Shown in pieces: positions 1-64,000 of a DNA stretch of 64,000 nucleotides. Source of the DNA: Beroe forskalii (taxonomy: Eukaryota > Ctenophora > Nuda > Beroida > Beroidae). The notes below the pieces were generated by a model. It was given only the letters and a program-made list of their open reading frames with translations, was not told the DNA's origin and ran no database searches. Each line of letters starts with the position of its first letter. Position 1 is the first letter of the stretch. The stretch lies in the NCBI GenBank assembly GCA_011033025.1, contig WFMF01000069.1, positions 310,001 through 374,000 of the forward strand, read 5' to 3'. The position numbers and the translations under genes are program-made.

Positions 1-297
1 TAGTTAAATGGTGACCCAGCACTCCAATATTTCAATATAGCCGGATCTGAGTACCAACTACCAATAGACCGATCAAAATCTTTTAAAAGGTGGGTTAAAA
101 GCTTCTGAGGTGGGACTATAATTCCACTAAGAAATTATAGCCGTAAAACACTAAGCAGAAGAAGATAACCATATTGAGAAGGAGATTATCATTGCCCTGA
201 CTTCTGCTTACTCGGGACTGTATTCTACCATTTGTCCATTGGAACTATATTCTACTTCCTACTGACTCGAGACTGTATTCCACCATTAGATACCATC

Positions 298-407
298 ATG
301 CTGGGCAACGGTATGATGCACAGAGCCATCTTCCAGAGAAGACACGCCATGGACGTAACAGAAGCTAAGCGAGTCAGGAACGCCTCGAGACTCTACAACA
401 AGTTCGG
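298..407 (+). CDS. Possible first coding exon of an unidentified gene
   Basis: An ATG at 298 opens about 36 codons with a varied, protein-like composition (begins MLGNGMMHRAIFQRR, ends RLYNKFG). They run into a good 5' splice site, CGG|GTAAGA, at 407/408. I do not recognise the protein. No continuing exon was found; the next several kilobases are transposon and satellite, so the rest would have to lie beyond them or outside the window. The frame also stays open upstream of the ATG, so it may be an internal exon. The supporting evidence is only the open frame and the donor. Confidence 0.28.
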
Positions 408-469
408 GTAAGAGCTGTCAAGCTGTGATGTGAAAATGTAAAGCATCAAAGCTAACAATTCATTAATTA

Positions 470-656
470 TTTGGGTGCTGGGAAGAGAAAAAAGTACGGA
501 TTTTGTGCAAAATATGGGGACTTTTCGAAAACGCAAATGCCAAATCCCCATATTATTTTTCGCAGAACCAAAATTTCGCCAACCAAGATTGTTTCACGTG
601 CCTCGATTTGGATGCAAAATTTGGGAATTTTAAAAGATGATCCTCATACTGTCGTG
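470..656. repeat. Diverged relative of the small hairpin TIR element
   Basis: This stretch has the inverted motifs AAATATGGGGACTTTTCG and AAATCCCCATATT followed by CCAAAATTTCGCC. The same motif set occurs in the elements at 28352, 50442 and 50830. Clear terminal repeats are not visible here. It abuts the truncated 5' end of LINE copy A. Confidence 0.35.
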
Positions 657-3600
657 TGGAGGGGAGCTTCACGCCCTAACGGGAAGTGAGGACCCTCCCA
701 AAACGAATCGGAATCATGACTAAAAATGGTTTCACCGGCCGAAACCCCAAGATGAAGAAACGCGAGTTCAATGACAGTCTTGGCTTTGTCCAGATCAATT
801 TGAACAAGCAACGGCAGGCCACCAAAGATCTGGGAACCTATATCCGCGATATAGATAAACCAATGATATTGGTACAAGAGCCACATGTCAACGGAAAAGG
901 TGTTATCTCTAAGGGGTCATACTGTCTTCGGGCCGCGGCCTGTAAGTCTCGGGAGACACCAATTAGAGCAAGCATCTTTTCCACTCATCCATGGAACGAC
1001 AAGTTTGGTTTAAAGAGTCCATTACAACCGCGGACTGTGCAGTCGTGCAGACTAAGGTGGATGGAGTCGAAACACTAATTGCGTCATGTTACATGGATGG
1101 AACCGATACACAATGCCCATCGCCAGACTTCATGAAAGTCGTTGAGTACGCGAAGAAGCATAGTATCGCACTGATCATCGGAACTGACTCCAACGCTCAT
1201 AACACGGCATGGAATAGCAGGATAGGTGATCAAAAGCGCAAGGAACGAGGGAACAAACTTCTCGAGTACATCCTTGCCAATGACCTGTTTATTGAGAATG
1301 CGGGGTCAACGCCCACCTTTGACAACGGCCGCTGGAGTAATTCTATTGACCTCACGATCACGAACAAGGCCGGGCACAGTCTCGTAGCCGGCTGGTTTGT
1401 GGACGTGAAGGATCGGGTAGAGCACTCCTCGGACCACCGCTTCATCGCATTCAAATCAACAGGGTCAACCCTTCTCGCCAGACAGAACTTCAGAGATATC
1501 TCAAAACCAATTGGGAACACTTTGAGTCTGATCTGAACCTCCGGATGTCTTCCAAAGCCGAGATGTTCAGGAATATCGACTCTGTCGAGAAAATGGACAC
1601 CGCGGCATCTGAACTCTCTTCGTCTATTCTTAGTGCCTTCAACTCGGCGACTGAACTGACATACGTGTCAGCGAAGATTAAACCACTTCCGTGGGATACG
1701 CCAGAGGTGAGGGAAGCTAGGAGGGATATGAGGGCAAAGATAAGGAGAAGACAGCGGAAAATACCTCGGGACTCGGAACTTGATACTATCAGGAAAGAGG
1801 CCCGTAAGAGGTATGAAAAACTGCGGGACAATACTTGGACCGCGAAATACAGGGAATTCTGTGCGAATTTGGAATCCAAATCCGAATCCAAAAGGATATC
1901 CTGTCTCATAAAGGACAACAAGGACACTAAGTTATGTGCGGTTAAGAAAAAGGATGGTCTCCTCACGGAGACGCCATCCGAAACTTTGGACCGCATGACT
2001 GAAGTGCACTTTGATGTCCCTTCACCGGCCGACCCCAACCCTCCGGGCACTGCTGCGGGAGTGGACATCGAAGATCGGTGGAGTCTGGATCACATATTCT
2101 CTGAGAATAGAGTGAAACGGGCACTACAAGAATTCGATCCACTCTCAGCGGCGGGACCGGATGGGGTACGCCCAATCATGCTTCAAAAAGGATGGGGGAG
2201 CATTGGAGGTGCTTTCACGAGCATCGCCAAGGCTAGCTACCGGATGGGGTATACTCCTGCAATATGGAGGGACTCCTCTAGTATCTTTCTCCCGAAACCT
2301 GGGAAGGATGATTACACCAATCCTAAGTCATTTAGGACAATCACACTGTCACCTGTCATCCTGAAATGGATGGAGAGGGTGATTTTGTGGCACATGGAAG
2401 CAGATCTGAAAGTGTACGAGCGCCTAAGCAAGAAACAATTTGGATTCAAGCGAGGAAGCTCAACAACAGCTGCGATCCATAAACTAGTCAGGAAACTCGA
2501 GATGGCCATCCTAAACAAGGGGATGGCGCTCGGGACTTTCCTTGACATAGAAGGAGCGTTCGATAATGTGTCGTTCGACTCAATCGATAAGGCCCTAACC
2601 AAGAACTGCAAATCGCCTGGCGTGAATAGATGGATCATGTCAATGATCGGTCTAAAACGCACCACGGTGCAGGGCAAGGAGAAGGTCATATCCATTTTAC
2701 GAGGATGCCCGCAGGGGGGATTCTATCCCCATTCCTATGGAACCTTGTAATAAACGATCTACTTGAGTTCACCAGGGACAAAATACCGTGCGACCTCCAG
2801 GGGTTTGCTGACGATATATCCCTGGTCTCAGTAGTGACAACGCCTAAACCACCAACTGGCAGCAACCGTCAAGGCTTTGACTCGGATACCCTTCGGGAGG
2901 TAACCCAAAGAAGCCTAAACAGTATCAACCAGTGGTGTAGGGCAAATGGTCTGAAGCTATCTCAGCTGAAGACCCACTGCGTCATGTTTACGAATAGGAG
3001 GAACTGGTCATTCAGTAAGCCCCTGAAAGTAGACGGCGTCGAAATCGAAGTGAGAACTTCCACTAAGTTTCTAGGAATCACCCTAGACTCAAAGCTGACG
3101 TGGAACAATCACATCGAAACTGTGTGCAAGAAGGCCAAATCTATCTTAATGCAGTGCAGGAAAGCGGTTGGTCCCACCTGGGGCCTGAAACCGATCACCA
3201 TGCGCTGGATTTACGAGGTAATGGTTCGACCAATACTCACGTATGGTTCAACGATATGGATTGCTGGCACACAAAAAACGCACAACCAGCAGCTGCTAAA
3301 GGGAGTTCAGAGGTTGGCAAACGTACTTATTACGGGAGCCTTACCTTCGACCCCAACTACAGCGCTGGATGTCGTCACAGGGATTATCCCAATCACGCTG
3401 TGGACTAGGGAGGTCGCTGCGAAGGAAACCATGCGTCTGAAGTGCCAAGGTCATTGGTGCTTCCCTCCGCCTGGAAAGCCTTCAGCGCGCATCACCAGCC
3501 ACATCAGTGAGAATGAGAAGTTTATCAGGGCCCTGCCCAAGGATTTAATTTCCAAAGAACAAGATCCGATGAAACCGATTCTCAGTATAAACCAACGGTT

Positions 3601-4772
3601 CACTGTGCTAGTCCCGTCTCGGGAGGAGTACAAGGAGCCGAAGGGTGAGGACTTTGATGTCGTGTGCTATACGGACGGTTCTAAAATCAACGACCACACG
3701 GGAGCAGGAGTTGTGATCAAAGGTGGACCATCCTGGAGCCACTTGGACCACTGCGAATCCTTCCATCTTGGGCTACACAGTACGGTGTTCCAAGCAGAAG
3801 TCTTTGCTGTTGCTAAAACGGCAGAGATACTGCAGGAACATGCACTGAGTAACACCAAAATCTTGATAAATTGTGATAGCAAATCGGCTATTCAGGCGAT
3901 AAATGCTACGATTATCAAGAGCAAGGTGCCACTTCGGGCATCAAACTCCCTCAACTCACTTGGAAACACCAACAAGGTCACACTTAGTTGGATTCCAGCT
4001 CACAGTGGGTACGAGGGGAACGAGCTGGCGGACCAGACAGCGAAAGCTGGGGCGACCAACTCAAACGACAGCGCATCCAGGGTCTTACTCCCCATACCGC
4101 GTGGGGTATGTTTCGCGGCAATGAGGAGGAAGACCAAAGAGGACTGGATAAGCTCCTACAAAGCTGATCCTCCCAGAATGTTCAACATGATGTGGAGGGA
4201 CAAATTTGCAAAGGAGCTATCCAGTATGGGTAGGAAGGATCTGAGAGTGGCTACTCAACTCCTGACAGGCCACACAGTCCTAAACTACCACCTCAAGAAA
4301 CTGAATCCCGCTGTCCCTGCAACCTGTCCTCTCTGCGAAAGCGAAGATGAAACGGTATCGCACTTCCTGGGGAAATGCCCCTCCCTAGGCAGTATTAGGG
4401 CCGAGTACTTCGACACCTACTACTGTGCAGGTACCGACATCGTGGACAGGTTCAAACTCAACAGGATCGTCAGCTACGCCCACAGGACTGGTCGCCTGGG
4501 TACCTAAGAGTATGCGACGATTCTGCAACTACTTGAGGCTCTGTCCCTCACCGGACTGAGCCTTCAGTCACAGGGATACACTCAAGCCGCCCCCAGAGGA
4601 TGTCGCGGAGGTATCCCTCGCTCCGCCACAGAAGGAGGGGCTCAACCCCGCCGCTGGGTCGGGAACGCCGTCCTGTTCCGACAGGATGGCAACGGGGAGG
4701 AATGGGACTCCCGTCCCATCCGGGCGCCTGGGAGCTCGAAAGCGCTTTCTCGGCCAGTTGCTTCCTCTCCTG
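657..4772 (+). mobile_element. I-group non-LTR retrotransposon, copy A (both ends truncated)
   Basis: The same element occurs at 18312-20245 (plus), 37367-42654 (minus) and 56138-61430 (minus). Copy A begins inside the ORF1/ORF2 junction region (shared sequence starts GGAGGGGAGCTTCACGCCC) and so lacks about 1.1 kb of 5' sequence. It loses similarity about 45 nt before the common 3' end. It keeps the endonuclease, reverse transcriptase and RNase H regions in that order, an arrangement typical of the I group of LINEs. No target-site duplication is visible, as expected for a copy that lost both ends. Confidence 0.9.
716..4507 (+). pseudogene. LINE ORF2 of copy A: endonuclease, reverse transcriptase, RNase H
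   Basis: The start at 716 (MTKNG) matches the ORF2 starts of copies C and D. The N-terminal third is an APE-type endonuclease (GFVQINLNKQRQAT, LVQEPHVNG, later SSDHRFIAF). The RT domain holds FRTITLSPVILKWMERV, RGCPQGG and the catalytic FADD near 2805. The RNase H domain at about 3660-4080 shows YTDGSK, FQAEVFAV, NCDSKSAI and WIPAHSGYEGNELAD. A CPLCESEDETVSHFLGKC zinc-binding motif follows at about 4325. The reading frame changes near 985, 1500 and 2725 through single-base indels, mostly in homopolymers. The last 625 codons are open. Frames inferred from the other copies would give roughly 1,270 residues. It would copy its own RNA into DNA at a nicked target. Confidence 0.85.
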
Positions 4773-4969
4773 GATCCGCTCAGAATCTGGGAATCTACAT
4801 TTGTAATGAGCGGCTTGGACAGCTCACAGTAGAGTACAATAGTGCTCCAGTGGACAGTCTCAGACCGTCTGACTAATGTCCTGAGCGCTGTGTATAGATT
4901 GAGCGACTCTCTCACCCTCACCTAACCCTGGCGTTGTATGTGCCAGATTTTTTGATTCGATTTTATTAA

Positions 4970-5705
4970 TGCTGAGTGAAGTTAGTTTCAACGTGGTGTC
5001 AGAGCGCTGAGTGGTGTCATAGCGCTGAGTGGTGTCAGAGCACTGAGTGGTGTCATAGCGCTGAGTGGTGTCAGAACGCTGAGTGTAATCAGAGCACAGA
5101 GTGGTGTCAGAACGCTGAGTGGTGTCATAGCGCTGAGTGGTTTCAGAGCGCTGAGTGGTGTCATAGCGCTGAGTGGTGTAAGAGCAGTGAGTGGTGCCAG
5201 AGTTCTGAATGGTGTCAGAGTGCTAACTGGTATCAGAGCGCTGAGTGTGTCATAGCGCTGAGTGGTGTCAGAGCGCTGAGTGGTGTCATAGCACTGAGTG
5301 GTGTCAGAGCACTGAGTGGTGTCAGAGCGCTGAGTGGTGTCAGAGCGCTGAGTGGTGTCAGAGCGCTGAGTGGTGTCATAGCGCTGAGTGGTGTCAGAGC
5401 GCTGAGTTGTGTCATAGCGCTGAGTGGACTGGTGTCATAGCGCTGAGTGGTGTCATAGCGCTGAGGGGTGTCAGAGCAGTGAGTGGTGCCATAGTTCTGA
5501 ATGGTGTCAGAGTGCTAACTGGTGTCAGAGCGCTGAGTGACGCAAGAGCGCTGCGTGGTGTCAGAGCACTGAGTGTAATCAGAGCACAGAGCGGTGTCAA
5601 AACGCTGAGTGGTATCAGAGTGCTGAGTGGTATCAGAGGGCTGAAAGGTGACAGTGCTGAGTGGTGACAGAGGCTCGGAGCGCTGAGTGGTGTCAGAGCA
5701 CTAAA
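4970..5705. repeat. 18-bp minisatellite, about 40 copies
   Basis: Tandem units of 18 bp with the consensus GTGTCAGAGCGCTGAGTG, alternating with a CATAGCGCT variant. Some units are diverged (AGCAGTGAG, AGTTCTGAA, AGCACAGAG). Because 18 is a multiple of three, several repetitive open frames result; these are by-products and not genes. The array follows the decayed 3' flank of LINE copy A. Confidence 0.9.
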
Positions 5706-8302
5706 AATTTCCCAATTGAAATTAATTGTTTTCAGTGGTATTTCAACTGTCAGAGTTTCAAATGAAGAAATAAAGCCAAAAATTCCTAATTCGTAACATG
5801 TGAAGTCTTAATTATCTGAATAATGTAATGATGAGTCAAATTGGCTGCATGTTGTTAAGAATGCATTAAATTAAACTTACATGTAATTAAGCCCTAGGCC
5901 TCAAAAAGGGCTTAATATCATGTAGGCTCATTTTTCTGAAGACGATATTTCCTGGTAAGGTATGCAGGGTTGGTAAGGAGCCTGGATCCCTACCTCCAGC
6001 CGAATCCTCCAGACTTTTACTTTTAAATTTATTCAGTGCCATCCATTAATAAAAGAAAAATGTCGTCACATCATCAAAAACGTAAAGGATATTTACAAAT
6101 GCAAACCTTTGAAAAGTGTCCGTTTTACCAAAATATGGTCACTTTCGAAAATTGCTATTTGTGAATATTATGCTATTTTGATGATGTTATCACTTTTTTA
6201 CCTTACAAATAGATGGTATTGATTACGTTGAAAAGGGCAAGTCTTTATCTTCTACTGTTTTTGCTAAAGACAGGGGTTCAGACTTGACCCCCAACCATGT
6301 ATTTTACTTATTTTTTATCTTTTAGACAAAATCTTTATTGTAAAATTGTTTTACGACATCAATTATCATAATCATTGCAAATTGACACAAATTCTCATAA
6401 TTCTCATAATTATATGAATGTCAAAACTTTGAAAAATGGCAAATGCAAAAAATGAAGCTTGAAGAATCAAAATTCATTGTTCTTGGTCACTTTCCAAATT
6501 GCTCCTTCCAAAAAAAATTTAGCATCCTTAAAATTAGTTTTCACACTCAGATCCAATCGCAATAGATCAAAATAAAACTGCACCTAAAGGGATAATCAAG
6601 TAATCACCATCTTTTATGATTATGGTCTTGGCTGTTGAGGGGGTGCCGACTTATTACCAACCCTATACGAGGGACATCAGACCTGGGAAATTGGTTGTAT
6701 CAATAAGTTTCTGAAGGTTTCTTATTCATATTACTGATCCACAAGAAGCTGCCCAAGAACATAACATCTCCGATCAGACTATAGTATTTCCAATTTATCC
6801 TATCCTTTAAGAAGTATTCTATTCGTTCCACAAAGGTACCTGAACGACTTGTACCTGACCAGGCATTGGATTAATTGATTTTTAAAAGTAATCTCTGATT
6901 TTCTTATTCTTAGCAGTAAAAATGTTGATTTTGTAACAAATTTAACATTTTTGCTATTTAATAATTATCAGAGGATGAAAGCTGAAAAGTATGTTAATAT
7001 AATATTACAACAAGAGCTATTGACCAAAACAATAACGAAATTTTCAATAATTTTCGAAAAATGTTGAATTTGTAACAGATGGTAACTAAGATTTTGTGGA
7101 TTCCTCTGCCATCATTTCAGCAATTGAATGCAACTGATTGTGTCAGTTCAATTTCTTGAAAATAATCAGCAAATTGAAAGAAAAATTCACATACTGGTTG
7201 ATTAGCTCAAGGAATTTTGATAAATAAGCAGCTAAAATGATGATTTCGTAACAAATTCAACATTGTGAACCCTAAATCATTCCCAACAATTCTCTGCAAA
7301 AGCTACCAGAACTTAGACTCAGATGTGGATTAAATATCAGCAGTTATACAGAAATCAAAAAATTGGCAGAATGGAAAATCTTGAATTTGTAACATGATGT
7401 TTTCTCTCACTTCGCAGTCATCATCAGGCCGTACTATACAAAAACCCCAGGATCATTGTGCAGTGATAGGTATGTAATTAAAAATATGCTGTTTAATTAT
7501 GAAAAACTGACTTACGTTTTAAACATAAAATTCTTATTAATGGTTACAGGTAAGTTAAGCAGCTATCAGAGCGGTATTTTCCATTCTATATGCAAGAAGA
7601 GGCAGTTTTAAACATAGAACATCTTTAGTACATTATAGAAGTAACTGTGGGCTACTGACCACCTTGGCAGGGTTAAAAGCTTTTGATTCCGGAAACAGTC
7701 CCTGTTTACTTCTAAAAAAAGGGGATATTATGCGTTAATAAAATGAAATAAAAAATACGTGAAAATACTATATCAACTGTCTCTCATATCTTAAGTAAAA
7801 TAACATTACAGAATATTAAAGAATAAAAAATAATAAAAACGTTAAAACTTTAAAACGCTACAATATAAGTAAACTAATACCCAACTACGAAACAATGTAC
7901 CAGTTCCACAAGCGACACTGAACAATGACCAGAATAATATGCGAGCATAATATTTGAAAATGATTAGGCTTTCGATGGAATTTTGTGACAAAATCAACAA
8001 TTTTGTGCAATTTATTAATGGAAATCCAATAAAAGCAGGACCAGCACATAAAATAGTGCGCATTAATAACCTCATTTCACCTGAGATGTGTCGGATGCTT
8101 CATTTATTAACTCAAAAATATATGCGTTACATAATCAACATTTTCAGCTATTTAATGATTCCAAATGGGGCTTTTGTTATGCAGATAACCTTGAAAGGTG
8201 ACTAAATTGAATAGGTGACTAAATAGAATAGATCATCTGGCGACTGAAAGACACATATAAGTGCCTGCAAAATGTCCATATAAAAGGCCATTTTTGGGAT
8301 AT
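5706..8302. other. Intergenic or intronic AT-rich sequence, no gene seen
   Basis: Nothing here looks coding: the frames are short and AT-rich. A small hairpin (ATTAAGCCCT ... AGGGCTTAAT) lies near 5886-5915. No RNA gene was recognised. Confidence 0.5.
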
Positions 8303-8310
8303 GTTACAAA

Positions 8311-8878
8311 GGCAACTTGGTAATCTGTCGACGGACAGCTACCGGTCGGTAACCGGTCGGTTACCGACCACTAAACGGTCACTTAACGGTCGGTTAACGG
8401 TCGGTTGACGGACGGTTACCGCCCACGGACAGTTACCGGTCGGTTGACGGATACTTAACGGACGGACAGTTACCGGTCGGTTACCGGTCACTGACCGGTC
8501 ACTTAACGGTCGGTTAACGGACGGTTACCGCCCACGGACAGTTACCGGTCGGTTAACGGTCGGTTACCGGTCACTTACGGGTCGGTTAACGGACGGTTAC
8601 CGCCCACGGACAGTTACCGGTCGGTTAACGGTCGGTTACCGGTCACTTAACGGTCGGTTAACGGACGGTTACCGCCCACGGACAGTTACCGGTCGGTTAA
8701 CAGTCGGTTACCGGTCACTTAACGGTCGATTAACGGACGGTTAACGCCCACGGGCAGTTACCGGTCGGTTACCGGTCGGTTAACGGTCACTTAACGGTCG
8801 GTTAACGGTCGGTTACCGCCCACGGGCAGTAACCGGTCGGTTAACGGTCAGTAACCGGTCACTTAACGCCCGGTTAGT
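8311..8878. repeat. Left long inverted terminal repeat of the Merlin element, made of a minisatellite
   Basis: After about 30 bp of unique terminus, the arm consists of variants of GGTCGGTTACC, GGTCGGTTAACGG and GGTCACTTAACGG. A higher-order period of about 72 bp is marked by GGACAGTTACCGG or GGGCAGTTACCGG at 8464, 8536, 8608, 8680, 8752 and 8824. The right arm is its inverse. Confidence 0.9.
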
Positions 8879-9209
8879 GTCACAATCAATTGAATGCGTT
8901 ATATATTAATTAACTAGCATATTATCTAATTGATAAACTATCGTTTACAAATAAAATAAAAACTAAACGAGAAGTAACCTCTAGTTTAGTAAGGTGGGAA
9001 ATACCAATTTCATCACGTATATAGCTAGTAATGTCGTTGTGCCATAACATGAAGGTGTGAAATCTCACGATAGGAACATGGGGATTTCACGAGGATTTTT
9101 TTGTAGCAATGGTTAGTATCATTAAAAAATAGCACCTTTTCCGGAGCAGAGAAACCCTTTCAGCTTCATAATTTCCTTTAATCGTCCGTGCAGTTCTCAT
9201 CTCTTCAGT

Positions 9210-9727
9210 TCTACTACGAGTACATGACATGTCCTGGAGGTTGATGCGAATCCAAATTCGGGAAGAGGAAGTATACTCTGGGACGACGTGTTAAGGGGAA
9301 GTGGGTGCTTGGTGGTTGCTGTCGGAACAGCGGGGACTGTTTCCTTGTTGAGTGTCTAGGGAACAGGCGAGACAAATACACACTCATCCGTCTCATCAAG
9401 AAGTAAGTTTAAGCAGGAACTGTCATCCTGACAGACGGCTCCCTTTCTCATCATGGCTTCACCCGTCTGGTGGTCAACCAAAGAAGAGGCTTCGTGGACC
9501 TACTCACTGTTGAACACACCAACACCTGTGAGGGCATGTGGTTTCATGCCGAGAAGCACAGGCGGCTTGGAACTGGACAAAGCCGATCAAACTCCTCTAG
9601 CATGGCGATTGCTCTGTGTGTATTCATGTGGGTGAAGAAGCGAAACCTTACCAGAACTGGTCCTTCCATCATACAGAACTTCAGCAAGGAGATCTCTGAA
9701 CTGTCAACTGATGAGACGAATTTTTGA
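9210..9727 (+). pseudogene. Merlin (ISXO2-like) transposase remnant
   Basis: In two frames the sequence reads as the catalytic half of an ISXO2/IS1595-type DDE transposase. FGKRKYTLGRRVKGKWVLGG runs from 9257, preceded by a VD pair that would be the first catalytic Asp. It continues to a stop at about 9405. A second block from about 9416 has GTVILTDGS (second Asp), RGFVDLLTVEHTNTCEGMW (catalytic Glu region) and FHAEKHRR. The N-terminal DNA-binding part is missing, and at least one frameshift and one stop break the gene. It would have excised and inserted the element. The homology is by motif recognition and is strong. Confidence 0.75.
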
Positions 9728-10123
9728 TTAAGATATATAATATCGTATTTTACCGTATAATTGATTTAAACTTCGTTTTATTAGCTGATGCTCTGATGCG
9801 GTGTAATGGGGGGGGCTAATTCATATAATTTAAATGTTAAAATTTCCTACTTAGTGCAACATTCACTTGCCCATGATAAACGGATGGCAATTTCTTACTC
9901 ATCAGTTAAATGGTGTGCCATATATTATATTTATAAGTGTTTGTCAATGGAAATATATTATACATCATCATCTAATAAGTGCCATTAAAGCATTAAAATC
10001 GGTTTTTAACTAATTACATAATCATGTAGCATCCGAATGGAGAGAGGGTTTGCAATTGCTGACTGAAGAGAGGGGTTTGATGGTCTGGAAAAAAATTGAG
10101 GTGCTTAAAACGGCCTTTAGCGA

Positions 10124-10583
10124 CCAGTAACTGACCTTGAGCGGTAACCGTTCGTTAACCGACCGTTAAATGACCGGTAACCGACCGGTAACTGTCCGTG
10201 GGCGGTAACCATCCGTTAACCGACCGTTAAGTGACCGGTAACCGACCGGTAACTGCCCGTGGGCGGTAACCGTCCGTTAACCGACCGTTAAGTGACCGGT
10301 AACCGACCGGTAACTGCTCGTGGGCGTTAACCGACCGTTAACCGACCGTTAAAGGACCGGTAACTGTCTGTGGGCGGTAACCGTCCGTTAACCGACCGTT
10401 AAGTGACCGGTAACCGACCGGTAACTGTCCGTCCGTTAAGTGTCCGTTAACCGACCGGTAACTGTCCGTGGGCGGTAACCGTCCGTTAACCGACCGTTAA
10501 CCGACCGTTAACTGACCGGTAACCGACCGATAACCGACCGTTAACCGACCGGTAACTGTCCGTCGACAGATTACCAAATTACC
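10124..10583. repeat. Right long inverted terminal repeat of the Merlin element
   Basis: This is the inverse of the left arm: CGGTAACCGTCCGTTAACCG-type units with CCGGTAACTGTCCGTGGGCG every 60-75 bp, ending in CTGTCCGTCGACAGATTACC. It is shorter than the left arm by about 100 bp, so the two arms have gained or lost units independently. Confidence 0.9.
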
Positions 10584-10591
10584 GTTACAAA

Positions 10592-11782
10592 ATCAATATG
10601 TTACAAAATCAATATCGAGTTTATATGTGACTTGTGAACAAACATATACTCTAAATCGCCCAGGAAAAAAGTTACGGGCCAAAAACTGATTTTTGTCATT
10701 TCTGGTAAAATAAAAAGTATCTCAGCCCAGGAAGGTCGTAGAGACTTCGTTTTGGGCGCAAACAAATCGGAAACATCAAGTTTATTTGTGACTTGTTAAT
10801 AAACATATGCTCGATAGTTGCGATTCGTTTGCGCCCAAAACGAAGTCTCTACAATATTCCTAGGCTGAAATATAGTCAAAACACGTATTTTTGGGGCTTA
10901 AAGATGGTTATATCAGGAAATGAAAAGCCGGAAATCCAAAATTGGCTCCGGGATGTTGAACAACATGAAATTTTACATCAAATGAAGTATATTTAGTTCT
11001 CAGTGGGAAATTATTCAATATGGGATGATGAAATATTGTGTACAATTACAGCAAAATGTTAAATTTTGCCACTTATTTGATAATTATGTGAGATATAACT
11101 GATGCCCGGCTTAGCCCTTTGGCACGCATGTAGAGCTTCTAAAGGCACACATTTCCATATGTGGAATCCCACTGTAGCTCAAAAAATGACGGAGCTAGCT
11201 AACTTTTTCTTAGAATTTGGTACCCTTACAAGAATGGCCATAACTCAGTCAATTTTGCGATTTGACAAACGAACCTTTGGACTTATATAGTGGACATGTT
11301 GATCTACATGCATGCAAATTTTCATACATTAAACTGGTATGGTTGTAAAGCTATGGACTAACAAACTTTGAAAGTGAAATAGTATACCAACTTTGCCCGC
11401 TCATTCCCAAAAACTGTGTCCGAGAAAAATGAAAATTTTCCGGTAAAGTAATAAAGCAGAATGAGCGGGAATGAGCATATTATGAACTCATCTGAGCGGG
11501 CCGGTCTACTTGAATTTAAGTGTGCCCCCCTTAAATTAAATTGGCGCGCGCCCGCGCGCTCAACGTACTAGAAATGATTTGAAGCGCGCTACATTTTGAG
11601 AAGACCCTTTCATCTACTCCGTCGTTACAGTAGATGTTCGAGCTCAAAAATGTCACAAAGATTACCGGTCAGCGCGTACGTAGCTCAACACAAGCAAGCC
11701 GATACGTAACGCTGTTTCCGAGAAAATACAAAACTGAGATATTAAGTTTCACTTGCATTTTACCAAGGGCAGAAGTGTCATG
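10592..11782. other. No gene seen; contains a 46-bp-arm hairpin
   Basis: Open frames here are short and unconvincing. The only distinct structure is the inverted repeat at 10723-10867. Near 11540 there is a short run rich in GCGCGC. Confidence 0.4.
10723..10867. repeat. Large inverted repeat (hairpin)
   Basis: Arms of about 46 bp (core GTAGAGACTTCGTTTTGGGC and its exact complement) are separated by roughly 50 bp. This looks like a small foldback or MITE remnant. I could not define a target duplication. Confidence 0.7.
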
Positions 11783-12305
11783 TACAGTCAGTGTTCAAAA
11801 AGAAAAGTGATTTTTGGTGATGACCTGTTTCTTCAAAACTCGCCTGTAGATGTCCAAAACCTTCAAAACACGCACAAAAGTAGAAAATGACACTCTTATG
11901 ATAGAACTCATGAAACAACGCGAAAATACGATGAACTGTAGCCCTCCGGTAATGCTTGCAGAGCTTCAATATCCTCCGTTCATCGCGTGCAGTCAACTTT
12001 CTTCGTCTTCCACTTGACTTACGAACAGCAGTCGAATTGAACTCGTAATACCGATGAATAACGCCCTTTATGGTGCTCCAGGGCCGGTTTAGCCTTCTAG
12101 CGATGTCTGCAATGCGATAACCATACTTGTAAAGCATGATTATTTGCTCCTTAGCCGCTGGCAAAAGTGTGGTAGAACCTTTACGTCTCATACGATTTTC
12201 CGCAATAAATTCGTGACAAAAGGCGTAAGAAATGATGGAACTGGAGCTCCTCCACGAAACTTCCTTCTTTAAAGTGATCATAAGGTTATTAAGAACACTT
12301 TTCAT
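11778..12305 (-). pseudogene. Tc1-like transposase, DNA-binding N-terminal part only
   Basis: The minus-strand frame of 175 codons contains a paired-type helix-turn-helix region: AAKEQIIMLYKYGYRIADIA, RLNRPWSTIKGVIHRY, then GRRRKLTARDERRILKL. This is the usual start of Tc1-family transposases. The DDE catalytic domain is absent, and the frame instead runs through the terminal repeat (last residues LFFLNTDCT are TIR sequence). The copy is therefore an internally deleted, non-autonomous remnant. Confidence 0.6.
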
Positions 12306-13089
12306 ATTTAGGAACGCAAGTTATGACTGTTCATGAAACTTTCCTTCTTAACCAATATTGTCCTTAAGATGGATTTTCTTGTCCACGAAACCCTTCTTAA
12401 GTGTTGTAGGATGTGTCACGTGAATGAGCTAACGCAGATCACATGCATGGTGCACAAGCCAATCAGAGGCCAAGAAAGGATAATTGATTTTGTGTCACGC
12501 CAAGCATAAGCTAATTAAGATAGTATTTCCTATCGCTGCTATGAAAAATTTCCAATAAACTGTTCTAACTCAATAATGTGGGGCGATATAATAATTATTT
12601 GATTGAAATTGAATCCCATTCCAGAGTTAGGATCACGCTAAGAAGACGTTAAGAAGGATAAAACCGCTCTTACGCCGTTGTTCCTGTACAGAATATCTGC
12701 TGTAGATCTGCGGTTCAATTAGAATCTGTAATTGAATTAAAAACTGCCGTTCTACTGCAGATCTAGGGAATATTTTTGTCCGATGTTCCTGTATAACAGC
12801 AGATTGAGTGTAAGTGGCTTACATCCATATTGACACGCCCTGCATAGAAGTGAAACCCTTGCAAACTTTCTATCAGCAATTTTATTTGGATTTCGAATTG
12901 ATAAACAGAAGGTAGCAATAGATCAAAATAGGTGCGTAGAATATAGAGACTTCTTTGTAAACTTTATCAGAAATAAGAGTACGAGTAGTGTGATGACAAA
13001 CATCTTTAATTGTAACAAGTGAAACGCCGTGTTTCTTGCAGTATTTCAATGGATGTATCATTCATTGACATAATATAGTGGAGAGAGAT
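12306..13089. other. Transposon-interior sequence, no gene seen
   Basis: Holds repeated CTTCTTAAG motifs and, at 12670-12800, GTTCCTGTACAGAATATCTGC with CTGCAGATCT-type motifs. These recur inverted at 20380-20585, consistent with both belonging to one original element. Confidence 0.4.
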
Positions 13090-13996
13090 CAGAATCTTAC
13101 CTAATTGGAATGGAATCAGGGTGCCTAGTGGCAAATGGACTGGGATAACATGGTTAGATCATAGTTGAAAATGGGCATAGAAAGATTGAGCTGGGATCAG
13201 AGTGCTAAGTGGATTGGCATCAGAGTGGTAAATGGCCATTGGACTGAGTTCAGAGTGGTAAGCAAACTGCGATCAGAGTGGTAATCAGGTAAGTAGAATG
13301 GAATCAAAGTGGTAACTGCCATACATATTGAGATCAGAGTGGTAAATGGACATTTGACTGGGTTCAGAGTTTTAAGCAGACTGGGATCAGAGTAAAAAAT
13401 GGACGGGAGGACTGGGATAAAAGTGGTTAGTAAACAGGAATCGGAGTAGAAAGTGGACTCAGCCCTCAGGACTGATATTAGAGTGGCAAATTGACTGAGA
13501 TTATAGTGGTACGTGTTCTGGAATCAGATTGCAAAGTGGAATCAGGAGTCAAGACTGTGTTCTCAAAGTGACGAATGGACTGGGATAATTTAAGTGGTTA
13601 GTATACGGGAAATAGAGTGGAAAGTGGACTCCGGACTAAAATCATGAATCAGGTTGGCAAATAGACTGGGATAGAAGTGGTTTATTGATGGGAATTAGAG
13701 TGGAAATTGAACTCAGTACTACTACTGAGACCAGGGTGGCAAATGGACCTGCATCAGAGTGGTAAATGGACATTGGACTGAGTTCAGAGTGGTAAGCGGA
13801 CTGGGATCAGTGGTAGCATAGGTGGAATGGGATAAGAGTGGTAAGTGAGTCACTGTAAGTCCTGGTAAGTGGATTGAGATCATAGTGGAAAATAGACATT
13901 GAACTGGAGGGTCAGAGTTGTAAGAGGACTGGGATTAGAGTGGTAATTGGAATGGAATCACCGTAGTGATTGAACGCTGAACTGAGATCAGAGTGC
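13090..13996. repeat. Degenerate satellite, left part
   Basis: Irregular repeats built around GACTGGGATCAGAGTGGTAAG, with unit length drifting between about 25 and 40 bp. The array resumes at 17402 after the nested elements. Confidence 0.75.
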
Positions 13997-14726
13997 TAAG
14001 GGGCGATCCATAAATTACGTTCGCCATTTAGGGGGGAGGGGTTTTCAAATTTGTAACATGTGCGAACATAGGGGGGGGGGGGAGGGGGTTTTGAGAGGGT
14101 GTAACGTTACAAATTGATGTGCGAAAATATGTGATTTTTCGACGATGGATTGACCATGTTATGCATTTTATATCACTATCATTTGCACAGGATGGTGAAA
14201 ATAAGTCTCAGTCAAGGCATGGAATTCGAATGTGATTTCGGTAAAACTGAACACCATCACCAGTGTTTATTCAACTAAGCAACTAATGCTATGGTATATT
14301 TTATGGTAACATTGGCCCGAATGCAGAAGTTAATGATTTCCCTTATCTTTAAGGAAAAGCCTTAAAATTAAGGGTTTCCTTCAAAAAATGACCTTTTCCC
14401 TTGAAACCAGTGGCAAATCTTGGAGAATTTAGGGCGTTTGAACTCGAAATTATGGTTTTCCGGCACGAGGGCACCCATGCTGGTGTGAACAAGCCATCTC
14501 AAGTTCGGAAATATGCATGCAGTACCAAAGTAGAGCGTCAAGAAGAGGTTCACTAAAACGTAGTGTATTTTTAAGGAAATTACTTTAAAAATGAGGGAAT
14601 CCCTTATAATCGAAAGGGAAACCCTTAATAAAAATTGAGGGGATCCCTCAGCAAATCCACTACTTTATAAGGGATTCCCCTATGCTTTCCCTTAAGATTT
14701 AAGATACACTTCGGGTTAAGAGGGTA

Positions 14727-15279
14727 ACTTAGGAGTGTGATAGGCTTACTTAGGAGTGTGATAGGCTTACTTAGGAGTGTGATAGGCTTACTTAGGAGTG
14801 TGATAGGCTTACTTAGGGGTGTGATAGGCTTACTTAGGAGTGTGATAGGCTTACTTAGGAGTGTGATAGGCTTACTTAGGAGTGTGATAGGCTTACTTAG
14901 GAGTGTGATAGGCTTACTTAATAGTGTGATAGGCTTACTTAGGAGTGTGATAGGCTTACTTAGGAGTGTGATAGGCTTACTTAGGAGTGTGATAGGCTTA
15001 CTTAGGGGTGTGATAGACTTACTTAGCAGTGTGATAGGCTTACTTAGGAGTGTGATAGGCTTACTTAAGAGTGTGATAGGCTTACTTAAGAGTGTGATAG
15101 GCTTACTTGGGAGTGTGATAGGCTTACTTAGGAGTGTGATAGGCTTACTTAGGAGTGTGATAGGCTTACTTAGGAGTGTGATAGGCTTACTAAGGAGTGT
15201 GATAGGCTTACTTAGGAGTGTGATAGGCTTACTTAGGAGTGTGATAGGCTTACTTAGGGGTGTGATAGGCTTACCCACT
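14727..15279. repeat. 21-bp minisatellite, about 26 copies
   Basis: Unit GTGTGATAGGCTTACTTAGG plus A, highly uniform (occasional GGGGTGT or TTAAGAG variants). The period is a multiple of three, so open frames such as repeated GLLRSVI appear on both strands. These are not genes. Confidence 0.95.
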
Positions 15280-17110
15280 CATAACCCACCCCTATCCCCT
15301 CAAAACCCACCCCAATCCACTCATAACCCACCGCTTTCCCCTCATAACCCACCCTTTTACACTCATAACCCACCCCTTTCCCCTCAAAACCCACCCCTTT
15401 CCACTCATAACCCACTCCATTCCACTCATAACCCACCCCTTTCCCCTCAAAACCCACCCCAATCCACTCATAACCCACCGCTTTCCCCTCATAACCCACC
15501 CCATTCCAATCATAACCCACCCCTTTCCACTCATAACCCACCCCTTTCCACTCATAACCCACCCATTTCCCCTCAAAACCCACCCCTTTCCCCTCATAGC
15601 CCACCCCTTTCCACTCATAACCCACCCCATTCCACTCATAACCCACCCCATTCCACTCATAACCCACCCCTTTCCACTCATAACCCACCCCTTTCCACTC
15701 AAAACCCACCCCTTTCCACTCAAAACCCACCCCTTTCCCCTCAAAACCCACCCCTTTCCACTCATAACCCACCCCAATCAACTCATAACCCACCCCTTTC
15801 CACTCATAACCCGTCCCTTTTCACTCATAACCCACTCCTTTCCACTCATAACCCACCCCTTTCCACTCATAACCCACCCCAATCAACTCATAACCCACCC
15901 CTTTCAACTCATAACCCACCCCTTTCCACTCAAAACCCACCCCAATCCACTCAAAACCCACCCCTTTCCACTCATAAACCACCCCTTTCCCCTCATAAAC
16001 CACCCCTTTCCCCTCATAACCCACCCTTTTCCACTCATAACCCACCCCTTTCCCCTCAAAACCCACCCCTTTCCACTCATAACCCACCCCATTCCACTCA
16101 TAACCCACCCCTATCCCCTCAAAACCCACCCCAATCCACTCATAACCCACCGCTTTCCCCTCATAACTCACCCTTTTCCACTCATAACCCACCCCTTTCC
16201 CCTCAAAACCCACCCCTTTCCACCCATAACCCACCCCATTCCACTCATAACCCACCCCTTTCCCCTCAAAACCCACCCCAATCCACTCATAACCCACCGC
16301 TTTCCCCTCATAACCCACCCCATTCCACTCATAACCCACCCCTTTCCACTCATAACCCACCCCTTTCCACTCATAACCCACCCATTTCCCCTCAAAACCC
16401 ACCCCTTTCCCCTCATAGCCCACCCCTTTCCACTCATAACCCACCCCATTCCACTCATAACCCACCCCTTTCCACTCATAACCCACCCCTTTCCACTCAA
16501 AACCCACCCCTTTCCCCTCATAACCCACCCCTTTCCCCTCAAAACCCACCCCTTTCCACTGAAAACCCACCCCTTTCCACTCAAAACCCACCCCTTTCCA
16601 CTCAAAACCCACCCCTTTCCGCTCATAACCCACCCCTTTCCGCTCATAACCCACCCCTTTCCACTCAGAACCCACCCCTTTCCCCTCAAAACCCACCCCT
16701 TTCCACTCAAAACCCACCCCTTTCCCCTCAAAACCCACCCCATTCCACTCATAACCCACCCCTTTCCACTCAAAACCCACCCCTTTCCCCTCAAAACCCA
16801 CCCCTTCCCACTGAAAACCCACCCCTTTCCCCTCAAAACCCACCCCATTCCACTCATAACCCACCCCTTTCCACTCAAAACCCACCCCTTTCCGCTCAAA
16901 ACCCACCCCTTTCCCCTCAAAACCCACCCCTTTCCACTCATAACCCACCCCTTTCCGCTCAAAACCCACCCCTTTCCCCTCAAAACCCACCCCTTTCCAC
17001 TCATAACCCACCCCTTTCCCCTCATAACCCACCCCTTTCCCCTCAAAACCCACCCCATTCCACTCATAACCCACCCCTTTCCACTCAAAACCCACCCCTT
17101 TCCCCTCATA
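15280..17110. repeat. 21-bp minisatellite, about 87 copies, with an 819-bp higher-order duplication
   Basis: Unit CTCATAACCCACCCCTTTCC plus A or C. Rare variant units recur exactly 819 bp (39 units) apart: the CCGCTTTCCC pair at 15331 and 15478 recurs at 16150 and 16297, and ACCCATTTCC at 15561 recurs at 16380. The minus strand carries GGGG and GGG runs in each unit. The 838-codon plus frame and its minus counterparts come only from the repeat. Confidence 0.95.
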
Positions 17111-17401
17111 ACCGACCCTATGCTCCTCAAGCGACCTTTTCCTTTACTTTTGGAGCATTTCCCTTATTTTTAAGCATTTCCCTTATTTTTAAGCATTTCC
17201 CAATTTTAAGGGGATCCCTCATTTCTGCATACGGGCCATTATGTTTATCATAATATAAATTTTCTAAAATTTATTGCGAACGTTCAATAAGGGGGGGGGG
17301 GGGGGGGGGGTGGTTTTGAATTTGTAACAAGTGCGAACATAGGGGGAGGGGTGTCTGAAATTCGGAGAAAAAAGCGAACGTAATTAATGGATGGCCCCTA
17401 A

Positions 17402-17900
17402 GTGGATTGGCATCAGAGTGGTAAATGGCCATTGGACTGAGTTCAGAGTGGTAAGCAGACTGGGATCAGAGTGGTAAGTAGAATGGAATCAGAGTGGTAA
17501 CTGGATTGAGATGAAAGTGTAAAATGAACATTGGTCTGGGATCAGAGCAGTAAGTAGAATGGATTATTGAACTAGCGTAGTAAAGTAGTAAGTGAACTGA
17601 GATCAGAGTGCTTAGTAGATTGGGATCAGAGTGGTAAATGGACATTCGATTGGGTTCAGAGTCGTAAGCAGACTGGGATCAGAGTGGAAAGTGGACTCAG
17701 GACAGACGTCATTGTCAAATGGACTTGTATCAGAGTGATACGTGAACTGGGAACAGAATGGTATATTATAAGTGGATTGAGAGCAGAGTGATATAAGTGG
17801 ATTGAGATCAGACTGCAGGTAAGATAAGCGTGTTAGTGGACTGGAATTGGATTGGTAAGTCAGCAGAGTTCAGAAATTAGAGTAGATAGTAAACTTGCGT
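17402..17900. repeat. Degenerate satellite, right part
   Basis: Continuation of the GACTGGGATCAGAGTGGTAAG-type array interrupted at 13999. The first units closely match those near 13205-13260. Confidence 0.7.
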
Positions 17901-18311
17901 CTGCTATCAAAGTGGTAAGTGGAAAATGTAGGAAACATCATGGAAGTCAAAACAACTCTCTGATATCAAATGAACATTGGCAAATGAAGCATGTTTGATT
18001 ACATGGAATACATAATCGCATGTGTACGTAGATTAGGTACTAATGTAAACAATTGCCTATAGATCTACAGCAATAATAACAATGTGTGCTAAGTGCTAAA
18101 ACAACCACATTGTTTTTACTAATTTGGCATAATTCAGTTATCCCAGTACTATTGAGTAGTGAAAGTACTGCAATTTCACGCTCGATGGGTTAATTTGGCT
18201 AGCTAACCAGGATAATGTTACTTGATTGGGTACAGCTAGCATTAACAGTTTCTGATCGTTTGAAGAATCATTTTCCGTCGCATTTTAAATAGGTATTGAG
18301 GGTCCCAGTTA

Positions 18312-20245
18312 AGGCTTTGACTCGGATACGCTTCGGGAGGTAACCCAAAGAAGCCTAAACAGTATCAACCAGTGGTGTAGGGCAAATGGTCTGAAGCTAT
18401 CTCAGCTGAAGACCCACTGCGTCATGTTTACGAATAGGAGGAACTGGTCATTCAGTAAGCCCCTGAAAGTAGACGGCGTCGAAATCGAAGTGAGAACTTC
18501 CACTAAGTTTCTAGGAATCACCCTAGACTCAAAGCTGACGTGGAACAATCACATCGAAACTGTGTGCAAGAAGGCCAAATCTATCTTAATGCAGTGCAGG
18601 AAAGCGGTTGGTCCCACCTGGGGCCTGAAACCGATCACCATGCGCTGGATTTACGAGGTAATGGTTCGACCAATACTCACGTATGGTTCAACGATATGGA
18701 TTGCTGGCACACAAAAAACGCACAACCAGCAGCTGCTAAAGGGAGTTCAGAGGTTGGCAAACGTACTTATTACGGGAGCCTTACCTTCGACCCCAACTAC
18801 AGCGCTGGATGTCGTCACAGGGATTATCCCAATCACGCTGTGGACTAGGGAGGTCGCTGCGAAGGAAACCATGCGTCTGAAGTGCCAAGGCCATTGGTGC
18901 TTCCCTCCGCCTGGAAAGTCTTCAGCGCGCATCACCAGCCACATCAGTGAGAATGAGAAGTTTATCAGGGCCCTGCCCAAGGATTTAATTTCCAAAGAAC
19001 AAGATCCGATGAAACCGATTCTCAGTATAAACCAACGGTTCACTGTGCTAGTCCCGTCTCGGGAGGAGTACAAGGAGCCGAAGGGTGAGGACTTTGATGT
19101 CGTGTGCTATACGGACGGTTCTAAAATCAACGACCACACGGGAGCAGGAGTTGTGATCAAAGGTGGACCATCCTGGAGCCACTTGGACCACTGCGAATCC
19201 TTCCATCTTGGGCTACACAGTACGGTGTTCCAAGCAGAAGTCTTTGCTGTTGCTAAAACGGCAGAGATACTGCAGGAACATGCACTGAGTAACACCAAAA
19301 TCTTGATAAATTGTGATAGCAAATCGGCTATTCAGGCGATAAATGCTATCAAGAGCAAGGTGCCACTTCGGGCATCAAACTCCCTCAACTCACTTGGAAA
19401 CACCAACAAGGTCACACTTAGTTGGATTCCAGCTCACAGTGGGTACGAGGGGAACGAGCTGGCGGACCAGACAGCGAAAGCTGGGGCGACCAACTCAAAC
19501 GACAGCGCATCCAGGGTCTTACTCCCCATACCGCGTGGGGTATGTTTCGCGGCAATGAGGAGGAAGACCAAAGAGGACTGGATAAGCTCCTACAAAGCTG
19601 ATCCTCCCAGAATGTTCAACATGATGTGGAGGGACAAATTTGCAAAGGAGCTATCCAGTATGGGTAGGAAGGATCTGAGAGTGGCTACTCAACTCCTGAC
19701 AGGCCACACAGTCCTAAACTACCACCTCAAGAAACTGAATCCCGCTGTCCCTGCAACCTGTCCTCTCTGCGAAAGCGAAGATGAAACGGTATCGCACTTC
19801 CTGGGAAATGCCCTCCTAGGCAGTATTAGGGCCGAGTACTTCGACACCTACTACTGTGCAGGTACCGACATCGTGGACAGGTTCAAACTCAACAGGATCG
19901 TCAGCTACGCCCACAGGACTGGTCGCCTGGTACCTAAGAGAGTATGCGACGATTCTGCAACTACTTGAGGCTCTGTCCCTCACCGGACTGAGCCTTCAGT
20001 CACAGGGATACACTCAAGCCGTCCCCAGAGGATGTCGCGGAGGTAGCCCTCGCTCCGGCCACAGAAGGAGGGGCTCGACCCCGCCGCTGGGTCGGGAACG
20101 CCGTCCTGTTCCGACAGGATGGCAACGGGGAGGAACGGGACTCCCGTCCCATCCGGGCGCATGGGAGCTCGGAAGCGCTTGCCTCGGCCAGAAGCTTCCT
20201 CTACTGGGTGCCGCCTGGGCACTCGCTGGCCCATCCCCCTTCTAG
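18312..20245 (+). mobile_element. I-group LINE, copy B (5' truncated)
   Basis: Starts within the RT domain (AAGGCTTTGACTCGG) and runs to the family 3' end, GGCCCATCCCCCTTCTAG. It lacks the (TAG)n tail seen in copies C and D. It is almost identical to copy A over 1.9 kb, apart from a 6-nt in-frame deletion in RNase H near 19349 and a few single-base changes. No clear target duplication was found. Confidence 0.9.
18424..19968 (+). pseudogene. LINE copy B ORF2, C-terminal 514 codons
   Basis: An open frame covering the RT thumb region (TSTKFLGITLDSKLTWN), RNase H (YTDGSK, AEVFAV, NCDSKSAIQAI, WIPAHSGYEG) and the zinc-binding CPLCESEDETVSHFLG motif. It ends in KRVCDDSATT, which is probably the true ORF2 C-terminus that copy A loses through a frameshift. 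Most of the RT and all of the endonuclease are missing, so it cannot move by itself. Confidence 0.8.
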
Positions 20246-21046
20246 AAATTTCGTTCGAATTGGAAAGTGAACTAGCGTTCACTGATTAATCACATGAACT
20301 GGTCCATTTTCCTAATTAACATTCAGGAAGCCCAATGAGTTTTTACTGTAGGGCACGTGACTACTCCACTTAATTGGAGCAGCGCAGAATCTGCACTCGA
20401 TCTGTTGTTGATTTCTACAGCAGATAATATTCCCTAGATCTGCGGTCGATCTGCGGTCGATCTGCACTGCAGACTTTAATGACCGCAGATTTTACGGAAC
20501 ATCGGACTGCAGATTCACAGCACATTTTAATAACCGCAGATCCACTGCAGATCTACCGCAGATATTCTGTACAGGAACAACGGGGTAAGTGATGCACCTA
20601 AATATAGTGAAGTTAAGAAGAAAGTTAAGTGCACTTAGTGAGTTAGGAAGACCCCAATTAAGCTCACGTTTGACTCACGCATCAAATATGGAGGGTAACG
20701 CAGACTTAAGAAGGGTTTATGAAAAGTCTTCTTAAATATTTAGGAAGTTCCTAAGTAGAAAAATATAAGTGCAAAATATCTTCTTTACTAAAGTTTCGTG
20801 AACAGAATATTTATGAGCACTCTTAAAATCGATCATAAGTATTTCTTAAGTACACTTATCTCCGTTCGTGGAGGATCCCCTGGTTGCTAAGATGTGTCAC
20901 TGAACGCGCATTGATCACACTCACTGCTAACAATTTATCTTCGCGCCAATGTAAAGTATACACACGTACCGCCTTATTATCTGAAGTAGGGAAATTAGCG
21001 CACGCGCGAAAATCCTAAAATCACTTTTCTTTTTGAACATTGACTG
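20246..21046. other. Right interior of the Tc1-bounded composite, no gene seen
   Basis: At 20380-20585 there are many CTGCAGATCT and GATCTGCGGTC motifs, ending in TCTGTACAGGAACAACGG, the inverse of the motif near 12672. After that come AT-rich sequence with AAGAAGTTAAG motifs and the right TIR. Confidence 0.4.
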
Positions 21047-21048
21047 TA

Positions 21049-22960
21049 TTTATGTTGTGGTAATGCGCAGTGATATGACGTCATACATTCATATCATAAT
21101 GTCAATACTTGACTATATTAAAAGCCACAGATCGAAGAGTGGAGACAGAGAGAGGGAGAGAGCCCTCCAGCGGTACAGACATGGTGATACTTTAATTAAC
21201 GGAATCAGACGGAATTCATATAAAGTTCTTGTAAAAAGCTCAACCGGCTTCATGTAAAAATTGTGACGATTTTGTGACAATGATGCCCGAACACCTTCTC
21301 CGTCGTTAGGTACATAACATGTACAACAAAGGATTGTCCCAAAATGGTACACGTACTCGATAGGTCACGATACCTGTTTGGCAATAACATCAAGTATTCG
21401 GTTTTGAGCTTGATTGATTGCTCCTCCCTTCTGTAGGAAAATAGCGGGTTCAACCTTTTCTATCTTCACTGAAGGTGATCTGAAAGAAGTAATGGTTATC
21501 TTTCATGTAACTTGGAATGAACCTGGACACAGAAAAGTTCTTACACATATCATTCAGGTGACCAGTATCACATTGAAATGGAATGGAATTTGGGGTGCCC
21601 GTGCACTGATATCCGCCAAACTTGATTGGATGCTGGATGAATGTGTCAACGTCATCTGGAATGGAATTTGGGATGCGTATTGCGTGTGTCCACCGTGGGT
21701 CTGGTGGCTACATACTAGAATAAGACCGACAAAGAAGACCCAGTTGAAAATTATGTAAGCTTATAAGCTTATCGAGAACCCATCATGAGTTACACTTTAG
21801 CAGTACACTCAGTTTTTTGATAAGAAACTGTCTGTAAGAAACTTAGCCTAGGATTTCCGAAAATTTAAGAAACTTAGCGTAGAATTTTTGGAAAAATTAA
21901 GAAACTTCACTGATTTACATTTACAATTAAGAAATTAAACTTCTGGCCTAAATTTTGAAATTTGTGAATAAAATCCTATTGCAACTGAAATTCTTTTAAC
22001 ATGATACGTCTGGCTTCTGAGGTTCTGGGGCTGCGCCCTAGACCCCACTTTTTGATTGTGAACATTCCGAAACTAATCTAGTACTTCTATTGGACTTCTA
22101 TTGGACTTTTATTACAGTATTACACTGGATATGTGATAATCGATCATATTATGGAATAGAAATTTAGAAAATGAATCTTTCAATTTCATGATTTGTCGGT
22201 AGTAACATGTCAGATACTAAAGCACAAAACAGAAATTTAGAAATTGTTGTTGCGACAGGACACTATTACAGTTCCATATCTATTTCCAAAAGTTCCAAGC
22301 ATTAAGCTCGGCTAGCTAAATCTTTATAGGATTTAGATATTATCTAAATTTCAAAATTCATGAACTTTTTTGGAAGAACACAAGTTGATGAAGATCCCTG
22401 AACATTATTGTATACAGTTATAAATCTTTTAAGATAGCTACATGCTTAAAAGTATTATAACCTGAAAGGGGCGGTGGCAATGGGGAAAAATGGGGTAAAA
22501 TGGGAAAAATGGGGACTTTTTTCATGGGGGAATTTACTGTAGCTTTTTCCAACTGAAAATTCCCCCATTTTTCCCATTTTTATTTCACCTAAAATTCAAG
22601 TAGGATTGGTGTAGAGTAATATATTCACGGTATAAATGATCATCAAACATTAAAATTTCATTTTGGATGGTATCATTATGATCTTGATATGAATAATTAG
22701 ATAATTAATAAGATGATTTGCTGATTGGTGATTTTTAGTAAAATTTAGATATTTGGACGAAAGAACTGGCGTAGACCGCTTCAGAACACCTATCTTTGAA
22801 CACACATCTGGGACCTGTATCACTGGGCTCTGTCACAAATGAGCTCACATGACATCATGTATTCCTAAACATGTTCTAATCCATAGATATGTATGCCTTG
22901 GGACCAATTAGTAGTCTAACTGTCTAGAGGAAACAGAAATATCATTGCGTATTCAAAGAG
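21049..22960. other. No gene seen; one small inverted repeat
   Basis: AT-rich, with short frames only. At 22478-22592 the sequence AATGGGGAAAAATGGGG is followed by its inverse CCCCCATTTTTCCC, resembling a MITE. No target duplication was defined. Confidence 0.35.
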
Positions 22961-23814
22961 TGAAAAGACGCTTCCTCACCGGGTCTGACGCAGTTCTACT
23001 TCATATCAGACCAAGATAGACAGTTGTCACTGGAAAAAGTCAATGGACTGAGACATTACTGGAGATATGACGAGGTGAGATGTGATTGGACTAAGAGGAA
23101 CCGTCACAGGTAACTGGACTTGGATTTATCTGGACTCAGAGGGATCAGAGAATAAGAGCTGCCTGGACTAAGATTAGGACCTCGAGAGCAAGTGTCTGTG
23201 ACTCAGAGGTAGACTAGTAGATCAGAAGTCACTGAGAATAAGATAAGCTGCCTGACTCACTATAGTGACTGACCTAACGTGAGAGTCAGGTACTTCGCAG
23301 GACTCCTGAGAGGACTCGATTGACTTAGAACCTCTGACTCAGATGTGAGATGTACGAGACTTCCAGTGACCTCTGACCTGACAGAGGCACTCGACAGTAG
23401 ACTATGACTGAAGAGAGTCAGTTAGTCATGATTACTAGAGTTAGGGTACTCTAGAGTCTGATTAGAGTGAGAATAAGACTGACTAGAGCAGAGTGTGACT
23501 CTTTGACTCACTATCAGGGTGATTTTCGGTTTTTGTAACTTCATATTTCACCTCATCAGCAGACAGCTCCTCACCACGTCAGATTTCACCACCCTGGCAC
23601 GGCACAAGATCTGAAGGTGTCAGAAAAAGAGATAGAATTCAGGGAGGGAAGAGCAGGAGCGAGATAACTGAGAGAGAGGAAGAGTAGTTAGATCACGGAG
23701 TCAGCTTCTCCAGTAGAATAACGCGGATATTTGATCTATCGCCGTTTAATGCGAATTTTGTATATCTAGTATACTCTAGCCAATCTAGAGGCTTAGAGTT
23801 CTGAAAGTTCTTAC
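22961..23814. other. Degenerate GACTC/GAGTC-rich sequence
   Basis: From about 22970 to 23520 the sequence is full of GACTGA, GAGTCAG and GACTCAG words without a fixed period, like an old decayed minisatellite. A minus-strand stretch at 23565-23625 has splice-like edges (CTTCAG on one side, GTGAAA on the other), but I could not join it to a gene. Confidence 0.3.
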
Positions 23815-24895
23815 TTATGTACCATTTAGTGATAAATTTAGATAATTTATAGTTGGGTCGGTGTGGTTACATAGCACGAAAAATATATTGTTCCTATCAT
23901 CATAATGAGTGTCTATATTATTCTTAATGAATCTTTGCAGCTTATCTGTAAATAGTGTGTGTGGGCATTTTAGGAATATATGTTCTAGAGTTTCTAAGGA
24001 GGTATGGCAAAGACTGCACTGACCATTGTCCGTCGCAATTTTCATTTTGTATCTCATATTTACAGGTTGAGATCCGCATTAGTAACTTATACTGAAATTG
24101 GATTAATTTATAATTGTTGGTAATGCCATTGAAGGTATTATCTAGCACTACTGTCCAGTCTATATAATCTTTATTAAGGTGCGTAGTCCATGCTTTGAGT
24201 GCAGGCAGATCGTCTGGTGAGGAAGTAACCTGCATCTGACTGCGGATTTTACCTCCACTGACCGAGTCACTTACATTTTTACTTGCGTCCTTGAAAAAAG
24301 CAGGCTATCCTTCTTATCGATTCTGGAAATATCCCTATGCCTCACCATCGGGCAGTTGAATTTTCTAATCGCCATTTTTATATCGACATAAGACTTAGGA
24401 GTTATTATATTGCTATCTAAATTCCAGCGCTCGCAGAATAGATTGTAAGACATCAGGGTGTTATCATTATCCATGAAATCTGTAATGTACAAGATACCAC
24501 GTGAAATAAGACCATTGTTCCATAATCTGGAGCCAATATCCGTAATATTATCATTGTTCCAGATACAGTGGTTCGTACAGCTGCCCTTAGCAATGGTTGT
24601 TTTAGTTTTCCAATCTTGATAGCATTTCAGTACATCACTAACTATAACATATCTTGGATGAGCGAGTGCATTTTCTATCGAGATTTCAGGTTCATTTGGA
24701 AACTTTAACTGACTTAACAAAACGTTCTTCCAGTTATGTCTAAATTTCGGATCCAATATTTTCTTGATAAGAGTCAGCTTAAGACTTATAATAAACTCTG
24801 AAAAAATCGAAAAGGCCCAATCCTCCACAACTAGTGTTCCTTTTACCACCTCCCCTTTTAATCTTATCTCGCTTGCAACCCCACAAGAAGTTATA
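23815..24895 (-). pseudogene. L1/Tx1-type LINE ORF2, C-terminal fragment
   Basis: Minus-strand frames match the region after the RT domain in L1/Tx1-like LINEs: NFLWGCKRDKIKR near 24880, HCIWNNDNITDIGSRLW, GILYITDFMDN and SYNLFCERW, then LIQFQYKLLMRI and CSLCHTSLETLEHIFLKCPH, ending YLNLSLNGT. Frameshifts occur near 24850, 24260 and 24050. The 5' side is cut off at the edge of the 21-bp array at 24931. It is a typical 5'-truncated dead copy, from a different LINE clade than the I-group copies nearby. Confidence 0.65.
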
Positions 24896-24930
24896 CGTCA
24901 TGGTGTCAATCTTCTTGAGTAGAGTGACTG

Positions 24931-25518
24931 ATGGATTAATCAGGGGTGAAGATGGATTAATCAGGGGTGAAGATGGATTAATCAGGGGTGAATGGATTAA
25001 TCAGGGGTGAAGATGGATTAATCAGGGGTGAACGATGGATTAATCAGGGGTGAACGATGGATTAATCAGGGGTGAAGATGGATTAATCAGGGGTGAAGAT
25101 GGATTAATCAGGGGTGAACGATGGATTAATCAGGGGTGAATGATGGATTAATCAGGGGTGAAGATGGATTAATCAGGGGTGAAGATGGATTAATCAGGGG
25201 TGAAGATGGATTAATCAGGGGTGAAGATGGATTAATCAGGGGTGAAGATGGATTAATCAGGGGTGAAGATGGATTAATCAGGGGTGAAGATGGATTAATC
25301 AGGGGTGAATGATGGATTAATCAGGGGTGAAGATGGATTAATCAGGGGTGAAGATGGATTAATCAGGGGTGAAGATGGATTAATCAGGGGTGAAGATGGA
25401 TTAATCAGGGGTGAATATGGATTAATCAGGGGTGAATATGGATTAATCAGGGGTGAAGATGGATTAATCAGGGGTGAAGATGGATTAATCAGGGGTGAAG
25501 ATGGATTAATCAGGGGTG
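24931..25518. repeat. 21-bp minisatellite, about 28 copies
   Basis: Unit GATGGATTAATCAGGGGTGA plus A, very uniform; some units have an extra CGAT or TGAT at the junction. The repetitive frame GLIRGED is a by-product. This is a third 21-bp family, unrelated in sequence to those at 14727 and 15280. Confidence 0.95.
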
Positions 25519-26020
25519 GTATTGAATTTCACTTTTTATGTCAATTAATTCTTAAATCTATAGGTAAAGCTTTTAAGTCACACTTGTCAGGGATTCATGG
25601 CATAAAATCTAGCCTCAGGAATATTGTCAGCACAATATAAAATCATAGATAAGCTGATATCCCTTGAAAATGGCAAGCAATTGTAGCATCACAGTGATAT
25701 GGCAGTCTTACAAAAGGATAGTGGGGTCTGGGGCGGCCCCAGAAGCCAGAGGGTCTGAGAAAAAATATTTATCACGGACATAGGATTTTCATCTCAAATT
25801 TCGAAATTCTTCTGCCAGATCCCAATCCCCCCCCCCCCTTAATTTTTTCACTCCCCCCTTCGGTTCAAATCCCCCCAGAATCATTGAAATTGGGCCAACC
25901 CCCCACCTACCTTATCCGACCCAAAATCTTCATCCCCCCCCCTTTTCTTAGGGGGGGATGAAGCTATGGAATTCATCACCGACTACAGCAACAATTGTAT
26001 AATTGTGAAGTTGTTCTTAC
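25519..26020. other. No gene seen; C-rich homopolymer blocks
   Basis: Runs of 7-13 C occur at 25826-25960, with an inverted pair of CTTCATCCCCCCC and GGGGGGGATGAAG near 25931-25963. Confidence 0.4.
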
Positions 26021-26084
26021 CTGCTGCAACCACAACGATCAGTGCGATCAGGAGCATAAAGCCGATAAGTAGTTCGATAGACAT
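26021..26084 (-). CDS. Candidate exon encoding one transmembrane segment
   Basis: The minus strand has a strong 3' splice site (TTATCCCACAG|ATG) and a strong donor (GCAG|GTAAGA) around 64 nt reading MSIELLIGFMLLIALIVVVA, a clean hydrophobic helix. Its entry phase (0) fits the GG|GTAACT exit of exon 14 of the DD3-3-like gene upstream, so it could be that protein's membrane anchor. The alternative is the first coding exon of a separate small membrane protein, whose promoter would be the CCAAT/E-box repeat at 26500-26700. No following exon was identified. Confidence 0.4.
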
Positions 26085-26499
26085 CTGTGGGATAAGATAA
26101 TGTTATGTAGTTAATCAATGTATTTAATAGGGGTATGTTAATAAATTTCTAATTGATCTTTATCTATTTGTTAATAATTGATTTCACTTTTAGTTATTTT
26201 ACGTTCGTTATCCATTATTATTAACGGCTAGAAGAAGAAAGTTAAAATAAAGTAACAATTTTGAATACCCCGCTATCAGGTTGAAACAGCTTGTGAAATC
26301 GCTATGCTAGTTAAATAAAATATTTCATTCAAAGTAAACATAAGTAAAATCTTTCGAAATTAAAATCAAATTGATTGAAATTAGATGCAGCTTAATACGT
26401 TGTCACTACTCAAATGCAGAAATTTTTTCGAACAAAAGAGGCGGGACAAACCTCGATTAATGGATGATCATTGAACACCCGACAGCAGGTAACATGCAG

Positions 26500-26700
26500 A
26501 TAACAGTCACGTGTCGATCACTGTTTGGTGATAACGCGACCAAAATACAGATATCTGATTGGCGTAGTCTTGGTCACCTGGCCCTAATGCAGACATCTGA
26601 TTGGCGTAGTCTTGGTCACGTGACCCTAATGCAGACATCTGATTGGCGTCGTCTTGGTCACGTGACTGTAATGCAGACATCTGATTGGTTTAGCAATTCC
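26500..26700 (-). promoter_or_regulatory. 42-bp repeat with CCAAT boxes and CACGTG E-boxes
   Basis: Three to four tandem units of about 42 bp, each with GACATCTGATTGGCGT (CCAAT on the minus strand), most followed by TTGGTCACGTGAC (palindromic E-box). The CCAAT copies are near 26558, 26600, 26642 and 26684. CACGTG occurs at about 26507, 26616 and 26658. It lies about 420 bp upstream, on the minus strand, of the candidate exon at 26021-26084. Promoter function is an inference. Confidence 0.4.
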
Positions 26701-28170
26701 ACTGCTGTCCTCATATTAAAATATTAACATGCAAATAGCAAAACCCTGGTTAATGGAATTCGGTAAAAAGAGATAAGAGTTGTACTCACTGACCATTTGA
26801 GTGTATAATGGTGGTTGCAAGGTTGCACACATTTTATTTCATGAAAAGTTACATTCATCAAAAGCCATCAGATCATAAAATGAAGATATTATTTGACATT
26901 TACATGACTGCAGTCACATTCGAGTTTTTGTGTGAGGTTACACACGCACAAACTCGAATGAACTGAAATTAGCGGGGGAAGGTCATAATATAATTACTGT
27001 AATAAATGCAGTACACCAAAGATTTGATAGACATTTTCTAATCTGATACACCTTTTCATATTCTCAACTCCAAACTCCCATTATGATATAATATTCACAT
27101 TTCATGTTGAAATTTGCAGTTGTAGACTGTACCTTAGGGTGGTTTAAAATCAATTTTCTCATCAAATCAATAGAAGACAACGTTAATAAGTTGCTCCAGG
27201 ACATCAGGAAACACCACAAAAAAAATTTCAAGTCAAAATTCGATTGGGAAAAGCCGCCTCCTGGACACGCCCTTTTTTCGGGCTTCTTTATACAGGCAAA
27301 AAACCGAATAATGGCTTTTTCGGCGTTTTACTTCGATTTATTAGTATTGGAACCATTTTCCTTTAATATTTAAACCGTATGAAGGCATTTCGTTTATCTG
27401 GGTTTTCAAGAGTGTACGACCACGCCCAAACCTAGAGTCTGACATGGTGAAAACATCACCGTGAACTACAATGCTAATCTTTATTTTTCCTCCCCACTGG
27501 CCTTTCAGGCATTGAGGAGGGTAAGCAGAGATCGTGGTTTGGAAGGTGAGAAATGGGATTTGTGTATAGCAGGTTCAGATTTACAATAAAACTACTGTAA
27601 TTTCTGGAAAGTGACCGTAGTCAGTCGCGAAAATGTCCCTCCGTCTGTCCGTCCGTCCCCTCATGACAAATATTCAACTATTCAAGATCACGAATTTCAT
27701 CATAATTATATACTGTCGGTTGTCAAAAAAACTAAAATTTAAGTTTAAAACATTTGGGAAAATGTGTTATATTTTACACTTTTTGTCAGACACTTATTGT
27801 TACTGATCAAATGATCAGTTCGAATCTAAATCTTTTTTGTGAATCATTACGGAATTGAGAATTATTTCTTTCAATAATCAAAATTTCAAATAATCACTTA
27901 TTCTCTTAGTGAAACGGCAGTTTTGAAATTTCAAGAAATACAAATACAGATACATAACTACAGATAATTGTTTATTTTCTAAACAAATCGCCTAAGCTGG
28001 TGCCAGGATTGATAATCATTTTAGAAAGTGTTCGAAGATTCGTAAATCATTCCAAATTAGATGTTCATATCAAAATTTTCTACATTTTTGTCATCCATTT
28101 GTTGATTTATGTGAGGTTTCTAGGTATCTGTTCATTACAGTATCACACCAATCCAGTTCCATTTCTATCT
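26701..28170. other. Probable intron or intergenic sequence, no further exon seen
   Basis: No frame is convincing. A plus-strand sequence near 27508 resembles a splice acceptor followed closely by a donor (CTTTCAG ... GAGG|GTAAGC), but the enclosed 12 nt cannot be judged. Confidence 0.35.
26917..26960. repeat. Short perfect hairpin
   Basis: CATTCGAGTTT and AAACTCGAATG enclose GTGTG and CACAC. Roughly 17-18 bp of stem with a small loop. Confidence 0.6.
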
Positions 28171-31100
28171 TTAATCCTCATCTTCAGTTACCCAGAGTGC
28201 TCCCTTTTGAGACCTGAAAATATTTGATATTTCAAGTCACGAATCATCTGACGGTGTCATTCAGCAAAACAGTAATCTTGTATGTTAATTCTTCTGCATA
28301 GGTTAGAATAATATTCCACGGAGTGTATAAGGATACTCAAGTATTTCCTAATACCTCACGAGACAAATTTATAAGGTACGAAATTTGGGGACTTTTCGAC
28401 AAAAAATCCCCATATTTTCGTTCCTCATAGTCATACCACCAAATTTCATACCACCCAAAATTTCTATCCCCGGAATCATTGTTCCATTTAAATTCATTCC
28501 GTGAGGTACCTGTTTGAGAAAGCGTTGTTCCTGCTGCACATGTAGTACATGACTCCGGTGTCTTTGAAGGACAGAACGTGCCCGAAGTAGCTGGCAGGGG
28601 CGTTGTCCAGCTCGTCATCTATCTTCGTAGTCTTCACGTCCATTGAGTCCTTCTCTTGGCATACGTTGGTCTTCGTTTTACCTGTGCAAGTACCACAGTG
28701 AGTTTAGCTGCGTATCTAGTGATTCTAAACGTTGCGAACCTTTTGAGGTGCAGCATATTACGCCGCAGCGACTAAACAGGTCGAAACACCACAGTTATTT
28801 TGAATTGATAACGACAAAAATGGTTTATCGCAGGCCTTCTCTAAGTATTCCCGTGTTAGTCATTGAATAATGAATATGACGTACCACAGAAGAAGCCAGA
28901 AGTAGCAAGGCCTATGGCGATGTCGTTGGGGGTAGCCTCCGGGTCAGTGAGAGACTGCACCTTGTCCCAGAAGGTGGTCTCGCTCAGCAGATAGGGAATG
29001 TTCTTCTTCAGATCTGACATCTGCAGCATGTTGTTCCTGTCTGTGCCTGTAATGCGGGGGTATGTCAATGGTGATTGGTTTCAATGGTTTGCACATCTCC
29101 ATCAATCATATGATGGGGCATGGGCTGTAAGGGCTCTGACTGAGTATTTCTGTTGTTCTGTGCTCTATATCTACACAGTGAATGAAGTCCGCTTCCCTAG
29201 TTCCCCGCTTTTACCTGCTGCCCCCTGTCCAGCCGCTCCATCGTTGTTGTTATCGTGAGAGTTGCTCCCCGTCCACTGGATGTGTACCAAGTCGTCCTTC
29301 CTGACCTTGAGTCTGTCCGGCACGAAGTCGTACTCGGTGGCAGGGTAGGTCTGTTCGGCGTTACCTCGCTTTCCTCGCACGTTGAGGTTGTAGAGCCGCT
29401 TGCCTTCCATTGCCTTGGTACGGGGCAGCACCTGGCATTGGGGGAGTGGTTAGGGTGTACTATTTTTTATTTTTTTTATATTTAAAATCACAAATAGGAT
29501 ACACAACAAATTATACATTGTCACTTGCCCTATATAAAATATTTCATGAAACATGAGGGTGCCCCAACCAAAAGAATTGAATAATCATAGTTGAATAAAA
29601 AAATAAACATAGTAGAGTCTAACTTGTTGCATAAGCTATGAGTGGGGCACGTGCAGAGTAGTCGAAACTACTCTATGCTGCACAATTACGCCCTCAAAAT
29701 CTTAAATCACACAGATTGGTTAGTTACATAGTTGGTAAAATTGCATTAAAAGTAGATAAAAATTTATCTTAAAAATATAATAAAATAATGATAAATTACT
29801 TTTATTACTCTGAGTGCTTGAGTGATATAAATCTCTGAAATATACGAATTGAGTAGCGTTAGGTTTCTAACATGTCGACCAATTTTCAGGAGATTTGTGG
29901 ACTCTTGAAAATCTTCGATTTAGGAAATTAGATCAACTGATCAACGATCATTACCGTGTAGACGTGAGATCTGTCCTGGAATACTCTGCCAAACTGAGCT
30001 GTGTTGATAGCCATCTTGAGGGTCTGTCCATTTCCAAGGATATCTAGCTGTGGTCCGTTCTTTAGGGTTCTGAGTTATTCAAGCAATTAGAAATGGATGA
30101 GACGTCAAAGCATGGTTGGGGCGCTCGTGCGGAATGGCAGATGACCGTGACCTAATTTTCGTCAGGCAGTACAGGAAAAAAAACAATATTTGAAAGTAGA
30201 TGTCTCATGAAAAACAATCTTTCTGCTAGTTGATATGCCTCCCAGTGAACTCACTCCTCGCCGTCCTTGTCAGAGAAGGTGTTGAAAGGGTCGTAGTCGG
30301 TGGTGGAGATGTTGTACCGCAGCCTAAGGACGCACCGCTTGGCTTCCTGGCTCGGGAAGAAGGGCAGGTCTATGTCAATCCGGGAGGTGTTCAGGTTGGG
30401 GGAGGTGTCTCCATCCTCGGGAGGTGCGTAGTACGCGTTACCTGGGGGAGGGAAGTTGAGGAACTAGGGAGGGAGGTTGTGAGGTTACCTGGGGAGGTGT
30501 CATGATTATCGTGATACTGATATGTCATCTAGTGGTATGATACGTCATGATACTGATATACTCATGCTTCCGCCCGAAAAGTAGAGTTCTACTTATCAGT
30601 TGAATCCAATCGATTGGACGTAAAATTGATATGTTTTCTTCTGTCTCCAAATCAGCCACTCACCGTTGTGGTTTTGCTCGTGAGGTGGGTGCCTTGTCGC
30701 AGATTACTTCAGGTGCCTGCACTATACAGTACTTCTCAACGTCATCAGTCTGACGGAATTGAACCATTAAAACTTAGAGAATCAGAAATTGATTAGAGAA
30801 TTAAGAATTTTGGTCTGAAACTTGGACCGGTTTCTCAAGAAGCAGCCCAAAATTTCTGTTATGGAAGTTTAGCTGACTCTACGTCTACTTGTAAACCTCC
30901 CTCTACCCTGATAAGCTGATACATTAGATTCCATTAGACTACTGAAACTGACCCTGAGGTTGCCCCAGAAGATCTTGTTCCTGGCGTCAGCAGCTGCCAC
31001 CTTGTTGCACTCCTCCTCACTAGTAACATCCAGCAAGTCCATGAAGGAGACGAACTCGACCCAGGCCCCTCCCTCCTCCCTGCACCCCTGGTGGGTGATG

Positions 31101-34100
31101 CTCTTACCGTACTGCCGCTCGTTCTTGCACCTGCTCAGCACACACCGGAAACGCGACTTCCGGTTGAAGGACTTCGCTTTGATGTCCTCACATCTGCTGG
31201 GGTCTCCGAGCCAAGCGAGGTCGATCCAGGGGGTCCGCTTGAATTTACCTGGGGTCCTGAAATGGTCCAACATAAATATTTCTAAAATAGTCGACGATAA
31301 TTAACGAAATGAATTAAGATTAGTTCGTTACATGAGAATTCTAAGTATGTGCTTCGTCAAGTTTGGTGATGGGTGCTTACTCTAAAACACCACTTACTCG
31401 AACATGTTGGTGGGGTGCCAGTAGGGGTGGTAATTACTTACTCGAACATGTTGGTGGGGTGCCAGTAGGGGTGGTAATTACTACTCGAACATGTTGGTGG
31501 GGTTATGCCAGTAAGGGTAGTAATTACTTACTCGAACATGTTGGTGGGGGGTAGTAGTAGTCCACTTACTCGAACATGTTGGTGGGGTGCCAGTGGTACG
31601 GGGTGCCAGTAGGGGTAGTAATCACTTACTCGAACATGTTGGTGGGGTGCCAGTAGGGGTAGTAATTACTTACTCGAACATGTTGGTGGGGTGCCAGTAG
31701 GGGTAGTAATCACTTACTCGAACATGTTAGTGGGGTGCCAGTAGGGGTAATTACTTACTCGAACATGTTGGTGGGGTGCCAGCAGTAAGGGTAGTAATTA
31801 CTTACTCGAACATGTTGGTGGGGTGCCAGTAGGGGTAGTAATTACTTACTCGAACATGTTGGTGGGGTGCCAGTAGGGGTGGTAATTACTTACTCGAACA
31901 TGTTGGTGGGGTGCCAGTAGGGGTAGTAATTACTTACTCGAACATGTTGGTGGGGTGCCAGTAGGGGTAGTAATTACTTACTCGAACATGTTGGTGGGGT
32001 GCCAGTAGGGGTGAAGTAATTACTTACTCGAACATGTTGGTGGGGTGCCAGTAGGGGTAGTAATTACTCTCGAACATGTTGGTGGGGTGCCAGTAGGGGT
32101 AGTTACTCGAACATGTTAGTGGGGTGCCAGTAGGGGTATCTGTTACCTCGAACATGTTGGTGGGGTGCCAGTAGGGGTAGTAATCACTTACTCGAACATG
32201 TTAGTGGGGTGCCAGTAGGGGTAGTAATTACTTACTCGAACATGTTGGTGGGGTGCCAGTAGGGGTAGTAATCACTTACTCGAACATGTTGGTGGGGTGC
32301 CAGTAGGGGTAGTAATTACTTACTCGAACATGTTGGTGGGGTGCCAGTAGGGGTAGTAATCACTTACTCGAACATGTTGGTGGGGTGCCAGTAGGGGTAG
32401 TAATCACTTACTCGAACATGTTGGTGGGGTGCCAGTAGGGGTAGTAATCACTTACTCGAACATGTTGGTGGGGTGCCAGTAGGGGTAGTAATTACTTACT
32501 CGAACATGTTGGTGGGGTGCCAGTAGGGGTAGTAATCACTTACTCGAACATGTTGGTGGGGTGCCAGTAGGGGTAGTAATCACTTACTCGAACATATTGG
32601 TGGGGTGCCAGTAAGGGTAGTAATCACTTACTCGAACATGTTGGTGGGGTGCCAGTAGGGGTGGTAATCACTTACTCGAACATGTTGGTGGGGTGCCAGT
32701 AGGCGTTGATCACTTACTCGAACATGTTGGTGGGGTGCCAGTAGGGGTAGTAATTACTTACTCGAACATGTTGGTGGGGTGCCAGTAGGGGTAGTAATTA
32801 CTTACTCGAACATGTTGGTGGGGTGCCAGTAGGGGTAGTAATTACTTACTCGAACATGTTGGTGGGGTGCCAGTAGGGTAGTAATTACTTACTCGAACAT
32901 GTTGGTGGGGTGCCAGTAGGGGGTAGTAATGATACTTACTCGAACATGTTGGTGGGGTGCCAGTAGGGGTAGTAATTACTTACTCGAACATGTTGGTGGG
33001 GTGCCAGTAGGGGTAGTAATTACTTACTCGAACATGTTGGTGGGGTGCCAGTAGGTGTGCCTCGAACATGTTGGTGGGGTGCCAGTAGGGTAATTACTTA
33101 CTCGAATTGTTGGTGGGGTGCCAGTAGGGGTAGTAATTACTTACTCGAACATGTTGGTGGGGTGCCAGTAGGGGTAGTAACATGTTGGTGGGGTGCCAGT
33201 AAGGAGCAATTACTCGAACATGTTGGTGGGGTGCCAGTAGGGGTAGTAATCACTTACTCGAACATGTTGGTGGGGTGCCAGTAGGGGTAGTAATTACTTA
33301 CTCGAACATGTTGGTGGGGTGCCAGTAGGGGTAGTAATTACTTACTCGAACATGTTGGTGGGGTGCCAGTAGGGGTAGTAATCCCGTTCCTCAGGGCACT
33401 CGTACCCACTCCTCTGTCCGCCGTTGTTTTGCCGGGTTTTTGAGGCTGTCACGTAACCAATGGTGTCCGGCTGCAGCTGCTGGTCAGCGTGGAACAGACC
33501 TGGTAAGAATATTATGTTGAATGCAGTTCAGATGTTGGGAAAACAAATCACACCGGTTTACTATTCTGCTACTGAGAATTGTTCGGCATTTAAATTTGAG
33601 TGTTCGTTGTATTCGATTTTAATCTCGGTGCCACTCGTTCAGACTTCCACCTAACATTTCCTCACTTCTGTAGTTCTGTAATCTGGGTTTGTGTTGAGAA
33701 ACTTACCGCCGTTAGCCTCCCTGTGTTTGCAGTTATCGTACCACCAGGCTGTCTCATGAACTCCTTTGACATCGTCCACATCCACCTCCCATATGTTCTT
33801 CACTCGGGCTGCGTATGTCGTGTCAGCTTCATTCTTTGCTGGGTTTCGGTAGTTCTGAAATCATGGATGCTAATCTTGTTCATTATTTTCTCATCACCTA
33901 AGCTTTTTGTTTACCCCCTACTCCCTCTCACCCAACTCCCCAGTCCCCACTCCTCCTTACTACAACTCCCCGTACCCGTAGTCCCTTTATCCCCTTACTC
34001 TACGTACCCCTTACTAATTGAAATTCACCCCCACTCCATCTTACATCTACCCCACCACTACTTCCCCACCCCTTCTCCCCCACCCCAATCCCCTATTCCA

Positions 34101-35830
34101 TACTCCCCTATACCCCTACTCCCTTATTCCCTACCCCACCCCTTTTCCCATAACTCCACTCCCTACCCCCACCCCCTATTCCCCATAACTCTACTCCCCC
34201 CCTACTCCTCCAACCACTTTCCCCCATCCAATCCCCTCCCCTCCCCAAACCCTACACCCCCCGCCCTACTCTCCCCCAACCACTCCCCTCCCCATCCCCA
34301 CCCAACTCCCCCTCCCTGCTCCCCAGTCCATACTCCCCCACCCTGCTCCCACCCCTGCTCCCCCACCCTATTCCCCCTCCCCTACTCCCCCCAACTCCCC
34401 ACCCCTGTTCCCTAATCCCCTTCCTTGCTCCCCCACTTTCTACTCCCCCACTCCCTACTCCCCATCCCTGCTCCCCTGTCCCCTACTCCTTCCCCTCCCC
34501 CCACTCCCCACCCCTACCCCCCCCCTCCTCCTCTCCCCACCCCTACCCCCCCACCCATCCCTGCCCCCACATCCCTACTCCCCTTCCCCTGCTTCCCTAC
34601 TCCGCCACCTCTACTCCCCTACTCCCCCACCCCCTACTCCTCCACCCCCCACTCCCCCTCCCCTTCTCCTCCTCCTCTTCTCCCCCACCCCCTTCTCCCC
34701 TACACCCCACTCCTCCTCCTCTGCTCTCCCACTTTCTACTCCCCCACCCCACTTTCCCTCCCCACATACATTGGTAGCGGTGCTCACTCCGTCCCTCAGG
34801 TAGAACCTTCTCTCGGAAATGTCAGGTTCTGACCGTGTTGCTCCATTAGGGTAGTCCTCATCAGTTCCATTCCTACCACACATGTACTGAGATGGATGGG
34901 AGTCGTTATTAATGAGGACTCTACAGATAGACCTTTTATTGAGAAATCAAAATTTCTCATCAAAATTGATCCTTCATAATTCACGTTTATAAAAACAAAA
35001 TCCACTGTTTTAATTTCAAACAAGGGCACCTAAGCACCTACGAAACGAAAATAATGGGGAAATTTAAGAGTTGAATTCATCCAGTATGGACTATGGACCT
35101 GTATGATCCACTCACCTGAATAACAAAGTTACAGTTCAGTTTCTCGTTGTCCCCACAACCATGCTGGTTGGTCCACTCGACGGCAAGCTTTGAAGCCTCC
35201 GCTATGCTCGGTCCACTCGCGTAGTATTGCTGCGATTAATTCGTTTTCAGTCAAATGCTAATTGTTCCTTACAACTCCTAAATTTGTGTCGACTAGCGTC
35301 AATGAACTGGTTCATGAACTGGTTCATATATCAGATACAACATGAAATCGTAGGTACTAAAATACTTACAATACTGAAATGTTAATACTGAAATATCGGA
35401 ATACCGTTATGAATTGGTAAAGCTGAGAATGCTTACCATGGCATACTGCCGCCTGACTTCGCTCGCAAAGTCCTTGTCCAGTCGGTCCCCTGTGTTGTAT
35501 CCACCTTTGTTGTTGTTCTGGGAGTCAAACAGTCTGTTTGCGTTCGCTCTGTTCGCTGTGTTCTCGTTCAATCTGAGCGATGGAAGTGTAACAAGTCCGG
35601 GACCAAAATCAAAATGATCCACGTGAAGTAATGGATCCCGCACTGGTCGACGAAAGTCGAAATTATTCCGGAATGGTCATTGCTTATTTAGTTATTTATA
35701 CTTAAAACGAGTCGAACATAAATATACTGACTTCGTTCAATCTGTTATTGGAACCCCTCGGATTCTGTAGGTACACATCTGACACCACAATACCGACTGT
35801 TACCGCCAAGATCAAAATCCCGGCCTTCAT
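28171..35830 (-). CDS. DD3-3-like secreted or membrane glycoprotein, 14 exons
   Basis: Chained minus-strand exons: 35732-35830, 35437-35562, 35116-35229, 34770-34886, 33707-33854, 33346-33499, 30953-31256, 30664-30676 (uncertain), 30255-30441, 29955-30069, 29215-29431, 28885-29046, 28510-28681 and 28192-28213 (or to a stop at 28171). The phases match at every junction. About 645 residues result. They begin with a signal peptide ([17 protein letters not shown]) and [16 protein letters not shown]. Recognised family motifs are [75 protein letters not shown] and SQKG. This is the family of Dictyostelium protein DD3-3, found in many protists and invertebrates; its molecular function is unknown. 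Many cysteines and NxS/T sites fit an extracellular protein. Whether it ends at 28171 or continues to a membrane anchor at 26021-26084 is unresolved. Confidence 0.85.
28352..28508. mobile_element. Small TIR element (MITE) inserted at a splice donor
   Basis: Ends are CCTCACGAGACAAATTTA on the left and inverted CCTCACGGAATGAATTTA on the right, each flanked by TA. The interior has TTTGGGGACTTTTCG and AAATCCCCATATTTTCG. The same family lies at 50442 and 50830. The TA duplication and small size suggest a Tc1/mariner-type non-autonomous element. Confidence 0.7.
28510..28681 (-). CDS. DD3-3-like exon 13, donor rebuilt by a transposon end
   Basis: Reads [15 protein letters not shown] ... [19 protein letters not shown], then SRNNAFSNR. 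The donor is ACAG|GTACCT, and from TACCT onward the sequence belongs to the TIR element at 28352-28508. If the donor fails, translation reads four codons (YLTE) of transposon end and stops at TGA (28494-28496). If it works, exon 14 continues with SQKG as in other family members. Confidence 0.82.
28885..29431 (-). CDS. DD3-3-like exons 11-12
   Basis: Exon 11 (29215-29431): [20 protein letters not shown] ... [19 protein letters not shown], then an Asn/Gly-rich linker, exit GCAG|GTAAAA. Exon 12 (28885-29046): [20 protein letters not shown] ... TSGFFC, exit TGTG|GTACGT. Confidence 0.9.
29955..30441 (-). CDS. DD3-3-like exons 9-10
   Basis: Exon 9 (30255-30441): [11 protein letters not shown] ... 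[18 protein letters not shown] then [16 protein letters not shown], exit GA|GTGAGT. Exon 10 (29955-30069): [18 protein letters not shown] ... [17 protein letters not shown], exit ACG|GTAATG. These are among the most conserved blocks of the family. Confidence 0.9.
30953..31256 (-). CDS. DD3-3-like exon 7
   Basis: Starts after TTTCAG, with its first base completing Glu from exon 6. Contains [18 protein letters not shown], a cysteine-rich stretch ([27 protein letters not shown]) and ends in FWGNLR. The donor AGG|GTCAGT is less canonical than the others. The link to exon 9 needs a small exon; 13 nt at 30664-30676 (QNHNG) fits both phases and resembles the family's NHLGN motif, but it is tentative. 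Confidence 0.85.
31390..33388 (-). repeat. Intronic minisatellite of exon end plus 5' splice site, about 46 units
   Basis: On the minus strand each unit of about 44 nt is the last 38 nt of exon 6 (coding [11 protein letters not shown]) followed by GTAAGT. The last plus-strand unit is exon 6 itself. I counted about 46 units; about 40 keep CGA|GTAAGT, while others have a damaged donor (near 31491, 32069, 32103, 32147, 33060, 33181 and 33211). The array fills nearly the whole 2,089-nt intron, leaving about 130 nt before the exon 7 acceptor. Using any later donor would add a unit beginning with an in-frame TAA. Confidence 0.95.
33346..33854 (-). CDS. DD3-3-like exons 5-6
   Basis: Exon 5 (33707-33854) contains [18 protein letters not shown], with phase 1 exit GGCG|GTAAGT. 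Exon 6 (33346-33499) runs from [12 protein letters not shown] to [11 protein letters not shown] and exits as CGA|GTAAGT in phase 2. The last 38 nt of exon 6 plus its donor are the unit of the intron minisatellite that follows. Confidence 0.9.
33915..34763. repeat. C-rich low-complexity tract inside intron 4
   Basis: Plus-strand CTCCCCACTCCC-type sequence for about 850 bp; the transcribed strand is therefore G/A-rich with very many GGG runs. The long proline/serine frames here are artefacts. It lies between exons 4 and 5 of the DD3-3-like gene. Confidence 0.9.
34770..35229 (-). CDS. DD3-3-like exons 3-4
   Basis: Exon 3 (35116-35229): [15 protein letters not shown] then [18 protein letters not shown], donor CAG|GTGAGT. 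Exon 4 (34770-34886): [15 protein letters not shown] ... [12 protein letters not shown], donor AAT|GTATGT. Both are in phase 0. Confidence 0.88.
35437..35830 (-). CDS. DD3-3-like exons 1-2 (signal peptide and N-terminal motif)
   Basis: Exon 1 (35732-35830) starts at the ATG whose product is a clean signal peptide; upstream in-frame codons exist but would spoil it. It ends LNE with GAA|GTCAGT. Exon 2 (35437-35562) follows an AACGAG acceptor and reads [17 protein letters not shown] through QYAM, with ATG|GTAAGC. The LNE coding is present at both junction sides, so the exact joint could shift by a few bases. Confidence 0.85.
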
Positions 35831-36744
35831 TTCAACAATTATCCTACTTTTCACTAGGATAATAGAAATGGTAAAGTATAGAAGATTCAAAAGTCATACT
35901 CTTGCAATGATATTGATTAGCAATCACAATCAAAGTAGTTATTACGGATCACTTTTGTAATACATGACACACTGTTGGTAGCTAAAGCATTAGCTGGCCG
36001 ATATAAAATCTAGTCTCAAAAAGTAAAAATCGAAAGTAGGTATCCAATAATATCGATTTTTCGCCATTAAGAACTAATATTTCTGAGTGGTAGCAGCAGG
36101 TTCAAAACTTTCATGAAAAAGGTCAAGATTCTAGACGATTTATTCAAAGAGCTATAAAAAAATAAAATAAAAATATGTAGCTACAGAAAAATAAGAGGGC
36201 CCAGAATTCAGCTCACCAGATTTTGAGTCACAATCTTGAGACCATCCAGTGTTGCATTCTGAAACAACGAGGCGAGTGTTGAGGCCGCCTTTTTCTTGTT
36301 TTCCAGTGACTCTTGCAATGGATCAGCTCAAGTGTAACAAATTTACATTCTGACCAAACTTTACACTCATTGAGACATGAGGTGAACTTTGCTGAGAGCC
36401 TTTATTCCATACGCAGGAGGCAGTTTTAACTGTAACTGAAAGAAAATCACGTTTTCACCAACCATCGGGCTGACAGTCAGCCGCTGACTTGGAGTCTGCT
36501 GATGATTCTTACTGTGTAGAACTGAATATGACATAATATGATTATGTACATTGTACATTTCATTGTAATTTCATCCGAAACGAATTTTTATTCATTTTCT
36601 GACGTGTATTTCGTTTCAGAGGTACCTGTGAAGTGTGACATGACGTGGACCAAATAAGGCGGGACATGCTTTTTCTACCATCTCTTAGTCTTCATTCAAC
36701 TATTAAATCAGGATGATGGGCCCTCCTCTGTGCTCCCTCAAAGT
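35831..36744. other. 5' flank of the DD3-3-like gene, no other gene seen
   Basis: AT-rich sequence upstream of the start codon. No core promoter element can be assigned with confidence. Confidence 0.35.
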
Positions 36745-37797
36745 CAAATAATAGGGGTGTCACAACGCGTAGATGCGCACAAAGTACTAGCACGAATTTA
36801 CGAGGAAAAGTGAAACACAAATTTCTGCATTCAAATGGACATAACTCCAAATCTACTTGTCGGATTGCTCTAAAATTTGGATATGTGCTACAAAACACAA
36901 TGTAGCATATTTAAAGCAGAGGGATTTTGAAAATTTAACTCAAAACGATTCTGTAAGTTTCATGATGATTCGATGAAAAATGTGGACTGTAGAACTTTAA
37001 TAAAATTCAGTTTTCACAGCGACACGCGAAACTGACAAAATATGCCCAAACAACGAAACTAATCAGCGCGCACGTGCTACGTTTCAACGTTTAGAATTGC
37101 GCGCGCCGTGGGAATGCACGGGGGCGCTTGCGCGCTATTAAACAGTCTTTTCAGATTTGTTCTACGTCTATCCTGAGCCGAGTTATGAACTGAATACGTT
37201 CGAATTTTGACAACTTGACTTTGTAGATTGATTACTCAAATTCCATAAAATGTATTTCTCTGAAACTTTCAAGAAACGTTAGAGGAAGGATTAAGCTTTA
37301 ATTTCCATGTTTTATTTTGCAGTTTGAGCGATGATTTCCCTTTTTATTGCGTTTTTTGTGGTGATGCTACTACTAGAAGGGGGATGGGCCAGCGAGGGCC
37401 CAGGCGGCGCCCAGGAGAGGAAGCAACTGGCCGAGACAAGCGCTTCCGAGCTCCCATGCGCCCGGATGGGACGGGAGTCCTGTTCCTCCCCGTTGCCATC
37501 CTGTCGGAACAGGACGGCGTTCCCGACCCAGCGGCGGGGTCGAGCCCCTCCTTCTGTGGCCGGAGCGAGGGCTACCTCCGTGACATCCTCTGGGGACGGC
37601 TTGAGTGTATCCCTGTGACTGAAGGCTCAGTCCGGTGAGGACAGAGCCTCAAGTAGTTGCAGAATCGTCGCATACTCTCTTAGGTACCAGGCGACCAGTC
37701 CTGTGGGCGTAGCTGACGATCCTGTTGAGTTTGAACCTGTCCACGATGTCGGTACCTGCACAGTAGTAGGTGTCGAAGTACTCGGCCCTAATACTGC

Positions 37798-40700
37798 CTA
37801 GGGAGGGCATTTCCCCAGGAAGTGCGATACCGTTTCATCTTCGCTTTCGCAGAGAGGACAGGTTGCAGGGACAGCGGGATTCAGTTTCTTGAGGTGGTAG
37901 TTTAGGACTGTGTGGCCTGTCAGGAGTTGAGTAGCCACTCTCAGATCCTTCCTACCCATACTGGATAGCTCCTTTGCAAATTTGTCCCTCCACATCATGT
38001 TGAACATTCTGGGAGGATCAGCTTTGTAGGAGCTTATCCAGTCCTCTTGGTCTTCCTCCTCATTGCCGCGAAACATACCCCCACGCGGTATGGGAGTAAG
38101 ACCCTGGATGCGCTGTCGTTTGAGTTGGTCGCCCCAGCTTTCGCTGTCTGGTCCGCCAGCTCGTTCCCCTCGTACCCACTGTGAGCTGGAATCCAACTAA
38201 GTGTGACCTTGTTGGTGTTTCCAAGTGAGTTGAGGAGTTTGATGCCCGAAGTGGCACCTTGCTCTTGATAATCGTAGCATTTATCGCCTGAATAGCCGAT
38301 TTGCTATCACAATTTATCAAGATTTTGGTGTTACTCAGTGCATGTTCCTGCAGTATCTCTGCCGTTTTAGCAACAGCAAAGACTTCTGCTTGGAACACCG
38401 TACTGTGTAGCCCAAGATGGAAGGATTCGCAGTGGTCCAAGTGGCTCCAGGATGGTCCACCTTTGATCACAACTCCTGCTCCCGTGTGGTCGTTGATTTT
38501 AGAACCGTCCGTATAGCACACGACATCAAAGTCCTCACCCTTCGGCTCCTTGTACTCCTCCCGAGACGGGACTAGCACAGTGAACCGTTGGTTTTATACT
38601 GAGAATCGGTTTCATCGGATCTTGTTCTTTGGAAGTTAAATCCTTGGGCAGGGCCTGATAAACTTCTCATTCTCACTGATGTGGCTGGTGATGCGCGCTG
38701 AAGGCTTTCCAGGCGGAGGGAAGCACCAATGACCTTGGCACTTCAGACGCATGGTTTCCTTCGCAGCGACCTCCCTAGTCCACAGCGTGATTGGGATAAT
38801 CCCCGTGACGACATCCAGCGCTGTAGTTGGGGTCGAAGGTAAAGCTCCCGTAATAAGTACGTTTGCCAACCTCTGAACTCCCTTTAGCAGCTGCTGGTTG
38901 TGCGTTTTGTGTGTGCCAGCAATCCATATCGTCGAACCATACGTGAGTATTGGTCGAACCATTACCTCGTAAATCCAGCGCATGGTGATCGGTTTCAGGC
39001 CCCAGGTGGGACCAACCGCTTTCCTGCACTGCATTAAGATAGATTTGGCCTTCTTGCACACAGTTTCGATGTGATTGTTCCACGTCAGCTTTGAGTCTAG
39101 GGTGATTCCTAGAAACTTAGTGGAAGTTCTCACTTCGATTTCGACGCCGTCTACTTTCAGGGGCTTACTGAATGACCAGTTCCTCCTATTCGTAAACATG
39201 ACGCAGTGGGTCTTCAGCTGAGATAGCTTCAGACCATTTGCCCTACACCACTGGTTGATACTGTTTAGGCTTCTTTGGGTTACCTCCCGAAGGGTATCCG
39301 AGTCAAAGCCTTGACGGTTGCTGCCAGTTGGTGGTTTAGGCGTTGTCACTACTGAGACCAGGGATATATCGTCAGCAAACCCCTGGAGGTCGCACGGTAT
39401 TTTGTCCCTGGTGAACTCAAGTAGATCGTTTATTACAAGGTTCCATAGGAATGGGGATAGAATCCCCCTGCGGGCATCCTCGTAAAATGGATATGACCTT
39501 CTCCTTGCCCTGCAGCTCCACCGTGGTGCGCCTAGACCGGATCATTGACATGATCCATCTATTCACGCCAGGCGATTTGCAGTTCTTGGTTGGGGCCTTA
39601 TCGATTGAGTCGAACGACACATTATCGAACGCTCCTTCTATGTCAAGGAAAGTCCCGAGCGCCATCCCCTTGTTTAGGATGGCCATCTCGAGTTTCCTGA
39701 CTAGTTTATGGATCGCAGCTGTTGTTGAGCTTCCTCGCTTGAATCCAAATTGTTTCTTGCTTAGGCGCTCGTACACTTTCAGATCTGCTTCCATGTGCCA
39801 CAAAATCACCCTCTCCATCCATTTCAGGATGACAGGTGACAGTGTGATTGTCCTAAATGACTTAGGATTGGTGTAATCATCCTTCCCAGGTTTCGGGAGA
39901 AAGATACTAGAGAGTCCCTCCATATTGCAGGAGTATACCCCATCCGGTAGCTAGCCTTGGCGATGCTCGAAAGCACCTCCAATGCTCCCCATCCTTTTTG
40001 AAGCATGATTGGGCGTACCCCATCCGGTCCCGCCGCTGAGAGTGGATCGAATTCTTGTAGTGCCCGTTTCACTCTATTCTCAGAGAATATATGATCCAGA
40101 CTCCACCGATCTTCGATGTCCACTCCCGCAGCAGTGCCCGGAGGGTTGGGGTCGGCCGGTGAAGGGACATCAAAGTGCACTTCAGTCATGCGGTCCAAAG
40201 TTTCGGATGGCGTCTCCGTGAGGAGACCATCCTTTTTCTTAACCGCACATAACTTAGTGTCCTTGTTGTCCTTTATGAGACAGGATATCCTTTGGATTCG
40301 GATTTGGATTCCAAATTCGCACAGAATTCCCTGTATTTCGCGGTCCAAGTATTGTCCCGCAGTTTTTCATACCTCTTACGGGCCTCTTTCCTGATAGTAT
40401 CAAGTTCCGAGTCCCGAGGTATTTTCCGCTGTCTTCTCCTTATCTTTGCCTCATATCCCTCCTAGCTTCCCTCACCTCTGGCGTATCCCACGGAAGTGGT
40501 TTAATCTTCGCTGACACGTATGTCAGTTCAGTCGCCGAGTTGAAGGCACTAAGAATAGACGAAGAGAGTTCAGATGCCGCGGTGTCCATTTTTCTCGACA
40601 GAGTCGATATTCCTGAACATCTCGGCTTTGGAAGACATCCGGAGGTTCAGATCAGACTCAAAGTGTTCCCAATTGGTTTTGAGATATCTCTGAAGTTCTG

Positions 40701-41471
40701 TCTGGCGAGAAGCGGTTGACCCTGTTGATTTGAATGCGATGAAGCGGTGGTCCGAGGAGTGCTCTACCCGATCCTTCACGTCCACAAACCAGCCGGCTAC
40801 GAGACTGTGCCCGGCCTTGTTCGTGATCGTGAGGTCAATAGAATTACTCCAGCGGCCGTTGTCAAAGGTGGGCGTTGACCCGCATTCTCAATAAACAGGT
40901 CATTGGCAAGGATGTACTCGAGAAGTTTGTTCCTCGTTCCTTGCGCTTTTGATCACCTATCCTGCTATTCCATGCCGTGTTATGAGCGTTGGAGTCAGTT
41001 CCGATGATCAGTGCGATACTATGCTTCTTCGCGTACTCAACGACTTTCATGAAGTCTGGCGATGGGCATTGTGTATCGGTTCCATCCATGTAACATGACG
41101 CAATTAGTGTTTCGACTCCATCCACCTTAGTCTGCACGACTGCACAGTCCGCGGTTGTAATGGACTCTTTAAACCAAACTTGTCGTTCCATGGATGAGTG
41201 GAAAAAGATGCTTGCTCTAATTGGTGTCTCCCGAGACTTACAGGCCGCGGCCCGAAGACAGTATGACCCCTTAGAGATAACACCTTTTCCCGTTGACGTG
41301 TGGCTCTTGTACCAATATCATTGGTTTATCTATATCGCGGATATAGGTTCCCAGATCTTTGGTGGCCTGCCGTTGCTTGTTCAAATTGATCTGGACAAAG
41401 CCAAGACTGTCATTGAACTCGCGTTTCTTCATCTTGGGGTGTCGGCCGGTGACGGAACCATTTTTAGTCAT
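37798..41471 (-). pseudogene. LINE copy C ORF2 (endonuclease, RT, RNase H), frameshifted
   Basis: Starts MTKNGSVTGRHPKMKKREF at 41471. Endonuclease, RT (YTNPKSFRTITLSPVILKW; CPQG near 39470), RNase H (YTDGSK near 38500) and CPLCESEDETVSHFLGKC near 37830 are all present but spread over about eight frame segments. The indels sit largely in homopolymers. Enzymatic domains are as in copy A. Confidence 0.82.
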
Positions 41472-42450
41472 GATTCCGATTCGTTTTGGGAGGGTCCTCA
41501 CTTCCCGTTAGGGCGTGAAGCTCCCCTCCAAGTGCAGGGGACAGAAAGTCCCCTGCTTTCCAACGAGTGGTCTTCCAGCCCGCAATTACACCACAGCACT
41601 GAATCCGGGGACACATGCTGCGTATGTTTACGGTGTAAGAAGACCACGCACCGACTTCGCCCGTTTGATGAAGAGTGTTATCAGTATGCGCGCGGGTTTT
41701 CCGCGCGCACCGCCTGATAATTGGATATATGCGCAAAATCATCAATAGAAATGTCATCGCGCCTTCCGTCATTAAAGTATAGATAACGTACCAGCGCCTA
41801 TGCAACTTCTTATCAGAATAATGCACACATACCGTTTTCCCATCCACGTTAGGCACTCCTTTGAGGGGAGGCCATGCTGTGGTGAGAGATTCCCCAGCCA
41901 TGCTAGGCACTCCTTTGAGGGGAGGCCATGTTTTGGTGGGAGTTTCCCCAGCCATTCGCAGAGCTACCTTGAAAGGTCTCCACGTTCTGGTGGGAGTGGG
42001 CCCGACGTCGCTCGGTGCCCCTCCCGTATGGATCCCCGTTCTTTCCGTCCCTCCCCCCACCCTGTTTGATTCTCCTTTGAAAGGATATCGCACTGTGGTG
42101 GGGTTCAGTTCAGTCAGATCAGGTCCTACACGTGGAAGGGTCGTTGCTAATCCGGACAGTGACACACAGTCTCCCGGCTCGCGATGGTAGAGCCATGCGC
42201 TGCCCAGAGTCCTGGTGTAAAGCAGGGTGCGTACGCAGTTAGCGCTGCCTTCATCCTCATAAAGAGTGTAGAGACAACTTCTAACTGTTTCCGCGAAAGA
42301 TGTTAAATAAAGCAAATCCATAAAACACGGGAAAGCAGCAGGCATAAGCCGAGAGAAAAGAGATGTGCCACTCGTAGGCATGACGATGATGCCCGTCCGG
42401 ACCGTGGCGCCGAACCAAGGAGGGTCCCTTGCTGGTTGGAGTCCAGACAA
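41464..42450 (-). CDS. LINE copy C ORF1, 328 codons, no recognised domain
   Basis: An open frame upstream of ORF2 that ends at TAA (41464-41466) and overlaps the ORF2 start (ATGACTAA), so ORF2 would need reinitiation or a frameshift. The middle contains an imperfect repeat (WPPLKGVPSMAGES / WPPLKGVPNVDGKT). A hydrophobic stretch (MTFLLMILRIYPIIRR) lies toward the C-terminus. No CCHC knuckle, RRM or other usual ORF1 motif is visible. It could be a real but unusual ORF1 or simply an open 5' UTR. Copy D has the same frame, interrupted once. Confidence 0.45.
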   Translation of the reverse strand: MSGLQPARDPPWFGATVRTGIIVMPTSGTSLFSRLMPAAFPCFMDLLYLTSFAETVRSCLYTLYEDEGSANCVRTLLYTRTLGSAWLYHREPGDCVSLSGLATTLPRVGPDLTELNPTTVRYPFKGESNRVGGGTERTGIHTGGAPSDVGPTPTRTWRPFKVALRMAGETPTKTWPPLKGVPSMAGESLTTAWPPLKGVPNVDGKTVCVHYSDKKLHRRWYVIYTLMTEGAMTFLLMILRIYPIIRRCARKTRAHTDNTLHQTGEVGAWSSYTVNIRSMCPRIQCCGVIAGWKTTRWKAGDFLSPALGGELHALTGSEDPPKTNRNHD

Positions 42451-42870
42451 GGGAAGGACCTGATATCCTGGTCCTGGGTCGATCCTGCATTTTCAGCGAG
42501 ACAGGGGCACCTCTTGAAGGCTTGTGGCTCCAATCCACGTATGCAGGTCTTAGTCTAAAAGACTCTGGAGATATTCCCACATATTGGAGTAGCGGGCCGT
42601 CCCTGACACCACTTGCCTGACACCGCTCCAGCATGAGGTTATTACTCCTCGCCCTTGTGGTGATGATTGATATGCGTAATTTGAAGCGAAATTTCGGCGT
42701 TGCTCAAAATGAGCGCGGCTCCTTGCCCACGTGCAGCCTCTAACTCACTCAAATTATTGAAAATACCTTTAAAACTTAGTTCATTTGAAAGTACTCATCG
42801 TGCCGATCATTTTGGTACCATTTTTGTGGGGATTCGTTAAACTTCGTTTTTTATGTGACACCCCTACAAA

Positions 42871-44067
42871 TAATAGGGGAGACATGGGGCAAATGATCCT
42901 AGTTTATGTAATTTGTAATGACTTCGTCGTAAATCAATATATGGCTCCGTTTTCCATTGAAATTCCATCTAAATAGATTTTACCTCATTTTCGGATACCT
43001 CCAGTAACATTTTAAAGTTCAGAATGGCCAATAATGATATGATCATTTGACCCCATGAAAAGGCCCCTTTCAAAATGCTAAGGTCAAATGATCTGTGCCT
43101 TTTAGGGTCATATGATCGCATCATTTGACTCTAAGTAGACTCATTTGACCCTAAATTTTGCAATTTTTAGTCGAAAATAATTTTTTTCCAGCTGTAATTT
43201 GTGTTCTATGTTAATGAAATGGATTAAAACATGAATAAAATGACCACAAGAGTATTAAATGTTGTCTATAGATGCATTTAATCTATAGTCAACAAAATAA
43301 TCCCTAAAATTGAACAAATGCAAGCAAAATCTACTGTTTAAAACCTAATGTTAGTTATTTAATGCAATAGATCTATTCAAAAGTACATATCTTATGTATA
43401 AAAAGAATTAGAAAGACGTGGAGGATCCAACCGATGTAATTTTTTGGTTTTTGATTAATTTTACCTATTATGTTATTTTTAAAGGCATTATTGAAAGTAT
43501 TTCTGATCGCCTATGATCATAAGTAGGTACATCTATAACATGATAAACTTATAAATGCATTTAATAGCCACAAATTTAGTGAAAGGGATGAAAAAGCCTT
43601 TAAAATCGACTAAAATTGGGTCAAATGATCACGTTCATTAGGGTCAAATGATCTGCGATCATTTGGTCAAAATTCAATATTGATCATTTGGGCAAAACAG
43701 TGGGGGCTGGACAAAATCCAATTAGCACCTAATTAGATGCATGTTCATCATAAACAACGTTGTAAGAGTGAAAATGGATGTGTAAACTTATGCTAAGGCT
43801 GAAAATTTTGAGAAGTCGTTCAATAGGGACAATACTAGTAGCCTCCAAAATTGCATGAATATCCTAGGAATTCTTGTTTTCAGTTGCATGTATGTGGTTT
43901 CTGAGAGTTAAAGCTATCACAGCCATTGGAATTAAGTCAGGACATGATGTTGTTATCTTCAATACGTATTACACTGATTTCAATCGTTTACAATGTACAT
44001 GAAGTGATAAAAGGCAATTTCTCATTTGACCCGATAGGATCATTTGACCCACGTTTCCCCTACTATA
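42871..44067. mobile_element. TIR element rich in GATCATTTGAC motifs
   Basis: Left end TAATAGGGGAGACATGGG followed by CAAATGATCC; right end inverted TAGTAGGGGAAACGTGGG followed by TCAAATGATCC. Inside, GATCATTTGACC or its complement recurs about ten times, clustered at both ends (43020-43150 and 43615-43690). No transposase. The target duplication may be TA but is not certain. Confidence 0.6.
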
Positions 44068-44367
44068 GGACTTGGAGGGAAGCCTTCACAAAGTTGGGGT
44101 ATTGGTATCAATGTATCACGACAGCTATTATTCACAAGTTGTCATGAATATAACATAAGTAGATGATTATAACCGACATGAATTAATTGCTAATTAGAGA
44201 TAATTTCCCTCGCATTCGAATGTCGAAATTGCTAATTTAGTAATTAGTATGTATGCAACATCATTCTTTGTGCAATGTGCTTAAAAATAATTACTTTAAG
44301 TCTAAAATAATATTATTCAATTTTGAAGATTTATTTGAATTTGATACTGATAGTCGTAAGGCACCTG

Positions 44368-44512
44368 CATCGTTACGCGTCGATCAAATGGATTGATCAA
44401 ATGAAAAACGCACACAATCGCGCGCGCTTGCTTTTTCGCGCGGATGTCTTCATAAAAGTGTATTGTGCGCGTTTTTCATTTGATCAATCCATTTGATCGA
44501 CGCGTAACGATG
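44368..44512. repeat. Near-perfect inverted repeat with about 50-bp arms
   Basis: CATCGTTACGCGTCGATC ... and its complement GATCGACGCGTAACGATG, with the arms continuing through AAATGGATTGATCAAATG. The loop of about 45 bp is CpG-rich. Probably a foldback MITE. Confidence 0.8.
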
Positions 44513-44816
44513 AAACCACCTAAAATTCAATGAATTATCATTCGATGATTTATTGATTTACTTTAATTAAGTGTTTGTCAAGTTAATTTTTGAATAAATT
44601 TTATTTTTAATTCATTGAATTATTGGATAATGGAGAATGGAAGTTTGGAGAATGGAAGTTTTTCATCAGTTTTTCCAGGGGATATAATTTCTTTTTGCAA
44701 CTTTACCTATATTTTTCAGGGTCCGATTTCTCATTTTAAATTATTAATTTTCTTAGGTAATCATTGTGATTGCCTAACGGTCTGACATTACTGTATTTTA
44801 TGTAATAAGACTGTAA

Positions 44817-44852
44817 TTATATTTCTATTTCTATTTCTATTTCTATTTCTTG
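44817..44852. repeat. (ATTTCT)n microsatellite
   Basis: About five copies of a 6-bp T-rich unit. Confidence 0.8.
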
Positions 44853-45032
44853 GATCTTGAATTTCTATAACATATAAGAAATAATACGATTTAGATGTTG
44901 GTAGATCAAGCATTTTCAGTTTCATTTTCAACAATTAGAATTGTTTAGATTTTCTCTTTTGAATTTAAAATGAGATCGGCCTGCGCGTAAACACAATAAC
45001 CGTGGTGTCTCGACCGGTTGATAATTAATTTA

Positions 45033-45073
45033 CAATTTAGAGGCCCGGTGTAATACACCGGGCCTCTAAATTG
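45033..45073. repeat. Perfect 19-bp palindrome with 3-nt loop
   Basis: CAATTTAGAGGCCCGGTGT, AAT, then the exact complement. A stable hairpin with no following T-run; no gene is associated. Confidence 0.85.
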
Positions 45074-45199
45074 TATTGCTATTAGTATTAAGTTGCGCCT
45101 GCATCTGCGGGTACTTTTTCGGCGCGTAAATGTGCTTTATTACCAATGCTTTAAATTTAATACCATGTTTTTTAATTGCATTTGTGCAGTCACGTATTG

Positions 45200-45755
45200 C
45201 TAAACACGTATATCCCTGTCTGCGTTGCGCAGCGCGCTTCCTCAGGGTAGCGCGGCGCGCGTACGCACACCTATGCGGGCTTAGGAAAGTCACGTGGTGA
45301 AAAAGTGGCCAAACGCACGGTAATCGGGTAATACATTTAAATGCGCCGAGTTAAGTATTACTTAACTCGTATGCCCTTGTTCGCGGCGCGCTTCCTCAGG
45401 GAAGCGCGCGGCGTAGGGAAACGCGTACAGTTACACACTCCTATATGCGGGCTGAAACCTATGCATGCGTTGCTAAACACGTATAACCCTGTGTGGCTCT
45501 CCCGTATGGCGCGTACACACACCTATGCGGGCTTAGGAAATGCATGCGCTAAGCATGTGCTATGCGGCATGCGGGCTTAGGATTCCTAAGCCCGCATTCA
45601 CTTAACCAGGTGGCCAGGTGCTTACATCGATCGGCGGCCGGCGCACGCACGTGCACGCCTTCCTAAGCCCGCATAGGTGTGCGTACGCGCGCTGCGCTAC
45701 CCTACGGGAAGCGCGCCGCGCAACGCAGACAGGGATATACGTGTTTAGCAAGTGC
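45200..45755. repeat. CpG-rich inverted repeat
   Basis: About 90 bp at 45200-45290 (ACGTATATCCCTGTCTGCGT ... CACACCTATGCGGGCTTAGG) reappears inverted at 45660-45750. Partial copies of CCTATGCGGGCTTAGGA lie in between. The arms are far richer in CG than the rest of the window. It looks like the ends of a small DNA element. Confidence 0.7.
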
Positions 45756-48700
45756 ACGCCGCGCCGCGCGCAAAAGGAAAAAAAGAGGGCTCTGGTTAGA
45801 GTTTAGGTCAAGACCTGGATTGATTTCTTATATCCATAGCACACAACTCTTTGCTTTATTGCTTTAACTAGCGTCCTAATCTGCGCGCGCGGCGCGCTGT
45901 CGTTCTTTATTTAGCCGTTATATGTTATAGGCCGCGGCCGCGCGCGCGTAAGCAACTGGTTTCCCATAACCGCGCCGCGCACTCTGTGCGCGTAACCAGG
46001 GCCCTGGTTAGGACAAGCAACTGGTTGTGTGAACACAACACTCGAAAATTTGGAGGGCACCCGCGGAAAACGCTGTGTGTGCGGTGGAGGGTGGGGTAAC
46101 ATCCAGAACATCCCACTATATTCGACCTAAATCTCATACCTAAAGCAGAATATTAGCTGAACTTTGTAAATGTCAAGCCCCAGAATCCTCCAACAGCTCC
46201 AACTTTGATGGTTAAGTTTCCATGACAGAAATGCCTTCATCAGGTAGCTGGGCAGATCCAAATAAAGCATGATGCCATTATGAGGAGCTGGAAATAATCT
46301 GGTGTAATCAAATCTAACACAGTGGCACATTGACTTGCAACCGTGTTGTGGGGTTAAATGCATTTGATGTTCATCCGACACCCCCGACCAAAAAAATTCG
46401 GTGTTTTAGTTTCACTGTTTCAGAAGTTTCAAGTTCGTCATATTCAAAGATTTTGAATGGATTGTATCTGACTCCAATATTAATTTTCCTTTGGAACAAT
46501 TACTGTGGCATTTGGAACTGCAACATGTGCTGCCTTTTCATGCACAGGGTTATTGTGCATGGCTCACTGTCTGTCATTAAAGGTCATAGACAATTATGCA
46601 ATGCATGTAGAAGCTGTGCATGTAGCAGTTAGACATACCACAGTTAGAGTTCTTATTCAGAATTCCCCCACCTGGTCTCTTGAGTCTTGATGAAGTATTC
46701 TCTTTGCAGTGATAACATTTATAAGCATTTTGATGGTTGACCAATGCTAATGGATTTAATACAATTATACTGCATTTTTGTCATATGTTTTGATTGAATT
46801 ATATCTAGGTTCTAGTAGACCTGGGTATGCAGCAACAATTGAATGAAATTGACCAACCCAATTTGTTGGCAAGTGACAACGGTTACTGATCACTGTACTG
46901 TCTCTGCTAAGAACTATGTGCTTTGTTAACCCTGCTCATTTCCTAGTCCCAGAAAGGATGATCTGTGAGGTGCAACAAGTCAGGTCAATCATGATGCTTT
47001 TACAAAAGTAAACCACCACCATCCTCATCCAAGAAATCATAAATTCCTCTGATGTACTACACCCCAAGTCTCCATGGACCAGTTTACTCAATATCAGGCT
47101 ATTAAAGTGCATTGCAGGCTATTAAAGATTGGTTAATCTAATGGTTCATGGTAGGTTAAATCAGACAGACATCTTACAATTGGGGTTGAGTCTTTGTATT
47201 TCAAGCCAGTTCATTGAAATGATCAATCACTTCAAACAAGCCAGTTTATTAAAACTTATTTAAACTTACAACACAACACATATTAAATTAACTAACTGAG
47301 ATGTTGTGTAACACTATGTGGAGATCCTGAAGAAGAAATATTTAATTTCGAAACTGTCAGTTGATTAGTGCTATACATAGTGTGTGGGTTTGATATCATT
47401 TTTGAGAATTGTGTTTCACTGCATCAACGATCAATCACTTCAAACAAGCCAGTTTATTGTAATAAATATCATACATTGACTCAATGTCATCAGGGTCATT
47501 AACATCAGGATGTCTAACATTATCACACTAAAATTATCACACAGTAACATATGTTAAGGGCCATTCAGTAAAGTAATGCTAGAATGAGTGAATATTTTAG
47601 CCTATCTTATTGAGCAGTGAGAATCTATCAACTTAAAATAGAAAAATAATGAAATGATGGACTTTTAAATTTTAGATTAAAGTGAGAACTTTTTATATTA
47701 GAAATTAATTTTGACAGAAAGTAATTTTGACATGTTTTAAGCATGTGAGATAGTTCACTTAGGTGAGTATGTATTTATTATGTGCTAAATTAGAATAATT
47801 TATTTATTTATATTCACACTAACTTAATGAAAAGACCTGACTATGATTCTGTAGTGAGTTCTAGCGTCAGTCTGCTGAGAGTCCTTTGGAAGCACGAGAT
47901 TGAAGAGGGATAGTCAGTACTTTGAGTGCAGTTCTTGGGGTTAAGTTAATGGTAGATCAAGCTCCTATGGATAAAGTAAATATACTAGATTCAGGGTGAA
48001 TGGAATTTTTGTTTTCAGAGTGGGTGGGAAGAAAACTGCTTCTTCCAGTTCTGGTGGAATATGTGCCATGTCTTCACATCAGTCATATTTAACCATATCT
48101 TTTGGCTTACTTGGCCAAAAAGTTAAGTTTATGGCCGTGACCCTTGATATTGGTTCCAATGCAGTTGAATCATAGGTAGTACAATGACTTGCAAAATTTG
48201 AAGAGTTCTTTAGGGGGTGTCACTGTCCCAATTGTCCCAAACTCTTGAAAATTGGATTGGGTCAGGAACAATTGGTACAAATGGGACAGAGTAAATGGGA
48301 CAAATGGTTTTAAAAAGTGATTTGGGACAGGGGCAAGTTAAACAAATGAGATTCAAAAAGTGAATTGGATAGGGAAATTTGGTGCAAGTGGGACAATTGG
48401 GACCAAAGTGGCAGAGACAAATTATGGGACTCATATGGTTGTGTTTGTGAGCAAAAAGTTCAGTTTAGCATTTTCACCTCACAACCTATGATATGATAAA
48501 GAACATAGCAGTTTTAATGCATAACCTGCTACAATGTTAGCATATAATAACTTCATGTGGGCCGAAACCCATCCCTTCTCTCTTGTCACCTGCTCATGAA
48601 AAACCTCATCGCAGTTGACAAGGGAGGACCTTGCATCTGCAGGGTAACTGCTGATGATTCGCAGTTTAGTCTCTTCCCTCTCCATTCCGATCTTTGGATT

Positions 48701-49241
48701 AGAAAATTGATATTCAGAATTTATTTATGTTTGTCATATACCCATTGTCATATACCCATACACCTTTATAGATAAGACTTTGGATTATTAATAGCAAAAG
48801 ATGCTTGTCTCAGCACATCCCAGTGCTTCATTATATAACCTGGAGAAACATGTTTCATGTTTTTTGCTGTCAAAATTTATAATTGAATCGAATCGAATTG
48901 AATTGCATTGCATTGCATTGCATTGCATTGAATTGAATTGAATTGAATTGAATTGAATTGAATTGAATTGAATGCAGTGACATAGCCGAAGTTGCTACAA
49001 TGCAACTGCCACGTTCTTTTTCCTAGCATTGGTTTTGAGATTAAGAATGCTTAACCACTACAAACAAACACAACCAAACATATGTATTGTAGGTAGTATG
49101 GATACAAATTTCAGGCAAAAGAGTCAAAATTAATTTGAATGAAAAAAGAAACTTGGTTAGATTTAAAAATTACTAAATTATTACTGATTTTTCCACTCAA
49201 TAAGCCGTCCAAAATTCTGGACTACTCTTTTGTTATGTACA
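45756..49241. other. No gene seen; minor repeats only
   Basis: A 34-bp direct repeat (TCAATCACTTCAAACAAGCC ...) occurs at about 47222 and 47429. A possible small inverted element with CCCAATTGTCCC motifs lies at 48225-48410. CpG-rich sequence continues to about 46000. Confidence 0.4.
48886..48974. repeat. (ATTGA/ATTGC)n microsatellite
   Basis: Pentanucleotide tract of about 17 units, with a central block of ATTGC units inside ATTGA units. Confidence 0.9.
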
Positions 49242-51428
49242 ATGTCTAGGATGGGTAAGAAAGGTAAGAAGGGCAAGAAGGGCAGTGGAGGAGGGGATGA
49301 TGATGAGAATCCCTCTGTTGGTGATGTTGTGATGAAATCATCAGAACCACTGTCTGTTGCAGAGTCTATATTGTCATTTCAGTAAGTCAAACATGGAAAT
49401 CAGTGGGTTTTTTTTATACTTTTTTTTATAGATTTTTCTCAGTATTACCTACTCTGCCTAATCATTTACCAAGATTTTTTCCTATTCATCACAGATTTCA
49501 CATCCTTATCTTTGTTCCTCACCATAATATAAGAAAGTTTTGTAGTTCCTGAATATAGATGTTTTATCAATCTCCAAATTGTCAGTAGTTAGAATAGTAA
49601 CCAATATTCGCTAACACTAGCACAGTGTGTAGTTGGATTTCATGATTGAGATTCCTGAATTTCAATACATAATCAATCACATAGAAAAATCTTTATCATG
49701 TTTGATACCTAATTTAAATGAGATTGTATAACATTCATTCTAATGCTCTACTGTAAATGGCTAAAGCAGTATATACTATATTATATCTCAGGATTGAGGT
49801 GAAAACCAAGACAATCCAAGCTTTCAAAGAAGAAATTATCCAACTCAAAGTCGAAAATGAAACCTGTAAAGAGACTGTAAGTTTGGTATACAATTAGAAG
49901 GCACTGTATTTTGTAGGTAACTCAGAAAATGTAAATAACAGATTACAGAATTATGCGTTTAGTTCAGATTTTTTTTGACAAAATGGATTAAGATAAGTCT
50001 TTACAGAATAAAACTTTTGTTTAATTCTGAAAACTTTTGTTTTATTCTGAAAAACTTCTGGGGAACAAAATAGGCAAGGACCAAGCATAAAGCAACACAG
50101 TTGTCAGTTGCTGACTTTACTCACTTTATTCTCTTATTGCAATGTGGGAATGTGTATGCCTTTAACAGTGGATTGTCTCATTAATAATTTGTAGTAGGTA
50201 CACCTACCTATTACTATCATTGACACTACCTCACCTCGCCATGTGACACCCTTATATATGTTGGCCCTGTTAACACTTAAACAGTCTTCATGATTGACTA
50301 CCTATTGACTAAGTGTTCCCTCAGCCATAGCTGCCAATTTGCCCTTTCAGCCATAGCTGCCAATTTGCCCTTCTTAGCCCTCATTTTTGCCCTGCTCTGC
50401 AGAGCATGCCCTGCTTTCGCAGGGCAATTCCAGAGAGGTAACTACCTTACAAGACAAAATAACATGGGACAATAATTCCGGGGATCGAAATTTTGGGGGT
50501 TCGAAAATATGGGGATTTTTTTCAAAAATCCCCAAATTTCGTACCCCAAATAAAATCAGGTGATTTTCGCCTTTTTTCAAATTCGAAAAAAATAAGGTAA
50601 CTTTTGGGAATAAATCAGAACTTCAGAATGGCCAATATTACTGAGGTGATCGAAGTAGTACAATTTCCAGTACAAGATCCCTTTTATCGAGTCGAGTGTA
50701 GGAGATTTTATTAGGAATTACTGCATTTAAGATATTTTTAACTCTTCTGCACTGATATACTTATTGAAATTTGTCTGGGAATTCCATATTTTATGCACTG
50801 TTAGTCAAATCACAAACCCGCAATTAACTAATTTGGGGGAAATAATTTTGGGGATCGAAATTTTGGGGGAACGAAAATATGGGGATTTTTTCGTAAAATC
50901 CCCAAATTTCGTACCTTTTAAATATGTCTCGTAAGGTAAATTGAATGATTTTGCCAAAATTGGTTTCAAGAGGAAAAAAACAAATTAGATTGACTGATTG
51001 AAAAAGGTACCTATATCACACCCGCAAAATTGAGGTTTTTCAAAAAGGTTCCTATACGGCGCTCGAGTAAATTAAGACTTTTGATTATGGAAAAGAACTT
51101 ATGTCATTTAAAATTACAAAAAGATACCCATATTTGCCCTTCTTTTGGCCTCGAAATCATGCTCTACATCGGGTTTTCTAAGATTTGGCAGCTATGCCCT
51201 CAGCCCAACCAAGATGCTCCATTATTGCCTGATAACTTATTCTTACTTGACCTTTTCAGACACTCAAACTCCAATCAGAACAACTCTCATATGTTAAGCA
51301 GTCGATGAAGTCGGCTAAGGACTTCGATGTTGACTACCAGAACACTCTCACCGAGTTGCAGAACAAGTTGGAAGAAGCACTCAGAGAGAAGCAGAGCACA
51401 GCTGTTTCCTTACAGAAGGAGGAAGATG
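49242..51428 (+). CDS. CCDC83-like coiled-coil protein, first three exons
   Basis: Exon 1 (49242-49381): MSRMGKKGKKGKKGSGGG, then an acidic stretch and SVAESILSF, donor CA|GTAAGT. Exon 2 (49792-49876): IEVKTKTIQAFKEEIIQL ... CKET, donor GTAAGT. Exon 3 (51260-51428): TLKLQSEQLSYVKQSMKS ... LQNKLEEALREKQ, donor GATG|GTAAGA. The phases match (2, 0, 1). Exons 2-3 are heptad-rich coiled coil. The basic head followed by a 'SEALLDYQCQIKE...'-like block resembles animal CCDC83, a poorly characterised coiled-coil protein; the identification rests on memory of the pattern. The remaining exons are not visible downstream, where an assembly gap and LINEs follow. Confidence 0.6.
50442..50600. mobile_element. 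Copy of the small TIR element, in CCDC83-like intron 2
   Basis: TA then CCTTACAAGACAAAAT at the left. The interior has GGGGATCGAAATTTTGGGGG and AAATCCCCAAATTTCG. A likely right end is ATAAGGTA near 50598. Same family as 28352-28508. Confidence 0.6.
50830..50938. mobile_element. Second copy of the small TIR element in the same intron
   Basis: The interior is nearly identical to the copy at 50442, and the right end inverted reads CCTTACGAGACATATTTA next to TA. The left terminus is missing or diverged. Confidence 0.6.
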
Positions 51429-52254
51429 GTAAGAACTAGTGTAAGGTTCCTTCTCCTCTATTCTTTTTCTTTCACGATTGTCATTCTTAATATGATACCA
51501 TATTCTTAATCTTAGTAAATCGTGACACATCAGGTATTTAACTCTATAGTTGAAAATTTCACGTCAAACTTAGACGTATGTTCATGTTATTGTACTTATC
51601 ATTTTCCTCATGCCTGATGCTTAGTAATTCATCACTGTAGCACCGTGTAGCATAGCTTGGAATGTACTCGACACAATAATACACCTACACGAGTTAATTC
51701 ATTTACTGAACTACCGTTAATGCGCGATTGTTTCATTACTTCAATATTAATCAGTTCTTATTAAACTCTGGTGTCCATTCGATGAAACGCACATTACATG
51801 TAGCAGCCTTCTTGAATAGTCACTTGTCACTTCGATATTACTCAAGAACTCTTACGTTGTGAAACCTGCTCATGAACTGGGCTGCACTGGGTTGAGTGGA
51901 CCTGTTCAAGTAGCCTCTTATTCGTGAAATGTCTGCTTCGAGTATCGGGGAAAGCCTCACTCAGGAAGGCGGTAAACGTGTCAAGCTTACCTGGCAGTCC
52001 ACGGGTCCACCTTTTCCCATCCTTCTACCACTGATATGCACGGATTCATTTCATAGGGTTTGGCTCGTTGGTGATGGTAGATTATTCGTTGGTGATGTGA
52101 TAAAGTCAGCTATATCATAACATCATTCGCAGCTGCCGGTTATGAGCTTTTGAAGTTTGATTTCATTTGCCTATTGGACGTTACTACGTAACTGTTATCG
52201 AATATGGGTTAGTGTTGAGAAACAATGGTGCCATACTTCATAGTAATCTGTAAT
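51429..52254. other. No exon confidently seen before the assembly gap
   Basis: A plus frame at 51929-52117 (begins MSASSIGESLTQEGG) has no recognised match and no clear splice edges. Confidence 0.35.
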
Positions 52255-52354
52255 NNNNNNNNNNNNNNNNNNNNNNNNNNNNNNNNNNNNNNNNNNNNNN
52301 NNNNNNNNNNNNNNNNNNNNNNNNNNNNNNNNNNNNNNNNNNNNNNNNNNNNNN
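52255..52354. other. Assembly gap (100 N)
   Basis: Exactly 100 N, the usual placeholder for a gap of unknown size. It may hide the 5' part of the adjacent LINE and possibly host exons. Confidence 0.99.
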
Positions 52355-52369
52355 GGATTGCCTGCTGTC

Positions 52370-54815
52370 CTACTGAAGAAGTGCATCCAGTCTCAGCATC
52401 CCGATTCATCTACTTTGGTCTGAGTCCATGTCATCAGGCGTTGTGCCCAGTTTTTTTTACAAGAAAGGGCTTGTCACGCCACTTTTCAAGAACGGCAGCA
52501 GGTGTGAAGCGGTTAACTACAGACCTGTTACCCTGACTTCTCATGTCGTCAAAGTTTATGAAAGGGTGATCAGAAAACATATGGTGGAACATCTCGAAAC
52601 CAACAATCTTCTGACTGAAAAACAGCACGGTTTCAGATCTAACAGAAGCTGTCTGACACAAATGCTAGATCACTTTGACGATATATTTGAAGGGTTCACT
52701 CGTGGTGAAGACACGGACTCCATCTATCTAGACTACGCTAAGGCATTCGATAAAGTCGACTTAAATCTCCTTATCAAGAAACTGAAGAGGTACGGGTTCC
52801 ATCCAAAGCTCATCGATTGGATCCAGTCCTTCCTACATGATCGTGAGCAAGTTGTAGTTCTTGATGGCGTGCACTCTGATAGTGCCTTAGTTCTCAGCGG
52901 TGTACCTCAAGGAAGTGTTCTAGGACCGCTGCTATTCATCCTCTTCATCAACGATTTGGAACAGGTGGTGCTTTCATCGAATGTGAGTTTCTTTGCAGAT
53001 GACACGAGTCTCCAATCAGATTGGTTGTTATGATGACTGTAGGCTACTGCAAGATGATTTGTTCAGAATTCTTGACTGGTCACGTGCCAATAACATGAAA
53101 CTTCATGAACAAAGTTCGAGCTACTAAATCACCTCCATAACAATAAAAGTTCTTCCCTGGAGCTTCCTTTCTTTGCCGAAGCGTTGCACTACAAGGTATC
53201 CAATGAGGAAGTGCTTTATCCTGTCGAGAATGTCCGTGACCTCGGTGTACAGGTAGCAAGCGGGGGGGGTTCAGCAGTAAGTGGGAGGACGGCATCACCC
53301 TATCTGGTCGAGAATGCCAACCACCCACCCACCCACCAGATAGCGGCATGCCTGTAACTGGTCAAGCTGAACTGAAAATTAGACCCACCCCTACAAGCTA
53401 CAGAAATTGTTTCAGGGACCACAAATTGGTTGCAAAAAGCGACCCTTTGTTTCATATAATCTTAGTTTCTCACTCTTATCAAAATATATATAAAGTCACT
53501 TACTCTTTACGAAGTGATTCCTTTCTAGGGACACAATCAATTTAATACCCAAAATTGCTACAGATTTTAAAAACACAAGAGAATTTTACCATACAACTGC
53601 CTAGATATCTAGATACCTAGAACTATCTAGACTGCACTGGGTGCAATGGGTAGGTATTGATGTGACCCCTGTATTTTTTACGAACTCAAAACTTTTTTAC
53701 TAACTAGGTACTAATCAACTTGAAACTTTGAAGTCTTATCTCCATAGTAACATTTATGTCACGTGAATTCTTCAAACAATTGTGCCAAATCATTGGCATA
53801 TATCATCGATATTAGAAATCAGCTGGTTACGTCATCTTTTGTAGCATGTAATAGTCCATGATGACGTCACACCAATTTAAGGTTAAGATTCCTGATTCAT
53901 AATTAAATTTACTTAAGAGCGCTAGGAGCAGCCGAGAAATCCAGTTTCAGTATCCAAAATTTGTGAAAATGGGCATTTTTGACAAATTTTTTCACAAATT
54001 TCGTAACAAATTTAGTGGATTTACTGCATTTTACCCTAAAATTTATACCATTTATCGTCTGCCGCTATCTGGTCGCTAGTTCGAAGTACCCACCCACCCC
54101 CCATGCCCTTAAGTGTGATGCCGTCCATACCACTTACCGCTGAACCCCCCCCGTAGCAAGTGATCTTAGCTGGTCTAGACACATAGCGAGTATGGTAACC
54201 AAAGCGAGGAGTACGCTATCTTGGGTGTTTAGTGTCTTTAAAACTCGCGACAGCTTTGTGATGACCACTATGTACAAGTCACTGGTGAGAAGTACACTCG
54301 AATACTGCTGTCCATTGTGGAACCCAAGCAAGGTGTGTGATATCCAGCTGATTGAAGGAATCCAAAGGACCTTCACTAGTCGGGTATATGGCCTACGTCA
54401 TCTGAACTACTGGGAGAGACTGAAGAAGCTTAACTTGATGTCACTGCAACGCAGACGGGAAAGGTACATCATTCTAATGATGTGGAAGATTTTCCATAAA
54501 GTTGTCCCTAACTGCTGCAACATCAAGTTCAACATGACACCTAGGTATGGTGCAGTGGCAGTTATTCCTCCCTTGTCTAGGTCAAGCTCATTGTCCAATC
54601 AGACTCTCTATGACAGATCCTTTGCAGTCTTAGGTCCAAAACTGTGGAACAAAGTACCGAGCACTATTAAAGCAGTCGATAATTTTGACACGTTTAAATC
54701 TTACTTATCGAACTACATTGCTTTGATACCGGACACCCATCCGGTCGCCGGGTACTGCTGCAACTGGTCTAACTCTCTGGTAGACTACTCACCAGCGCGG
54801 TGGTCGGAACTCTGA
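52370..54815 (+). pseudogene. CR1/jockey-type LINE reverse transcriptase, broken
   Basis: From 52428 the frame shows CEAVNYRPVTLTSHVVKVYE, EKQHGFRSNRSCLTQML, LDYAKAFDKVD, LSGVPQGSVLGPLLFILFIN and the catalytic FADDTSL near 52995, then a frameshift. The last part (from 54192) has YKSLVRSTLEYCCPLWNP, GIQRTFTSRV and FAVLGPKLWNKVPSTI, ending RWSEL. There is no RNase H domain. These features fit the CR1/jockey side of the LINE tree. The gene is interrupted by a TIR element at 53262-54152; removing it and one target copy rejoins VRDLGVQVAS to DLSWSRHIASM in frame. The 5' part is lost in or before the gap. Confidence 0.78.
53253..54160. mobile_element. TIR element with 8-bp duplication inside the LINE
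   Basis: Flanked by GTAGCAAG at 53253-53260 and 54153-54160. The inverted ends start with eight G then TTCAGC(A/G)GTAAGTGG and share GGACGGCATCAC, about 37 bp in all. The 891-bp body has no transposase, but CTATCTGGT motifs repeat internally. Terminal GG and an 8-bp duplication would fit a non-autonomous Merlin element; hAT, P or MULE relatives are not excluded. Confidence 0.75.
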
Positions 54816-54889
54816 TGACCCTACGACTCAACGAAAACTCAACCAAGTACCAAGTAGTAAGTAACACTTTCTTAAACATCTCTAGCATC

Positions 54890-56137
54890 AATTTCAGTAC
54901 CTATGACTCACATTCAACCGTCAAAAGTACATAGAATTACGGGTTATACGCGTATGTAAATAGGTGGCTTTGGCGGCTATCTGGTGGCATCAGGGTGGCA
55001 ATTCAGCACCAAAAACTTATGATTACTATCGATTCAATCCCCCTAAAACACATTTAGATCATAAATATGTCAATCCAAACCAAACTCTGGCCTCAGACAT
55101 ATGCCGACAAATTTTTACACTTTTGTTCCAAATATGCTTAAACATTTGTTCCACTTTTTTGGAAACTCGGCTACGCCTCTCAAATCAAGTATAAAGGTTA
55201 TGTACCATCTATTAATCGTTAGAAACACTTTCTTAAACATCTCTAGCATCAATTTGAGTACCTATGACCCACCTTCAACTGTCAAAAGTACATAGAATTG
55301 CGAGTTATACGCGTTTGAAAATAGGTGGCTTTGGCGGCTATCTGGTGGCACCAGGGTGGCAATTCAGCACTAAAAACTTATCAATACTATCGATTCAATC
55401 CCCCTACAACACATTTAGATCATCAAAAATTCGATCCAAACCAAACTCTGGCCTCAGACATATGCCGACAAATTTTTACACTTTTGTTCCAAATATGCTT
55501 AAACATTTGTTCCACTTTTTTAGAAACTCGGCTACGCCTCTCAAATCAAGTATAAAGGTTATGTACCATCTATTAATCGTAAGAAACATTTTCTTAAACA
55601 TCTCTAGCATCAATTTGAGTACCTATGACCCACCTTCAACCGTCAAAAGCACATAGAATTACGAGTTATACGCGTAAGAAAATAGGTGGCTTTGGCGGCT
55701 ATCTGGTGGCATCAGGGTGGCACCAGCACCAAAAACTTATCAATACTATCGATTCAATCCTCTACAACACATTTAGATCATCAAAAAGTCAATCCAAACC
55801 AAACTCTGGCCTCAGACATATGCCGACAAATTTTTACACTTTTGTTCCAACTTTCCAAATATGCTTAAACATTTGTTCAACTTTTTTGGAAACTCGGCTA
55901 CGCCTCTCAAATCAAGTATAAAGGTTATGTACCATCTATTAATCGTTAGAAACACTTCCTTAAACATCTCTAGCATCAATTTGAGTACCTATGACCCACC
56001 TTCAACCGTCAAAAGTACATAGAATTACGAGTTATACGCGTAAGAAAATAGGTGGCTTTGGCGGCCATCTGGTGGCAGCAGGGTGGCCATTCAACACCAA
56101 AAACTTATCAATACTATCGATTCAATCCCCCTACAAC
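54890..56137. repeat. 361-bp tandem repeat, left part
   Basis: Units repeat at about 54964, 55325, 55686 and 56052 (GTGGCTTTGGCGGCTATCTG as marker), giving periods of 361, 361 and 366 bp. Units are over 90% alike by eye. The short repeated frames are by-products. LINE copy D interrupts the array. Confidence 0.92.
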
Positions 56138-56419
56138 TACTACTACTAGAAGGGGGATGGGCCAGCGAGGGCCCAGGCGGCGCCCAGGAGAGGAAGCAAC
56201 TGGCCGAGACAAGCGCTTCCGAGCTCCCATGCGCCCGGATGGGACGGGAGTCCCGTTCTCCTTCGTTGCCATCCTGTCGGAACAGGGACGGCGTTCTGAC
56301 CCAGCGGCGGGGTCGAGCCCTCCTTCTGTGGTTGGAGCGAGGGCTACCTCCGCGACATCCTGGAGACGGCTTGAGTGTATCCCTTCAGACTGAAGTTGGC
56401 TCAGTCCGGTGAGGGACAG

Positions 56420-59400
56420 AGCCTCAAGTGAAGGTAGAATCGTCGCATACTCTCTTAGGTACCAGGCGACCAGTCCTGTGGGCGTAGCTGACGATCCTGT
56501 TGAGTTTGAACCTGTCCACGATGTCGGTACCTGCACAGTAGTAGGTGTCGAAGTACTCGGCCCTAATACTGCCTAGGAGGGCATTTCCCCAGGAAGTGCG
56601 ATACTGTTTCATCTTCGCTTTCGCAGAGGACAGGTTGCAGGGACAGCGGGATTCAGTTTCTTGAGGTGGTAGTTTAGGACTGTGGCCTGTCAGGGAGTTG
56701 AGTAGCCACTCTCAGATCCTTCCTACCATACTGGATAGCTCCTTTGCAATTTGTCCCTCCACATCATGTTGAACATTCTGGGAGGATCAGCTTTGTAGGA
56801 GCTTATCCAGTCCTCTTTGGTCTTCCTCCTCATTGCCATGAAACATACCCCACGCGGTATGGGAGTAAGACCCTGGATGCGCTGTCGTTTGAGTTGGTCG
56901 CCCCAGATTTCGCTGTCTGGTCCGCCAGCTCGTTCCCTCGTACCCACTGTGAGCTGGAATCCAACTAAGTGCGTGACCTTGTTGGTGTTTCCAAGTGAGT
57001 TGAGGAGTTTGATGCCCGAAGTGGCACCTTGCTCTTGATAATCGTAGCATTTATCGCCTGAATAGCCGATTTGCTATCACAATTTATCAAGATTTTGGTG
57101 TTACTCAGTGCATGTTCCTGCAGTATCTCTGCCGTTTTAGCAACAGCAAAGACTTCTGCTTGGAACACCGTACTGTGTAGCCCAAGATGGAAGGATTCGC
57201 AGTGGTCCAAGTGGCTCCAGGATGGTCCACCTTTGATCACAACTCCTGCTCCCCGTGTGGTCGTTGATTTTAGAACCGTCCGTATAGCACACGACATCAA
57301 AGTCTCTCACCCTTCGGCTCCTTGTACTCCTCCCGAGACGGGACTAGCACAGTGAACCGTTGGTTTATACTGAGAATCGGTTTCATCGGATCTTGTTCTT
57401 TGAAGTTAAATCCTTGGGCAGGGCCCTGATAAACTTCTCATTCTCACTGATGTGGCTGGTGATGCGCTGAAGGCTTTCCAGGCGGAGGGGAAGCACCAAT
57501 GACCTTGGCACTTCAGACGCATGGTTTCCCCTTCGCAGCGACCTCCCTAGTCCACAGCGTGATTGGGATAATCCTCAGACGACATCCAGCGCTGTAGTTT
57601 GGGGTCGAAGGTAAGGCTCCCGTAATAAGTACGTTTGCCAACCTCTGAACTCCCTTTAGCAGCTGCTGGTTGTGCGTTTTTTGTGCCAGCAATCCATATC
57701 GTTGAACCATACGTGAGTATTGGTCGAACCATTACCTCGTAAATCCAGCGCATGGTGATCGGTTTCAGGCCCCAGGTGGGACCAACCGCTTTCCTGCACT
57801 GCATTAAGATAGATTTTGGCCTTCTTGCACACAGTTTCGATGTGATTGTTCCACGTCAGCTTTGAGTCTAGGGGTGATTCCTAGAAACTTAGTGGAAGTT
57901 CTCACTTCGATTTCGACGCCGTCTACTTTCAGGGGCTTACTGAATGACCAGTTCCTCCTATTCGTAAACATGACGCGCAGTGGGTCTTCAGCTGAGATAG
58001 CTTCAGACCATTTGCCCTACACCACTGGTTGATACTGTTTAGGCTTCTTTGGGTTACCTCCCGAAGGGTATCCGAGTCAAAGCCTTGACGGTTGCTGCCA
58101 GTTGGTGGTTTAGGCGTTGTCACTACTGAGACCAGGGATATATCGTCAGCAAACCCCTGGAGGTCGCACGGTATTTTGTCCCCGGTGAACTCAAGTAGAT
58201 CGTTTATTACAAGGTTCCATAGGAATGGGATAGAATCCCCCTGCGGGCATCCTCGTAAAATGGATATGACCTTCTCCTTGCCCTGCAGCTCCACCGTGGT
58301 GCGCCTAGACCGGATCATTGACATGATCCATCTATTCACGCCAGGCGATTTGCAGTTCTTGGTTAGGGCCTTATCGATTGAGTCGAACGACACATTATCG
58401 AACGCCTTCTATGTCAAGGAAAAGTCCCGAGCGCCATCCCCTTGTTTAGGATGGCCATCTCGAGTTTCCTGACTAGTTTATGGATCGCAGCTGTTGTTGA
58501 GCTTCCTCGCTTGAATCCAAATTGTTTTGCTTAGGCGCTCGTACACTTTCAGATCTGCTTCCATGTGCCACAGAATCACCCTCTCCATCCATTTCAGGAT
58601 GACAGGTGACAGTGTGATTGTCCTAAATGACTTAGGATTGGTGTAATCATCCTTCCCAGGTTTCGGGAGAAAGATACTAGAGGAGTCCCTCCATATTGCA
58701 GGAGTATACCCCATCCGGTAGCTAGCCTTGGCGATGCTCGTGAAAGCACCTCCAATGCTCCCCCATCCTTTTTGAAGCATGATTGGGCGTACCCCATCCG
58801 GTCCCGCCGCTGAGAGTGGATCGAATTCTTGTAGTGCCCGTTTCACTCTATTCTCAGAGAATATGTGATCCAGACTCCACCGATCTTCGATGTCCACTCC
58901 CGCAGCAGTGCCCGGAGGGTAGGGGTCGGCCGGTGAAGGGACATCAAAGTGCACTTCAGTCATGCGGTCCAAAGTTTCGGATGGCGTCTCCGTGAGGAGA
59001 CCATCCTTTTTCTTAACCGCACATAACTTAGTGTCCTTGTTGTCCTTTATGAGACAGGATATCCTTTTTGGATTCGGATTTGGATTCCAAATTCGCACAG
59101 AATTCCCTGTATTTCGCGGTCCAAGTATTGTCCCGCAGTTTTTCATACCTCTTACGGGCCTCTTTCCTGATAGTATCAAGTTCCGAGTCCCGAGGTATTT
59201 TCCGCTGTCTTCTCCTTATCTTTGCCCTCATATCCTCCTAGCTTCCCTCACCTCTGGCGTATCCCACGGAAGTGGTTTAATCTTCGCTGACACGTATGTC
59301 AGTTCAGTCGCCGAGTTGAAGGCACTAAGAATAGACGAAGAGAGTTCAGATGCCGCGGTGTCCATTTTCTCGACAGAGTCGATATTCCTGAACATCTCGG

Positions 59401-60247
59401 CTTTGGAAGACATCCGGAGGTTCAGATCAGACTCAAAGTGTTCCCAATTGGTTTTTGAGATATCTCTGAAGTTCTGTCTGGCGAGAAGGGTTGACCCTGT
59501 TGATTTGAATGCGATGAAGCGGTGGTCCGAGGAGTGCTCTACCCGATCCTTCACGTCCACAAACCAGCCGGCTACGAGACTGTGCCCGGCCTTGTTCGTG
59601 ATCGTGAGGTCAATAGAATTACTCCAGCGGCCGTTGTCAAAGGTGGGCGTTGACCTCGATACTCCAATAAACAGGTCATTGGCAAGGATGTACTCGAGAA
59701 GTTTGTTCCCTCGTTCCTTGCGCTTTTGATCACCTATCCTGCTATTCCATGCCGTGTTATGAGCGTTGGAGTCAGTTCCGATGATCAGTGCGATACTATG
59801 CTTCTTCGCGTACTCAACGACTTTCATGAAGTCTGGCGATGGGCATTGTGTATCGGTTCCATCCATGTAACATGACGCAATTAGTGTTTCGACTCCATCC
59901 ACCTTAGTCTGCACGACTGCACAGTCCGCGGTTGTAATGGACTCTTTAAACCAAACTTGTCGTTCCATGCATGAGTGGAAAAAGATGCTTGCTCTAATTG
60001 GTGTCTCCCGAGACTTACAGGCCGCGGCCCGAAGACAGTATGACCCCTTAGAGATAACACCTTTTCCGTTGACATGTGGCTCTTGTACCAATATCATTGG
60101 TTTATCTATATCGCGGATATAGGTTCCCAGATCTTTGGTGGCCTGCCGTTGCTTGTTCAAATTGATCTGGACAAAGCCAAGACTGTCATTGAACTCGCGT
60201 TTCTTCATCTTGGGGTGTCGGCCGGTGACGGAACCATTTTTAGTCAT
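56420..60247 (-). pseudogene. LINE copy D ORF2, frameshifted; endonuclease part intact
   Basis: The first 339 codons (from 60247) are open and give the clearest endonuclease of the four copies: GFVQINLNKQRQATKDL, LVQEPHVNGKGV, IIGTDSNAHNTAWNSR, SIDLTITNKAGHSL and SSDHRFIAF. RT (TLSPVILKWMERV, FADD near 58150), RNase H and the zinc-binding C-terminus follow in several frames. Confidence 0.82.
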
Positions 60248-61226
60248 GATTCCGATTCGTTTTGGGAGGGTCTCACTTCCCGTTAGGGCGTGAAGCTCCC
60301 CTCAAGTGCAGGGGACAGAAAGTCCCCTGCTTTCCAACGAGTGGTCTTCCAGCCCGCAATTACAACACAGCACTGAATCCGGGGACACATGCTGCGTATG
60401 TTTACGGTGTAAGAAGACCACGCACCGACTTCGCCCGTTTGATGAAGAGTGTTATCAGTATGCGCGCGGGTTTTCCGCGCACACCGCCTGATAATTGGAT
60501 ATATGCGCAAAATCATCAATAGAAATGTCATCGCGCCTTCCGTCATTAAAGTATAGATAACGTACCAGCGCCTATGCAACTTCTTATCAGAATAATGCAC
60601 ACGTACCGTTTTCCCATCCACGTTAGGCACTCCTTTGAGGGGAGGCCATGCTGTGGTGAGAGATTCCCCAGCCATGCTAGGCACTCCTTTGAGGGGAGGC
60701 CATGTTTTGGTGGGAGTTTCCCCAGCCATTCGCAGAGCTACCTTGAAAGGTCTCCACGTTCTGGTGGGAGTGGGCCCGACGTCGCTCGGTGCCCCTCCCG
60801 TATGGATCCCCGTTCTTTCCGTCCCTCCCCCCACCCTGTTTGATTCTCCTTTGAAAGGATATCGCACTGTGGTGGGGTTCAGTTCAGTCAGATCAGGTCC
60901 TACACGTGGAAGGGTCGTTGCTAATCCGGACAGTGACACACAGTCTCCCGGCTCGCGATGGTAGAGCCATGCGCTGCCCAGAGTCCTGGTGTAAAAAGCA
61001 GGGTGCGTACGCAGTTAGCGCTGCCTTCATCCTCATAAAGAGTGTAGAGACAACTTCTAACTGTTTCCGCGAAAGATGTTAAATAAAGCAAATCCATAAA
61101 ACACGGGAAAGCAGCAGGCATAAGCCGAGAGAAAAGAGATGTGCCACTCGTAGGCATGACGATGATGCCCGTCCGGACCGTGGCGCCGAACCAAGAAGGG
61201 TCCCTTGCTGGTTGGAGTCCAGACAA
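60240..61226 (-). pseudogene. LINE copy D ORF1 equivalent, one frameshift
   Basis: Same frame as the 328-codon ORF in copy C (MSGLQPARDPSWFG ... GGTERTGIHTGGAPSDVG), with an extra A-run base near 60995 breaking it. The WPPLKGVP repeat is conserved. Confidence 0.5.
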
Positions 61227-61430
61227 GGGAAGGACCTGATATCCTGGTCCTGGGTCGATCCTGCATTTTCAGCATGACAGGGGCACCTCTTGAAGGCTTG
61301 TGGCTCCAATCCACGTATGCAGGTCTTAGTCTAAAAGACTCTGGAGATATTCCCACATATTGGAGTAGCGGGCCGTCCCTGACACCACTTGCCTGACACC
61401 GCTCCAGCATGAGGTTATTACTCCTCGCCC

Positions 61431-62190
61431 CCCCTACAACACATTTAGATCATCAAAAAGTCAATCCAAACCAAACTCTGGCCTCAGACATATGCCGACA
61501 AATTTTTACACTTTTGTTCCAAATATGCTTAAACATTTGTTCCACTTTTTTGGAAACTCGGCTACGCCTCTCAAATCAAGTATAAAGGTTATGTACCATC
61601 TATTAATCGTTAGAAACACTTCCTTAAACATCTCTAGCATCAATTTGAGTACCTATGACCCACCTTCAACCGTCAAAAGTACATAGAATTACGAGTTATA
61701 CGCGTAAGAAAATAGGTGGCTTTGGCGGCTATCTGGTGGCATCAGGGTGGCAATTCAGCACCAAAAACTTATCAATACTATCGATTCAATCCTCCTACAA
61801 CACATTTAGATCATCAAAAAGTCAATCCAAACCAAACTCTGGCCTCAGACATATGCCGACAAATTTTTACACTTTTGTTCCAACTTTCCAAATATGCTTA
61901 AACATTTGTTCAACTTTTTTGGAAACTCGGCTACGCCTCTCAAATCAAGTATAAAGGTTATGTACCATCTATTAATCGTTAGAAACACTTCCTTAAACAT
62001 CTCTAGCATCAATTTGAGTACCTATGACCCACCTTCAACCGTCAAAAGTACATAGAATTACGAGTTATACGCGTAAGAAAATAGGTGGCTTTGGCGGCTA
62101 TCTGGTGGCATCAGGGTGGCAATTCAGCACCAAAAACTTATCAATACTATCGATTCAATCCCCCTACAACACATTTAGATCGTCAAAGCT
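61431..62190. repeat. 361-bp tandem repeat, right part
   Basis: Resumes exactly at the unit position where the left part stops. Markers at about 61716 and 62085. It ends at 62190, where TAGATCGTCAAAGC diverges. Confidence 0.92.
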
Positions 62191-62446
62191 TGTTAACAAA
62201 ACTTTGCACAAGAGATTCTCACCAGTAAATTGAGATCAAACACAATCGTGCAGTTCAACAGCCGCATCTATATTGAAATTTGAAGTAGAAATAAATTACT
62301 ACGCGTTGTGAGGCGCAGTTGAAAAGCTTCATCAGGCGTTCGGTAAATAAAATTTTGGCACTCCCCTTGGATATGAGTTGACATATTAGAATTACCTTAA
62401 CCTTATTGATCTTCAGACCTTTAAGTCAGCCGAATTTATCTCACTG

Positions 62447-63150
62447 ACCCTATGCAAAATGCATCCACATTTTCTCAGACCAAATTTCGCACATGGATGC
62501 ATCCATTTTTGGGAAAAATAAAGCAATTTTCAGCCGAAAAACGACGCGGATTAACTTCTAGGATGTTCGGCACATTTGAGCCGATAGTAATCAATTTTAA
62601 GCAATTTTAATTTTCGGCCTTTTTTCGCCCATATCGGCTTTCAGTGATGGCCAAATTTTCCAAAAACGGTCCTAGGACTCATGTATCATCTTTACAAACA
62701 TATTCCGACCATTTGGAATCATTTTCAGTGCATTAAACACGCTAAAAAGCCATTTTCCCAAAATTGGGAAAATGCATCCACTTTTTCTCAGACCAAATTT
62801 CGCACTTGGACACATCCATTTTTGGGAACAATAAAGCAATTTTCAGCCGAAAAACGACGCAGAATGACTTCTATGATGTTTATAAACATATTTGAGCCGA
62901 TACAAATCAATTCCGAGCAATTTTAATTTTCGGCTTTTTTCGGCCTTCTTCGCCAATATCGGCTTTCAGTGATGGCCAAATTTTCCAAAAACGGTCCTAG
63001 GACTCGTGTATCATCTATAAAAACATATTCCAACCATTTGGAATCACTTTCAGTGCATTAAACATGCTAAAAAGCCATTTTCCCAAAATTAGGAAAATGC
63101 ATCCACTTTTTCTCAGACCAAATTTCGCACTTGGAAGACGACGCAGGATG
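62447..63150. repeat. Tandem duplication with period about 315-330 bp
   Basis: TGCATCCACTTTTTCTCAGACC or a close variant occurs at about 62460, 62773 and 63100. Between copies, CAATTTTCAGCCGAAAAACG and TCAGTGATGGCCAAATTTTCC repeat in order. About two and a bit units. Confidence 0.85.
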
Positions 63151-64000
63151 ACTTACCTATAGGATTTAAGTTTCCAACCTTGAAAGACAGTTTATTAAAT
63201 CATGCACTGGGAGACAGTAATTACAGCTTCCCCGTCTATCTGGCCCTGATCATGTCATGACCCAAACCCTCACACTGTAAAGTTATTAGGCCATTTTCGC
63301 TAGGCTGGGAGTGGATTCGCGTCTTCCCAAGTCAAATTTTGCAGTTTTAAGGGAAAAAACGATTCAATTCTAGTTGGAAAGACACGGAGCTTTCCTTAGT
63401 TGTCTTTGAATAAATTTGAGTCGATAGAAATCAAATTGGGTAAATGTTAATTTTCGGTATTTTGACTCAATTTGCATCATAGAGCGGTTAAGTCTCCTTA
63501 ACTAATCAACCATTCTCTATTCAATCATATATTTCAATCAGTCTCGGTCACTTTCAAGAAATTGGTTAAATTTTCCCAACTTCATTGTACTCAATCGCTC
63601 GTATCGACCGTGTGCGGATTTTCCCAATTTGCATCCAATCCACAGAATCATCTTGTGACAGTCCGCGGCTGACAAATGTCCGCCATCGGAAGGGCCAAAT
63701 TGAAAGTTAATTGAGTGACTTAAACTATGAGAGACCCACCTCTTAATGTTTCATCTTTATTCAATCCATTCTATCTGTTGATCTTTGCTTTCAGAGCTTC
63801 ACTCTTTCAGTACTAAGTCACTGAAAGATATCAAAAATTAAGTAAAAATAATCATGGGTTGACGACGATAATCACATGATTTTCGAAAGCTTCTGAATAC
63901 AATTCTCTCGTATCAGTTATTTCGTTAAAACTTCAACCTCTTGAATGGGTTGTAAGTCAAAATGAGCTTAACGAGCAAGGGAAAGGAAATTGGGCTATTA
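63151..64000. other. No gene seen
   Basis: AT-rich sequence with no convincing frame, RNA gene or repeat. Confidence 0.4.

Follow-up and report, generated by a model that had tools for sequence, protein, structure and literature searches.

Intron 6 of a DD3-3-like gene is almost entirely filled by a minisatellite whose unit, of about 44 nt, is the end of exon 6 joined to the start of the intron, and the donor site is thereby repeated dozens of times. With a probability of roughly two in three, we read this array as a tolerated minisatellite spanning an exon-intron boundary, of the kind described as mirages in amphioxus, in which the first donor is chosen and the remaining copies have no selected function. 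The array appears to be a very long representative of a known type of repeat rather than a new control device.

The array and its host gene

The host gene lies on the minus strand of the window (the whole 64,000-nt stretch of DNA that was analyzed) at 28174..35830, and its proposed 14 exons, with a start codon at 35830, were drawn from the sequence, paralogs, and homologues. Exons 1 to 9 were placed by sequence, and introns 1 to 8 have GT..AG ends; exons 10 to 13 were placed by translation and paralog matches, and exon 14 by translation alone. Exons 1 to 13 are matched in paralogs. A protein search returned 1,052 homologues with E values of ≤0.001, and the gene is called DD3-3-like because many of the named proteins among the best 120 of these are DD3-3 or DD3-3-like. 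The top homologue is 47% identical across the whole query, and the highest identity among the 120 matches listed is 54%, over 30% of the query. Pfam gave no family for the protein, Rfam gave no match at gathering score in the 64,000-nt window, and the solved-structure search gave two weak matches without meaning (E values of 0.44 and 0.81).

Exon 6 (33346..33499, minus strand; 154 nt) ends in GAT TAC TAC CCC TAC TGG CAC CCC ACC AAC ATG TTC GA, and these last 38 nt plus GTAAGT make up the full repeat unit, position 1 of which is A or G in later units. By wrap-around alignment, the array comprises 46 units from 33383 to 31392 (minus strand), including exon 6's own copy, and TRF assigned it a period of 44; the repeats start immediately past exon 6. 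Intron 6 (31257..33345, minus strand; phase 2) is 2,089 nt long, and 1,954 nt of it, or 93.5%, is array. An exact GTAAGT was found in 39 of the 46 units by string search, from 33345 to 31397 and each time after TTCGA, with the first at 33340..33345 (minus strand). All 39 exact donors read CGA/GTAAGT from −3 to +6; at the position after this nine-base site, the first donor has A and the others have A or G. When either base is allowed at position 1, 21 units are identical to the consensus, while the other 25 carry indels or substitutions. These figures bear out the first-pass annotation, which had described about 46 units, each made of the final 38 nt of exon 6 followed by GTAAGT, with about 40 intact donors, in over 90% of a 2.1-kb intron; direct reading, TRF, and alignment agree on that anatomy. 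The unit edges and the exact identity with the exon support a tolerated minisatellite.

An 88-nt query of two units gave 26 genome matches, all within the array and none found elsewhere by a search that skips simple repeats and very common words. We rejected a chance string, since the GTAAGT count and the confinement of all genome matches to the array are far beyond chance. Long near-identical arrays are hard to assemble, and the array could be real with its length collapsed or expanded by the assembler. An amphioxus mirage was indeed aberrantly assembled in a draft genome, according to PMC3087553. Here, however, the units carry many private variants in irregular order and the array contains no N (within the window, N occurs only in a run at 52255-52354), and we regard a wrong copy number as highly improbable.

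Other repeats occur in the window. Two stretches, at 41839-41955 and 60613-60729, have a 54-nt repeat unit in common; the reading frames near them are presumably reverse-transcriptase-like, and similar frames lie at 680-4507 and 18313-19968. At 14727-17118, two minisatellites with 21-nt units, in about 26 and 88 copies, abut each other, with long open frames on both strands.

Paralogs and the older intron

A protein query from exons 6 and 7 recovered, besides the window gene itself, paralogs located on five further contigs. On one of these, C77, both copies are interrupted at the same codon and in the same phase by introns of 150 and 330 nt that lack an array, and their donors there read GTAAGTAAC and GTAACAATA. 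In the window gene, the 141 nt that begin with the last donor and run to the acceptor (31257..31397, minus strand) are close in length to the 150 nt of intron 6 in C77 copy 1 and are probably the whole older intron. Since the C77 paralogs keep a short intron free of repeats at the same place and in the same phase, a short older intron was inflated on its 5′ side, which again supports the tolerated minisatellite. The copies on C395, C1091, and C803 continue through the intron 6 site without an intron, and the copy on C1058 looks different at this site.

In the C395, C1091, and C803 paralogs, the exon matches follow one another directly, with no introns between them; the window and C77 copies, in contrast, are intron-rich. 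The C395 copy shows a frame change after exon 10. A tree was built from 22 DD3-3 proteins, namely, 18 of the 120 homologues listed, the window protein, and these three paralogs, with C77 and C1058 left out. The window protein falls in a set of six with the C395, C1091, and C803 proteins and two other proteins (100/98). Oikopleura comes next outside this set (93/88), but its branch is long and we do not trust the placement.

The edges of the array, GG/GATTAC upstream and GTAAGT/GGTG downstream, would permit a joint with an overlap of at most one base. We therefore propose the following course only as a reconstruction from these edges. A 44-nt segment that starts within exon 6 and extends to position +6 of a phase 2 intron of about 141 nt would have been duplicated in tandem with at most one base (G) of overlap at the joint, and the copies would then have risen to 46 by unequal exchange or slippage. 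All extra copies lie downstream of the first donor and so are intronic, leaving the coding sequence intact, given that the first donor is used. The array would be tolerated, perhaps with some loss to unproductive splicing. This course fits the suggestion of the first-pass annotation that an exon-intron boundary was amplified without destroying the exon, for which there are published precedents.

Both the DD3-3-like gene and its paralogs have many intronic minisatellites, and this abundance, together with a boundary duplication at intron 1, is a further reason for favoring a tolerated minisatellite. At intron 1 (35731..35563), a 12-nt direct repeat, CAGATTGAACGA, stands at the end of exon 1 and again at the end of the intron, and intron 1 of the C77 paralogs sits about ten bases upstream of that of the window gene; thus, the start of exon 2 seems to have been duplicated and intron 1 to have slid afterwards. 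The other 12 introns have longest shared boundary words of 4 to 9 nt. Intron 4 (34769..33855) is 915 nt long and consists mostly of a G-rich minisatellite that starts soon after its donor. A C77 paralog carries a 15-nt minisatellite of about 111 copies after exon 11 (L032:6284-7934), and its exon 12 was not found within the 10 kb examined.

Donor choice and donor conservation

To keep the frame, exon 6 must be joined to exon 7 (30953..31256, minus strand) from the first donor, whose frame exon 7 matches in the gene model and the paralogs; no other exact donor preserves it. When the later exact donors were joined to exon 7, the extended exon read TTC GAG TAA in every case, with the stop one base past the normal end of exon 6 (38 of 38; the seven units without an exact GTAAGT were left out). 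Exon 6 would then be 198 to 2,102 nt long and the intron 2,045 to 141 nt. The claim that only the first donor keeps the frame and that later ones add TAA is thus borne out, and the array was rejected as a source of new coding exons through its exact donors.

The immediate stop would suit a working array of decoys, in which the extra donors bind U1 or divert transcripts to early-stop messages and copy number sets gene output. Consistent with such a role, the predicted pairing of the donors with the U1 end is moderate and nearly equal for A-type (−7.2 kcal/mol) and G-type (−6.4 kcal/mol) units, compared to −9.3 kcal/mol for the intron 5 donor and −14.2 kcal/mol for a consensus site. On the other hand, U1 is abundant, and one locus could hardly titrate it. 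Selected decoys should also be conserved beyond the rest of the unit, and the comparison of six-base windows across the 46 units did not find them so. In the alignment of the units to the consensus, where gap placing in damaged units is partly arbitrary, the donor hexamer had no substitutions; the same was true of 7 of the 38 six-base windows at positions 2 to 44, the donor's own included (manual count from the alignment table). Deletions per site were more frequent in the donor than in the exon-derived part (2.83 versus 1.11). The hexamer was whole in 38 of 46 aligned units (38 rather than 39 because one donor with an adjacent extra base was scored as damaged), and of 38 other six-base windows, 9 were less intact, 1 was equally intact, and 28 were more intact. 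These data argue against special conservation of the donors and favor a tolerated minisatellite.

Published repeats point both ways. In human CBS, more copies of a 31-bp exon-intron repeat go with lower enzyme activity (PMC5188458, PMC1395315), which favors decoys; the mirages of amphioxus are reported as silent (PMC3087553, PMC3902484), which counts against them. Altogether, a working decoy array is quite unlikely. The first-pass annotation had proposed that the intron sequesters U1 or tunes expression by nonsense-mediated decay; neither proposal gains support, given that the donors are no better preserved than most of the unit and that the amphioxus arrays reportedly leave splicing undisturbed, although the CBS data do suggest for the second that copy number can lower activity. 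There is also a slim chance that the array acts as a rheostat, in which 39 identical donors would compete, the productive share of the mRNA would fall with copy number, and unequal exchange would create heritable or somatic differences in output.

What, then, would single out the first donor? A better site was rejected as the reason, with all 39 donors identical from −3 to +6, and with identical nine-base sites the choice must depend on position or context. Greater openness of the RNA was rejected as well: in RNAplfold predictions, the first donor was the least open of the 39 at both settings. Its unpaired probability was 0.00032 under one setting and 0.00015 under the other, compared with medians of 0.0061 and 0.0026, respectively, among the remaining donors. 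Structure thus offers no explanation for a preference for the first donor, and the predicted closure of this site speaks against the tolerated minisatellite.

Exon definition could provide the context. According to PMC9225289, minigenes in which the introns on either side were 365 nt long and the CAG/guaagu donor was present in two identical copies spliced only from the upstream copy, which agrees with a tolerated array. Furthermore, in human events with nearly equal sites, the same paper reports that the upstream donor is favored under exon definition and the downstream donor for short introns, while before strength matching a downstream preference appeared in all four intron classes; the evidence was obtained in transfected cells and from a human database rather than in this animal. 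Exon 6 is flanked by introns of 207 nt upstream and 2,089 nt downstream. Provided that 207 nt qualifies as short, the arrangement is a short-long layout, which PMC9225289 treats as exon defined for donor choice, and from this layout and those results we infer that the first donor is used. Exon definition would pick it because it closes a 154-nt exon, whereas later donors would give longer exons with a stop.

The same paper also supplies an argument to the contrary. Seven of the nine measured introns in the gene are 169 to 229 nt long (for the ninth, the acceptor edge was placed approximately), and a preference of short introns for the donor nearest the acceptor, as in PMC9225289, would yield a nonproductive message; splicing across introns in this animal may favor the last donor and a dead message. 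Such a preference would suit a damaging array, with most transcripts mis-spliced and the gene decaying. Exon 8 could represent a second lesion: an A run near 30672 contains a base that two C77 paralogs lack, and the assembled frame does not continue into exon 9. The gene may therefore not be functional, which would also weaken the case for a tolerated array, but this single base may be an assembly error as well as a real lesion. Against decay, introns 1 to 8 retain GT..AG ends, the exons match paralogs, and exon 6 is still identical to the repeat consensus with its reading frame kept. We therefore consider a damaging array unlikely.

Comparison with known boundary repeats

With its 39 identical sites in a single intron, the array amounts to a natural duplicated-donor experiment; provided that the gene is expressed, donor use would reveal which kind of position governs the choice, that across the exon or that across the intron. 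It is also a case of intron growth by copying of an exon edge that would leave the protein untouched, and it probably extends mirage-type repeats beyond amphioxus to another animal, as no amphioxus name occurs among the 120 homologues listed. In the open-licence papers searched, in the parts that these sources offered, we saw no larger donor copy number.

The closest counterparts are the mirages of amphioxus, which PMC3087553 describes as minisatellite-like tandem duplications of exon-intron boundaries. There, BflGb6 has an acceptor-side repeat with 6 and 3 units of 150 to 160 bp in two haplotypes, BflGb9 has a donor-side boundary repeat of 157 bp, and the units of the Adh3 mirage are 10 to 72 bp. 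The Adh3 data and reverse transcription-PCR of the globins suggest no interference with regular splicing (PMC3087553); the Adh and TnC mirages are likewise reported without such interference, and imperfect mirages are described in PGBD5 (PMC3902484). This reported silence is one more argument for a tolerated minisatellite here. Like the arrays of Adh3, BflGb6, BflGb9, TnC, and PGBD5, the present one is a tandem boundary repeat that copies splice signals beside the true exon: the unit alignment and the gene model with its paralogs place the unit across the boundary of a real gene, and most units carry the signal. It differs in lying on the donor side with a 44-nt unit and 46 units, in another gene family, and, judging by the protein search, not in amphioxus; splicing and instability were studied there, while our array is known from its sequence. 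Homogenization that spares the edge units, as in BflGb6, was not seen in our array, the first unit of which equals the consensus and the last of which is one base off; that trait is reported for one published array and was not counted as defining a mirage.

A second counterpart is the 31-bp VNTR of human CBS, c.1444_1467+7(16_21), with 16 to 21 copies (PMC2630376). By its name, the CBS unit joins 24 nt of exon end to 7 nt of intron start, and it is present in many copies as here; each CBS unit would also contain a donor, as most of ours do. Unit length, gene, and species differ, and it is in human CBS that copy number has been tied to activity. Finally, tandem exonic duplication has been linked to intron gain and sliding in Drosophila near intron pairs and in human segmental duplications (PMC2891723, PMC2812944). 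In those cases, as here, tandem duplication of an exon edge alters gene structure; in contrast to them, no new intron has arisen in the DD3-3-like gene, and an older one has been lengthened on its 5′ side.
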